A DNA stretch of 50,094 nt, taken from NCBI GenBank assembly GCA_019090385.1, contig JAHRWB010000208.1:1-50094 (forward strand), read 5' to 3'. Numbering within the stretch: the first letter of the stretch is position 1; each line of letters opens with the position of its first letter. The position numbers were made by a program, and so were the translations under genes. The notes beneath the pieces are model-generated. The model was given only the letters and a program-made list of their open reading frames with translations. It was not told the DNA's origin and ran no database searches. This document shows positions 1-50,094 of the stretch, in pieces. The stretch is from Pseudomonadales bacterium (GTDB taxonomy: Bacteria > Pseudomonadota > Gammaproteobacteria > Pseudomonadales > Azotimanducaceae).

Positions 1-1104
1 GCGTTAACACGCGTATGTGCTGAAACATATGGTTCAGGTGAGTTTAAGGATTTCGACCAGATTGATAATGCACCGGAAGAAAGAGAGCGTGGCATCACCA
101 TCGCGACGTCTCATGTTGAGTACGAATCCGATATTCGTCATTACGCGCACGTAGACTGTCCTGGGCACGCGGATTATGTGAAGAACATGATCACAGGTGC
201 TGCTCAGATGGATGGCGCTATCCTGGTTGTGAGTGCAGCTGACGGCCCTATGCCACAAACCCGTGAGCACATTGTATTGTCACGTCAGGTGGGCGTACCG
301 CGTATTGTGGTATTTATGAACAAAGCAGACATGGTTGACGATGAAGAGCTGCTTGAACTGGTTGAGATGGAAGTCAGAGAGCTTTTGGACCAGTACGAAT
401 TTCCTGGTGATGATACACCACTGATCATTGGTAGTGCGCTAAAGGCGTTGGAAGGCGATACCAGTGATATAGGCATGCCTGCTGTTGTTAAGCTGGTTGA
501 GGCGCTGGACACTTATATACCGGAACCAGAGCGAGCGATTGATCTGCCGTTTTTGATGCCGATCGAAGATGTTTTCTCAATATCTGGTCGAGGCACGGTT
601 GTTACGGGTCGAATAGACCGTGGTATCGTGACAGTGGGTGAAGAAATTGAAATCGTGGGTATAAAAGAGACGGTAACAACAACCTGTACAGGCGTTGAGA
701 TGTTCCGTAAGTTGCTTGACGAAGGTCGAGCAGGAGAGAACGTTGGTGTTTTGTTGCGAGGCATTAAGCGTGAGGATGTTGAGCGTGGTCAGGTATTGTC
801 AAAGCCTGGTACGATCAACCCGCATACACAGTTTGAAGCAGAAGTTTACGTATTATCGAAGGATGAAGGTGGTCGTCATACGCCCTTTTTTAAAGGCTAC
901 CGTCCACAGTTTTACTTCCGGACGACAGATATTACCGGTGCAGTTGAGTTGCCCGAGGGCGTTGAGATGGTAATGCCTGGAGACAATATCAAGATGAGTG
1001 TTACCTTGATAGGACCGGTCGCGATGGAAGATGGTTTACGCTTCGCTATTCGTGAAGGTGGCCGTACAGTAGGTGCAGGCGTAGTAACTAAAATTATTGA
1101 ATAG
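1..1104 (+). CDS. tuf: elongation factor Tu (5'-truncated by window edge)
   Basis: GTPase that delivers aminoacyl-tRNA to the ribosomal A site. The frame is open from base 1, giving 367 residues against the usual about 394, so roughly 30 N-terminal residues, including the GHVDHGKT P-loop, lie outside the window. Visible are the switch II motif DCPGH, the guanine-specificity motif NKAD (about base 319) and SAL, followed by the two beta-barrel domains. The C-terminal pattern ending in [11 protein letters not shown] is typical. It stands at the upstream edge of the S10 operon, the usual str-operon to S10-operon junction. Identification is certain; only the start is missing. Confidence 0.99.
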
Positions 1105-1213
1105 TTTATAATTTTAGTTGCGCTTAATACGTGATGATTTAGCTGCCATATCTAATTGTTTGGCATAACAACCAGGTATGGCTTCATCGATTTTCGTTTT
1201 CGCTAATTATCTA

Positions 1214-1240
1214 TTGACTGGATAGTGAAGCATCTATAAT
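1214..1240 (+). promoter_or_regulatory. candidate sigma-70 promoter for rpsJ
   Basis: A TTGACT box at 1214-1219 and a perfect TATAAT at 1235-1240 lie in the tuf-rpsJ gap, about 84 bases before rpsJ. The 15-base spacer is shorter than the usual 17, so strength is uncertain. The position is where an S10-operon promoter is expected. Confidence 0.5.
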
Positions 1241-1323
1241 ATTCCGCTTCCGTTTTTCGGGGCTATAAAGCATCGTTGTTTGCTTGCCCGAAATGCAAGG
1301 TCTGGGGAGAATTTAGTTTGTCA

Positions 1324-1635
1324 ATGCAGAATCAGCGTATTCGCATACGGTTGAAGGCTTTTGATCATAAGTTGATTGATGTCTCAACTGAAGAAATTGT
1401 TGAAACAGCAAAACGTACTGGAGCTATAGTGCGCGGCCCTATACCGCTGCCTACGAAAAAAGAACGTTTTACTGTGCTTACTTCTCCTCACGTAGATAAA
1501 GATGCGCGGGATCAATATGAGATACGTACACACAAGCGCATGATGGATATTTTAGAGCCAACTGAAAAAACAGTTGATGCGCTTATGAAGCTTGATCTTG
1601 CGGCTGGAGTGGAAGTGCAGATTAGCTTGAATTAG
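1324..1635 (+). CDS. rpsJ: 30S ribosomal protein S10
   Basis: Small-subunit head protein, also NusE in transcription antitermination. The 103-residue product is the family length and begins with MQNQRIRIR, as in Escherichia coli S10. The GPIPLPT and [11 protein letters not shown] blocks are conserved. A GGGGAGA ribosome-binding site at 1304-1310 is 13 bases from the ATG at 1324 but only 7 from an in-frame TTG at 1318, so a start two codons earlier is possible. It is first in the S10 operon but is separated from rplC by a long structured gap. Confidence 0.97.
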
Positions 1636-1681
1636 TAATCAGACCAGTTATGGAAGCCGGCAGTATTGGCCGGTACAAAAA

Positions 1682-1760
1682 GACTCCAATAGGGAGTCGT
1701 AGTTTTTAACAGAACCGTTTATCTGTCATCGCCCAGCGTAGAGACCGATAAGCGGTTTTT
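1682..1760 (+). promoter_or_regulatory. structured leader between rpsJ and rplC (attenuator-like hairpins)
   Basis: Two inverted repeats with trailing T runs lie in the 221 bp gap. The first is GACTCC (1682-1687) with GGAGTC (1693-1698), followed by TTTTT at 1703-1707. The second is AACCGTTTATC (1713-1723) with GATAAGCGGTT (1747-1757), one G-T pair, running into a T tract. Each resembles an intrinsic terminator or attenuator. In E. coli the L4-controlled leader precedes rpsJ; here a comparable structure precedes rplC. Function is inferred. Confidence 0.45.
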
Positions 1761-1856
1761 GTATCCGAAGCCTGCTGTTTAGGTGACTAGGTCAGGGTCT
1801 CGTTTTTGTAGTCTGAGAATCTGAAAATATAAGTAAAAGGTTTATAAGAGGCGAAT

Positions 1857-2495
1857 ATGGCCATTGGAATTGTAGGGAAAAAGAGCGGTATGACTCGGGT
1901 ATTCACCGAGGATGGTGCATCGATCCCTGTAACGGTTGTAGAGGTGGCGCCGAACCGGATTACCCAGATTAAAACCGTTGAGAATGATGGCTACGCTTCA
2001 GTGCAGGTAACTACTGGGAAGAGAAGGGCGAGTCGTGTGACCAAGTCAATGGCGGGTCATTATGCAAAGGCGAGCTCTGAGGCCGGGACCGGCCTGTGGG
2101 AATTTACGGTTGAAGCATCAGATGCAGAGGGCCTGGAAGCCGGGTCTGTTTTGGCATTGGATCAGTTTGAAGCAGGGCAAAAACTGGATGTGACAGCAAC
2201 GTCTAAAGGTAAGGGTTTTGCTGGTACGATTAAGCGATGGAATTTTCGTGGTCAGGATGCAACGCACGGCAACTCTATTTCGCACAGAGTGCCTGGGTCA
2301 ATTGGCCAGTGTCAGACACCAGGTCGGGTTTTTAAAGGCAAAAAGATGTCAGGTCGTATGGGTAATGTGCGGGTAACGACCCAGAACTTGGAAATCGTAA
2401 GAGTAGATGCCGAACGGCAACTAATGCTCATTAAGGGCGCAGTTCCAGGACCAGCGGGTGGTGATGTATATATTCGCCCGTCTGTGAAAGCGTAA
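1857..2495 (+). CDS. rplC: 50S ribosomal protein L3
   Basis: Early-assembly large-subunit protein that reaches toward the peptidyl transferase centre. The 212 residues match the family (about 209 in E. coli). The N-terminus [16 protein letters not shown] and the tip loop around [15 protein letters not shown] are clear; the Gln of GSIGQ is the residue methylated by PrmB in relatives. The ATG follows an AGAGG ribosome-binding site. It opens the co-transcribed rplC-rplD-rplW-rplB run after the structured gap. Confidence 0.98.
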
Positions 2496-2532
2496 TGCTT
2501 GAGCGGAACAGTGGAACGGAGGTTATAAAGAT

Positions 2533-3147
2533 ATGGATTTGAGCTTGGCAGCACCCGATGGTTCTACAGGAACCGTAGAGGTTTCAGAGACGGCGTTCGG
2601 GCGCGAGTTCAATGAGGCGTTGGTTCATCAGGTTGTCACCGCGTATATGTCCGGTGGTCGACAAGGAACCCGGGCGCAAAAAACGCGATCGGAAGTCCGT
2701 GGTGGTGGCAGGAAGCCTTGGCGTCAAAAGGGTACTGGGCGGGCTAGGGCCGGCACCATAAGAAGCCCTATATGGCGTAGTGGCGGGCAGACCTTCGCAG
2801 CAAAGCCTCAGGATCACTCGCAAAAAGTTAATCGCCAAATGTATCGAGGGGCTTTGCGCTGCATTATGTCAGAGCTTATTCGCCAGGATCGCCTGGTAGT
2901 TACTCAGACATTTGATGTTGATGCGCCAAAAACCAAAGAGCTTTTGAATAAACTGCAAAGTCTTGATCTTCAAAACGTGTTGATTGTTACTGAGAGTCCT
3001 GACGAAAATTTATATCTCTCAGCACGTAACGTTAAGCGCGTAGATGTGCTGGATATCGCGGGAATAGATCCGGTAACACTAGTAAGCCATGACAAAGTAC
3101 TGATGACTGTTTCGGCGCTTAAACAGCTCGAGGAGAAATTGGTATGA
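2533..3147 (+). CDS. rplD: 50S ribosomal protein L4
   Basis: Large-subunit protein lining the exit tunnel and, in enterobacteria, autogenous regulator of the S10 operon. It has 204 residues (about 201 in E. coli). The long basic loop with [18 protein letters not shown] near residues 58-75 is the conserved tunnel extension. It lies 37 bases after rplC and overlaps rplW by 4 bases (ATGA), implying translational coupling. Confidence 0.98.
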
Positions 3148-3440
3148 CGACAGAGCGCGAATATCTGGTTTTGCGGGAGCCGCATTTCTCGGAAAAGGCA
3201 TCGCTGGCAGGTGAAAAATCCAATCAATATGCTTTTAAGGTTTCTCGCGATGCAACTAAAGCCGAGATCAAGTCTGCGGTGGAGTCTCTGTTTAGCGTTA
3301 AGGTAGAAGGTGTTACCACGCTAAACGTGAAAGGTAAAACAAAGCGTACACAGCGCGGAATTACTCGCAAGAATCACTGGAAAAAGGCGTATGTTCGCAT
3401 TGCTGAAGGCCAGGAAATAGATTTTGAAGGTGTTGAGTAA
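3144..3440 (+). CDS. rplW: 50S ribosomal protein L23
   Basis: Exit-tunnel protein that docks trigger factor and SRP. The 98 residues are the normal length. The pattern [11 protein letters not shown] at the N-terminus and the basic [22 protein letters not shown] segment (residues 65-85, quoted in part) are typical. Its ATG overlaps the rplD stop by 4 bases. Confidence 0.97.
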
Positions 3441-3478
3441 AGTGATTAGACGCCCCACAGGAAGAATAGGAAGGCCAA

Positions 3479-4309
3479 ATGCCAGTAATTAAGTCAAAAC
3501 CGACATCTCCTGGTCGCCGCTTTGTCGTCAAAGTTGTCCACCCTGATTTGCATAAGGGTGAACCGTACAGGCCTTTGCTCGAAGCCCAGTCAAAATCTGG
3601 CGGTCGAAATAACAAAGGTCGGATTACTACTCGCCATCGTGGCGGGGGTCACAAACAGCATTACCGAATAATTGATTTCAAGCGGCGCGACAAAGATGGT
3701 ATTCCATGTGTCGTTGAGCGTCTCGAGTATGACCCAAATCGAACGGCCAATATTGCTTTGTTGAAATATGCCGATGGTGAGCGCCGCTATATTATCGCTC
3801 CTCGGGGTGTCAGCGCGGGTGATGAATTGATGTCCGGGCCGACTTCACCTATTCGGTCGGGTAATGCGATGGATTTGCGCAACGTGCCCGTAGGTAGTGT
3901 CATACATTGTGTAGAGCTTAAGCCTGGGAAAGGCGCTCAGATGGTTCGCAGTGCGGGTGGTTCGGCCCAGCTTGTGGCCCGTGAAGGGGCCTATGCGACA
4001 TTACGCCTGCGCTCTGGTGAAATGCGGCGCGTATTGACGGATTGTCGTGCGACGCTCGGGGAAGTCAGTAACTCCGAACATAATCTGAGGTCGCTGGGTA
4101 AAGCTGGCGCAAGTCGGTGGCGCGGTATCAAGCCAACGGTGCGTGGTGTAGCGATGAACCCGGTTGATCACCCCCATGGTGGTGGTGAGGGTAAGACCTC
4201 TGGTGGCCGTCATCCGGTATCACCTTGGGGAACGCCTGCTAAGGGCTATAAAACTCGAAAGAACAAGCGTACAGACAGGCTTATTGTGCGTCGTCGTAAC
4301 AAGCGTTAG
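3479..4309 (+). CDS. rplB: 50S ribosomal protein L2
   Basis: Core 23S-binding protein needed for subunit association and peptidyl transfer. It has 276 residues (273 in E. coli). The [17 protein letters not shown] block near residue 53 and the C-terminal HPHGGGEG motif with the conserved histidines are present, followed by the usual basic tail. The ATG at 3479 follows GGAAGG. It sits between rplW and rpsS as in other gammaproteobacteria. Confidence 0.98.
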
Positions 4310-4350
4310 GTCTGAATACGATGACTTTCGCATCAGGCAGGAGATAAATA

Positions 4351-4626
4351 GTGCCACGGTCGTTAAAAAAGGGTCCTTTTATTGATCTTCATTTGTTGAA
4401 GAAAGTAGAAAAGGCAGTTGCGAATAGTGATAAGCGTCCAGTTAAAACCTGGTCGCGACGTTCAATGGTAAGTCCGGATATGGTTGGTCTGACCATTGGC
4501 ATTCACAATGGGCGTCAGCACGTACCGATTTTTATTAATGAAAACATGGTCGGGCATAAGTTGGGTGAGTTTGCACCGACACGCACCTATCGCGGGCATG
4601 CCGCAGATAAGAAGGCAAAGCGCTAG
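4351..4626 (+). CDS. rpsS: 30S ribosomal protein S19
   Basis: Small-subunit head protein that pairs with S13 near the A site. It has 91 residues with the N-terminus [19 protein letters not shown]. The start codon is GTG at 4351, preceded by a GCAGGAGA ribosome-binding site. The [11 protein letters not shown] and [12 protein letters not shown] motifs are conserved. Confidence 0.98.
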
Positions 4627-4650
4627 TCGGCGTTTTAACGGAGCACAACG

Positions 4651-4983
4651 ATGGAAGTAAAGGCGATCGCCAATAAGGTAAGAATATCACCGCAAAAGGC
4701 GCGGTTGGTAGCTGACCAGGTTCGTGGCAAGCAGGTAAGCGATGCGCTGGAGATCTTGAACTTCAGTACAAGAAAGGGCGCGGTTCTTATTCGCAAAGTA
4801 TTGGAGTCAGCAATTGCAAATGCTGAAAATAATGAAGGAGCTGATGTGGATGAGCTTCGGATTTGTGAAATTTACGTCAATGCAGGTATGACGATGAAGC
4901 GTATCAAGCCAAGGGCTAAGGGTCGCGCTGATCGAATAATTAAACGTTCAAGCCATATCACCGTCAAAGTGACGGATGAGTAA
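4651..4983 (+). CDS. rplV: 50S ribosomal protein L22
   Basis: Exit-tunnel protein whose beta-hairpin contacts the nascent chain, and a known site of macrolide-tolerance mutations. It has 110 residues, exactly the E. coli length. The [17 protein letters not shown] block and the hairpin [15 protein letters not shown] are conserved. It lies 24 bases after rpsS and 24 before rpsC. Confidence 0.98.
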
Positions 4984-5007
4984 GTAAGCAGATTAAGCGG
5001 AGAAAGT

Positions 5008-5661
5008 ATGGGTCAAAAAGTACATCCCATTGGAATGCGTCTAGGTATCGTCAAAGAGCATACCTCGACCTGGTATGCCGATAAAAAAACTTACGCAGAA
5101 TATTTGCTGAACGATTTGGCAATAAGAGATTATTTGCGTAAGAGCCTGGCTCAAGCATCAATCAGCCGAATAGATATTGAGCGACCCGCTCAGACTGCTC
5201 GAATTACCATCCATACTGCTCGTCCTGGTATTGTGATTGGCAAAAAAGGCGAGGATGTCGAGCGATTGAGGCAAGAGCTGAGCCGGCGCATGGGTGTGCC
5301 AGTGCATGTGAATGTCGAGGAAATTAGAAAGCCAGAGCTGGATGCGCTGCTTTGTGCCCAAAACGTTGCTCAGCAGTTGGAACGTCGTGTGCAGTTTCGA
5401 CGGGCTATGCGCAGGGTTATTCAAAATACCATGCGTTTGGGAGCCAAGGGCATAAAAGTACGTGTTGCTGGCCGCCTTGGTGGTGCTGAAATAGCGCGTG
5501 CCGAAGTGTATCACGAAGGGCGTGTGCCGCTGCATACCTTACGTGCTGATATAGATTATGCAACAGCCGAGGCTGCCACTACCTACGGCATCATTGGCGT
5601 TAAAGTGTGGATATTTAAGGGTGAAGTTATTGGCGCTGAAAAAGCCACGCCGAGCACTTGA
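5008..5661 (+). CDS. rpsC: 30S ribosomal protein S3
   Basis: Forms part of the mRNA entry channel. The 217 residues start [17 protein letters not shown] domain is visible through the [14 protein letters not shown] signature near residues 72-85, followed by the S3 C-terminal domain. The tail is about 16 residues shorter than in E. coli, which is normal variation. It is followed by an 84 bp gap, one of the longer gaps in the operon, with no clear terminator. Confidence 0.98.
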
Positions 5662-5745
5662 TCTGGATAGATTCTAGTTAATGTAGGTAAAAGTATTCTG
5701 AAGATTTAAAGCCGTTTTATTTGGCTCTAAGTAAGGTATTTAAAG

Positions 5746-6159
5746 ATGTTACAACCAAAGCGAACAAAATTTCGCAAGATGATGAAAGGTCGAAACCGAG
5801 GCCTGGCGATCCGTGGCAGTAAGGTCAGCTTTGGTGAGTACGGCCTTAAGGCTGTGGGTAGAGGCAGGTTGACAGCGCGTCAAATTGAAGCTGCACGGCG
5901 AGCAATGACTCGGTACGTCAAACGTGGTGGTAAAATTTGGATTCGTGTTTTCCCGGACAAACCCATCACTAAAAAACCTTTGGAGGTTCGGCAGGGTAAA
6001 GGTAAAGGCTCAGTTGAATATTGGGTAGCCCAGGTGCAGCCAGGTCGTATGTTATATGAAATGGAGGGCGTGACCGAAGACGTCGCGCGCAGAGCATTTC
6101 AATTGGCAGCTGCTAAATTGCCTTTTGAAACCACCTTTGTTAAACGGTCGGTAATGTAA
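5746..6159 (+). CDS. rplP: 50S ribosomal protein L16
   Basis: Large-subunit protein at the A site, important for tRNA binding and late assembly. It has 137 residues (136 in E. coli). The N-terminus [19 protein letters not shown] and the [20 protein letters not shown]-terminal block are canonical. The stop overlaps the rpmC start by one base (TAATG). Confidence 0.98.
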
Positions 6160-6353
6160 TGAAAGTCAGTGAATATAAAGACATGCAGGTAGATCAGTTA
6201 AATGAAGAGCTCTTAAAGCTACGCAAAGAGCAATTTGCTTTACGCATGCAAAGTGCAAGTGGACAGTTGGGGCAGCCACATTTAATGAAAGATACGAGAA
6301 GAAATATAGCACGGTTGAAAACGGTGCTAACGGAGAAGCTCAACCATGAATGA
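6159..6353 (+). CDS. rpmC: 50S ribosomal protein L29
   Basis: Small helical hairpin protein near the tunnel exit, contacting L23. It has 64 residues (63 in E. coli), with the conserved [11 protein letters not shown] and [11 protein letters not shown] helices. It starts in the rplP stop codon and its end overlaps rpsQ by 8 bases, so all three are probably translationally coupled. Confidence 0.97.
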
Positions 6354-6618
6354 TGCAGTTGTTGAAAAGATCGTAAGAACCGTATCAGGCGTTGTGGTAA
6401 GCGATAAGATGGACAAGACAATCACTGTAAAAGTCGAGCGCCAGGTAAAACATCCTGTGTACGGTAAGTACATAAGGCGTTCTTCAAAGTTGCATGCGCA
6501 TGATGAAAAAAATGAATGCAATATTGGCGATAGGGTCACGGTACAAGTTTCCAGACCTATCTCAAAATTAAAGTCATGGGTGCTGCTGAGTATCGATGAG
6601 AAGTCTTCTACAGTTTAA
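6346..6618 (+). CDS. rpsQ: 30S ribosomal protein S17
   Basis: Primary 16S-binding protein with an OB fold. It has 90 residues (84 in E. coli); the extra residues are an N-terminal extension before [18 protein letters not shown]. That start overlaps the last 8 bases of rpmC. The [19 protein letters not shown] block is conserved. It is the last gene of the S10 operon proper. Confidence 0.97.
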
Positions 6619-6651
6619 TAGTTTGGTGTGTAGGGTTTTAAGGGTACTGCC

Positions 6652-7020
6652 ATGATACAAACAGAAACAATGCTGGATATAGCTGATAACAGCGGTGCTC
6701 GACGAGTTCAGTGCATAAAAGTACTGGGTGGCTCGCATAGGCGTTATGCCGGCGTTGGCGATGTTATCAAAGTTACCGTTAAGGAAGCGATTCCTCGGGG
6801 TCGGGTTAAAAAGGGCCAGGTGATGGATGCCGTAGTTGTGCGTACGAGGAAAGGCGTGCGCAGGAACGATGGGTCGATTATTCGCTTTGATCAAAATGCA
6901 GCGGTGTTACTTAACGCACAATTGCAGCCCATTGGGACACGTATTTTTGGCCCGGTTACAAGAGAGTTAAGAACGGAAAAATTCATGCGCATTATTTCAC
7001 TAGCGCCGGAAGTTTTGTAA
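6652..7020 (+). CDS. rplN: 50S ribosomal protein L14
   Basis: Large-subunit interface protein; the ribosome-silencing factor RsfS (encoded at 25029) binds it in relatives. It has 122 residues with the signature [19 protein letters not shown] and the [13 protein letters not shown] loop. It opens the spc operon gene order L14-L24-L5-S14-S8-L6-L18-S5-L30-L15-SecY. Confidence 0.98.
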
Positions 7021-7081
7021 GCAGTAACCTGTAATTTTTGTGTAGTAGAGAATATTTGTTTAGGCCGGAGAGAGACAGGAT

Positions 7082-7396
7082 ATGTTAAAAATCAAACGGG
7101 ATGACGAAGTAATCGTTATCGCTGGTCGCGACAAGGGTAAGCGCGGTGACGTGCAGCGAGTAATGGCCGATGGCAGATTGATGGTATCTGGCATAAACAT
7201 GGTCAAGAAGCATACCAAGCCGAATCCCCAGGCGGGCATACAAGGCGGAATAGTAGAACAAGAGGCACCTATTCAAGCTTCTAACGTAGCTATTTTTAAT
7301 GATGAGAGTGAGAAAGCGGATCGTATTGGTTTTCGTGAGGAAGACGGTAAGAAAGTTCGCTTTTTTAAGTCAACCGGGAAAACGCTGGAAGATTAA
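7082..7396 (+). CDS. rplX: 50S ribosomal protein L24
   Basis: Assembly-initiator protein of the large subunit. It has 104 residues, the E. coli length. The KOW motif around [16 protein letters not shown] (residues 12-27) and [14 protein letters not shown] are typical. A GGAGAGAGACAGG ribosome-binding region precedes the ATG. Confidence 0.98.
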
Positions 7397-7448
7397 CAGC
7401 TAAAGATTTTTAAAAGAGAACATCAGAGAAAGACCACTAGAGAAAGAA

Positions 7449-7994
7449 ATGGCAGATTTATATCAACATTACCGAGATACTATCTCTCCCGCACTGCAAG
7501 AGCAGTTTGGGTATAAAAATGTTTTGCAGATACCGCGGATTGAGAAAGTAACGCTGAATATGGGCGTTGGCGATGCAGTGGCTGACAAAAAAGTTATGGA
7601 ACATGCTGTGTCGGATATGACTTTAATCACCGGTCAAAAGCCAGATGTAAGAATTGCTCGAAAATCCATCGCGGGCTTCAAAATTCGTGACGGCATGCCA
7701 ATTGGTTGCAAGGTAACTCTGCGTAGAAAGCGCATGTATGAGTTTATAGAGCGTCTGGTTAGTATAGCTATTCCCAGAACCCGGGACTTTCGTGGTTTGA
7801 ATGCCAAGTCCTTTGATGGCCGTGGAAATTTTTCCATGGGCGTTACGGAACAGATAATTTTTGCCGAAATTGACTACGATAAAATTGATAAAATTCGGGG
7901 CTTGGACATTTGTGTAACTACTTCTGCCAATTCCAACGAAGAAGCATTGGCACTGTTACGGGGTTTTAATTTTCCATTTAAGGATGTGAGCTAG
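7449..7994 (+). CDS. rplE: 50S ribosomal protein L5
   Basis: 5S rRNA-binding protein of the central protuberance. It has 181 residues (179 in E. coli). Conserved blocks are [37 protein letters not shown] and the C-terminal [12 protein letters not shown]. The gap to rpsN is 4 bases, implying coupling. Confidence 0.98.
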
Positions 7995-7998
7995 CACT

Positions 7999-8304
7999 AT
8001 GGCAAAGACATCAATGTTGCAGCGTGAAAGAAAGCGCATAAAAACAGTAGCGAAGTTCGCTAAAAAGCGGGCTGAGCTGAAGGCGATTATTGCTAATCCG
8101 CAAACGTCAGATGACGATAGATGGGATGCTCAGATCAAATTGCAAAAGCAGCCCAGAGATGCATGTCCTGCCAGAATGCGTAACCGATGTGGGCTAACAG
8201 GCCGGCCTCATGGCGTATATAGCAAGTTTGGTTTGGGCCGTAATAAATTGCGTGAAGCAGCTATGCGCGGTGACGTGCCTGGTTTAGTAAAAGCGAGCTG
8301 GTAG
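7999..8304 (+). CDS. rpsN: 30S ribosomal protein S14
   Basis: Small-subunit head protein. It has 101 residues, the long zinc-independent form: the C-terminal region [19 protein letters not shown] lacks the paired CxxC motifs of the short zinc-binding form. The ending [15 protein letters not shown] is canonical. Confidence 0.98.
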
Positions 8305-8314
8305 GAGAATAATT

Positions 8315-8707
8315 ATGAGTATGCAAGATCCTATTTCAGACATGTTAACACGCCTTAGAAACGCGCAGAATGCTCGGCATACGGATGTATCAATGCCTTG
8401 TTCTGTCACCAAACTGGCCATATGTAAAGTGCTTGAAAATGAAGGTTATATCGATTCTTTTTCCAGTGATGGACAGTCTAAGCCTGTACTGACAATAGTT
8501 TTACGCTATCACAATGGTGGCGCTGTAATACAAAAGATTGATCGGGTTAGTCGCCCGGGATTAAGAATTTACAAAGGTTGTGAAGATCTGCCTGTTGTAG
8601 AGGGTGGTTTAGGAGTTGCTATTGTAAGCACGTGTAATGGCGTGGTTACAGGCCAGGCTGCAAAGGCGGCCGGTGTTGGCGGCGAAGTCTTGTGTACCGT
8701 ATTTTAG
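8315..8707 (+). CDS. rpsH: 30S ribosomal protein S8
   Basis: 16S central-domain binder and, in E. coli, translational repressor of the spc operon. It has 130 residues starting [18 protein letters not shown], with the usual C-terminal [17 protein letters not shown] block. An AGGAGAA ribosome-binding site lies in the 10 bp gap after rpsN. Confidence 0.98.
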
Positions 8708-8716
8708 AGGCGCGTT

Positions 8717-9250
8717 ATGTCACGAGTAGCAAATAGTCCAGTCAAGTTGCCCTCCGGGGTTGAGGTTAAAATTGCCCAGAATAAGGTCAGCGTTAAAGGC
8801 GCTAAAGGGCAATTGGAACTGATTTTGAACGACGCCGTTAGTATGGCGGAAGCTGATGGTCAGCTTACTTTCAAAGCCAATTCCAAAGACAAGTTCGCAA
8901 ATGCTATGGCCGGCACAACACGTTCACTATTGAACAACATGGTACAAGGCGTTACTGAGGGTTTTGAGAAAAAGCTCACTTTGCTGGGTGTTGGTTATCG
9001 TGCGTCTGCCAAGGGTAAAAAACTGAACCTGCAATTGGGATTTTCTCACCCCATAGAGTATGACTTGCCAAATGGCATTGAAATACAGACGCCTAGCCAG
9101 ACAGAAATTATAGTCCAGGGCATTGATAAACAGGTAGTTGGCCAGGTTGCGGCAGAAATCCGAAGCTTCAGACCACCTGAACCCTACAAGGGCAAGGGTG
9201 TCAGATACGCAGATGAGCGCGTACGACGTAAAGAAGCCAAGAAGAAATAG
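8717..9250 (+). CDS. rplF: 50S ribosomal protein L6
   Basis: Two-domain large-subunit protein near the GTPase centre. It has 177 residues, the E. coli length. It starts [18 protein letters not shown] and ends with the conserved [16 protein letters not shown] block followed by a lysine-rich tail. Confidence 0.98.
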
Positions 9251-9258
9251 GTCAAGAA

Positions 9259-9606
9259 ATGAATAAGAGAGATTCTCGCTTAAGAAGAGCCCGTCGAAGT
9301 CGTATGACGATGAGGGAGCAGGGTGCCACTCGATTGAGTGTGCATCGCACATCAACGCATATCTACGCGCAAATTATCGCGCCGGATGGTGATCGCGTGC
9401 TAGCGAGCGCATCTACACTTGATGCAACTTTGCGTACGGGTGCAACCGGCAACGTGAAAGCCGCCGAAGGTGTAGGCAGTTTGATCGCAGACCGGGCAAA
9501 GGCTGCGGGTGTTGTGAAGGTTGCCTTTGATCGCTCTGGTTACAAGTATCATGGTCGGGTCAAGGCGTTAGCTGATGCTGCTCGTAAAGGCGGATTGGAT
9601 TTTTAA
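9259..9606 (+). CDS. rplR: 50S ribosomal protein L18
   Basis: 5S rRNA-binding protein. It has 115 residues (117 in E. coli). The [16 protein letters not shown] block and the C-terminal [20 protein letters not shown] are diagnostic. It lies 8 bases after rplF. Confidence 0.98.
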
Positions 9607-9616
9607 TAGGTGAACC

Positions 9617-10117
9617 ATGGCATATACAGAACAAATTAAAGAAGAAGGTCTCGTAGAAAAACTGGTTCAGGTGAACCGGGTGGCTAAAGTTGTAAAAGGC
9701 GGACGCATATTCGGTTTTACCGCGTTGAGCGTGGTTGGTGATGGCGAAGGTAAGATTGGTTTTGGTCGTGGTAAAGCGTGTGAGGTTCCGCTTGCTATAC
9801 AAAAGGCGATGGAATCAGCCCGGCGTAATATGATCGAGGTGGAGCTGAATGGCACTACCCTGTGGTATCCGATTACAGAGCGCCATGGCGCATCAACGGT
9901 ATACATGCAACCAGCATCTGATGGTACCGGCGTTATTGCTGGTGGTGCCATGCGTGCGTTGCTTGAAGCCGCGGGCGTGCAGAACGTATTAGCCAAATGT
10001 TATGGCTCTACCAACCCCGTAAATGTGGTTCGGGCAACGTTTAAAGCCTTGAGTAAAATGCAATCTCCCCAGCAGGTGGCTGATAGGCGCCGCAAGAGTG
10101 TGGAAGATGTTTATTAG
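9617..10117 (+). CDS. rpsE: 30S ribosomal protein S5
   Basis: Decoding-fidelity protein at the mRNA entry. It has 166 residues (167 in E. coli). The double-stranded RNA-binding N-domain contains [17 protein letters not shown]; the C-domain has [13 protein letters not shown]. It starts 10 bases after rplR. Confidence 0.98.
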
Positions 10118-10120
10118 AAA

Positions 10121-10139
10121 GAAAACGCATAGCGTTTTC
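10121..10139 (+). repeat. perfect short palindrome between rpsE and rpmD
   Basis: GAAAACGC (10121-10128) and its exact complement GCGTTTTC (10132-10139) are separated by 3 bases. It lies 3 bases after the rpsE stop, inside the spc operon. In mRNA it would form a compact 8 bp hairpin. No T run follows, so a full terminator is unlikely; mRNA stabilisation or partial attenuation is possible. Confidence 0.5.
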
Positions 10140-10153
10140 GAGAAGGTGTTGAT

Positions 10154-10381
10154 ATGAGCGCAACAATGACTGATAAAAAGACTGATAAAAAAGCCGTCGC
10201 CGGCAAAACAGTCCGGGTAACGCAAATGAAGAGCGTTTCTGGGCGTCTTAAGCGGCATAAAGCCTGTGTTGCGGGTTTAGGCTTGCGTCGTATTGGGCAC
10301 ACTGTAGAAGTACTGGATACTCCGTCAAACCGGGGAATGATTAATAAAGTTAGCTATATGCTACGCGTGGAAGGCGAGTAG
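10154..10381 (+). CDS. rpmD: 50S ribosomal protein L30
   Basis: Small large-subunit protein. At 75 residues it is about 16 longer than E. coli L30. The extra part is a lysine-rich N-terminal extension (residues 1-16, rich in DKK repeats) ahead of the core starting [10 protein letters not shown]. The core motif [16 protein letters not shown] is conserved. A GAGAAGG ribosome-binding site precedes ATG 10154, but the internal ATG at codon 5 could also start it. Confidence 0.94.
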
Positions 10382-10384
10382 ATC

Positions 10385-10819
10385 ATGCATCTCAATAATT
10401 TACATCCGGCGCCTGGTAGTAAGCGTCCGAAAAAACGTGTTGGCAGAGGAATGAGTTCGGGTTGTGGTAAAACCTCATCCCGTGGGCAAAAAGGCCAGAA
10501 AGCCCGTTCAGGTGGTAGTATTAAACCTGGGTTTGAAGGTGGTCAGATGCCTTTGCAAATGCGCTTGCCCAAGTTTGGTTTTCGTTCTCGAATAGGTCTT
10601 GTTACGGCTGAAGTCCGGCTGAGTGAATTGGCCAAAATTGAGGGAGAGCAAATCGATCTTGATGCTTTGAAGGCAGTAAATGTGGTGTCGCGTAATATTA
10701 AGCGCGCACGTATTATGCTTTCTGGAGAAATAGATCGAGCAGTGACAGTAAAAGGCATAAGAGTCAGTAATGGTGCCCGTGCTGCAATCGAAAAGGCCGG
10801 AGGCAAGGTAGAAGATTAA
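10385..10819 (+). CDS. rplO: 50S ribosomal protein L15
   Basis: Late-assembly large-subunit protein. It has 144 residues, the E. coli length. The glycine-rich basic N-terminus [20 protein letters not shown] and [15 protein letters not shown] are typical. It starts 3 bases after rpmD and its stop overlaps the secY start by one base (TAATG). Confidence 0.98.
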
Positions 10820-12138
10820 TGGCCAGTAATCCGACATTAGCTGGAAATCAGGCCGGTCTTGCGGAACTCCGTAACAGACTGCTGTTTGTCCTGTTCGCGC
10901 TTTTGATTTATCGGGTAGGTACCCATATTCCTGTACCAGGCATTAATCCTGAAAGGCTACGCCAGCTATTTGATCAGAATCAGGGTGGAATTTTAGATCT
11001 GTTCAATATGTTTTCCGGAGGTGCTCTGGAACGTATGAGCATCTTATCTCTGGGTGTTGTGCCGTATATTACTTCAAGCATCGTAATGAACCTTTTGTCT
11101 ATGATGCATCCGCCCTTAATGCAGTTGCGTAAGGAAGGCGAGTCGGGACGTAGAAAAATAACCCAGTACACGCGTTATGGCACATTGTTGCTTTCTGTCG
11201 TCCAGGGCAGCGTGTTATCAATAAATCTGGCCAATCAGGGCTTGGCTTTTGCTCCGAGTTTTGGCTTCTATTTTGTTGCTGCTATAACGTTGGTGACAGG
11301 CGCAATATTTATGATGTGGTTAGGCGAGCAAATTACCGAACGAGGGGTGGGTAACGGCATCTCATTGCTCATTTTTTCGGGTATTGTGTCGGGCTTTCCT
11401 TCCGCCATAGGCAGATCTTTTGAGGCTGCCAGACAGGGTGATATTAATATAGTCGCTTTACTTGCTATCGCAATGTTTGCGGTAGTGATCGTCGGCTTCG
11501 TCGTTTTTATTGAGCGAGGGCAGCGGCGTATAACCGTGAATTATGCCAAGCGTCAGCAAGGCCGCAAAGTTTATCAGGCCCAAAGTAGCCATTTGCCACT
11601 CAAGGTAAACATGGCGGGCGTTATCCCGGCAATTTTTGCATCGAGCATGTTGTTGGCACCCGCTTCCATGGCGCAATGGTTTGGCCAGACGCCTGGATTT
11701 GAGTGGTTTCAGCAGATTGCCTTATTGCTTTCGCCAGGGCAGCCGCTTTACATCCTATTATTTGCAGCAGGCATTATGTTTTTTAGTTTCTTTTATACTG
11801 CACTGACTTTTGACCCCAAAGAGGTCGCCGATAATCTTAAGCGGCAGGGGGCTTATGTGCCGGGGATAAGGCCAGGACAACATACTGCACGGTATATTGA
11901 CGGCGTGATAACACGATTGACGTTGTTTGGAGCATTGTATGTAACGCTGGTGTGTTTATTGCCTGAGTTTATGGTGGTGTTCTTTAACGTTACTTTTCAG
12001 TTGGGAGGCACAGCTTTACTTATTGTAGTAGTGGTTGCCATGGACTTTATTTCTCAGGTCCAGTCACATCTGATGTCCAGTCAGTATTCAAAATTAATGG
12101 AGAAGTCTAATCTCAAGAACTACGGTGGCCGGCGCTGA
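10819..12138 (+). CDS. secY: preprotein translocase subunit SecY
   Basis: Channel-forming subunit of the SecYEG inner-membrane translocon. It has 439 residues (443 in E. coli) and ten predicted membrane segments. Conserved motifs include [14 protein letters not shown] in the first helix region, the plug segment with [13 protein letters not shown], and the cytoplasmic loop [13 protein letters not shown]. It is coupled to rplO through a one-base overlap, placing membrane insertion in the ribosomal operon as in other bacteria. Confidence 0.99.
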
Positions 12139-12163
12139 ATACAGTTAGCTTTACCGGTAGTAG

Positions 12164-12301
<138 letters not shown>

Positions 12302-12347
12302 TGGGTAGTTATTACTTGAATAGAACTATTGCAAGGGCTAAGCTTTC

Positions 12348-12376
12348 GCACCTTTTTTTAGGTGCCGCTGTTTTTG
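12348..12376 (+). terminator. hairpin with T run between rpmJ and rpsM
   Basis: GCACCT (12348-12353) pairs with AGGTGC (12360-12365) around a T loop, and a TTTTT run follows at 12371-12375. The 5-base offset between stem and T run makes it an imperfect intrinsic terminator. It would mark the boundary between the spc and alpha operons. Confidence 0.45.
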
Positions 12377-12475
12377 ATAGTGCCGTCTCATTTAGAGTCT
12401 GACACTTAATAGTAAAAACGGTCGTTATCAATGCATAGCGCAGTCAATAATTAAAGATTAGAAACGGAGCGGTAC

Positions 12476-12832
12476 ATGGCGCGAATTGCCGGAATTAACA
12501 TACCAGACAAAAAACATGCGGTTATTTCATTAACCTATATTTTTGGGATTGGCAGAACCCGAGCCAAGCAGATATGCGTTGTAGCCGGTATTAAGCCTGA
12601 TGCGCAAATTTTGGATCTGACAGAAGCAGAGTTGGATAGTCTGCGTACTGAGGTGGGTAAGTTCTCGGTTGAAGGCGATTTGCGGCGAGAAACCTCCATG
12701 AACATTAAGCGCCTGATGGATTTGGGCTGTTATCGTGGCATTCGGCATCGCCGGGGCATGCCTGTTCGTGGCCAACGTACACGTACCAATGCCCGGACGC
12801 GAAAAGGACCCAAGCGGCCTATTCGTAAATAG
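12476..12832 (+). CDS. rpsM: 30S ribosomal protein S13
   Basis: Head protein that contacts the P-site tRNA and L5 across the interface. It has 118 residues, the E. coli length, starting [14 protein letters not shown]. The helix-two-turn-helix block [13 protein letters not shown] and the basic C-terminal [15 protein letters not shown] are conserved. It is first in the alpha operon; the 174 bp gap upstream holds a hairpin but no confident promoter. Confidence 0.98.
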
Positions 12833-12906
12833 CATTGAATGCATTGTTTTAAATTAGAAGTTAGGAAAATCGACTCAGCATATGCGGGTCCGGAGTAAGA
12901 ACTGAA

Positions 12907-13287
12907 ATGGCCGAATCAAGCCGTAAAAAAGATAAAAGAACCGTTATTGATGGAGTAGCGCATATTCACGCTTCCTTTAATAACACAATTATCACAATTT
13001 CAGACCGCCAGGGCAATGCGCTGTGCTGGGCGACGGCCGGCGGATCGGGCTTTAGAGGTTCACGAAAAAGTACGCCGTTTGCTGCCCAGGTTGCTGCAGA
13101 ACGTGCAGCGGCCGCGGCTGAAGAATACGGTTTGCAGAGCGTAGATGTCTACGTTAAAGGCCCTGGACCCGGTCGTGAATCGGCAGTACGAGCATTGAAT
13201 GCTGCTGGTTTAAGAATCAATTCCATTGCCGACATAACACCCGTTCCACACAACGGATGTCGTCCACCCAAGAAGCGTCGTGTTTAA
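12907..13287 (+). CDS. rpsK: 30S ribosomal protein S11
   Basis: Platform protein near the mRNA exit. It has 126 residues (129 in E. coli). The [19 protein letters not shown] and [18 protein letters not shown] blocks and the ending [13 protein letters not shown] are diagnostic. Confidence 0.98.
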
Positions 13288-13324
13288 GCGCATATATAAC
13301 GTATTTTAAGGAGAGGCTTGTATT

Positions 13325-13945
13325 ATGGCCCGTTATTTAGGACCCACATGTAAGTTAGCACGGCGCGAAGGAACTGATCTGTTTCTGAAGAGCGGTGTTC
13401 GTCCCCTGGACTCTAAATGTAAGGCCGATACTGTACCCGGCCAGCATGGAGCACGTCGTGGACGTTTATCTGACTATGCCGTTCAATTGCGTGAAAAGCA
13501 AAAAGTTAGAAGAATTTATGGTGTGCTGGAAAAGCAATTCCGTAACTATTACAAAAAAGCTGATAAACAGAAAGGTGCGACGGGTGAAAACCTGTTGGTC
13601 TTGCTCGAAACTAGGTTGGACAACGTAGCTTATCGCATCGGTTTTGGTAGTACCCGTGCGGAATCCAGACAACTCATTTCACATAAAGCTGTGCTTGTGA
13701 ATGGCAAGCCTGTCAATATTCCGTCGTTTCACATACAGCCTGACGACGTAATTAGTATTCGTGAAAAGTCCAAACCTCAGCTGCGTATCAAAGCCGCACT
13801 GGCGCTCGCATCTCAGCGTGGGGCGATTGAATGGATTGATGTGGACACGGAGAAGTTTGAAGGTGTATATAAGCGCCATCCTGATCGGGAAGAATTGCCC
13901 GCAGAAATAAACGAAAATTTTATTGTGGAGCTTTACTCCAAGTAA
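13325..13945 (+). CDS. rpsD: 30S ribosomal protein S4
   Basis: 16S assembly initiator and, in E. coli, translational repressor of the alpha operon. It has 206 residues, the E. coli length. The N-terminus [19 protein letters not shown] and the S4 RNA-binding domain around [19 protein letters not shown] (residues 116-134) are clear. A strong AGGAGAGG ribosome-binding site precedes the ATG. Confidence 0.98.
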
Positions 13946-13997
13946 GTGGCATTCTTTTTTGGATGTTGCTCACAAAACAAGTAGGAGAGTGGATCAT

Positions 13998-14987
13998 ATG
14001 GGACAGTCGGTTAATGAATTTCTGACGCCAAGACACATCGATGTACAGGACGTAAGTGCAACCAGGGCTCGAGTAACACTCGAACCTTTAGAGCGCGGTT
14101 TTGGGCATACCCTGGGAAATACGCTAAGACGTATTTTACTATCGTCTATGCCTGGCTGTGCCATTACTGAAGTGCAAATTGATGGCGTGTTGCATGAATA
14201 CAGCGCCATGGAAGGTGTACAGGAAGACGTAATTGATATCCTACTCAATCTTAAAGGCATGTCCGTTATTATGCATAATAATGATGAAGCCATTATTGGA
14301 TTGAGTAAAACTGGGCCCGGAACGGTAACTGCGGGTGACTTTCAGCTTTCACAGGATATTGAAATAGTGAATCCTGAGCATTTGCTATGTACTCTGAATA
14401 GCCAGGGTAGTATCAAAATGGAAGTCAAAATTACCCGTGGACGAGGTTATGAAACTTCCGATGCACGCTATGCTGATGAGGAAGAAACGCGCCCAATTGG
14501 CGTATTACGTCTCGATGCTACCTATAGTCCCATGCGCCGAGTGTCTTATACCGTTGAAAGTGCGCGTGTTGAGCAGCGTACGGACTTGGACAAACTAATT
14601 TTGGATCTGGAGACCAACGGTACCATTGATCCAGAAGAAGCGATTAAAAAGGCAGCGACGATATTGCAGCAGCAATTGGCAGTGTTTGTTGACCTTGAGA
14701 ATGAAGTTGAACCAGTACCTGAGGAGAAGGAAGACGAAATTGATCCGATTCTTCTTCGTCCAGTGGATGATCTGGAATTGACTGTGCGTTCGGCTAATTG
14801 TCTGAAGGCAGAAAATATATATTACATCGGAGACCTGATTCAGCGTACGGAAGTAGAATTGCTGAAAACTCCAAATTTGGGTAAGAAGTCTCTGACAGAG
14901 ATTAAAGATGTTTTAGCATCCCGCGGTTTGTCGCTTGGCATGCGACTTGAAAACTGGCCACCTGCCAGTTTGCGAGTCGGAGCCTAA
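13998..14987 (+). CDS. rpoA: RNA polymerase alpha subunit
   Basis: Alpha subunit: dimerisation and assembly through the N-domain, activator and UP-element contacts through the C-domain. With ATG 13998 it has 329 residues, identical to the E. coli length. [23 protein letters not shown] near residues 32-54 (quoted here as landmarks only) is the dimer interface; the C-domain carries [18 protein letters not shown] with the DNA-contact residues. A GTAGGAGAG ribosome-binding site lies 9 bases upstream, which rules out the longer start at 13923 inside rpsD. Confidence 0.98.
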
Positions 14988-15017
14988 TCAGTCAGTATTT
15001 AGTCGAAGGAATTTGTT

Positions 15018-15431
15018 ATGCGTCATCGTAAAAGCGGACGACAGTTAAATAGAAACAGTTCACATCGTAAAGCGATGTTTCGTAATATGGCAGTGTCCTT
15101 GATTGAGCACGAACTCATAAAAACCACCGTGCCTAAGGCAAAAGAATTACGGCGTGTTGCTGAACCTTTGATCACCTTGTCGAAGCAAGATTCAGTTGAA
15201 AATCGCAGGTTGGCATTTGCACGCACACGTAGCGATATGGCAGTTGGAAAATTATTCACTGAATTAGGCCCTCGGTATCAGTCGCGCCCAGGTGGTTATA
15301 CTCGTATATTAAAGTGCGGTTTCCGTACTGGTGATGCGGCACCAATGGCTTATGTTGAATTGGTTGATCGACCCATTCCGGAAGACGAAGATCTGGATGT
15401 CAGCGAAAGCAGTGAAGAATCGGCAGAATAA
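15018..15431 (+). CDS. rplQ: 50S ribosomal protein L17
   Basis: Tunnel-exit large-subunit protein, last of the alpha operon. It has 137 residues (127 in E. coli); the extra part is an acidic C-terminal tail after the PIPEDEDL stretch. The N-terminus [20 protein letters not shown] is canonical. No terminator is visible between it and the next gene, whose probable start lies inside it. Confidence 0.98.
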
Positions 15432-17586
15432 GCATCTATATGTTTGTGCTTTAAGCTCGACACGAAATTGGAATAGCATTTCTCGGCTATTTATTGCAGC
15501 GCTCCTTATGGGAGCGTTGTCCGTTCTGGGGCAGCCATCTGATGTAACATCGCCTGACGCCGCCTCTAATAAACCCACCTCTAGTTCGACCACTATTGAA
15601 GAACTCACCGTTTACTCCACCCGTGGGAAGAAATATTTACGAGAGGTACCCGCAGCGATTTCTGTTATCGATAAAAACAGTATCCAGCGCGGTCGCCAGC
15701 AACTCGGGTTGGATGAATCACTCAATGCAGTACCGGGCGTATTTTCTCAAAACAGGTATAACTACGCGCAGGACTTACGCATCGCGATTCGGGGATTTGG
15801 GGCCCGGGCCAATTTTGGAATCCGCGGTATTCGTATCTATTCAGACGGTATTCCTGCCACATTAGCTGATGGTCAGAGCGGTGTAGACGATATTGATCTG
15901 GGTTCTACAGAGCGAATCGAAGTTATTCGTGGGCCCTCATCTTCGCTGTACGGAGCATCCTCTGGCGGAGTAATCAACCTGTATAGTGAAGAGGGTCCCG
16001 AGATTCCCTTCATCGAAGCACGGGTGACTCTGGGTGAATATGGCATGCAAAACTACCAGATAAAAACCGGAGGACAATCTGGTAAGTTGAATTATCTGGC
16101 GAATATTTCACATTTCAAATATGAAGGATACAGAGATTTATCATCAGTCGAATCAAGCTTGCTGAATACCAGGTTTCGCTACGATTTTAATAGTGACTCG
16201 GATTTCACTGTAATTTTAAATTTGGTGGATTCTCCCAGTGCGCAGGATTCGGGCGCTATTACCAGCACCCAGGTTAGGGAAGACCCGAGGCAGGCCCAGC
16301 AAAGAAACATAAGCTCCAACGCGGGAGAAAAATTTGATCAGCAAAAGCTAGGCTTTGTATACCATAAAAATATCGGTGAACATCAAGAGCTGACTGTACG
16401 TAATTACTATTTATGGCGAGATTTTTCTACATTTTTGCCCATTGGAACGCATATCAATTTTGTGCCAGACGATGGTGTTGTTTCGTTCGATCGATTTTTT
16501 TATGGTGGTGGTATTCAATATAGTTTTTCTGGTGAACTATTTGGCAAACCCTATGAGACCATTTTGGGTATCGATGCTGATGTACAAAAGGATGACAGGC
16601 TTCGTTTTCTGAATGAAGCAGGGGTTCGGGGACAGCTGAGTTTTGATCAGATAGAAAAAGCAGAAATACTGGGGCTCTATATACGTAACGAGTACGCTTT
16701 AAGCGATGCAGTTGATTTTGTGCTAGGTATACGTTACGACTCAGTTAAATTGTCAGTATCAGACAAATTTGGAAACAATGGAGATCAGTCCAGCAATCTG
16801 GATTTTGAAGAACTCAGCCCTACCGTGGGTTTTGTATGGGAAGCACGCGAAAATCTTAGTTTTTATGCGAATTACTCCACTGCTTTTGAAACCCCTACTT
16901 TCACTGAGCTGGCCAGCCCCCCACGTAACCTGGATGTTAGTCTGGGAGGATTTACGAATGTTGTTGCTCAACAGGCCAAAGGGATGGAGATTGGCCTTAA
17001 GGGAAGCTTTCTGGGAGAAAGAATTTACCTGGATATAGCGGCCTTTTCCATGCAGGTCGACGATGAAATTACCAATGTCATTAATATTGGTGACCGGGCC
17101 TTCTTTGATAACGCCGATACCGACAGGCAAGGTTTGGAGGTATATGCTGTTGCTGAGTTAACAACTGAGCTCATGCTCAGTTTTGCCTATACTTTTTCGG
17201 ACTTCAAATTTGATAAATTTTCATCGAATGAACAATTCGAAGGAAATTATTTACCGGGCTTGCCAGAGAATCAGGCATATATTGAGTTGGAATATCAGCA
17301 TGACTCAGGGGTCTACCTTGTGGGTGATGTTTTGTATGTGGACAAACTATATGTGAATAATGCAAATACCTTCGCCAATAAAGCATCCGTGGTTACCAAC
17401 ATTCGTGCCGGATACTCCCGAATGCTGGGGAACTGGAAGATAGAGCCGTTTCTAGGCATTAATAACGTTTTTGATGAGCGTTATAACAGTAATGTTAGAA
17501 TAAATGGCTTTGGCGGTCGCTTGTTTGAACCCGGTCCGCCACTAAATATTTATGGCGGCATAGCTTTGCGTATGGATATTCGCTGA
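15397..17586 (+). CDS. TonB-dependent outer-membrane receptor
   Basis: Outer-membrane gated porin that probably takes up an iron or other metal chelate; the substrate cannot be told. It has about 729 residues from ATG 15397. A hydrophobic signal segment ([15 protein letters not shown]) is followed by a TonB-box-like EELTVYSTR and a plug domain ([11 protein letters not shown] to [11 protein letters not shown]), then a long beta-barrel with many alternating aromatic strands. No ATG, GTG or TTG lies between the rplQ stop and the signal core, so translation begins inside rplQ (ATG 15397 or GTG 15412) or at the late ATG 15508. The C-terminal residue is Arg, not the usual aromatic. Location straight after the alpha operon is unusual. 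Confidence 0.9.
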
Positions 17587-17642
17587 CCATTAAGGCTGCT
17601 GCCATTTGACTTGTTTTCACCGTAGTTATCTTTACTGGCCTT

Positions 17643-17674
17643 CTTTAAGGGCCTCGTTTAAAAGGCCCCTTTAA
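17643..17674. terminator. bidirectional terminator between TonB receptor and uvrA
   Basis: AAGGGCCT (17647-17654) pairs with AGGCCCCTT (17663-17671) with one extra C, flanked by T-rich and A-rich runs on both sides. It lies between two convergent genes, so it can serve both strands. Confidence 0.55.
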
Positions 17675-17693
17675 TTGCCCCATTCAATGTCTT

Positions 17694-20600
17694 CTAGGTG
17701 CCGGAATTTTTGGTTTTACGGGGTTTTCTGATTTTTTTTTGACTAACGGCTTTGTCTGTCTTGGGAATCAGTAGCGGTGCTAAAAAATTCCCGGTATGGG
17801 AGTTCCTGCACTTTATCAGTTCTTCCGGCGTACCGGCTGCCACCAGGGTACCTCCGCCTGAACCGCCCTCTGGGCCCATATCCATTATCCAGTCAGCGGT
17901 CTTAATAACATCCAGGTTGTGTTCAATAACAATGACTGTATTGCCTTGGTTTCTGAGTTTATGCAGTACTTCCATGAGTTGTTTGATATCCTGGAAGTGA
18001 AGGCCAGTGGTTGGTTCATCCAGAATATACAGGGTATTGCCAGTATCCCGCTTGGAAAGTTCACGTGACAGTTTTATGCGTTGCGCTTCACCCCCCGATA
18101 ACGTCGTCGCGCTCTGGCCAAGACGAATATATGATAGCCCGACGTCCATCAAGGTTTGAAGCTTTCGCTGTAACATGGGTATGGCGTCAAAGAATGATCG
18201 GGCGTCCTCTATTGTCATATCCAGAATTTCGTGGATGTTTTTACCTTTATATTTTATGTCGAGTGTTTCTCTGTTGTAGCGTTTGCCCTTACAGGAGTCA
18301 CAGGAAACATAAATATCCGGCAAAAAGTGCATTTCTACTTTGATGAGACCGTCACCCTGGCATAGTTCGCAGCGGCCACCTTTGACATTGAAGCTGAAGC
18401 GGCCGGGCTTGTACCCACGCGTGCGCGCTTCCTGTGTCTGTGCAAACAATTCTCGTATTGGTGTGAACAAGCCGGTGTATGTTGCCGGATTTGAACGAGG
18501 GGTTCGCCCTATTGGGCTTTGGTCTATGTCGACTACTTTGTCCAGATGTTCCAGGCCGCGAATTTCATCGTGTGCGGCGGCTTTGAGCGTCGTTGCTTTG
18601 TTCAGTACTTTGGCGGCAACTGGATAAAGTGTATGGTTTATGAGGGTAGATTTTCCAGAGCCTGAAACACCGGTTACACAGGTAAATAGGCCAATGGGTA
18701 TATCGACTGACAAATTCTGTAGGTTATTGGATGAAGCATTTTTAATCTGGATAAGCTTTTCCGGATCAAAAGCAAAGCGCTTTTTGGGGATAGCTATACT
18801 GGCTTTTCCAGATAGAAATTGTCCGGTGATGGACTGTTCACAATTAATAAGATCGTCTATGCCACCCTGGGCAACTACTTCACCACCGTGAATTCCCGCA
18901 CCTGGGCCAATATCCACAACGTAATCTGCTGCCCGAATGGCATCTTCATCGTGTTCGACAACAATCACAGTATTTCCCAGGTCACGCAAGCGCACCAGCG
19001 TTCCTAGCAGGCGTTCATTGTCGCGCTGGTGCAATCCTATGGAAGGTTCATCCAATATGTACATTACGCCCACCAGACCAGCGCCAATTTGGCTGGCTAG
19101 TCGAATGCGCTGGGCTTCTCCACCGGACAATGTTTCAGCACTTCTGTTCAGGGTAAGGTAATTCAGCCCGACGTCGACAAGAAATTGTAAGCGCGCATTA
19201 ATTTCTTTGAGAATTTTTTCTGCAATTGCACCCCGGCGCCCGGTAAGATTGAGAGCACTAAAGTGGGCCATTGCTTCCTCGATGGAGCGAGAGGTAGTGC
19301 TAGGAAGGTCTGCCCCGCTTATTAGTACATGGCGCGATGACTCTTTTAGACGAGCGCCATTACAATTCGGGCAAGTTTGGACTGTTAGGAATTTTTGTAG
19401 GTTGTCGCGTACCATTGTGGAATCGGATTCGTGATAGCGTCGATCCATATTTGGGATTATTCCCTCAAACTTATGGGTGCGTTTTACTACATCACCACGA
19501 TCGTTAGCATAGCTGAATTCAATTTTTTCTTTGCCGCTGCCATAGAGTAGGCAGTTTAGATGTTCCTCACCGATTGTGTTTAGTGGCGAATCTATATCAA
19601 ATCCGTAGTGATCAGCCAATGAAGAGAGCATGTGGAAATAATATACATTACGTCGATCCCAGCCACGTATAGCCCCCTCGGATAAGCTAAGCTCATCGTC
19701 ATGAATCACCAGGTCAATATCAAAAAACTGCTTTACGCCCAGACCATCACAATCAGAGCAGGCACCTGCTGGATTGTTGAATGAGAAGGATCTGGGTTCG
19801 AGTTCGCTGATACTATAACCGCAATCCGGACAGGCAAAGCGTGCGGAGAATACCAGGTCATCCTGGGGAGTTTTTTCATCGCCCGTATCCATAAAGGAAA
19901 CAGCTGCAACTCCATCAGCAAGGCCAATCGCAGTTTCAAATGATTCTGCCAGACGTTGCTGGATGTCGGGACTAACCTTTAACCTGTCCACAACAGCCTG
20001 GATACTATGTTTCTTTTTCTTATCCAGTTCTGGAGGATGGTCCAGATCAACGACAATGCCGTCGACGCGCGCGCGAATAAAGCCGTTAGAAATTAGTTCC
20101 CGAAACAGATGTAAATGTTCTCCCTTCCGGTCTACGACTATGGGGGCGAGTATCATTATCCGAGTGTCTTTGGGCAGAGCTAGAACCTGATCGACCATCT
20201 GGCTAATGGTTTGTGCATCCAGCTTTTTGTTGTGTGTGGGACAATAGGGTTCCCCGACACGTGCATACAGCAATCGCAGGTAATCATATATTTCAGTAAT
20301 GGTTCCGACGGTAGAGCGTGGATTATGTGAAGTTGATTTTTGTTCAATCGAAATGGCCGGCGAAAGCCCTTCAATATGATCGATATCAGGCTTTTCCATC
20401 ATAGATAGAAATTGCCGCGCATAGGCTGACAATGATTCTACATAGCGGCGCTGTCCCTCTGCATATAATGTGTCAAAGGCTAGCGATGATTTACCAGAGC
20501 CGGACAGGCCAGTAATAACAATAAGTTTGTCCCTGGGCAGGTCCAGATTTATGTTTTTAAGATTGTGGGTTCGAGCACCCTGAATTGATATTGTATCCAC
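17694..20600 (-). CDS. uvrA: UvrABC excinuclease ATPase subunit UvrA
   Basis: DNA-damage recognition ATPase of nucleotide excision repair. It has 968 residues (940 in E. coli). Two ABC ATPase modules are present: Walker A GLSGSGKS at 31-38 and GVSGSGKS near 645, and two signature motifs LSGGEAQRI. Zinc-finger cysteines occur in [15 protein letters not shown] and [17 protein letters not shown]. The C-terminus carries a basic extension ([10 protein letters not shown]). It is divergent from ssb, the classical arrangement, but no LexA box is seen in the shared gap. Confidence 0.99.
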
Positions 20601-20880
20601 AGATAAGGCTTCAGATAAAACCAGGCAAAATACCGTTTATGGGCCTATCTAGCAACTCCCATTATCGCTATTTTGCATATCTTGCGTATTCTCACATTGG
20701 CTATGGTGGATGACGGTAGTAATTTTTTGGACTTAATATACACTGACTTCATCAACTGAATGATCTGCTAACCAGGCGGGTAAATCCCATTTCAGCCTGG
20801 GTTCGAGTCCTAATCAGAGGGCTAAATTGAAGCATTAAGTTGAAGGGCTAATTAATAGTAGGCTAACTAAGAGAAGGCAC
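20601..20880. other. uvrA-ssb divergent intergenic region
   Basis: A 280 bp gap that must hold the promoters for uvrA and ssb. I see no CTGT-N8-ACAG LexA operator and no confident sigma-70 boxes. A T-arm-like stretch (GGTTCGAGTCC near 20800) does not belong to a complete tRNA. The ssb ribosome-binding site AGAGAAGG sits just before 20881. Confidence 0.5.
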
Positions 20881-21318
20881 ATGGCACGAGGGGTTAATAA
20901 AGTAATACTGATAGGCAACCTGGGTAGAGATCCGGAAACCAGATACACCCAGGGTGGTGCACCGGTTACCAATTTCAGCGTAGCTACCTCTGAGGCGTGG
21001 AAAGATAAATCGACAGGCCAGCAGCAAGATCGTACAGAATGGCATAATGTTGTATGTTTTTCACGCTTGGCGGAAATCGCTGGTGAGTATCTGAAGCGGG
21101 GGTCCAAGGTTTACATTGAGGGCTCACTACGCACTAGTAATTGGGAAAAAGACGGGCAAAAGCATTACAAAACTGAAGTAATCGCCAGCAATCTGCAAAT
21201 GCTGGATAGCCGTGGTGCAGCACCGAATGGTGGCGCTCCGGTCATGGATAATCAGATGGAGCCTGTACACAATGTGGCAGATGCTCTTCCTGATTTTGAT
21301 GACGATATCCCGTTTTAG
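20881..21318 (+). CDS. ssb: single-stranded DNA-binding protein
   Basis: Tetrameric SSB that coats single-stranded DNA during replication and repair. It has 145 residues. The OB fold runs over residues 1-110 ([38 protein letters not shown]). A short linker leads to the acidic partner-binding tip DFDDDIPF at the C-terminus. The linker is shorter than in E. coli (178 residues) but within the range for the family. Confidence 0.98.
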
Positions 21319-21407
21319 GTTTACCACTTTCAGGATTGTTGCGGCGGTTTAACAGTGCTCTCTGATAAGAAGTGCCAATGTCGCCGCCTGGGGGATCGTT
21401 CAGTTCC

Positions 21408-21446
21408 TTAGCCGCACAGCTACTGTAGCTTATGGCGCGCGGCTAA
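21408..21446. repeat. inverted repeat between convergent ssb and uppP
   Basis: TTAGCCGC (21408-21415) and GCGGCTAA (21439-21446) form an 8 bp stem with a 23-base loop; CACAGCT and AGCTGTG (21415-21421, 21454-21460) interleave with it. It lies between the two stop codons, so a terminator role is possible, but no T run follows. Confidence 0.35.
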
Positions 21447-21483
21447 AATGAGCAGCTGTGGCTCTTAAAATAAAGCAGTAAAA

Positions 21484-22275
21484 TCAAACCAGAGTTAGCA
21501 GGACGATGCCCAAAGCAATTCGGTAAATCACGTAAGGCGTCATGCCTGTGCGTTGCAAGAGCTTGATAAACAGGTGAATGCATAAAAATGCGCTAAACCC
21601 ACTCAGTATCGTTCCCGTGGCAAGTTCAGCCCAATTTACGGTGATATCTGCTTGCAGCAGATCGACCATAGCTAGCGTTGCGGCGCCTAAAATTGCTGGG
21701 ATAGACAGCAAAAACGAAAACCTCGCAGCGGTTTCGGGTGATAGTTTCAAAAAAAGTGCCGCGGTCATTGTGACCCCAGACCGGGAAGTTCCTGGGATAA
21801 TTGCCAGGGTCTGGGCCAGACCAATAAGCACCACCGCCTTCCAGGTTATATTGCTTTGGCTTGAATGATCGTTATGTTTCTCAGCGAACCAGAGAATAGC
21901 GCCAAATACTATGGATGAACATGCGATGATCAATGTAAGGCGCATTTCGGTTTCAATCAGATCTTTGAAAAACCAGCCGGCAACGATTAGTGGCAGTGTG
22001 GCAATGATAATTTTGAATAACAAAATGCAGTGTTCATCTGGCTTGCTGCCGGTGAGCAAACGTAGTCCACTTTGGGCGAAGTTTTGTATGTCGCTGCGAA
22101 AATACGCCAGCACGGCCATAAGTGAGCCGACATGGACAGCAATATCAAAAGCCAGACCCTGGTCAGGCCAACCCCAAATTTGATTGGGGATAATCAGGTG
22201 AGCAGAGCTGGAAACTGGGAGGAACTCAGTTATACCCTGGATCAGCGCTAGAAAAATTATTTGCAGTAGATCCAC
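21484..22275 (-). CDS. uppP: undecaprenyl-diphosphatase
   Basis: Integral membrane phosphatase that recycles undecaprenyl diphosphate to the carrier lipid for peptidoglycan and polysaccharide synthesis (BacA type, linked to bacitracin tolerance). It has 263 residues and about eight membrane segments. The two catalytic motifs are visible: QGITEFLPVSSSAHL near residue 14 and PGTSRSG near residue 160. The start ATG at 22275 is at the end of a divergent gap. It is monocistronic as seen here. Confidence 0.96.
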   Translation of the reverse strand: MDLLQIIFLALIQGITEFLPVSSSAHLIIPNQIWGWPDQGLAFDIAVHVGSLMAVLAYFRSDIQNFAQSGLRLLTGSKPDEHCILLFKIIIATLPLIVAGWFFKDLIETEMRLTLIIACSSIVFGAILWFAEKHNDHSSQSNITWKAVVLIGLAQTLAIIPGTSRSGVTMTAALFLKLSPETAARFSFLLSIPAILGAATLAMVDLLQADITVNWAELATGTILSGFSAFLCIHLFIKLLQRTGMTPYVIYRIALGIVLLTLV

Positions 22276-22350
22276 AGTTGATCGCTTTGTTTATTGTAGT
22301 CATTAGAACAGGCATAATTTTACCCTGCTACCCATGAAAAGCCAGTGAGA

Positions 22351-22379
22351 TTCACATACAGTGGTTTTGGGTAGATAAT
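22351..22379 (+). promoter_or_regulatory. candidate sigma-70 promoter for the LON-domain gene
   Basis: TTCACA (22351-22356) and GATAAT (22374-22379) are separated by 17 bases, 28 bases before the ATG at 22408. Each box differs from consensus by one base. Confidence 0.4.
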
Positions 22380-22407
22380 AGTACCAAGCGTTCGGTGGAT
22401 TAAAATA

Positions 22408-23034
22408 ATGAGCAATACAAACCCAGTGCCCAAACACGTGGAAATACCGTTGTTTCCCTTAAATACGGTGTTGTTTCCCGGTGGTCGGATGCCCATGAGG
22501 ATATTTGAACCACGCTATGTCGGAATGGTCACTCGCTGTCTGAAAAAATCTGAGGGATTTGGCATCGTGCTTATCCGCAGTGGTTCAGATTCTCGGGTAG
22601 TAGATAAGCAGCAGCCTGATATTTTTGATATTGGTACCTATGCTGAAATTATTGATTTTAATGCCCTGGATGATGGCTTGCTGGGAATTATTGCTAAAGG
22701 TTCACACAAGCTACAAGTATTAAGAACTTATGAGGCTGATGATCATCTGCTGATGTGCGAAGCAGAGATTTTTCCGGATGAGCCTCAAACGGCTCTAGAT
22801 CCGAATCATCAGTCGATGGTGGATATTCTAAGAGAGCTTGTGAAGCACCCCATGGTGATTAAACTCCATAAGCAGATGCATATGGATATCGATTTTGAAG
22901 ATGCCGTTTCGGTCAGCTTAAGGCTCTCTGAGTTATTGCCGCTGGATCCCTTATCTAAGCAAAAATTGCTAGCGCTGGATCAGCCCAATCAACGTCTGCT
23001 TGAAATAGCGCGGATGCTTGAGGAACTCAACTAA
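22408..23034 (+). CDS. LON peptidase substrate-binding domain protein
   Basis: A 208-residue protein consisting of a stand-alone Lon N-terminal (LAN) domain, without ATPase or protease parts. The signature is at residues 11-37: EIPLFPLNTVLFPGGRMPMR and IFEPRY. Such proteins are widespread in gammaproteobacteria; their role, probably protein binding, is not well defined. It lies 87 bp ahead of proA on the same strand and is divergent from uppP. Confidence 0.9.
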   Translation: MSNTNPVPKHVEIPLFPLNTVLFPGGRMPMRIFEPRYVGMVTRCLKKSEGFGIVLIRSGSDSRVVDKQQPDIFDIGTYAEIIDFNALDDGLLGIIAKGSHKLQVLRTYEADDHLLMCEAEIFPDEPQTALDPNHQSMVDILRELVKHPMVIKLHKQMHMDIDFEDAVSVSLRLSELLPLDPLSKQKLLALDQPNQRLLEIARMLEELN

Positions 23035-23121
23035 ATACCTGTGGATTCTGCGCTAGCGCGGCTCGTGAATTTCACACACAGCCATGTATAATTGCTGTTC
23101 AGATTAATCGGAATATCCGTG

Positions 23122-24381
23122 ATGACCATGCAATCTAATATGCTGGAAATGGGCCAGCGTGCCCGTGTTGCTTCTCGCATAATTGCGGCGGCAGACACCC
23201 AGGTTAAATCCACTGCACTCAAAGCTATCGCTGAAGCAATGTTGAGCAGCCGCGCTGAGTTACTGGCAAGCAATAAGCTGGATCTTGAAGCGGCGGCGAA
23301 AAATGGACTGGCGCAACCACTCATTGACCGCCTGGTTCTGGATGACAAGGGCATCGAGCAAATGGTGGCTGGTGTGCTGCAGGTGGAGTCGCTTGGTGAT
23401 CCTGTAGGTGTCATCAGTGATATGCAATATATGCCCAGTGGTATCCAGGTGGGGCAAATGCGGGTGCCGTTAGGGGTGATCGGGATAATTTATGAATCCC
23501 GGCCAAACGTAACGGTTGATGCGGCGAGTTTGTGCTTGAAAGCGGGAAATGCCTGTATATTGCGTGGTGGCTCTGAAGCCATCCACTCTAATACTGCCAT
23601 TGCAGGCTGTATTAAAACCGGGCTCTTGCAAGCCGGTTTGCCACCGGAAGTTGTCCAGGTCATCGGTACAACTGACCGGGCGGCGGTAGGGGAATTACTT
23701 AAAATGAGTGAGTATGTTGATGTTTTGATTCCTCGCGGTGGAAAGAGCTTGATTGAGCGTGTTTCTGCTGAAGCGACTATGCCGGTGATAAAGCATCTGG
23801 ATGGTATTTGTCATGTGTATGTGGATGATGATGCCGACGTGGAAATGGCTGTGAATATAGCTGTGAATTCAAAAACTGAAAAATATGCCGTATGTAATGC
23901 CGTAGAAACCTTGCTGGTTGCAGAATCAATGGCCTCATCTTTTTTGCCGCTGGCTGCAGCACGTTATGAGCAAGCGGGCGTAGAATTACGGGCCTGTGAG
24001 CGCAGCCGTACATTTTTGCCTAATGCAGTGGCAGCAAGCGATGAAGATTGGGAAACAGAATATCTGGGCCCGATCCTGGCGGTTAAAGTTGTGGGAGGCC
24101 TTGCGCAGGCAATCGACCACATTGCCAGTTATGGTTCGCAACATACGGATTGCATAGTCTCGAATGACTATGTGAATACAAGGCGTTTTATAACCGAAGT
24201 GGACTCGTCCTCGGTATTGGTAAACGTCTCAACGCAATTTGCGGATGGTTTTGAGTATGGGCTGGGTGCTGAAATAGGCATTTCCACCGATAAACTCCAT
24301 GTGCGGGGCCCGGTAGGCCTGGAAGGGATGACAACCAGAAAATATGTGGTTATGGGGCAAGGTGAAGTCCGAATCAGGTAA
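23122..24381 (+). CDS. proA: glutamate-5-semialdehyde dehydrogenase (gamma-glutamyl phosphate reductase)
   Basis: Second enzyme of proline synthesis: NADPH-dependent reduction of gamma-glutamyl phosphate. It has 419 residues from ATG 23122 (417 in E. coli). The aldehyde-dehydrogenase fold shows [20 protein letters not shown] near 120, LRGGSEA, and the catalytic cysteine in [15 protein letters not shown] one codon upstream and longer starts are possible; ATG 23122 best fits family length. It is followed 7 bases later by nadD; proA-nadD-rsfS order is common in gammaproteobacteria. Confidence 0.97.
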
Positions 24382-24387
24382 GCAGCT

Positions 24388-25032
24388 TTGATTGGCTACT
24401 ATGGTGGGGGTTTTGATCCCATTCACAATGGACATATACATGCCGCGCGCGCCGTATTAGATAGCTTTGCCCTGACGGAGTTACGATTTGTGCTCACTGC
24501 GCGACCTGTGCACAAAAATATTTCCGGGCGGAGTATTTCCCAGCGATGGGCGATGCTTGAGCTTGCGCTGGATGAGCAAGCGCAAATGCAAGCGGATGAC
24601 ATAGAGATTGCGGATTCGGAAACGCGTTCTTTTAGCTTTAATACTTTGAGCAAATTGCGTCATCTGCATGGCCCTAGTCTGCCGTTGTTTTGGATAATCG
24701 GTTATGATCAATTTGCAGTGCTGAATGATTGGTACCGGGGTATTGAACTTATTTCCCTGGCACATATTTTGGTGCTTTCAAGGCCGGGACCGTGTGTTGT
24801 GAACAATCAAATGCAGGGTTTCACGGATTTGCATGGTACAGATAAAAAGCAGGAACTCTTATCGAGCCCGGCGGGAAAGCTTTATTTTGTTTCTGCGTCT
24901 ATGCTAGATATTTCATCGACAAAAATTAGAAAGCGCTTACAAGCGGGCTTGAGTGTAGAGGATATGATCCCGGCTCGCGTCTGGTCCTATATTATGGACA
25001 ATAAGCTTTACCTCACAGGAGATAGCGAATGA
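24388..25032 (+). CDS. nadD: nicotinate-nucleotide adenylyltransferase
   Basis: Converts nicotinate mononucleotide and ATP to deamido-NAD in NAD synthesis. It has 214 residues. The nucleotidyltransferase motif [15 protein letters not shown] begins at residue 6 and the second motif SSTKIRKRL is near residue 185. The start is TTG at 24388, fixed by the conserved glycine-rich motif that begins within a few codons. Its stop overlaps rsfS by 4 bases (ATGA). Confidence 0.97.
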
Positions 25033-25400
25033 CTGACGGTAGGTCAGTGGCTGAAGATGCCAGTAATGTTGCACAAAAATTGTGTGATCAGGTCAAGCAG
25101 GCCCTGGAAGATATGAAGGGCAATGATATTGTTGTTTTGGATGTTAGTGAAATGACTGATATTACGGACTTTATGCTGATAGTCAGCGGTACTTCAAACC
25201 GGCATGTGAAAGCTTTGGCCAATGCCGTACTGGACAAGGCAAAAGAGCTGGGCATGAAGCCCATAGGTATCGAGGGCAAGGAGGATCTTGAGTGGGTGCT
25301 GGTAGATTTGGGCGATGTTCTGGTGCATGTGATGCATCCAGATGCACGCGAGTTCTATAACCTTGAAGGACTATGGACTAATTTTGGTGGCGAGAATTAA
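25029..25400 (+). CDS. rsfS: ribosome silencing factor RsfS
   Basis: Iojap-family protein that binds L14 and blocks subunit joining under starvation. It has 123 residues with [27 protein letters not shown] (landmark region residues 37-63) and the C-terminal [18 protein letters not shown]. Start and stop overlap neighbours by 4 and 1 bases, so nadD, rsfS and rlmH are coupled. Confidence 0.97.
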
Positions 25401-25867
25401 TGGTCATACGCATGTTGAGCATTGGTACCAAAATGCCCAGCTGGATGCAGCAAGGTTATGCTGAATACGCGCGTCGACTTCCCAAAGACAATGCGCTTGA
25501 GTTAGTGGAGTTGCCGCTACGAAAAAGAGGCTCAGATAGTATTGCAGTTCAGCAGTTGCACGAAGAGAAACGCTTGCTTGCGAAAATTAATCAGAGAGAC
25601 CTTGTAATAGCGTTAGATGAATCGGGTCAAAGCTGGAGTAGCAAGGATTTGGCCGGACAAATGAATAAGTGGCGCAACAGTGGTTGTAATATTGCTTTGT
25701 TGGTAGGTGGTCCAGATGGCTTATCCGAGCATTGTAAAAAATTGGCCAGTGGCAGTTGGTCTTTATCAAGGGCGACACTGCCCCATGGATTAGTGAGAGT
25801 GATGATTGCAGAGCAAATATATCGGGCCTGGAGTTTGAATAACAATCGTCCATATCATCGAGCATGA
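25400..25867 (+). CDS. rlmH: 23S rRNA pseudouridine-1915 N3-methyltransferase
   Basis: SPOUT-class methyltransferase acting on the assembled 70S ribosome at helix 69. It has 155 residues, the E. coli length. The trefoil-knot motifs LVGGPDGLS and SLSRATLPHGLVRVMIAEQIYRA (landmark) and the ending NNNRPYHRA are diagnostic. It begins in the rsfS stop codon (TAATG). Confidence 0.97.
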   Translation: MVIRMLSIGTKMPSWMQQGYAEYARRLPKDNALELVELPLRKRGSDSIAVQQLHEEKRLLAKINQRDLVIALDESGQSWSSKDLAGQMNKWRNSGCNIALLVGGPDGLSEHCKKLASGSWSLSRATLPHGLVRVMIAEQIYRAWSLNNNRPYHRA

Positions 25868-25881
25868 TCAGGAAGTAGTTT

Positions 25882-27774
25882 ATGTCAGAGCCAATGCATC
25901 TGAAGGATTCAGATTCGGAGCGACGTAGTTTTTCTGGTCGCACCATTGCAGTACTCTTTCTGGTCTTTGTATGTCTAACAATTTTAGTTGTTCGCCTGGT
26001 TCAGCTGCAGGTAGTGGAACACGAAGACTATGTTACTCGTTCTGATGACAATAGAATTCAGGTGCAGGCCCTTGCGCCACCTCGCGGTCGAATTCTGGAC
26101 CGGCATGGCGTAGTGCTTGCAGAGAACCGTGCGGTATTCACTCTTGCGCTTGTTACGGAGCGCATTCCAGATTTACCGGCATTGTTCAAAGAACTGGAAA
26201 CCCTGGTGAGCCTGACCCAGGCAGAAATAGAGGATTTTAAAAAACGTCGGGCCCGTCGTAAGCGGCCTTTTGAGGCGGTTGCATTGCGACTGGCTCTGTC
26301 TGAAGCGCATATTTCAATATTGTCAGTTAATCGACACCGACTGGACGGCGTGGAGGTTCAGGCACAGTTGTTGCGTTATTACCCCCATGGTGATTTGTTT
26401 GCGCATGCGGTGGGTTCTGTGCGCCGCGTGACGGAAGAAGATCTTCGCGTGCTGGACTCCGTAAACTACAGCGCGACACAGTTTGTCGGCAAGCGAGGTA
26501 TTGAACAATTTTATGAGACCTCTCTGCACGGTGTAGTGGGTTATCAGAATGTTGAAATAGACGCCAGAGGCCGGGTGCACAAAGTGCTGGAAATCAGCCC
26601 GCCGCTCACTGGCGAAAGTGTTACCGTGCACCTTGATACACGCTTGCAGATCGCGGTAGCTAAAGCCTTAGGTGATCAGCGCGGCGCGGTTGTTGCCATA
26701 GAGCCCAAAACTGGCGGGATACTGGCTATGGTCAGTACGCCGAGCTACGACCCAAATCTGTTTATAACGGGTATGACGGCTGGGCAATATAAGGAACTGA
26801 TGACATCTCGGGACCTGCCTTTGTTTAATCGTGCGGTTGATGGGCAGTATGCGCCGGGTTCTACCTTTAAACCCGTTGTTGGGCTGGCGGGTTTGGCGGC
26901 CGGTACTTTAAGTTGGGAAGACACAATTAATGATTATGGGTCGTTTCGCATAGAAGGCCAACCCAGAATATGGCGTGACTGGAGCTGGAAGAAAAACAAT
27001 TCTGGTGGCCAGGGGGTGGTCAGTTTACGGCAAGCAATCTACCGTTCCTCCAACGTATTTTTTTATGATCTGGCCCACCGGATGGGCATAGATGCATTGG
27101 GCAATATGGCAAGACAGTTTGGCTATGGGCAGGCTACGGCAATAGATGTTCTGCAAAGAAAGAAAGGCCTGATGCCCGATCCCCTATGGAAACATGGTGC
27201 CAAGGGCGAACGTTGGTATCCTGGCGACACGGTAAATGTGGGCATTGGTCAGGGCGACGTATTGGCAACACCCTTACAGGTTGCCAGCACGGCCATGGTG
27301 ATAGCAAATCGTGGGCACTGGATGCGGCCAAGAAATTTATTGTCCAGCGGGGTAGATCTGGTTGAGGTGGATGCCGGTGTGCCCATGCAGGACATTCAGG
27401 GAGTGAACGCCGAAGATTGGGAACGAATTGTAGATTCAATGGAAGATGTTGTGCACCGGGGAAATAAAGGTTTTCGACAAAATGGCACCGCATGGGCATA
27501 TATTGGTAGGGATATCGGTTATCGCATGGCGGGTAAGTCTGGCACCGCCCAGGTGGTGGGCATTCAACAAGGTGAAGAATATGACGAGAGCATACTTGAT
27601 GAATACCAGCGTAAACATGCCTGGTTTCTGGCCTTTGCTCCGGCAGATAATCCTCAATTGGCGCTTGTCGTGTTGATTGAAAATGGTGGCGGAGGCAGCT
27701 CTGTGGCGGCACCTGTTGCAAGAGAAATAATGGATGCATACTTGCTGCCAGAACTGGCTGGAGCAAATTTGTGA
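25882..27774 (+). CDS. mrdA: penicillin-binding protein 2 (rod-shape transpeptidase)
   Basis: Class B transpeptidase of the elongasome that cross-links peptidoglycan with RodA. It has 630 residues. One N-terminal membrane segment (residues about 18-40) precedes the PBP dimer domain (PPRGRILDRHGVVLAENRA region) and the transpeptidase domain with the catalytic STFK (Ser327), SSN and KSGTAQ motifs. It lies 14 bases after rlmH and its stop overlaps mrdB by 4 bases (GTGA). Confidence 0.98.
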   Translation: MSEPMHLKDSDSERRSFSGRTIAVLFLVFVCLTILVVRLVQLQVVEHEDYVTRSDDNRIQVQALAPPRGRILDRHGVVLAENRAVFTLALVTERIPDLPALFKELETLVSLTQAEIEDFKKRRARRKRPFEAVALRLALSEAHISILSVNRHRLDGVEVQAQLLRYYPHGDLFAHAVGSVRRVTEEDLRVLDSVNYSATQFVGKRGIEQFYETSLHGVVGYQNVEIDARGRVHKVLEISPPLTGESVTVHLDTRLQIAVAKALGDQRGAVVAIEPKTGGILAMVSTPSYDPNLFITGMTAGQYKELMTSRDLPLFNRAVDGQYAPGSTFKPVVGLAGLAAGTLSWEDTINDYGSFRIEGQPRIWRDWSWKKNNSGGQGVVSLRQAIYRSSNVFFYDLAHRMGIDALGNMARQFGYGQATAIDVLQRKKGLMPDPLWKHGAKGERWYPGDTVNVGIGQGDVLATPLQVASTAMVIANRGHWMRPRNLLSSGVDLVEVDAGVPMQDIQGVNAEDWERIVDSMEDVVHRGNKGFRQNGTAWAYIGRDIGYRMAGKSGTAQVVGIQQGEEYDESILDEYQRKHAWFLAFAPADNPQLALVVLIENGGGGSSVAAPVAREIMDAYLLPELAGANL

Positions 27775-28901
27775 GTGGTGGGGATTTCGTACGCAGCATG
27801 CCCCTGGGGCAAGGTCTGGTTAGAAATCAGCCCATTTATAGAATACACATTGATTTGTGGCTGTTGCTTGCCTTGGGTTTGGTGGTGAGCTTTGGGCTAA
27901 TCATGTTATACAGCGCGGTGGATAAGAACCCCGTCCTGTTTACGGCCCAGCTGTTAAGAGTTGGTGCAGGTTTTGCCATACTGTTTATCATCGCCCATGT
28001 GCCCCCGAGATATTATTTTCGCTGGTCGCCATTTCTGTACGCTATAGTGCTGTTGATGCTGGTGGCGGTTTTGTTTGTTGGTGTTACTGCAAAAGGTTCC
28101 CAGCGCTGGCTCAACTTACCGGGATTGCCGCGTTTCCAACCATCGGAAATGATGAAGGTTGCAGTGCCGCTGATGGTAGCCTGGTTCCTGAACGACAGAC
28201 CACTGCCGCCACGTTTAAGGCATTTGGCCTGGGCACTATTAATGATTTTAGTGCCGGCAGTTTTGGTGGGCTTACAGCCGGATTTGGGAACCGCAATTTT
28301 GATTATCACGGCGGGTTTAGGCGTTATCTTTTTATCAGGTATTTACTGGCGCTGGTTGGGCTATGCCTCACTGGCAGTGGCATTGTCTCTGCCAGCTTTA
28401 TGGTTCGTAATGCAAGGCTATCAGAAAGAGCGAGTACTCACTTTGTTTGATCCGGAGCGAGACCCTCTGGGTGCTGGATGGAATATCATTCAATCCAAAA
28501 CGGCTATAGGCTCCGGCGGGCTCTATGGCAAAGGTTTGTTTGCAGGGACACAATCGCACCTGGAATTTCTTCCGGAAAGCCACACTGATTTCATTATTGC
28601 TGTGATTGGAGAGGAGCTGGGATTTTTTGGTATCGCGGCTCTATTGCTACTTTATCTTTGCGTGATTGTGCGCTGTCTGTATATGTCGAGCCAGATGCAG
28701 GATACCTTTGGACGCCTGGTTATAGGTGGTCTGACCTTAACATTTTTTGTCTATTTGTTTGTTAATATAGCTATGGTCATTGGGTTGCTGCCGGTAGTAG
28801 GTGTACCGCTGCCGCTAATCAGTTACGGTGGCACATCTGTCATTACCCTGCTTGCCAGCTTCGGTATAATCATGTCGATTTATACTCACCGGCGCCGGTG
28901 A
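27771..28901 (+). CDS. mrdB: rod-shape peptidoglycan glycosyltransferase RodA
   Basis: SEDS-family lipid II polymerase partner of PBP2. It has 376 residues with about ten membrane helices. Conserved SEDS motifs include KGSQRWLNLPGLPRFQPSE, the catalytic-region loop with GLFAGTQSHLEFLPESHTD, and the C-terminal VGVPLPLISYGGTS. The start is GTG 27771, overlapping the mrdA stop. Confidence 0.98.
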   Translation: MSGGDFVRSMPLGQGLVRNQPIYRIHIDLWLLLALGLVVSFGLIMLYSAVDKNPVLFTAQLLRVGAGFAILFIIAHVPPRYYFRWSPFLYAIVLLMLVAVLFVGVTAKGSQRWLNLPGLPRFQPSEMMKVAVPLMVAWFLNDRPLPPRLRHLAWALLMILVPAVLVGLQPDLGTAILIITAGLGVIFLSGIYWRWLGYASLAVALSLPALWFVMQGYQKERVLTLFDPERDPLGAGWNIIQSKTAIGSGGLYGKGLFAGTQSHLEFLPESHTDFIIAVIGEELGFFGIAALLLLYLCVIVRCLYMSSQMQDTFGRLVIGGLTLTFFVYLFVNIAMVIGLLPVVGVPLPLISYGGTSVITLLASFGIIMSIYTHRRR

Positions 28902-28964
28902 TCGAATGGACGGTTTTGGTGTCAAAGAGTGTTATGTGGCTGATGATCTTTTGTTAATTTTATA

Positions 28965-29990
28965 ATGCGGAGAAGTTTAGTGCTTAAATGGAATTGCGCG
29001 GTATTCGCTCTATTGATGTGCTCGTCTCACCTGTTTGCGGATTATTCCGGCAGGGTGGATGTTGATCGGTTTATCGATGAAATGGTGGCAGAACACGATT
29101 TTGATCGCGAGGAATTGCGCTTGGTCTTTGCCGATGCACAGCACCATGCAGGTATTATTAAGGCTATTTCCCGGCCTGCTGAAAAAACCAAACAGTGGTT
29201 TGAGTATCGAAATATTTTTTTGGGGCAGCAGCGCATTGACGGAGGTGTAACATTTTGGCGTAGGCATGCTGAAGTTTTGGAAAAGGCACAGTCAAAATAT
29301 GCGGTGCCAGTCGAAATTATAGTGGCCATTGCGGGTGTAGAAACGTTATATGGAAAAAGGGCTGGCAGTTACAAAGTGCTGGATGCGCTGAGTACACTGG
29401 GCCTGGATTATCCGCCCCGAAAAAAATTCTTTAGAAACGAATTAAAAGAGTATTTGTTGCTGGCGCGAGAGGAGGGCAGAAATCCTCGGGAGCTTTTAGG
29501 CTCCTACGCCGGAGCTATGGGCTACGGGCAGTTTATGCCATCGAGCTTTCGTGCCTATGCAGTAGATTTCGACGGAGATGGCCGGCGCGATATCTGGGAT
29601 AACCCCGAAGACGCTATTGGCAGTATTGGGAATTACCTGCACCGACACGGATGGAAGCGGGGTGAGCCCATCGTGGTGCTGGCGGACAAGGTTGATGATA
29701 AAAAATTCAAATCTTTGGCAAATGCCAAGCTGAAACCTTCATTGTCTATCGGGCAATGGAAGCAAAAGGGGGGTATGAGCGTTGATTTGGAGGACAATAC
29801 ACCTGCGGCCCTGTTTCGCATGCAGGCTGCTGAAGAAGTTCAATACTGGTTGGGCCTGCATAATTTTTACGTGATAACACGTTACAATCACAGCCGCTTA
29901 TATGCACTGGCCGTCTATCAATTGGCCATGGAAATTGCCAAAGCTCATGGCATAGAAAAAGCCCATGCAACAGAGGTAGCTGGAAAATGA
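28965..29990 (+). CDS. mltB: membrane-bound lytic murein transglycosylase B-like
   Basis: Cleaves peptidoglycan glycan strands to anhydromuropeptides. It has 341 residues. A signal segment (residues about 8-24) ends near LFADYSG; the nearby LLMC is not a good lipobox, so the protein may be soluble periplasmic rather than lipid-anchored. The lysozyme-like domain has the catalytic Glu126 in AGVETLYG and the family motif SYAGAMGYGQFMPSSF. It overlaps rlpA by 4 bases. Confidence 0.95.
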   Translation: MRRSLVLKWNCAVFALLMCSSHLFADYSGRVDVDRFIDEMVAEHDFDREELRLVFADAQHHAGIIKAISRPAEKTKQWFEYRNIFLGQQRIDGGVTFWRRHAEVLEKAQSKYAVPVEIIVAIAGVETLYGKRAGSYKVLDALSTLGLDYPPRKKFFRNELKEYLLLAREEGRNPRELLGSYAGAMGYGQFMPSSFRAYAVDFDGDGRRDIWDNPEDAIGSIGNYLHRHGWKRGEPIVVLADKVDDKKFKSLANAKLKPSLSIGQWKQKGGMSVDLEDNTPAALFRMQAAEEVQYWLGLHNFYVITRYNHSRLYALAVYQLAMEIAKAHGIEKAHATEVAGK

Positions 29991-30919
29991 CAGGGATAAA
30001 TACCAAACAGTTGAGTGTGTCGCGGGTATGTAGTTTCTTGCTGGTATGCATTGCTACTGCATGTTCAAGCCCGAGTGTTCAGGATCGTGCGCCCAGTCGG
30101 ACGCCCGCCTATCTGGACCGTTTACCGGACCCTGTCGTAAGAGAGCTACCGCGCAGTAAAAGTGGTAATCGCTCGCCGTACACAGTGCTGGGCAAGAGCT
30201 ACACACTTTTACCCCGCTCGGAGGGTTACCGCGCGCGTGGCAAGGCCTCCTGGTATGGGGCAAAATTTCATGGTCGATTGACCTCCAGTGGGGAGCGCTA
30301 CAACATGTATACCCTCACCGCAGCACATAAAAGGTTACCTATCCCCTGTTTCGCGAGAGTGACCAATCTCGATAATGGAAAGAGTACCGTTGTGCGGGTG
30401 AATGACCGTGGGCCATTTCACTCTGATCGCATTATTGACCTATCCTATGCCGCGGCCATTAAGCTTGGCTATGCCAGTAAAGGTACGGCAAATGTAAAGG
30501 TAGAAGTGGTTACGCCTGCTTTAATAGCCAGTGTTAAACGTAAGCAGTACAGCAAACCCGTTGCGTATACCGGGAATACGCAGAAAACAAAAATTGTAGC
30601 TAAAAATGGAACCGCATTTGGTACGCGGGCTGTGTCGCATAGCGCGCCCGGCCAATATACGTCAAAAAAACCCATGCAAAATGTCCGCACCGCAGACAGC
30701 ATTTATCTGCAAGCAGGCGCTTTCAGCGAAATCAAATCGGCTTCTGCAATTCAAAATCGCCTAGAGCAACTATTGGGAAGTATTGTTCAGGTTGCGGATA
30801 GTGCAGACGGTTTATTCCGAGTAAATATTGGCCCCCTGGAGCATTTACGGGAAGCTGAGCGAATTCAGTCGTTGATGGAGAGCGCTGATTTTTCACGTCC
30901 ACTTATACTGCACAGATAA
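29987..30919 (+). CDS. rlpA: septal ring lytic transglycosylase RlpA family lipoprotein
   Basis: Predicted outer-membrane lipoprotein acting on denuded glycan strands at division sites. It has 310 residues. A signal peptide ends at a lipobox-like ATAC-SS near residue 26. The double-psi beta-barrel domain spans about 83-165 (GKASWYGAKFHGRLTSSGE, RVNDRGPFHSDRIIDLS). A variable basic linker leads to a C-terminal SPOR domain (YLQAGAFSEIKSA to the end). Coupled to mltB by an ATGA overlap. Confidence 0.96.
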   Translation: MTGINTKQLSVSRVCSFLLVCIATACSSPSVQDRAPSRTPAYLDRLPDPVVRELPRSKSGNRSPYTVLGKSYTLLPRSEGYRARGKASWYGAKFHGRLTSSGERYNMYTLTAAHKRLPIPCFARVTNLDNGKSTVVRVNDRGPFHSDRIIDLSYAAAIKLGYASKGTANVKVEVVTPALIASVKRKQYSKPVAYTGNTQKTKIVAKNGTAFGTRAVSHSAPGQYTSKKPMQNVRTADSIYLQAGAFSEIKSASAIQNRLEQLLGSIVQVADSADGLFRVNIGPLEHLREAERIQSLMESADFSRPLILHR

Positions 30920-30998
30920 ATGCTTCGCGCGGATAATTACAGGTAGATAAATGCTAGAATGCCTTGCACCAACTCACTTTAGGAGTCTGCTCAAAAAC

Positions 30999-32153
30999 AT
31001 GCGGTACAGATACTCACTTTATTGCTCACTTACTTTTTTTGTCGCTCTGATTAGCACATCTGTCTTTGGTGTAGGCATTCCCCGTGCTCCGGAAATTGCC
31101 GCGTCCGGGCATATTCTGATTGATGCGACAACTTTTCGTGTTTTGTCTGGCGAAAACGTAGAAACCTCACTGGCCCCCGCAAGTCTTACAAAAATGATGA
31201 CCAGTTATGTTGCGGCAGCCGAAATCGCTGCAGGGCGGTTTGGTTTGGATGAGATGGTAGATATTAGTGTGAAAGCCTGGCGAACACCGGGTTCAAAAAT
31301 GTTTATTCGCGAAGGTACTAAAGTATCTCTAGCTGACTTGTTAAAAGGCCTAATCATCCAGTCCGGGAATGATGCGAGTGTTGCTATTGCCGAGCATCTT
31401 GCGGGAAGTGAAGGGGCATTTGCCGATATGATGAACGAGCATGCGCAAATACTGGGGATGCAAGCCAGTCACTTCATGAATGCTACCGGCTTGCCCAATG
31501 AGGAGCATTACACTACTGCCAAGGATCTGGCAATTCTCAGCCAGGCGCTGATTAAGAATTTCCCCGAGCACTATAAATTATATTCAGAACGCTCATTTAA
31601 GTACAACGACATTGATCAGCCGAACCGAAACCGTCTGTTGTGGCGTGATCGCACCGTTGATGGGATAAAAACAGGATTTACCAAAAATGCAGGTTATTGT
31701 TTGGTTGCCTCTGCTTTACGCGATGACATGCGTCTTATATCTGTTGTTTTAGGTACAGACAGCGATGAAGCACGTATGCGGGAAAGCCAGAAACTGCTTT
31801 CCTACGGTTTCAGATATTTTCAGACCCAAAAAATTTATGATAAAGATGTAACGCTTAAAACCGCAGAAGTCTGGTATGGCGAAGCTGAAATGCTTAATCT
31901 GGGTCTGCTCTCGCCGGTTACTTTGACCTTGCCTCGCGGCAGATACGATGACCTTAAAGCAGAGACAGATGTTACCAGGATAATAAAAGCGCCGGTCTCT
32001 GAAGGGGATGAATATGGCGAGTTGCGTATAACCCTGGATGAAGAAGTTGTTTTTCGTGCTCCCCTGGTAGCGACTAGTTCCATAGCTGAAGCCGGTTTTT
32101 TTAAAAGCATTGGGCACGGGGTCTATTTACTGTTTAGCGAGCTTCTAGATTGA
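30999..32153 (+). CDS. dacA: D-alanyl-D-alanine carboxypeptidase (PBP5/6 family)
   Basis: Removes the terminal D-Ala of peptidoglycan pentapeptides. It has 384 residues from ATG 30999, which starts a normal signal peptide (MRYRYSLYCSLTFFVALIS) 13 bases after AGGAG; an upstream ATG at 30951 is less likely. The SxxK motif is SLTK with catalytic Ser62, followed by SGN and KTG (IKTGFT). A C-terminal beta domain and an amphipathic tail for membrane anchoring follow. Confidence 0.97.
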   Translation: MRYRYSLYCSLTFFVALISTSVFGVGIPRAPEIAASGHILIDATTFRVLSGENVETSLAPASLTKMMTSYVAAAEIAAGRFGLDEMVDISVKAWRTPGSKMFIREGTKVSLADLLKGLIIQSGNDASVAIAEHLAGSEGAFADMMNEHAQILGMQASHFMNATGLPNEEHYTTAKDLAILSQALIKNFPEHYKLYSERSFKYNDIDQPNRNRLLWRDRTVDGIKTGFTKNAGYCLVASALRDDMRLISVVLGTDSDEARMRESQKLLSYGFRYFQTQKIYDKDVTLKTAEVWYGEAEMLNLGLLSPVTLTLPRGRYDDLKAETDVTRIIKAPVSEGDEYGELRITLDEEVVFRAPLVATSSIAEAGFFKSIGHGVYLLFSELLD

Positions 32154-32164
32154 GATAGTTAACT

Positions 32165-32434
32165 ATGGACTCAGATGATTCACACCGTATTGAATTTCCC
32201 TGTGATTATCCAATCAAGATTATTGGCGTATATCACGAGCAGTTCAAAGAGGTCGTCTGCGATTTAACTACCGCGCATGCACCTGGCTTTACGGAAAAAA
32301 ATGTTGCCATTCGCATGAGTGGCAAGGGTAATTACTGTTCTGTCAAGATCACTATTACTGCTACTGGAGAAGCACAACTCAAACGCCTGCATAAAGCGCT
32401 GATGTCACATGACATGGTAAAGATGGTTATCTGA
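32165..32434 (+). CDS. ybeD: YbeD/DUF493 family protein
   Basis: Small ACT-like fold protein of 89 residues, exact function not established. The IEFPCDYPIKIIGV start and MSGKGNYCSVKITITATG centre are typical. It lies between dacA and lipB as in E. coli, and its stop overlaps lipB by one base (TGATG). Confidence 0.95.
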   Translation: MDSDDSHRIEFPCDYPIKIIGVYHEQFKEVVCDLTTAHAPGFTEKNVAIRMSGKGNYCSVKITITATGEAQLKRLHKALMSHDMVKMVI

Positions 32435-33069
32435 TGCATTTACTGGTGCGTCAGTTGGGCCTGACCGACTATGGCGCTGTACTTGCTGCTATGCAAAAAT
32501 TTACTAACGAGCGTACTCCATCTACAAATGATGAGTTATGGATTACTCAGCACAATCCTGTGTTTACCTTAGGTCAGGCTGGTAAGTCGGAGCATTTACT
32601 GTTCCCCGGAGATATCCCTGTTGTGCAAAGTGACCGTGGCGGGCAGGTCACCTATCATGGCCCCGGGCAACTGATTATTTATTTGCTCATTAACATAAAG
32701 CGTCAAAAGCTATTCGTTCGTGATCTGGTTTGCGGCATTGAAAAGAGCATTATCCAGGTGCTTGCTGACTTGGGTATTCCTGCTGAGAATCGATCGGATG
32801 CCCCGGGGGTGTACGTTGCCGGTGCCAAAATCGCAGCGCTGGGTTTACGCATTCGAAAAATGTGCTCTTATCATGGTTTGAGCTTTAACATCAGTATGGA
32901 TCTGGAACCCTTTGAGCGTATTAATCCCTGTGGAATACAGGGATTGTCAGTAACCCAGTTAAAAGATCTGGGAGGGCCTGACGATTTATCCAGGGTGGCT
33001 TTGCTTGTGGTCGACCAGCTGGTGCAGCAATTGGGATATTCAGGCTGTCGCTCGGTGCGAGCAGATTAG
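32434..33069 (+). CDS. lipB: octanoyl-[acyl-carrier-protein]:protein N-octanoyltransferase
   Basis: Transfers octanoyl groups from ACP to lipoyl domains. It has 211 residues. The motifs RGGQVTYHGPGQL near 68-80 and the cysteine in INPCGIQG near 170 are those of active LipB. Coupled to ybeD. The expected lipA does not follow; instead the 3' end overlaps a convergent MoeB-like gene by 30 bases. Confidence 0.97.
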   Translation: MHLLVRQLGLTDYGAVLAAMQKFTNERTPSTNDELWITQHNPVFTLGQAGKSEHLLFPGDIPVVQSDRGGQVTYHGPGQLIIYLLINIKRQKLFVRDLVCGIEKSIIQVLADLGIPAENRSDAPGVYVAGAKIAALGLRIRKMCSYHGLSFNISMDLEPFERINPCGIQGLSVTQLKDLGGPDDLSRVALLVVDQLVQQLGYSGCRSVRAD

Positions 33070-33801
33070 GCAATCCTTGCGCCGGGTTAGGCGGAGTTTT
33101 CTCCAGTCCATAATACTGGCATCCAGGTATTGGACCCACCCAGTCAGGGCTTCGCCAGTGCCAGTAATGAGTTTCATAACTTCCATTGCCTGTATACATC
33201 CGATAATACCTACCATCGGGGCTGCAACACCACTTTCAGCGCAATTAAGTGCAGTATCTGCGCCTTTGGTTTCGGGGTACAGGCAGCGATAACAGGGGGA
33301 TTCTGGTTGCCGGGGATCAAACACACTCACTTGTCCTTCAAAGCGTATGGCCGCACCGGAAACCAGAGGTATGCCTTTCTCAAAACAATAGTCGTTGATG
33401 GTGTAACGCACTGAGAAGTTGTCAGTTGCATCAACGACAATATCGATATCCTGGCTGATCGCATGCAAGCTTTGCGTGGTTAATTTTTCACCTATGCAAG
33501 TTAGCCTTGTGTCGGGGTTCAGGGCTTTTAGGCGACGGGTTGCAGATTCTACCTTGGTTAACGATATGCTGTTTGTGTCATGAATAATCTGACGTTGCAA
33601 GTTGGATAGCTCTACCTGGTCATGGTCCGCCAAAATCAAATGCCCGACACCTGCCGCAGCCAGATAAAGTGCTATAGGAGATCCCAGGCCACCAATACCT
33701 GCAATGAGTACGCTGGCATTCAGGAGTTTCTGCTGCCCGTCAATATCCACTTCAGGTAGCATAATGTGCCGACTATACCTTAAAAGTTGCTCATCATTCA
33801 T
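33040..33801 (-). CDS. moeB: MoeB/ThiF-family sulfur-carrier adenylyltransferase
   Basis: E1-like enzyme that adenylates the C-terminal Gly of MoaD or ThiS for molybdopterin or thiazole synthesis. It has 253 residues from ATG 33801, one base after the prmC stop. The ATP-binding GIGGLGSPIALYLAAAGVG and downstream DHDQVELSNLQRQ are conserved; two CxxC pairs (CYRC, CLIC) form the zinc site. There is no rhodanese domain. Position after hemA-prfA-prmC is the one moeB has in many gammaproteobacteria, but MoeB and ThiF cannot be separated by sequence alone. Confidence 0.9.
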   Translation of the reverse strand: MNDEQLLRYSRHIMLPEVDIDGQQKLLNASVLIAGIGGLGSPIALYLAAAGVGHLILADHDQVELSNLQRQIIHDTNSISLTKVESATRRLKALNPDTRLTCIGEKLTTQSLHAISQDIDIVVDATDNFSVRYTINDYCFEKGIPLVSGAAIRFEGQVSVFDPRQPESPCYRCLYPETKGADTALNCAESGVAAPMVGIIGCIQAMEVMKLITGTGEALTGWVQYLDASIMDWRKLRLTRRKDCLICSHRATA

Positions 33802-33802
33802 T

Positions 33803-34618
33803 TTAAACTCCGGCTCGGGCAAGTGTGACGCGTTGGATGCCGGCAAGATCGTTCAGTGTGATTATATCGGTATAGCCGTTATCCAGGAACAGTTGGCTCA
33901 CCTGTGTAGCCTGTTGCCAGCCGTGCTCCAGGGCAAGTACGCCCTTGGCTAATAAATATTGGGGTGCCTGACCTATTATCTGACGAATAGCGTCAAGACC
34001 GTCTGCCCCTGCAAAAAGGGCGCGGTGGGGCTCGTAGTCAAATACTGATTGCTCGACCTCGGTATCGGATTCGGCGATATAGGGTGGATTGCACAGGATG
34101 GCAGAATACCTTGAATCAATGGCATCGAACCAGTCGCTCAAGATAAAAGTTACCGTTAGTTGATGAAGAGAGGCGTTACGTTTTGCTACTTTTAATGCTT
34201 TGTGGCATACGTCTGATGCGCTAACCTGGTAGGTGCTTTCAGCATGCGAGGCCAGAGCCAGTGCAATGGCACCTGAACCTGTACCAAGGTCTAATATAGA
34301 ACCTGAACTACCGACGTGTTCCAGAGCATACTCAACCAGTAGCTCAGTTTCAGGACGCGGAATAAGCACATGTTCAGACACGTTAAGGTCCAAATTGAAA
34401 AAGCCTTTCTCTCCCAACAGGTATGCTATGGGTTCTTGCTTTGCGCGACGCCTAACAAGTATATCAAGTTCTTCTATTTGAGTTTGCGTGAGTTTATGTT
34501 CGCTGTGGGCATAAATAAAGGCGTCAGATTTCTCTAGTACAAAAGCCAACAGCAGTTCTGCATCCCGGCGCTCTATCGATGTACTGATATTGCTTAACAC
34601 ATCGGAAATGCGTGTCAT
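33803..34618 (-). CDS. prmC: peptide chain release factor N5-glutamine methyltransferase
   Basis: Methylates the Gln of the GGQ motif in RF1 and RF2. It has 271 residues. The SAM-binding motif is [15 protein letters not shown] and the catalytic motif is CNPPYIAE. An N-terminal helical domain precedes them. Its start overlaps the prfA stop by 4 bases, so enzyme and substrate are coupled. Confidence 0.97.
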
Positions 34619-35709
34619 TCATCCTCGCCTATGGATTCCCATAAACCGGCCTGATGCTCCTGGATAAGGGGTTGAATAACTTCTTCAAGGGCGCCTTCCA
34701 TTATTTCGCCGAGTTTGTACAGGGTAAGATTGATTCGGTGGTCTGTGACACGGCCTTGAGGAAAGTTATAGGTACGAATGCGTTCTGAGCGGTCTCCGGA
34801 GCCAACCAGGGAGCGCCTTGTGTCAGCTTGTTCCTGTTGCTGTTCCTGGCGCGCTGAATCCAGTAGCTTCGCTTGTAACAAAGACATAGCGCGCGCCAGG
34901 TTTTTGTGCTGTGAGCGCTCATCCTGGCACTCTACTACCATGCCTGTTGGCAGGTGGGTAAGCCGTACAGCAGAATCTGTTTTATTTACATGTTGACCGC
35001 CTGCCCCGGATGCACGATAGGTATCCCGGCGTAAATCAGCCTTATTGATGGTGATTTCACCAATTTCGCTAACTTCTGGCAGTACTGCCACAGTACAGGC
35101 AGAAGTATGGATGCGGCCCTGTGATTCAGTTTCAGGTACCCGCTGAACCCTGTGAGCGCCAGATTCGAACTTTAGCTGCTGGTAGACGTTTGTGCCTTCT
35201 ATACGTGCTATCAGCTCCTTGAAGCCGCCATGGTCCCCGTTGCGCTTACTAACAATATTTATACGCCAACCCCGGCCTTCTGCATATCGGGTATACATTC
35301 GAAATAGATCGCCAGAAAAAATAGCGGCTTCATCGCCACCGGTACCTGCCCGGATTTCAAGAAACACATCTGATGCATCATCGGGATCTTTTGGCAAAAG
35401 CAGGAGTTTAAGCTTGTCCTCGGTATCCTTAAGTTGGCCGTCCAGGTCATGAACGTCATCCTTGGCCATAGCACGCATTTCAGCATCTTCATCATTCAGC
35501 AGGGACTCGGCATCTGTGCGTTCCTGTTGCATGTTTTCATATATTTGATATTGCTGAGTGACACCTTGTAGTTCGGCATACTCCTTAGACAAGCTTGTAA
35601 AGCGGTCGCGATTGTTCATAACCTCGGTGTCGGATAGTAGCGCCGAGAGCTCTTCGTGTCGATCGGACAGATTCGATAATTTGTTGATAATTGATGCTGA
35701 TAAACTCAT
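34615..35709 (-). CDS. prfA: peptide chain release factor 1
   Basis: Terminates translation at UAA and UAG. It has 364 residues (360 in E. coli). The GGQ loop ([19 protein letters not shown], about residue 235) and the stop-recognition region are present. Starts in an ATGA overlap with the hemA stop. Confidence 0.98.
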
Positions 35710-37046
35710 TGGGTGGTAGTACTCTTCCCGGAATCTGATGTAGACGTATTGTTATTGTTGGATATTATGTCATTTGCAGTAGATACTTTGTCGTCCGTTA
35801 GGCCGTACAATTTTCGCACTGTTTCAATAACGTCGGATTCGCCATTGGCGCTTGCTTTTCGTATGGCAAGGGTTGGACTGTGTATAAGTTTGTTGGTCAG
35901 TGTTCTGGCCAGGTTCTTTATCACCTTAACGGGGTCGTCACCTTTTTCTACTTGTTTAAGGGCTTGTGTCAGGGCTTCTTTTTGTACGGCCTCTGCGGAG
36001 GATCTGAAAGCCATGAGGGTTTCTTTACTGTCGCGGATAGCGCGGTGCTGCAAAAACTGTTCTGCACCCTCCTGCACCAAAATCTCTGCAGCTTCTGCAG
36101 CCAGACGTCTGCCGGACATATTCTCTTCGATAATTTCTGTCAGATCATCAATGCCGTATAAAAACACATCGTCAAGCTCACTCGCTGTAGGGTCAATATC
36201 TCGGGGTACCGCAATATCTACCATAAAGATGGGCTTGTGTTTGCGCTTTTGAATAGCTGCAGTTATTGACTGCTTATCAAGCACGATGTTAGCGCTTCCG
36301 GTAGAACTGATGACAATGTCGAATTGATCCAGTGCATCAGGAATCTCATCCAGGGTTAACACCTGGGTCTGGTAGGTATTGGCTAGCTGTTCAGCGTTCG
36401 CCCTGGTGCGGTTGGCAATGCTCAATTGATACATGCCCTGGGTTTTAAGGTGTTGGACAACCAGCTCAATAGTCTCTCCGGCGCCAATCAATAGGGCTTT
36501 TTTGTTTGCCAAGTCTGAAAAGATTTGTCGCGCCAAGGCTACCGCAGCATAAGCGACTGAAATAGGCTTCTTGCCAATATCGGTATCCGTACGTACTTTT
36601 TTTGCCGTATTGAGGGTAAATTGGCTGAGCAGGCTCAGTTCCGGCCCCAGAGTGCCGGCTTGTTGCGCAAGTTGATAAGCGTTTTTGATCTGCCCCATTA
36701 TCTGAGGCTCCCCTAATGCCTGGGAATCCAGACCGGATGCAACGCGCATCATATGTACTGCAGCATCCTGATCCCAATGAAAGTAGGCCACCGGCTGAAT
36801 TTCGTGCTCCGGAACAGATCGGTGCTGAGAGAGCCACTCCTGTATGGGTAAGTGCTCGGGAGACTCCATGGCACAGTATATTTCTACCCGATTACAGGTA
36901 GATAGAATTGCAGATTCCCGCACGCTCGGCATACTGCCGATAAGTTGCTTTAAGATCTCTTCCAGATCATCTGCAGGCAAAGCAATGCGCTCCCTAAGCT
37001 CAATGGGTGCGGTTCTAAAACTGATTCCATATGCCAATATCGGCAT
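35706..37046 (-). CDS. hemA: glutamyl-tRNA reductase
   Basis: First enzyme of C5-pathway tetrapyrrole synthesis, making glutamate-1-semialdehyde from Glu-tRNA. It has 446 residues. The catalytic Cys51 is in [12 protein letters not shown]; the NADPH-binding domain has [13 protein letters not shown] near 183. The C-terminal tail is Asn/Ser/Thr-rich ([15 protein letters not shown]) and longer than in E. coli (418 residues). First gene of the hemA-prfA-prmC-moeB run, divergent from lolB. Confidence 0.97.
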
Positions 37047-37102
37047 AGCGCTATCTCGAACGGTTGCTATTAGGCAATAATAGCAAAATCAGCGCACCTA
37101 AA

Positions 37103-37130
37103 CGGAGGTTAATTTACGGAGGTTAATTTA
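37103..37130. repeat. two perfect 14 bp tandem copies in the hemA-lolB gap
   Basis: CGGAGGTTAATTTA occurs at 37103-37116 and again, immediately, at 37117-37130. It lies in the 119 bp divergent gap that holds both promoters. It may be a recent slippage duplication or paired regulator sites. Confidence 0.85.
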
Positions 37131-37165
37131 TAAGTGTCTTATACTAATGTGATGCGAGCATTGAG

Positions 37166-37822
37166 ATGATGCAAGAATACCCGGATAGGTCCTGCACTCA
37201 GCATGGGAGTCGCCTCCATTTGACTGTGTTCTGGTCTTTATTGGCGTTATTGTCAGGTTGCGCTTCATCACCCTATGGTTCGAGCAAACCAGGAAGCGAG
37301 GCTCAAAAGAGCCAACAAGCTGCAGAACAGTTTGTTTTGCAGGGTCGCCTTGCCGTGAAACAGGCAAAAGAGGGATTTAGTGCTAGTTTTAAGTGGGTAC
37401 AGGTAGGTACGTATTATTCTGTAGAATTGTGGGGAACCTTTGGTCAAGGTCGAACACTGATAAAGGGGAATTCCTCCTATGTCGAAATAACCACAGCCGA
37501 TGGGGAAATTCACCGCGATAACCAGCCCGAAATGCTAATGCAGGAGTGGTTGGGTTGGGGGGTGCCGCTGGACGTGCTGAGGTACTGGATTCAGGGTTAT
37601 GCCAGCCCCCATGAACAGAGGGCGGATTATCAGGATATGCCTGATATTTTGTCTGGATCATTTAGACAGCTGGGCTGGCTTATCACGCCGTCCAGGTATA
37701 TAGATATACAGGGGGTGAGCTTGCCCATGAAGACCATTGTGATGAAAGACGGCTTCCGGATTACCCTGTTAATCAAGAAAGCCAGGCTGGGTGAGGTGGG
37801 TGTCAGCTTGACAGCTGCTTAA
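37166..37822 (+). CDS. lolB: outer-membrane lipoprotein LolB
   Basis: Outer-membrane receptor that accepts lipoproteins from LolA. It has 218 residues. A signal peptide with lipobox LLSGC (Cys near residue 32) is followed by the LolB domain: FVLQGRLAVKQAKEGFSASF, the protruding-loop region WGTFGQGRTLI, and WLITPSRYID. The second ATG is one codon in. It is divergent from hemA as in E. coli, but ispE does not follow. Confidence 0.95.
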   Translation: MMQEYPDRSCTQHGSRLHLTVFWSLLALLSGCASSPYGSSKPGSEAQKSQQAAEQFVLQGRLAVKQAKEGFSASFKWVQVGTYYSVELWGTFGQGRTLIKGNSSYVEITTADGEIHRDNQPEMLMQEWLGWGVPLDVLRYWIQGYASPHEQRADYQDMPDILSGSFRQLGWLITPSRYIDIQGVSLPMKTIVMKDGFRITLLIKKARLGEVGVSLTAA

Positions 37823-37973
37823 GCCGGCATCAGAATAGCCGCCTCCCGCGCCAAGGTAGTTTAAAAGTGGTTGAGCAGTTCAGGAATTTAGGCGTGGCTC
37901 AGGGTTAAATTGAAATAATTACTTCGGGTGTTGGATACGTAACTAACTGAATTAAAGCACTTTATTGTTTTTA

Positions 37974-38048
37974 TGGGGTGTCGCCAAGTGGTAAGGCACC
38001 GGGTTTTGATCTCGGCATTCGCAGGTTCGAGTCCTGCCACCCCAGCCA
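37974..38048 (+). tRNA. tRNA-Gln (anticodon TTG)
   Basis: A complete cloverleaf of 75 bases with encoded CCA. The acceptor stem TGGGGTG pairs with CACCCCA (38038-38044), discriminator G, then CCA at 38046-38048. The anticodon loop TTTTGAT gives TTG. The T arm is GGTTCGAGTCC. It lies between lolB and prs. Confidence 0.97.
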
Positions 38049-38131
38049 TATTCGCAAAAAGGCGTCTAGTTACGTCACGGTAAAAAACCGAAGCAATTCA
38101 CACTACAACCTAAATCAGGGAAATTCATAGC

Positions 38132-39079
38132 GTGGCGAACCTTATCCTATTTCCAGGCAACTCCAATCCTAACTTATTTCGACGGATTGCAATCGAGCTG
38201 CGTATTAAAATGGGCAAGATTGCTGTGGGCCAGTTCAGTGATGGTGAAGTGCGTGTAGAAATACAGGAAAATGCCCGGGGCAAGGACGTGTTTCTTCTGC
38301 AATCGACCTGCGCACCGACCAACGATAATCTCATGGAAATGATGATTATGGCGGACGCACTAAAACGCGCTGCGGCTCAGCGAATTACTGCTGTAGTACC
38401 TTACTTCGGATATGCGCGCCAAGATCGTCGTCCGCGCAGTAGCCGAGTAGCGATTAGCGCTAAAGTGGTAGCGGACATGATATCGGGGGTGGGTATAGAC
38501 CGGCTCATGACTTTTGATTTACACGCTGACCAAATTCAGGGCTTTTTTAAGATCCCGGTTGAAAATTTGTACAGTAGCCCGGTGTTAGTTGAGCATGTTT
38601 TGGCACAACGTTATGAAAACCCTATGGTCGTATCACCGGATGTCGGCGGTGTTGTGCGTGCCAGGGCGATAGCCAAATTAATTGATGACTCCGAGCTTGC
38701 TATCATTGATAAACGTCGGCCCGAGGCGAATAAGTCCGAGGTAATGCATGTCATCGGTGATGTAGACGGTCGAACCTGCATCATTGTCGATGATATGGTG
38801 GATACCGCAGGCACATTGTGTGCCGCGGCTGCTGAATTAAAGGCGCGCGGGGCTATCAGGGTCGTGTCATATATAACCCACGCCGTATTATCAGGTGAGG
38901 CGGTTAAACGCATAGAGAGCTCCGAAATGGACGAGCTGGTTGTTACCGACACCATTCCTCTCAGTGAGGAAGCGAGAAAAAGTAATAAAATTAAACAATT
39001 GAGCTTAGGCGGGTTGTTTGCTGAGGCTATTCGCCGTGTAAGCAACGAAGAATCTATCAGTGCTATGTTTGATGGCTAA
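38132..39079 (+). CDS. prs: ribose-phosphate pyrophosphokinase
   Basis: Makes PRPP for nucleotide, histidine, tryptophan and NAD synthesis. It has 315 residues, the E. coli length, from GTG 38132 with AGGGAAA upstream. Motifs: [19 protein letters not shown] (subset), [26 protein letters not shown] and the PRPP loop [11 protein letters not shown]. Following a tRNA-Gln and preceding rplY-pth-ychF is the normal order. Confidence 0.98.
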
Positions 39080-39154
39080 TTAAACATGGTAAACGCATGC
39101 AGATATTTCGGTCGCACAAATATCTGTGTATTAACGTGACTTAGGAGGTACATG

Positions 39155-39832
39155 ATGTCACAGAAACTTAAGATAACCGCAGAAACACGAACTGACCTGG
39201 GGAAAGGTGCGAGCCGCCGCCTGCGTCGACTCGCAAATAAAGTCCCTTCCATCTTATATGGGGCGGGCCAGGATTCTGTTCCACTTACATTGGAATATAA
39301 TGAGCTGGTTCAGATCATGAAAAATGAGACATTTTACTCCCAGGTCTTGGCTTTAAACGCTGAGGGTAAAGAGCAGGATGTAGTGGTCAGAGACTTACAG
39401 CGTCACCCTGCTACGAATATCGTTACGCATGTAGATTTCTTGCGAATTGACGCCACTAAAACCATTCATGTTTCTATACCCTTGCACTTTCTTAATGAAG
39501 AAGCTTGTGTGGGTGTTAAAACTGAAGGTGGCATAATTTCACATATTCTGAATGAAGTAGAAATCAGTTGTTTGCCTGCAGATATCCCGCAATTTATCGA
39601 GATAGATCTAATCGAGCTGGGTTTGGGTGAATCTATTCAGTTGTCGGAACTAAAACTACCCGAAGGCGTTGATCTGGTTGCCTTTTTGCATGGTGATGAT
39701 TCTCATGATACGGCGGTGGTGAGCGTTCATGCTCCACGTGCGATAGTGGAAGAAGAGACAATTGACGAAGCGGCTGAGTCTGAAGGCGAAGCTGGTGAAG
39801 CCGAAGACAGTGAAGGTGAGTCAGAGGACTAG
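39155..39832 (+). CDS. rplY: 50S ribosomal protein L25, general stress protein Ctc type
   Basis: 5S rRNA-binding protein in its long Ctc form. It has about 225 residues: an L25 domain (residues 1-95, with GKGASRRLRRLANKVPSILYG) and a C-terminal beta domain, ending in a strongly acidic Glu-rich tail. Tandem ATGs at 39152 and 39155 follow AGGAGG (39143-39148); the second has better spacing. Confidence 0.96.
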   Translation: MSQKLKITAETRTDLGKGASRRLRRLANKVPSILYGAGQDSVPLTLEYNELVQIMKNETFYSQVLALNAEGKEQDVVVRDLQRHPATNIVTHVDFLRIDATKTIHVSIPLHFLNEEACVGVKTEGGIISHILNEVEISCLPADIPQFIEIDLIELGLGESIQLSELKLPEGVDLVAFLHGDDSHDTAVVSVHAPRAIVEEETIDEAAESEGEAGEAEDSEGESED

Positions 39833-39858
39833 CACCGCACTTGGTGTGTGTGTTATGC

Positions 39859-40458
39859 ATGGCTATTAAGTTGATTGTGGGCCTGGAAAATCCAGGCCCA
39901 CAATATGCCAATACCCGACACAATGTGGGTGGAATGTTCCTGGCTTATTTAGCCCAGCGTTTTTCTATTGATCTAAAAACTGAAAATAAGTTCAGTGGGC
40001 GCCTCGGCCGGGGCAATATCTGCGGAAATGACGTCAGACTTTTGATTCCCGATACTTATATGAATTTAAGTGGCAAGGCTGTTGGCAGTGTTGCGCATTT
40101 TTATAAGATTGCGCCGGAGGAAATTCTGGTTGCGCACGACGAGATGGCTTTTGATCCGGGTGTGTTGCGCCTTAAGAAGGCCGGTGGTGTAAATGGGCAT
40201 AATGGCTTGCGCGACATAGTTGGTTCGCTAGCAGGCAATGCTAATTTTTTTCGCTTCCGAATTGGTGTGGGTCATCCAGGTAATGCTAACGCAGTGACTG
40301 CTTATCTTACCAGCCGCAGCATTCCACAAGCAGAAAGAGAGCTAATAGAGAGTGCATGGGATATTGATAGCAGCATACTGAGCGATATGATTTCCGGTAA
40401 TATACAAAAAGCTATGAACAAATTGCATGCTGCTCCGGTACTATCCGGCGATAAATAG
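39859..40458 (+). CDS. pth: peptidyl-tRNA hydrolase
   Basis: Releases tRNA from stalled peptidyl-tRNA. It has 199 residues from ATG 39859 (MAIKLIVGLENPGPQYANT). The catalytic His lies in TRHNVG near residue 20; VAHDEM and GVNGHNGLRDIV complete the site. The longer TTG frame start at 39841 lacks family support. Confidence 0.97.
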   Translation: MAIKLIVGLENPGPQYANTRHNVGGMFLAYLAQRFSIDLKTENKFSGRLGRGNICGNDVRLLIPDTYMNLSGKAVGSVAHFYKIAPEEILVAHDEMAFDPGVLRLKKAGGVNGHNGLRDIVGSLAGNANFFRFRIGVGHPGNANAVTAYLTSRSIPQAERELIESAWDIDSSILSDMISGNIQKAMNKLHAAPVLSGDK

Positions 40459-40502
40459 AAAGATAAACAAAATGATGGGCAATATGGTGGGTAAGAGTAA
40501 TC

Positions 40503-41594
40503 ATGGGTTTTAAATGCGGCATTGTTGGCCTGCCCAACGTAGGTAAGTCTACGCTGTTTAATGCGCTTACCGAAGCGGGTATCGGGGCGGAAAATTTTCC
40601 ATTCTGTACAATAGAGCCTAACGTTGGCGTTGTGCCTGTGCCCGATGAGCGTTTAAAGGCATTGTCAGACATTGTACAGCCGGAGCGCACATTATCCTCC
40701 TCCATGGAGTTTGTGGATATTGCCGGTTTGGTAAAAGGTGCGTCTACAGGTGAGGGGCTTGGTAATAAATTTCTCGCACATATCCGGGAAACCCATGCCA
40801 TTGCCCACGTGGTACGTTGCTTTGAAGATCCCAATATCGTTCATGTCTCGGATAAAGTATCTCCGCTTGACGATATTGAAGTAATAGAAACTGAACTTGC
40901 TCTGGCCGATTTGGAATCGATAGATCGGGCGATTACACGCAATCAAAAATTAGCGAATTCAGGCGACAAAGATGCAAAAGTGCTGCTTGAGCTACTGACC
41001 CGGGTTAGCACCACCTTGAACGAGGGGGGTTCAGTCCGATCCATGGGCCTGGATGATGAAGCAACTTTGCTGCTCAGGGACTATCATCTGATTACGCTCA
41101 AACCGGTTATGTACATTGCCAACGTTGATGAGTCGGGGTTTGAGGATAACCCTATGTTAGACCAAGTGCGGATGATTGCAGAAAAAGAGCAGGCTGTTGT
41201 CGTGGCGGTGTGTAATAAAATTGAAGCAGAAATTTCCGAGCTGGAAGAAGAAGAAAAACTGGAGTTTCTGGCTGATATTGGTATGCAGGAGCCTGGGCTC
41301 AACCGCGTAATTCGCGCTGGATACCAGCTGCTAAACCTACAAAGCTATTTTACTGCTGGAGTACAGGAAGTACGTGCCTGGACCATATCAGTGGGTGACA
41401 ACGCCCCCAGAGCCGCTGCGGCGATCCATACTGACTTTGAAAAAGGCTTTATTCGCGCAGAAGTGATCGCTTATGACGACTTTATTGAACACAATGGCGA
41501 GTCTGGTGCAAAAGAAGCCGGAAAATGGCGCCTGGAAGGTAAAGAATATATTGTTCAGGACGGCGATGTGATGCATTTCCGATTTAACGTTTAG
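40503..41594 (+). CDS. ychF: redox-regulated ATPase YchF
   Basis: OBG-family P-loop ATPase that binds ribosomes. It has 363 residues, the E. coli length. Walker [15 protein letters not shown] is at residues 8-21 and the altered G4 motif NVDE near 200 explains ATP rather than GTP preference. The C-terminal TGS domain ends in [10 protein letters not shown]. Last gene of the conserved core before the accessory region. Confidence 0.98.
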
Positions 41595-41733
41595 CCTGAG
41601 TAAGGACGCCGTTAATATTTTTGATAAGCTGATTAATTGAGGCCAAAGAATAATGGTACTGGTGTAAATCTCGAAGGTGTCTTGACAAGGCACGGGCTTA
41701 TGATCAAAATTCGCGACCCGGTTTTTTAGTCGT

Positions 41734-41810
41734 GGCTACGTAGCTCAGCTGGTTAGAGCACAGCATTCATAATGCTGGGGTCGGTGGTTCAAGTCCACCC
41801 GTAGCTACCA
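41734..41810 (+). tRNA. tRNA-Met (elongator, anticodon CAT)
   Basis: A complete 77-base cloverleaf with encoded CCA. The acceptor GGCTACG pairs with CGTAGCT (one G-T), then A and CCA at 41808-41810. The anticodon loop TTCATAA at 41766-41772 gives CAT. The first pair and D arm fit elongator rather than initiator tRNA. It marks the boundary between core genes and accessory DNA. Confidence 0.96.
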
Positions 41811-42203
41811 TATAAATCAATGACTTAGGCGGTTAAACCCAAACCCATTTCCGGTTTGTGCAACCCATGTGCAACTCCCGGAGCAAGTTTCTGCTTTCAA
41901 AGTCCACTCCTGCCAATATTTGTAAAGATTACTAATAGTAAATACTCCCCGGTCCTTCTTTTCTAAATGGGTCCCACCCAAAGCCCCTCAAACACAAACC
42001 CAAAAAGAGTCCCAGGACCCGTGTAGTGGATACTACCCATCTCTCACACAAAGTCGGTTTTCAAATATATTTTTGCAAATTCTCAAATATTTTTTAGTTT
42101 TTCCTCACACCTATTTAGATCCTTGTCCTACAGATCACACTGTACTGGTGGCGATAGGGTGGACCTGAGACACCTGCCCAATCAGTTGACCTTTATTCCA
42201 TGG
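41811..42203. other. non-coding junction after tRNA-Met
   Basis: Nearly 400 bp without a credible gene. It contains two close GTGCAAC copies (about 41858-41875), and an AT-rich stretch near 42055-42110 with two related CAAATAT-T runs. Position at a tRNA 3' end suits an integration boundary with integrase arm-type sites, but no integrase gene and no second copy of the tRNA 3' end is seen in the window. Confidence 0.4.
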
Positions 42204-42416
42204 CTAACGAGCTGCTCGCCTGGGCTCCTCTTCGTCGATGTATTTGAACATGCCGTACATAGTTGCTTCCTTGAGATAGTGGGGAAACTCATTGCCGGTT
42301 AGTATCAAAATAAAATCCGAGAGCGGACGCTCATTCAGGATTCTTGGGGGGCGGTAGCGTGCCCTTAGCTGACCTCCACTAGTTCTCGGCCCTGTGGTAA
42401 TGTGATCGTTCCACAT
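42204..42416 (-). CDS. small hypothetical protein, doubtful
   Basis: A 70-residue frame from ATG 42416, divergent from the first membrane paralogue with only 14 bases between the starts. The C-terminal half (FPHYLKEATMYGMFKYIDEE) looks protein-like, with an acidic then basic end. No family recognised and no strong ribosome-binding site; it could be the tail of a degraded gene. Confidence 0.3.
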   Translation of the reverse strand: MWNDHITTGPRTSGGQLRARYRPPRILNERPLSDFILILTGNEFPHYLKEATMYGMFKYIDEEEPRRAAR

Positions 42417-42430
42417 GATGGGTGTTCGCG

Positions 42431-42961
42431 ATGAATTGGGAAGCCGTTGGTGCAATTGCAGGTTTGATTGGCGTTGGGCTGGTGATCGTATCCCTACTAT
42501 ATGTGGGGATTCAGGTTCGCCAAAGCAATAAGGATGCGAAATCCCAGGCCAGGCAAGACTTAATTGACACCTTTGCGGGTCTCGGATGGGAAATGAGCTT
42601 CAAGCCGGAATTTCTGCGGATCGTTGCTGATGGCATCGTGAACTGGCCAAGCCTTTCCAACATGGAAAAGACCCAGTTCGATAATATCATGGGCCGTTAT
42701 TTATCTAATCTGCAGAAGGCGATTCTTCAAATGGAAGACGGCTTCTTGGATTCAAAAACTCTCGACCATTTTGGCAATCAGATGATCTTGTGTGTGCTCA
42801 TGCCTGGTGGTGAGGAATGGTACAAAGAAACAACATTGGCGGTCCCGGAGGTGAGAAGGTACATAGCAGATCGGTTTGATCACCCTGAGGGATTACCCCC
42901 ACCCGCTAGTGAGGCAATTCCTCACTGGATAGCGCTGGCCGCAGAAAAACAGGTTACCTAG
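42431..42961 (+). CDS. TM-anchored paralogue 1 of an uncharacterised family
   Basis: A 176-residue protein of unknown function. The N-terminus MNWEAVGAIAGLIGVGLVIV starts a single membrane helix (about residues 4-27) that ends in YVGIQVRQSN; the positive side suggests the C-terminal part is cytoplasmic. A helical soluble domain follows, containing the family landmark EDGFLD. ATG 42431 is chosen because all four paralogues begin M/L-(N/D)-W. Repeat copy A starts 10 bases after its stop. Confidence 0.75.
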   Translation: MNWEAVGAIAGLIGVGLVIVSLLYVGIQVRQSNKDAKSQARQDLIDTFAGLGWEMSFKPEFLRIVADGIVNWPSLSNMEKTQFDNIMGRYLSNLQKAILQMEDGFLDSKTLDHFGNQMILCVLMPGGEEWYKETTLAVPEVRRYIADRFDHPEGLPPPASEAIPHWIALAAEKQVT

Positions 42962-42971
42962 GTGGTCTGCT

Positions 42972-43108
42972 GTTGGCCGAATTGAGCCAGTTGCAAACCT
43001 AATTTGAACGTCGGCTTTCGAAAAATCCAATATTTTGTTAATTTGGATCGCATAAAAGTTGATAGCAGACGGTCCCTAGCGAACCGAAAACAGGCAGAAA
43101 AGTGCCCT
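42972..43108 (+). repeat. 137 bp intergenic repeat, copy A
   Basis: 134 of 137 bases match copy B at 46904-47040 (differences at three positions). It starts GTTGGCCGAATTGAG and ends AAAAGTGCCCT. Inside, ATCCAA and TTGGAT flank an AT-rich centre. It lies between paralogues 1 and 2, ending 58 bases before the start of paralogue 2. It has no open frame. Confidence 0.95.
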
Positions 43109-43166
43109 AAGGCGACATTTCCGCTTTCGTAATTTAAGCTAGTGCACCTACTTTGGAGTACCAAGA

Positions 43167-43619
43167 ATGGATTGGGATGCACTAGGAGCTATCGCTGAAG
43201 CCATCGGTGCGACTGCTGTTATCGTGACTCTAGTATATTTGTCGTTGCAGCTGCGCAATCAAAATGAAGTTGCTAAAGCTCAAATTCATCAACAGCGAGC
43301 AGATTCGGTAATTCAAATGATCGCTGGTTTGGATATTTCTGATACAGGCTTGTCGTTTTTAACAGAGCTTTTCGCTAATGATTTTGATGCGGCTCAAATG
43401 AACGATATGCAGCGAATGAGAGCGACACTAATCCTCTCTCCAATCAGAGCGAACCTCGAGAACACATACGACCAATACAAGAAAGGATTCATTTCTGAGG
43501 AGTTCTACAAGGATGTTGGCGTGCCGTTGTGCCGGACTTACGGACTGGCAATTCTCAGAATGAACTTACCTCTTACACGCAGTTTTAGGTCAGAGTTAGT
43601 CAAAATCGTTGAAGATTAG
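43167..43619 (+). CDS. TM-anchored paralogue 2 of an uncharacterised family
   Basis: A 150-residue protein with the same layout as the gene at 42431: MDWDALGAIAEAIGATAVIV membrane helix, then LQLRNQNEVAK, then a helical domain with the landmark KKGFISEEFY near residue 108. Function unknown. The ribosome-binding site TTGGAG lies 9-14 bases before ATG 43167. It follows repeat copy A. Confidence 0.8.
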   Translation: MDWDALGAIAEAIGATAVIVTLVYLSLQLRNQNEVAKAQIHQQRADSVIQMIAGLDISDTGLSFLTELFANDFDAAQMNDMQRMRATLILSPIRANLENTYDQYKKGFISEEFYKDVGVPLCRTYGLAILRMNLPLTRSFRSELVKIVED

Positions 43620-43908
43620 ACTAGATTCTTTCGGGTTTGAACGTTTCCAGTTAGCCGCAAACAGAAGTAACCGGTTGCCTTTGTAACGTCGGCTATGGAG
43701 CAACCCTGGTATTTTGTGATCTACTTCAAGCCTCGTGGCTAATCGGACGTAGCGAAGGGTATTCAGGAACGCGTGCTTCGTGCCCAGGGTGTGTGAAAAC
43801 TCAAAATCGCCTAATCTTGGTGACGTACCGTGTACTTGAGCCCATGTGAGCGATGCTAAACCATGATTACGTTAAATCGACATAATTCAATATTAAAAAC
43901 AGGATCAG

Positions 43909-44432
43909 TTAGAAGAGGTCTGGTTGAGGCTGCTTGTGGTGTTTTTTATACATAAGCTTGGCGAGGAACGAAAGCGTCTCGAAGACGAAGTGGGTGGTGC
44001 CGTTGCTGAAAGGGCGTTTAAGTTCATACACCACCTGTCCCGTTTCCTGGGTGGTCAATCGATCCAGGGCGAGAGGTGGTCGGGTAATGTAATGGCATAG
44101 TCGTTCCAAACGATCCCGTTGATGAGGTTGGCAGGAGACGGCGGCATTTAGCGAGAATCCGTCTCTACTGACGGTGAAGAGCTTGGGCTGGGTAGTAGTG
44201 CGATTGAGGGACTCAGAGCGAAGCGTCCAGGTTTTCTTACCGCTGTTGGGTCCGATTGCGATGCGGTAGCGCACCGAGGCGGCATTGAAGGAATCCTGAA
44301 GGTCAGCCTGAGCTAGATCGAGGTAGGGCTGTTCAGTTTCTTTAATCAATATCCCATCGCGTTCGCAAACCTTCTGCAGCGTACATCTTAGTCGGTCGTT
44401 TCGAACATCTCTGAGCCTTGCTATGGGGTGGT
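43909..44432 (-). pseudogene. IS91-family transposase fragment (middle part)
   Basis: The minus-strand frame from about 44432 to 43909 has no stop inside and resembles the central-to-late region of IS91-type (Y2, rolling-circle) transposases, including LERLCHYITRPPLALDRL and YELKRPFSNGTTHFVFETLSFLAKL (landmarks). After LAKL the family sequence is lost and a stop follows, and a TAA blocks extension upstream. Catalytic HUH and tyrosine motifs are absent. A dead fragment. Confidence 0.75.
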
Positions 44433-44453
44433 CAGGAAGTTATCGTTAGCACA

Positions 44454-44888
44454 ATGAATATGGCGCCCAACCAGTTGATGGAGACCTACCTGTTGGAGGT
44501 CGTCCTGAGAGGCCGGCTCGAACTCATCGAAGAGCTAGCTCTGCCCGACATGGTTGACGAGGCCAACGAGGCGTTCGGTGGACCGCCTGGGCGCGACGGT
44601 CTAGTGGCCCACGTTTTGGGCTTCCGGCGCAACGTCGATAATCTCCACCTCACCATCGACAGGATCATCGCTGGCACCAACGAGGTAATGGCGTGGTGGT
44701 CCTTTATGGGCAACCACGTTGGTCCGTGGCTCGGCCACACCCCGACCGGTCAGGAGATCGCGGGGACCGTTTTCAGCTTCTTCGATATCGTCGACGGTCG
44801 GATCAGCCATTACCGGTTCTGGCTTCATGCCATGTTAAACGAACACGTGGTGTTCGACTCGTCGCACCCGGCCCTCTCCCGGAGCTGA
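44454..44888 (+). CDS. SnoaL-like (ester cyclase / NTF2-fold) protein
   Basis: A 144-residue protein from ATG 44454 (a second ATG two codons later and an upstream TTG at 44418 are alternatives). The pattern GRDGLVAHVLGFRRNVDNLH, a WWSFMGNHVG strand and GTVFSFFDIVDGRISHYRFW is typical of SnoaL-like polyketide-cyclase domains; substrate unknown. Its GC content is visibly higher than its neighbours and it is surrounded by IS91 and IS3 relics, suggesting acquisition by transfer. Confidence 0.7.
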   Translation: MNMAPNQLMETYLLEVVLRGRLELIEELALPDMVDEANEAFGGPPGRDGLVAHVLGFRRNVDNLHLTIDRIIAGTNEVMAWWSFMGNHVGPWLGHTPTGQEIAGTVFSFFDIVDGRISHYRFWLHAMLNEHVVFDSSHPALSRS

Positions 44889-45178
44889 GCCCGCCACCGT
44901 ACCTTGATCGAAACCGCCATCCGACTCACCGGCAATGCGTTTTTCCTCTGGGGTGATTTGCACCGTCCACTGAAAATTATCTGAGCGCACTCGTCCAAGT
45001 GGAGAGTGGTCCCGGATGCGTACTTATCGCACGCGATTAATCCTACCCGCGCGTCGTGTTCGAATAGTGATTGGGGGCAAGATTTTTGTTTTCAAGCCAT
45101 TTGAAAATACACATTCGACGCCACAAACAGATCATCTCAATACAAATGTGAATTATTAAAGGAGAAAGCTATAAATGT

Positions 45179-45360
45179 TGTGCGATGGACAGAAGTGGAC
45201 CCCGGTATTTGAACAATGACTTAAGGTGTGGTCGATTAGCCTGAGGAGGTAATCGACATGGCGAAGAGAAGACAATACTCAGCTGAACTCAAAGCAAAGG
45301 TCACCGAAGATAGGACAGATTAAAGTACTATTCAAGAAAATGGCCGGGTATCGGAATTGA
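45179..45360 (+). mobile_element. IS3-family left-end relic with truncated orfA
   Basis: An IS-end-like sequence containing GGACAGAAGTGGACCCCGG (from 45187) is followed by GAGGAGGT and an orfA start at 45258: MAKRRQYSAELKAKV, the usual IS3 orfA beginning. After about 15 codons the frame breaks and ends at 45323; a shifted frame then reads IGQIKV, like the end of orfA. The rest, including orfB, is gone. An internally deleted relic. Confidence 0.65.
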
Positions 45361-45492
45361 GATATCTTGAGTTATTCGGGTGGGTTGTTCACTGAATTTG
45401 CGTGGAGGCAGCAGAATCACCAGCAATAGCGGGTCAAAGTCTCGCGAGGTTGTAATGCAATCGCGCAAGCGGGTTATTGACGACCCAGGGCA

Positions 45493-45780
45493 TCACGTTG
45501 ACGGCTCTAATGACGCGTCTATTTGAATCCCAGAGGAGATGGTTCCGCCTACTTTTACCGGCGGGTGTTCGCCGACACTCGGCGGGTGCAGAGGAGGCGC
45601 CTGCTGCTGATGGACGTGATCGAGGATCTTGCGGATGACGTCCGGCTGAGTGATTGTTGCTATCACTCGCAACCTGCCACACAGCTCAATATCCAGTTTG
45701 AAAACTCGTTTGAGTCTCTCTGCCCAGGAAAGCGGGGCGAGGAGTTCATCGGGTTCTGTTGAGGGCGGTGTTGGCTGAGC
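45493..45780 (-). pseudogene. IS91-family transposase C-terminal fragment
   Basis: A minus-strand frame, read from about 45780 down to a stop at 45493-45495, shows the classic tail of IS91 transposases: APLSWAERLKRVFKLDIELC, then LRVIATITQPDVIRKILDHV. The usual second CxxC cysteines after ELC are missing (a short deletion). Because transposase runs right to left, this C-terminal piece lies on the wrong side of the middle piece at 43909-44432, so they are not one simple broken copy. Confidence 0.75.
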
Positions 45781-46145
45781 CTTATATTCCCTTCTTTTTC
45801 CTGGCCACTAGCGATAACAATGGATCTTGTGACGGCTCTTTTAAGGGTGGCGGCCCTGGCATTATTCAAATCATTGACAATTCCCGGCTTGCTTTTCCGG
45901 ACTATGAAGGCAATGGGGCATTCATGAGTGTTGGAAATATTTAAGAAAACCCTCATGTGGGAATACTGCTTATTGATTTTAATGATGGTGGCCGATTGCG
46001 TATTAACGGTCGGGCATCAGTCCATGACAATGGTGTAATCAAGGAATTGTTTCCTGACCATCCACGAGTAATTCTGGTTGAGGTTGAGCAGGTAGTCCCC
46101 AATTGTGCTGAGCATGTTCCGAGACTTGTTCCCCTAGTTGAGTGA
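45759..46145 (+). pseudogene. pyridoxamine-phosphate-oxidase-like flavin-binding protein, broken
   Basis: The frame from 45786 reads FFFLATSDNNGSCDGSFKGG, then LAFPDYEGNGAFMSVGNI, an in-frame TAA at 45942-45944, then ENPHVGILLIDFNDGGRLRI and NGRAS. This is the FMN-binding split-barrel pattern of PPOX-family proteins, with one stop inside the core strand region. The N-terminus is cut near the IS91 fragment border, and the end is near normal. TAA is not a recoding codon in bacteria, so I call it a pseudogene. Confidence 0.75.
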
Positions 46146-46303
46146 ATGACCGCTTCTGGCCGAAAAAACGGGTTGCCTGGCCTTTTGGATAGGTCCGCTA
46201 TCTGGAAAGACGAGACTCATAATCACGCTTTGACGGACGCTAAAGTACTGCCCATAGCTGCGTTCTCTCGATTGATTCATACTGTGGCCATTTGGGGAAG
46301 TAG

Positions 46304-46771
46304 ATGAACTGGGATGCGATTGCTGCTATCGGAGAATTAATCGGCGCCGTTGGCGTTATTGTTACCCTGGTGTACCTGGGCTATCAAATCCGACAAAACA
46401 CGGGAGAGCTAAGACAAGGAGCATTTCGCGACGTGTTCGGAGCGTTCTCGAACTATAGGCAGTCGGTATATGCGAATCCAGGTGTTGCGAATCTCTTGGA
46501 GAAAGCCTCGATAAATCCAGAAGAACTTTCAAGTACAGAAGAAATCCAGCTAGAGCACTTATACAGCGAAGGAGGATTTGTAGTTTTGCAACTGTGGCGA
46601 ATGATCCGAACCGGAAGGATACCGGAACAGAGTTGGCCCCATGCGAAACGTCTCTATCTTAACGTTCTTATAAGTAAGCCTGCGCAAAAGTGGTGGGCGA
46701 TCGATAAAGATGCTTTCGATCCTGATTTTGTTGAGGAATTCGAATTGCACCTTGTTGGTCGAGATATCTGA
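46304..46771 (+). CDS. TM-anchored paralogue 3 of an uncharacterised family
   Basis: A 155-residue protein starting MNWDAIAAIGELIGAVGVIV, with one membrane helix ending YLGYQIRQNTGE and a C-terminal helical domain with the landmark RTGRIPEQSW near residue 104. Function unknown. ATG 46304 follows GGGGAAG. It is the first family member right of the mobile-element relics; repeat copy B begins 132 bases after its stop. Confidence 0.8.
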   Translation: MNWDAIAAIGELIGAVGVIVTLVYLGYQIRQNTGELRQGAFRDVFGAFSNYRQSVYANPGVANLLEKASINPEELSSTEEIQLEHLYSEGGFVVLQLWRMIRTGRIPEQSWPHAKRLYLNVLISKPAQKWWAIDKDAFDPDFVEEFELHLVGRDI

Positions 46772-46903
46772 GCGCGGGAGAACGGGAACGAGAAACTGAC
46801 AACTGAACGAATCAGCCACTTCCGGCCCAAGGCCCGAAACCTCGGCTTGGTGCGCTGCCGTTGAGACTAGCTAGAGGTCTTTGCAGGACGCGCTACGTCC
46901 GCA

Positions 46904-47040
46904 GTTGGGCGAATTGAGCCAGTTGCAAACCTAATTTGAACGTCGGCTTTCGAAAAATCCAATATTTTGTTAATTTGGATCGCATAAAAGTTGATAGCCG
47001 ACGGTCCCTAGTGAACCGAAAACAGGCAGAAAAGTGCCCT
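46904..47040 (+). repeat. 137 bp intergenic repeat, copy B
   Basis: Near-identical to copy A (three substitutions, no gaps). It lies between paralogues 3 and 4, ending 54 bases before the start of paralogue 4, close to the spacing seen for copy A and paralogue 2. Confidence 0.95.
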
Positions 47041-47094
47041 TAGCAGACCCTTTGTTAAACGTTAAGCTTGAGGTTTTCGAATTGGAGGTGGGAA

Positions 47095-47574
47095 TTGGAC
47101 TGGAACGCTATTGGAGCTATCGGCGAGGTTATTGGGGCAGCGGGTGTTGTTTTTTCGCTGATTTATCTTGCAACACAAATTCGCTCCAGCTCTAAACAGG
47201 CGAATGCAGACACGATCTACAACCTTCAAAAAGGTCAGTCAGATGTTATGGAGATGTTTAGTAGCAATCCTGATATTGCAAAACTACTAGTCAAGGTCCA
47301 ACGCGGCGACTCTTTAGAGGCTCACGAAGATGTCCAAATCGATTTTATCGTCGCCCGCGCAGTGGGCATACACGCAGCTATACAAGCTGCTGCCGATTCT
47401 GGAATTATAGGTGAAGATTACCTGGAAGATATCGATACTAGCCTTACCCTGTTTGCATCTAATTTTAAGCTAGCGGAAAAAATGTGGCGCTTCGCCAAAG
47501 TTGCCCATCCATCCGTCAGTGACGGGCGGATTTTCAAAAAGCTACGTTTGGCTGTGGGTAACACCCAAACATAG
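47095..47574 (+). CDS. TM-anchored paralogue 4 of an uncharacterised family
   Basis: A 159-residue protein starting at TTG 47095 (LDWNAIGAIGEVIGAAGVVF), 6 bases after GGAGGT at 47083-47088; the frame extends upstream to 47068, but family alignment and the ribosome-binding site favour the TTG. One membrane helix ends YLATQIRSSS; the helical domain has the landmark DSGIIGEDYLED. Function unknown. The partial repeat C begins 15 bases after its stop. Confidence 0.78.
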   Translation: MDWNAIGAIGEVIGAAGVVFSLIYLATQIRSSSKQANADTIYNLQKGQSDVMEMFSSNPDIAKLLVKVQRGDSLEAHEDVQIDFIVARAVGIHAAIQAAADSGIIGEDYLEDIDTSLTLFASNFKLAEKMWRFAKVAHPSVSDGRIFKKLRLAVGNTQT

Positions 47575-47589
47575 CTTCTATGTCCCTTA

Positions 47590-47624
47590 TTGCCCGAATT
47601 GACCCAGTTGCAAACCTAATTTGA
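47590..47624 (+). repeat. truncated third copy (C) of the 137 bp repeat
   Basis: The first 35 bases of the repeat (TTGCCCGAATTGACCCAG to AATTTGA, with two to three changes) follow paralogue 4; similarity then stops abruptly. It shows the repeat follows family genes closely and that this copy was cut or replaced. Confidence 0.8.
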
Positions 47625-47831
47625 GTGGATGAACACTCGAGAACCAAGGTCTTAAGTACGTTCTGTAATGGTGAACACATATTCCGCTCAACACCCGAAT
47701 TCAATGATATGTGGCATGAGGTTGATCTGAATGAAGTCGTCCAGGAGGTGCAGTTTGTTGCCGATGTGAAGCGTGAGCTGGCCAAACGATACCGCCCATT
47801 TGCACGCGCGCAAATCATTGAGCATTGTTGA
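47625..47831 (+). CDS. small hypothetical protein
   Basis: A 68-residue frame from GTG 47625 immediately after the truncated repeat. The sequence (WHEVDLNEVVQEVQFVADV then KRELAKRYRPFARAQIIEH) is charged and helical, protein-like, but not recognised. The first residues abut the repeat break, so it may be the 3' part of a gene whose start was lost. Its stop overlaps the next start by one base (TGATG). Confidence 0.4.
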   Translation: MDEHSRTKVLSTFCNGEHIFRSTPEFNDMWHEVDLNEVVQEVQFVADVKRELAKRYRPFARAQIIEHC

Positions 47832-48118
47832 TGACACTACAACTAGATAATTACCAATTTGAAGAAATCGATATAAATTTTGAAGGACAGCTTTTCGAGA
47901 ATGTATTCCTTAGCAAAAATAACAAATCGGTTCGCGAAACCCTTGCTCACAAGAGATACAGGACACTCAGCGAGACTACTATCAAATTGTACCCCGACTA
48001 TTTGCATTGGCTGTTAGGTGACTTTCTATACAAATCCTCATCCATCTTCAGCTTGTATAGAAAGTCACCTAACAGCCTCAGCTCTCTCGACATGCGACTT
48101 CCCTACACTTGGCTCTAA
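47831..48118 (+). CDS. small hypothetical protein containing half of a long palindrome
   Basis: A 95-residue frame from ATG 47831, coupled to the previous stop. No family recognised. A perfect 25 bp inverted repeat lies within its 3' third, so the last 35 or so residues are probably not original sequence and the gene may be truncated. Its end overlaps the end of the convergent GIY-YIG gene by about 40 bases. Confidence 0.4.
   Translation: MTLQLDNYQFEEIDINFEGQLFENVFLSKNNKSVRETLAHKRYRTLSETTIKLYPDYLHWLLGDFLYKSSSIFSLYRKSPNSLSSLDMRLPYTWL
48009..48077. repeat. perfect 25 bp inverted repeat
   Basis: The arm 48009-48033 (GGCTGTTAGGTGACTTTC and seven more bases) is exactly complementary to 48053-48077, with a 19-base loop. 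The right arm ends at the base next to the stop codon of the minus-strand GIY-YIG gene (48078-48080). There is no T run on either side, so it is not a standard terminator. Confidence 0.95.
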
Positions 48119-48611
48119 GCGTAGATAGTTGAGGCAATGAGTTGGGATTGTTAGCTGTGTTCATAGGCGGAACGTGCATCCCAATCAGTTTCTTTTCCAC
48201 ACTCCTCTCTGGCGTATCTGAGCATACCCAAGAAATTGCGAGATTGGAGTTTATCCACTGGATGATTTCCGCAGTATCAGTTTCGGAGAATCGGTAGTTT
48301 TTCTGATTCTTCTTATTCCGAAGCGAGCCCATTGGAGGGCTAAATCCTAACACTGCCCCGAGCCCCCTGAAGAATGTGGCAGGACTCTTGTGTCGGAGTT
48401 CCTGTCTACAAAGTCTGGTCAAGAGGGATCTTGTTGCGATTCCAATGTATAGGATCCCATTCGAATCGATGCGATTGAGCATCCAGCTAGGTAGCAGAGC
48501 GTTATCTGCTATGAATATTGCGTAGTATCCACTACTTGATGGAACCACACCTTCCGCGTCAGCTGCAGATGCCTTCGGGACCAACAGCTCTGATTCGATA
48601 GTTTCTAGCAT
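48078..48611 (-). CDS. GIY-YIG nuclease family protein
   Basis: A 177-residue protein. The N-terminal GYYAIFIADNALLP and ILYIGIATRSLLTRL give the spaced GYY / YIG signature of GIY-YIG endonucleases; conserved downstream blocks are LRHKSPATFFRGLGAVLGF, KNYRFSETD and NPNSLPQLSTLRAKCREVA. This matches a stand-alone family of about 170 residues found in accessory DNA; a nuclease role is inferred. ATG 48611 follows AAGGTGA. Inverted repeats sit at both its ends. Confidence 0.75.
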   Translation of the reverse strand: MLETIESELLVPKASAADAEGVVPSSSGYYAIFIADNALLPSWMLNRIDSNGILYIGIATRSLLTRLCRQELRHKSPATFFRGLGAVLGFSPPMGSLRNKKNQKNYRFSETDTAEIIQWINSNLAISWVCSDTPERSVEKKLIGMHVPPMNTANNPNSLPQLSTLRAKCREVACRES

Positions 48612-48633
48612 TTGATGCCGTTCACCTTACTAG

Positions 48634-48664
48634 GGATATACGGACGCGGTATGTCCGTATATCC
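48634..48664. repeat. perfect 12 bp inverted repeat upstream of the GIY-YIG gene
   Basis: GGATATACGGAC (48634-48645) and GTCCGTATATCC (48653-48664) with a 7-base spacer, 23-53 bases before the start of the minus-strand GIY-YIG gene. Suits an operator for that gene or an element boundary. Confidence 0.85.
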
Positions 48665-48948
48665 AGGATCGCGGCTCGTTAACTTTGGTGTATAATCCAC
48701 TGTTCTCATTAAGGAGCTGCCTATTTTTGACGTTTGAGCACTCCTGATAATACGGACCTGTATCCTAGATTGCCAATATTAGGACAGCCGATGTTTGTCA
48801 TTGGAAGGAGGCGGACATTAAGGGGTCGCTTTGGGCACTTTTCGAACGCCCGCCGTGTAGCTCGCTGAACATCCGCTTCCTCAAAAGCTGTCACTCGCCC
48901 CGATGAAAAACTACTTCGCTACCTGTTGAGAGGATAGGAAAAATAAAA
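48665..48948. other. non-coding gap before the cassette run
   Basis: About 280 bp with no credible gene. A TATAAT at 48691-48696 lacks a good -35 box. GTTGAGA at 48925-48931 lies 24 bases before the GNAT start, the same distance at which the next two cassette junctions precede their genes, so it may be the left junction of the first cassette; no full attC or attI is seen around it. Confidence 0.35.
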
Positions 48949-49374
48949 GTGCACATGGAGGTATCTATCAATATTCGTAAATATACAGCCGCTGATCGGA
49001 CGGGCTTGATATCGCTTTGGGAAAATGAATTTCCAGACGATCCACCTCACAATAAACCGTCCATTGTTATTGATTCAAAACTTAAAGTTGATGATTTAAT
49101 ATTTGTTGCGGAGAAAGATGGGAATATCATCGGGTCATGCATGGCTGGTTATGATGGCCATCGCGGTTGGCTTTATTCAGTTGCAGTCTTAAGCTCTGAA
49201 AAAAGATGCGGCTTAGGAACCCAGCTGGTAAAGCATGCAATGAGCTACTTAAAGGGTATTGGGTGCGTGAAAATCAACCTACAGATACGATCCACAAATA
49301 CACAAGTAGCTGCATTCTATGAGTCGCTCGGTTTTTCGGTTGAAGATCGCCTTAGTATGGGTGTGTTTTTGTAA
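48949..49374 (+). CDS. GNAT-family N-acetyltransferase
   Basis: A 141-residue acetyl-CoA-dependent acetyltransferase, substrate unknown. The pattern FVAEKDGNIIGSCMAGYDGHRGW, the acetyl-CoA loop LSSEKRCGLGTQLVKHA near 82-98, and the C-terminal NTQVAAFYESLGFSVEDRLSMG resemble YpeA-type enzymes. GTG 48949 has AGGA 9 bases upstream; ATG 48955 is the alternative. An attC-like site begins just after the stop, so it reads as an integron gene cassette. Confidence 0.88.
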   Translation: MHMEVSINIRKYTAADRTGLISLWENEFPDDPPHNKPSIVIDSKLKVDDLIFVAEKDGNIIGSCMAGYDGHRGWLYSVAVLSSEKRCGLGTQLVKHAMSYLKGIGCVKINLQIRSTNTQVAAFYESLGFSVEDRLSMGVFL

Positions 49375-49376
49375 AT

Positions 49377-49487
49377 GCATAACAAAGCAAGGCAATCTGA
49401 CAGCTTACTCTCCATTTCTGTACGTGCGAAAAAATATTCGCACATACAGAAATTCCGTTACAGCTGCAGTTGCTTGCGGCGTTATGT
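49377..49487 (+). other. integron attC-like recombination site 1
   Basis: It opens with GCATAAC (49377-49383) and closes with GTTATGT (49481-49487). The L arms GCAAGGCAA and TTGCTTGC pair with one unpaired G, the extra-helical base typical of attC. The centre holds a 17 bp arm hairpin (49414-49430 with 49437-49453, one mismatch). It starts 3 bases after the GNAT stop. Length 111 bp, within the attC range. Confidence 0.75.
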
Positions 49488-49520
49488 GTCATTTAAGCAG
49501 CGAGCAAGGGGAATATCTAG

Positions 49521-49892
49521 TTGAGTGAATCAGAATTTCTAGAGGTCATAAATCTGCATGCTGGTAATGCTATTACCAGTTTTTCTGTGCTTATAACTTA
49601 CTTGTTTGGCTTTATCACCGCAGCATACATAGTTGGCTCAAAGCTATCGAAGGTCCAAGTACTAATGATTTCGATTTTGTACATCTTGTCATGCTTTGTT
49701 TGGATAGTATCGGTTCTCACGCATGCCGATTCTTTTGCAACGCTAGTAGCTGCTCATCCAGATTACGTTCCTTCTCCTTTTTGGTTGCTACCCTGGCCTG
49801 TTCTCGCTGGTTTTATTGGAATTAGCGCCCTAGCTGCTAGTTTGTATTTTATGTATGACGTACGCTCAAAAGATGTCCAGTCCAACACATAA
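49521..49892 (+). CDS. small three-helix membrane protein (cassette gene)
   Basis: A 123-residue protein from TTG 49521, with AAGGGGA 8 bases upstream. Three hydrophobic segments are seen at about residues 16-37, 46-65 and 90-112. No known family. It begins 34 bases after the closing R box of attC 1 and its stop codon lies within the opening R box of attC 2, the compact layout of a cassette gene. Confidence 0.7.
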   Translation: MSESEFLEVINLHAGNAITSFSVLITYLFGFITAAYIVGSKLSKVQVLMISILYILSCFVWIVSVLTHADSFATLVAAHPDYVPSPFWLLPWPVLAGFIGISALAASLYFMYDVRSKDVQSNT

Positions 49893-49961
49893 CAAATAAA
49901 GGCAGCAAGGGCACTTCGCGCCGGGACTCGCTAACGCTCGCCCCTGCTTGAAGCGTTAGGC
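49887..49961 (+). other. integron attC-like recombination site 2
   Basis: It opens with ACATAAC (49887-49893) and closes with the consensus GTTAGGC (49955-49961). Imperfect inner arms GGCAGCAAGGGC and GCCCCTGCTTG face each other across a short centre. Length 75 bp. It overlaps the end of the upstream gene and precedes another gene start by 20 bases. Confidence 0.75.
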
Positions 49962-49981
49962 CGCAAAAATAGTATTGAGAT

Positions 49982-50094
49982 ATGGACAAGCAAAAGAGCA
50001 CGATTAGACAGCGAGCAGATGAAGTCAAAGACTATCAATGCAAAAACTTGATAGCTGTCATCGAAGAGCCGAATGATATAAAAAATATAGGAAC
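49982..50094 (+). CDS. TrmH/SpoU-like RNA methyltransferase (3'-truncated by window edge)
   Basis: The first 37 codons only. MDKQKSTIRQRADEVKDYQC leads to NLIAVIEEPNDIKNIG, which resembles the first motif of the SpoU/TrmH 2'-O-ribose methyltransferase family (a V(L/I)E-x-P-x-(D/N)-x-x-NIG pattern). It starts 20 bases after attC 2, so it would be the third cassette gene. Family call is tentative because most of the protein is outside the window. Confidence 0.5.
   Translation, partial: MDKQKSTIRQRADEVKDYQCKNLIAVIEEPNDIKNIG

Follow-up and report, generated by a model that had tools for sequence, protein, structure and literature searches.

The window (i.e., the whole 50,094-nucleotide stretch of DNA that we analysed) carries on its forward strand four genes for small membrane proteins: member 1 at 42431–42961 (176 aa, with an N-terminal membrane helix), member 2 at 43167–43619 (150 aa), member 3 at 46304–46771 (155 aa) and member 4 at 47095–47574 (159 aa, TTG start). 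On the left, we take the variable region to begin at a forward-strand tRNA-Met gene (41734–41810); a tRNA-Met and ychF are also close together in 16 of 27 other ychF loci. Towards the right end of the window, a cassette-like GNAT acetyltransferase gene (48949–49374, forward strand; PF00583 and NF002959 above cut-off) is followed by an integron attC site on the same strand (49377–49487), with a hairpin and an L-box stem paired at 8/8 positions; none of 200 shuffles of 49363–49490 folds equally well (z −6.45). Next comes a gene for a small protein (49521–49892, forward strand) with no family match above cut-off, and then a doubtful second attC (49887–49961, forward strand), which was picked out by eye from R boxes at both ends, although 49880–49965 folds no better than shuffles (z 0.45) and attC finders are silent there.

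The initial annotation described the four genes as homologues sharing a start, a membrane helix, a Q-x-R boundary and a mid-domain glycine, and the alignment bears this out: the invariant columns are an M-x-W-x-A start, a small-residue helix, Q-x-R and the mid-domain G. Pairwise amino-acid identity is 24–35%, with 14–20 identical positions among the first 33 residues and 16–30% identity beyond them, and the most hydrophobic 19-residue stretch begins at residue 5 in each protein (mean hydropathy 2.03–2.55). A profile built from 87 relatives, excluding the window sequences, matches every member (E = 2.2e-34, 5e-33, 4.1e-28 and 1.1e-25), the next-best open reading frame of the window scoring E = 2.1. 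Curated collections returned no match at E 0.01 (NCBIfam and PHROGs) or only chance-level scores (best Pfam 0.033; best PADLOC 0.023, between member 2 and PDC-S02). Likewise, there was no match for the family alignment among viral contigs, for member 4 among plasmids or for member 3 among phages. The predicted structure of a family protein (pLDDT 67) is helical throughout and has no PDB match at E 0.001. These are probably small, single-anchor, otherwise helical inner-membrane proteins, whose helical part probably lies in the cytoplasm. The family had been called widespread, which is too broad: it occurs in 21 of 57 other relatives, against 2 of 298 other genomes in the phylum sample (E 1e-6). 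Two relatives hold it in large numbers, i.e., G008 with 28 matches and G026 with 64, several of the latter arranged head to tail.

Between members 1 and 2, and again between members 3 and 4, lies the repeat reported earlier, and a cut copy follows member 4. Its core (42979–43108 and 46911–47040) is identical at 128 of 130 positions (98.5%), and the claim that the repeat is more alike than the genes, at 24–35% protein identity, therefore stands. Over 152 bp the two main copies share 95%; the outer 14 bp agree at 11/14 positions on the left and 7/14 on the right, and identity outside falls to 16–21%. Both main copies are on the reverse strand, copy 1 (42955–43130) 37 bp before member 2 and copy 2 (46895–47055) 40 bp before member 4, as is the cut copy at the stop of member 4 (47572–47627; core part 47590–47624, 94–97% identity). 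Three further copies had been overlooked: a weak, partial one 44 bp before member 1 (42318–42387, reverse strand; nhmmer E 0.046, and E 0.001 at 42313–42384 in our element search, R1), a weak one 44 bp before member 3 (46141–46260, reverse strand; nhmmer E 0.038 only, without an R1 match), and one in the opposite orientation before the GNAT gene (48817–48950, forward strand; R1 E 9e-15 at 48817–48915, nhmmer 48818–48950). The nhmmer E-values of the weak copies refer to 697 kb searched. With the weak copies before members 1 and 3, all four genes have an upstream element in one orientation at a distance of 37–44 bp.

The repeat belongs to one clade of a divergent family of elements of about 150 bp, which is weak elsewhere than in this genome (G000) and its congener (G019). 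R1 found at least seven copies in the 3.57 Mb of this genome, a lower bound given that 150 of 920 candidates were scored, and at least 17 matches in the congener, two of which represent one place, leaving at least 16 copies. The element occurs in 9 of 200 genomes, its matches being weak in G136 and G156. The ten closest pairs of copies agree at 80% of core columns, at 48% and 51% of the terminal 11–12 columns and at 25% of positions outside, such that the terminal inverted repeats are not well conserved.

Several identities for this element were considered and set aside. It is not itself an attC site: its ends lack the RYYYAAC/GTTRRRY pair (by eye), its fold is weak (z −1.2 to −1.6), and its orientation relative to genes is not fixed. 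Nor does it show clear signs of a structured RNA, the only Rfam matches in the window being two tRNAs, and the consensus is weak (for 14 copies, RNAalifold gives −1.04 kcal/mol and six pairs, one of them changed on both sides). As a plasmid or phage element it gave no match, and two element patterns found no match among viral contigs. A genome-wide REP or BIME does not fit the small number of places noted above, itself a lower bound; in the first 41.5 kb of the window, the motif counts (GTCYGCTTT 2 vs. 0.6 in shuffles; GTCYGCT 6 vs. 8.9) show no clear excess. A 20-base core pattern met two stretches (L081 and L082) in the collection of genome contigs, about the chance number (estimate 1), and these contain no family gene (one L081 open reading frame at E 0.9) and no element match at E 0.05.

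What mobilises such genes is more visible elsewhere. In G005 (contig C9), an intI gene scoring above the TIGR02249 cut-off (12720–13658) has 22 attC-like sites of 96 bp on its left, and a family open reading frame (9735–10250) sits between two of them (9635–9730 and 10259–10354). The generic attC finder is prone to noise, with 11 calls within 41 kb of core genome, and we relied on it only for this regular, strong array. In the congener, eight VCR-like attC sites form an array with several family genes (contig C31, 57–62 kb), and a family homologue occurs as a cassette in G008 (contig C142). With half-site models of the G008/G019 type only, which were seeded from and widened on these same loci, attC halves border 11 of the 19 family genes of G008 and 8 of the 14 of G019 when E up to 1 is allowed; a limit of 0.05 leaves 9 and 7, respectively. 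One family gene of the present genome, on contig C17, is also flanked by attC halves. The same models, limited to that type of site, found attC at none of the four window genes and at none of 32 family genes in G026; as the G026 genes lack attC of the tested type, cassette life is not universal in the family. No integron integrase above cut-off was found in this genome, whose 229-contig assembly may miss one, and integrase remnants with in-frame stops are present on contigs C68 and C193.

The explanation that we favour, and consider moderately likely, is a decayed cassette island of the integron type, with the four genes as its cargo and the intergenic element in its spacers. The island would have been placed after ychF and the tRNA-Met gene. 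In relatives such genes appear, from anatomy rather than experiment, to be integron cassettes moved by IntI via attC; at the present locus the integrase would be broken and the four genes left without recognisable attC. The 130–150 bp repeat would then be not the carrier but a short interspersed intergenic element, lying in spacers where relatives have attC. Since three copies in the congener start at the same point within an attC 5' half (0/200 shuffles each), the element probably either inserted into spacers or attC sites or spread among spacers through gene conversion, and either event may in turn explain why near-identical cores with unlike ends lie between unrelated genes. Several observations speak against this reading: random insertion would be expected to give a less regular spacing than the 37–44 bp at all four genes, with 45 bp and 56 bp at two places outside the window; the orientation is reversed in G019:C11; family genes in G026 lack attC of the tested type; and, besides the lack of attC at the four genes, an attC half is abutted by only 3 of 25 element entries tested, none of the three in the window. 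Like sedentary chromosomal integrons and attC clusters that lack an integrase (CALIN), the locus consists of single-gene units of uncharacterised function in a variable array, has one clear attC towards the right end of the window, and contains a family that is attC-flanked in G005, G008, G019 and contig C17; unlike them, its four genes lack attC of the tested type and the integrase pieces are broken. On this reading, an unnamed protein family, with 64 matches in one genome and none to a curated model, finds its place among the cassettes that chromosomal integrons carry in this bacterial family, and the element seems to take up the spacers between cassettes of a decayed integron.

The initial annotation had instead proposed a modular system in which the repeat moves or recombines and the genes are its variable cargo, which we now regard as improbable. 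By hand count, 12 of the 23 element copies in the two genomes have a family gene no more than 300 bp away (chance coverage 0.2%), as do 6 of the 14 copies not used to seed the element model; the spacing is similar elsewhere (45 bp at C146; 56 bp at G019:C3 98070), and element-like copies, though weak matches, flank a family gene in another genus (G136). The regular upstream position in the window, two of its four instances being weak, and the contrast between core and protein identity point the same way. Repeats do, then, stand beside different family members as had been anticipated, but the remaining 11 copies lie elsewhere (as does one more found by nhmmer only, G019:C3 96504–96607), and R1 found none in the family-rich G026 and G008, an absence that is not proof since 150 first-look candidates were scored per genome. 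Orientation relative to the genes is reversed in G019:C11. Of the six R1 copies on G019:C3, two have a family gene close by, roughly what, by our estimate, about 12 genes including two family members would yield; the closeness may therefore reflect both features residing in the same islands. Where mobility is visible, attC accounts for the cassettes, and the notion of repeat plus gene as a mobile unit is not supported.

We give little credence, too, to a simple expansion of paralogues by tandem duplication, with an unrelated spacer repeat and no part for integrons. G026, with its many family genes, its head-to-tail arrangements and 32 genes checked without attC of the tested type, offers a precedent, and the four window genes also lack attC. 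However, these share only 24–35% identity, members 2 and 3 have a SnoaL-like gene and some 2.7 kb between them, and attC occurs at the window's right end, with integron context in the congener and on contig C17.

It is less probable still that the element is a recombination site in its own right, on which a short tyrosine recombinase (208 aa) of the congener's element arrays would act. In favour, two recombinase copies there each lie directly behind a partial element, the core is conserved with unlike ends, recombinase and element occur in 11 and 9 of 200 genomes with four in common, and GGTCGNAAGCGGAC-like short stretches were seen by eye upstream of the recombinase at L126 (G012) and L129 (G148). 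Against it, this genome has elements and no such recombinase at E 1e-20, and the element profile has no match (E 0.05) in the 11 recombinase loci outside the congener; the single upstream place that a loose regular expression met there (L130) is not one we accept as an element. In addition, plasmids in general often carry the recombinase (457 records), and the G136 and G156 matches are weak. A related idea, equally improbable, makes the element a second type of cassette boundary besides attC. Its conserved core would be exchanged among spacers while the ends differ, and it would keep single-gene cassettes, mainly of this family, in arrays, each element a constant distance ahead of the next start codon, perhaps with the help of that recombinase. 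Were the element a recombination site, cassette shuffling could continue after the loss of IntI.

Returning to the element as an occupant of decayed cassette spacers, its nearest counterparts are the small non-autonomous interspersed repeats labelled MITE-like or BIME-like. Similar to these, it is short, non-coding and intergenic, with divergent copies and imperfect inverted ends; it differs in that its ends are less conserved than its core and its few copies are gathered in islands. The three copies in the congener suggest a fixed insertion point in attC, as in the IS1111-attC group of insertion sequences, although the element is non-coding, about 150 bp long and starts in the middle of attC rather than at one end. 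Promoter and terminator scans were at chance level, although two terminator-like matches lie inside the two main copies of the element.

The window comprises contig C195 in full, from an assembly of 229 contigs, and core genes occupy its first 41.8 kb, ending at a tRNA-Met preceded by what we take to be pth and ychF; the remainder is variable. The four small membrane-protein genes (genes 1 to 4, at 42431, 43167, 46304 and 47095) and the two repeat copies (42955-43130 and 46895-47055) were confirmed where the initial annotation had located them. That observation is real, and the arrangement is more regular than it had appeared. The annotation read it as a modular system carried by the repeat, which is not the best reading; a better one takes the genes as decayed cassette cargo and the repeat as an element of the spacers.

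The proposed homology of the four proteins is borne out by a profile of 87 relatives, built without window sequence, which matched all four at E-values of 1.1e-25 to 2.2e-34, the next-best open reading frame in the window reaching E 2.1. Their common part is chiefly the N-terminal helix, in which 14-20 of 33 residues are alike, with 16-30% alike beyond it, and no curated protein family scored above chance for any of them. AlphaFold predicts an all-helical structure from the four sequences at low confidence (pLDDT 67); the positive-inside rule suggests that the N-terminus lies outside and the helical part inside, and any accessory role at the membrane or in defence is speculative. The family had been called widespread. 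This holds among relatives, where the profile matches 22 of 58 genomes, but not phylum-wide, where it matches 3 of 299 at a stricter limit (both counts include the genome of the window); at the sensitivity used, the family is thus common among close relatives and rare farther afield. One relative, G026, has 64 profile matches over many contigs (L047-L053), and several of the fetched genes stand head to tail.

Family genes occur as integron cargo in relatives. Contig C9 of G005 (L174, 1-13700) holds a chromosomal integron with an intact integrase and 22 attC-like sites, each of 96 bp and nearly identical, spaced mostly by 0.4-0.9 kb, one cassette being a family gene; in the congener G019, eight attC sites (recombination sites of integrons) form an array with several family genes at 57-62 kb of contig C31. 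With half-site models seeded from and widened on the same G008 and G019 loci as were counted, and with hits up to E 1 counted, attC adjoins 11 of the 19 G008 family genes and 8 of the 14 from G019, or 9 and 7 at E 0.05. Such sites adjoin one of four family genes on other contigs of the window's genome (C17) and, among the remaining loci, 1 of 20; sites of the G008/G019 type adjoin none of the four window genes and none of 32 in G026. The 93 family-gene rows are matches in chosen loci, in which one gene of G005 and two of G019, split or broken, are counted twice. An integrase above the family cut-off is present in 6 of 11 relatives tested, one carrying a stop, and the window's genome retains pieces only. 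Broken pieces with in-frame stops lie at C68 5860-6443 and C193 2855-3133 (L172, L173); neither contig has a family gene or, below E 0.7, a G008/G019-type attC half-site. The sole strong attC in the window is at 49377-49487, and a second, doubtful candidate is at 49887-49961.

The two repeat copies differ at 2 positions in a 130-bp core and at 3 and 7 in the outer 14 bp, with no identity outside. The repeat had been suggested to be the mobile or recombining part. Nucleotide search recovered it at three places in its own genome and, at E 0.001, in none of the 199 others in the family sample. Weaker relatives are present in G019. A sequence model (R1) built from 10 copies matched at least 7 places in the window's genome, at least 17 in G019, at least one in G005 and a few, weakly, elsewhere (6 of 20 genomes), these being lower bounds because 150 first-look candidates were scored per genome; stricter filters gave 9 of 200 genomes, the window's included. 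Two of the G019 matches (C9:1-81 and C18:420673) represent a single site where contig ends overlap, so 16 G019 copies were counted. A wider profile, applied to fetched loci only, added one clear copy (G019 C3 96504-96607, away from family genes) and weak ones. The consensus, written by hand, runs from about TGTCCGCTTAGGGCACATTTGAG to CGGCCAATAGCGGACAT. In a young transposon, ends and core should be equally well matched; in the element the ends are less conserved, the 10 closest pairs agreeing at 830 of 1032 core positions, 58 of 120 at the 5' end, 49 of 97 at the 3' end and 21 of 83 outside. On G019 contigs C3, C9 and C18 several copies are terminal or close to the contig end, so this assembly may break in element-rich islands. 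In another genus, element-like copies flank a family gene on both sides (L176, G136:C276, 466-1520), apparently in tandem upstream.

The coupling of repeat and genes was upheld in part. By hand count, 12 of 23 R1 copies in the window's genome and G019 have a family gene no more than 300 bp away (6 of the 9 that seeded R1 and 6 of 14 others), against about 0.2% coverage under random placement, taking 28 family genes; 11 copies have none that close. Each window gene is preceded by a minus-strand copy, with its edge 44 bp upstream of gene 1, 37 bp of gene 2, 44 bp of gene 3 and 40 bp of gene 4; the matches at genes 1 and 3 are weak, and R1 misses the one at gene 3. The side is the same and the distance similar on C146 (45 bp), at G019 C3 98070 (56 bp) and, by eye, in a C216 remnant, and orientation is opposite on G019 C11. 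A non-family GNAT gene also has a copy directly upstream (48817-48915), oriented opposite to those at the four genes, and on G019 C3, with about 12 genes by hand count, two of six R1 copies have a family gene nearby. Within islands we see no clear preference for family genes, so the coupling, real at genome scale, could still be co-residence.

Three of 25 element entries, all from G019 (C11_1594, C11_2380 and C3_97274), start in an attC 5' half, with scores reached by none of 200 shuffles and, by eye, at the same point. The remaining entries have no such half at their start (shuffle share 0.06 or more) and none is visible beside the window copies, so insertion into attC is a lead suggested by three examples and does not hold generally.

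G019 encodes two 208-aa tyrosine recombinases, 91% identical (L062 2504-3130 and L112 6978-7604). Each lies directly behind a partial element, and short element-like motifs are seen by eye upstream of the recombinase in L126 and L129; the enzyme is absent from the window's genome at E 1e-20, and the element profile finds no match at E 0.05 at the 11 other recombinase loci. The recombinase occurs in 11 of 200 genomes of the family sample and is common on plasmids (457 records). That the element is a second kind of cassette boundary, perhaps served by this recombinase, is considered improbable.

The variable region also holds a SnoaL-like gene between genes 2 and 3 (44418-44888; PF07366, E 4e-20) and an apparent transposase orfA start, presumably IS3-type, with a stop after 21 codons (45258-45323). 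At the 3' end of a minus-strand GIY-YIG gene (48078-48611) lies an inverted repeat (48009-48077) with a 19-nt loop and perfectly matched 25-bp arms, which contain GTTAGGT/ACCTAAC.
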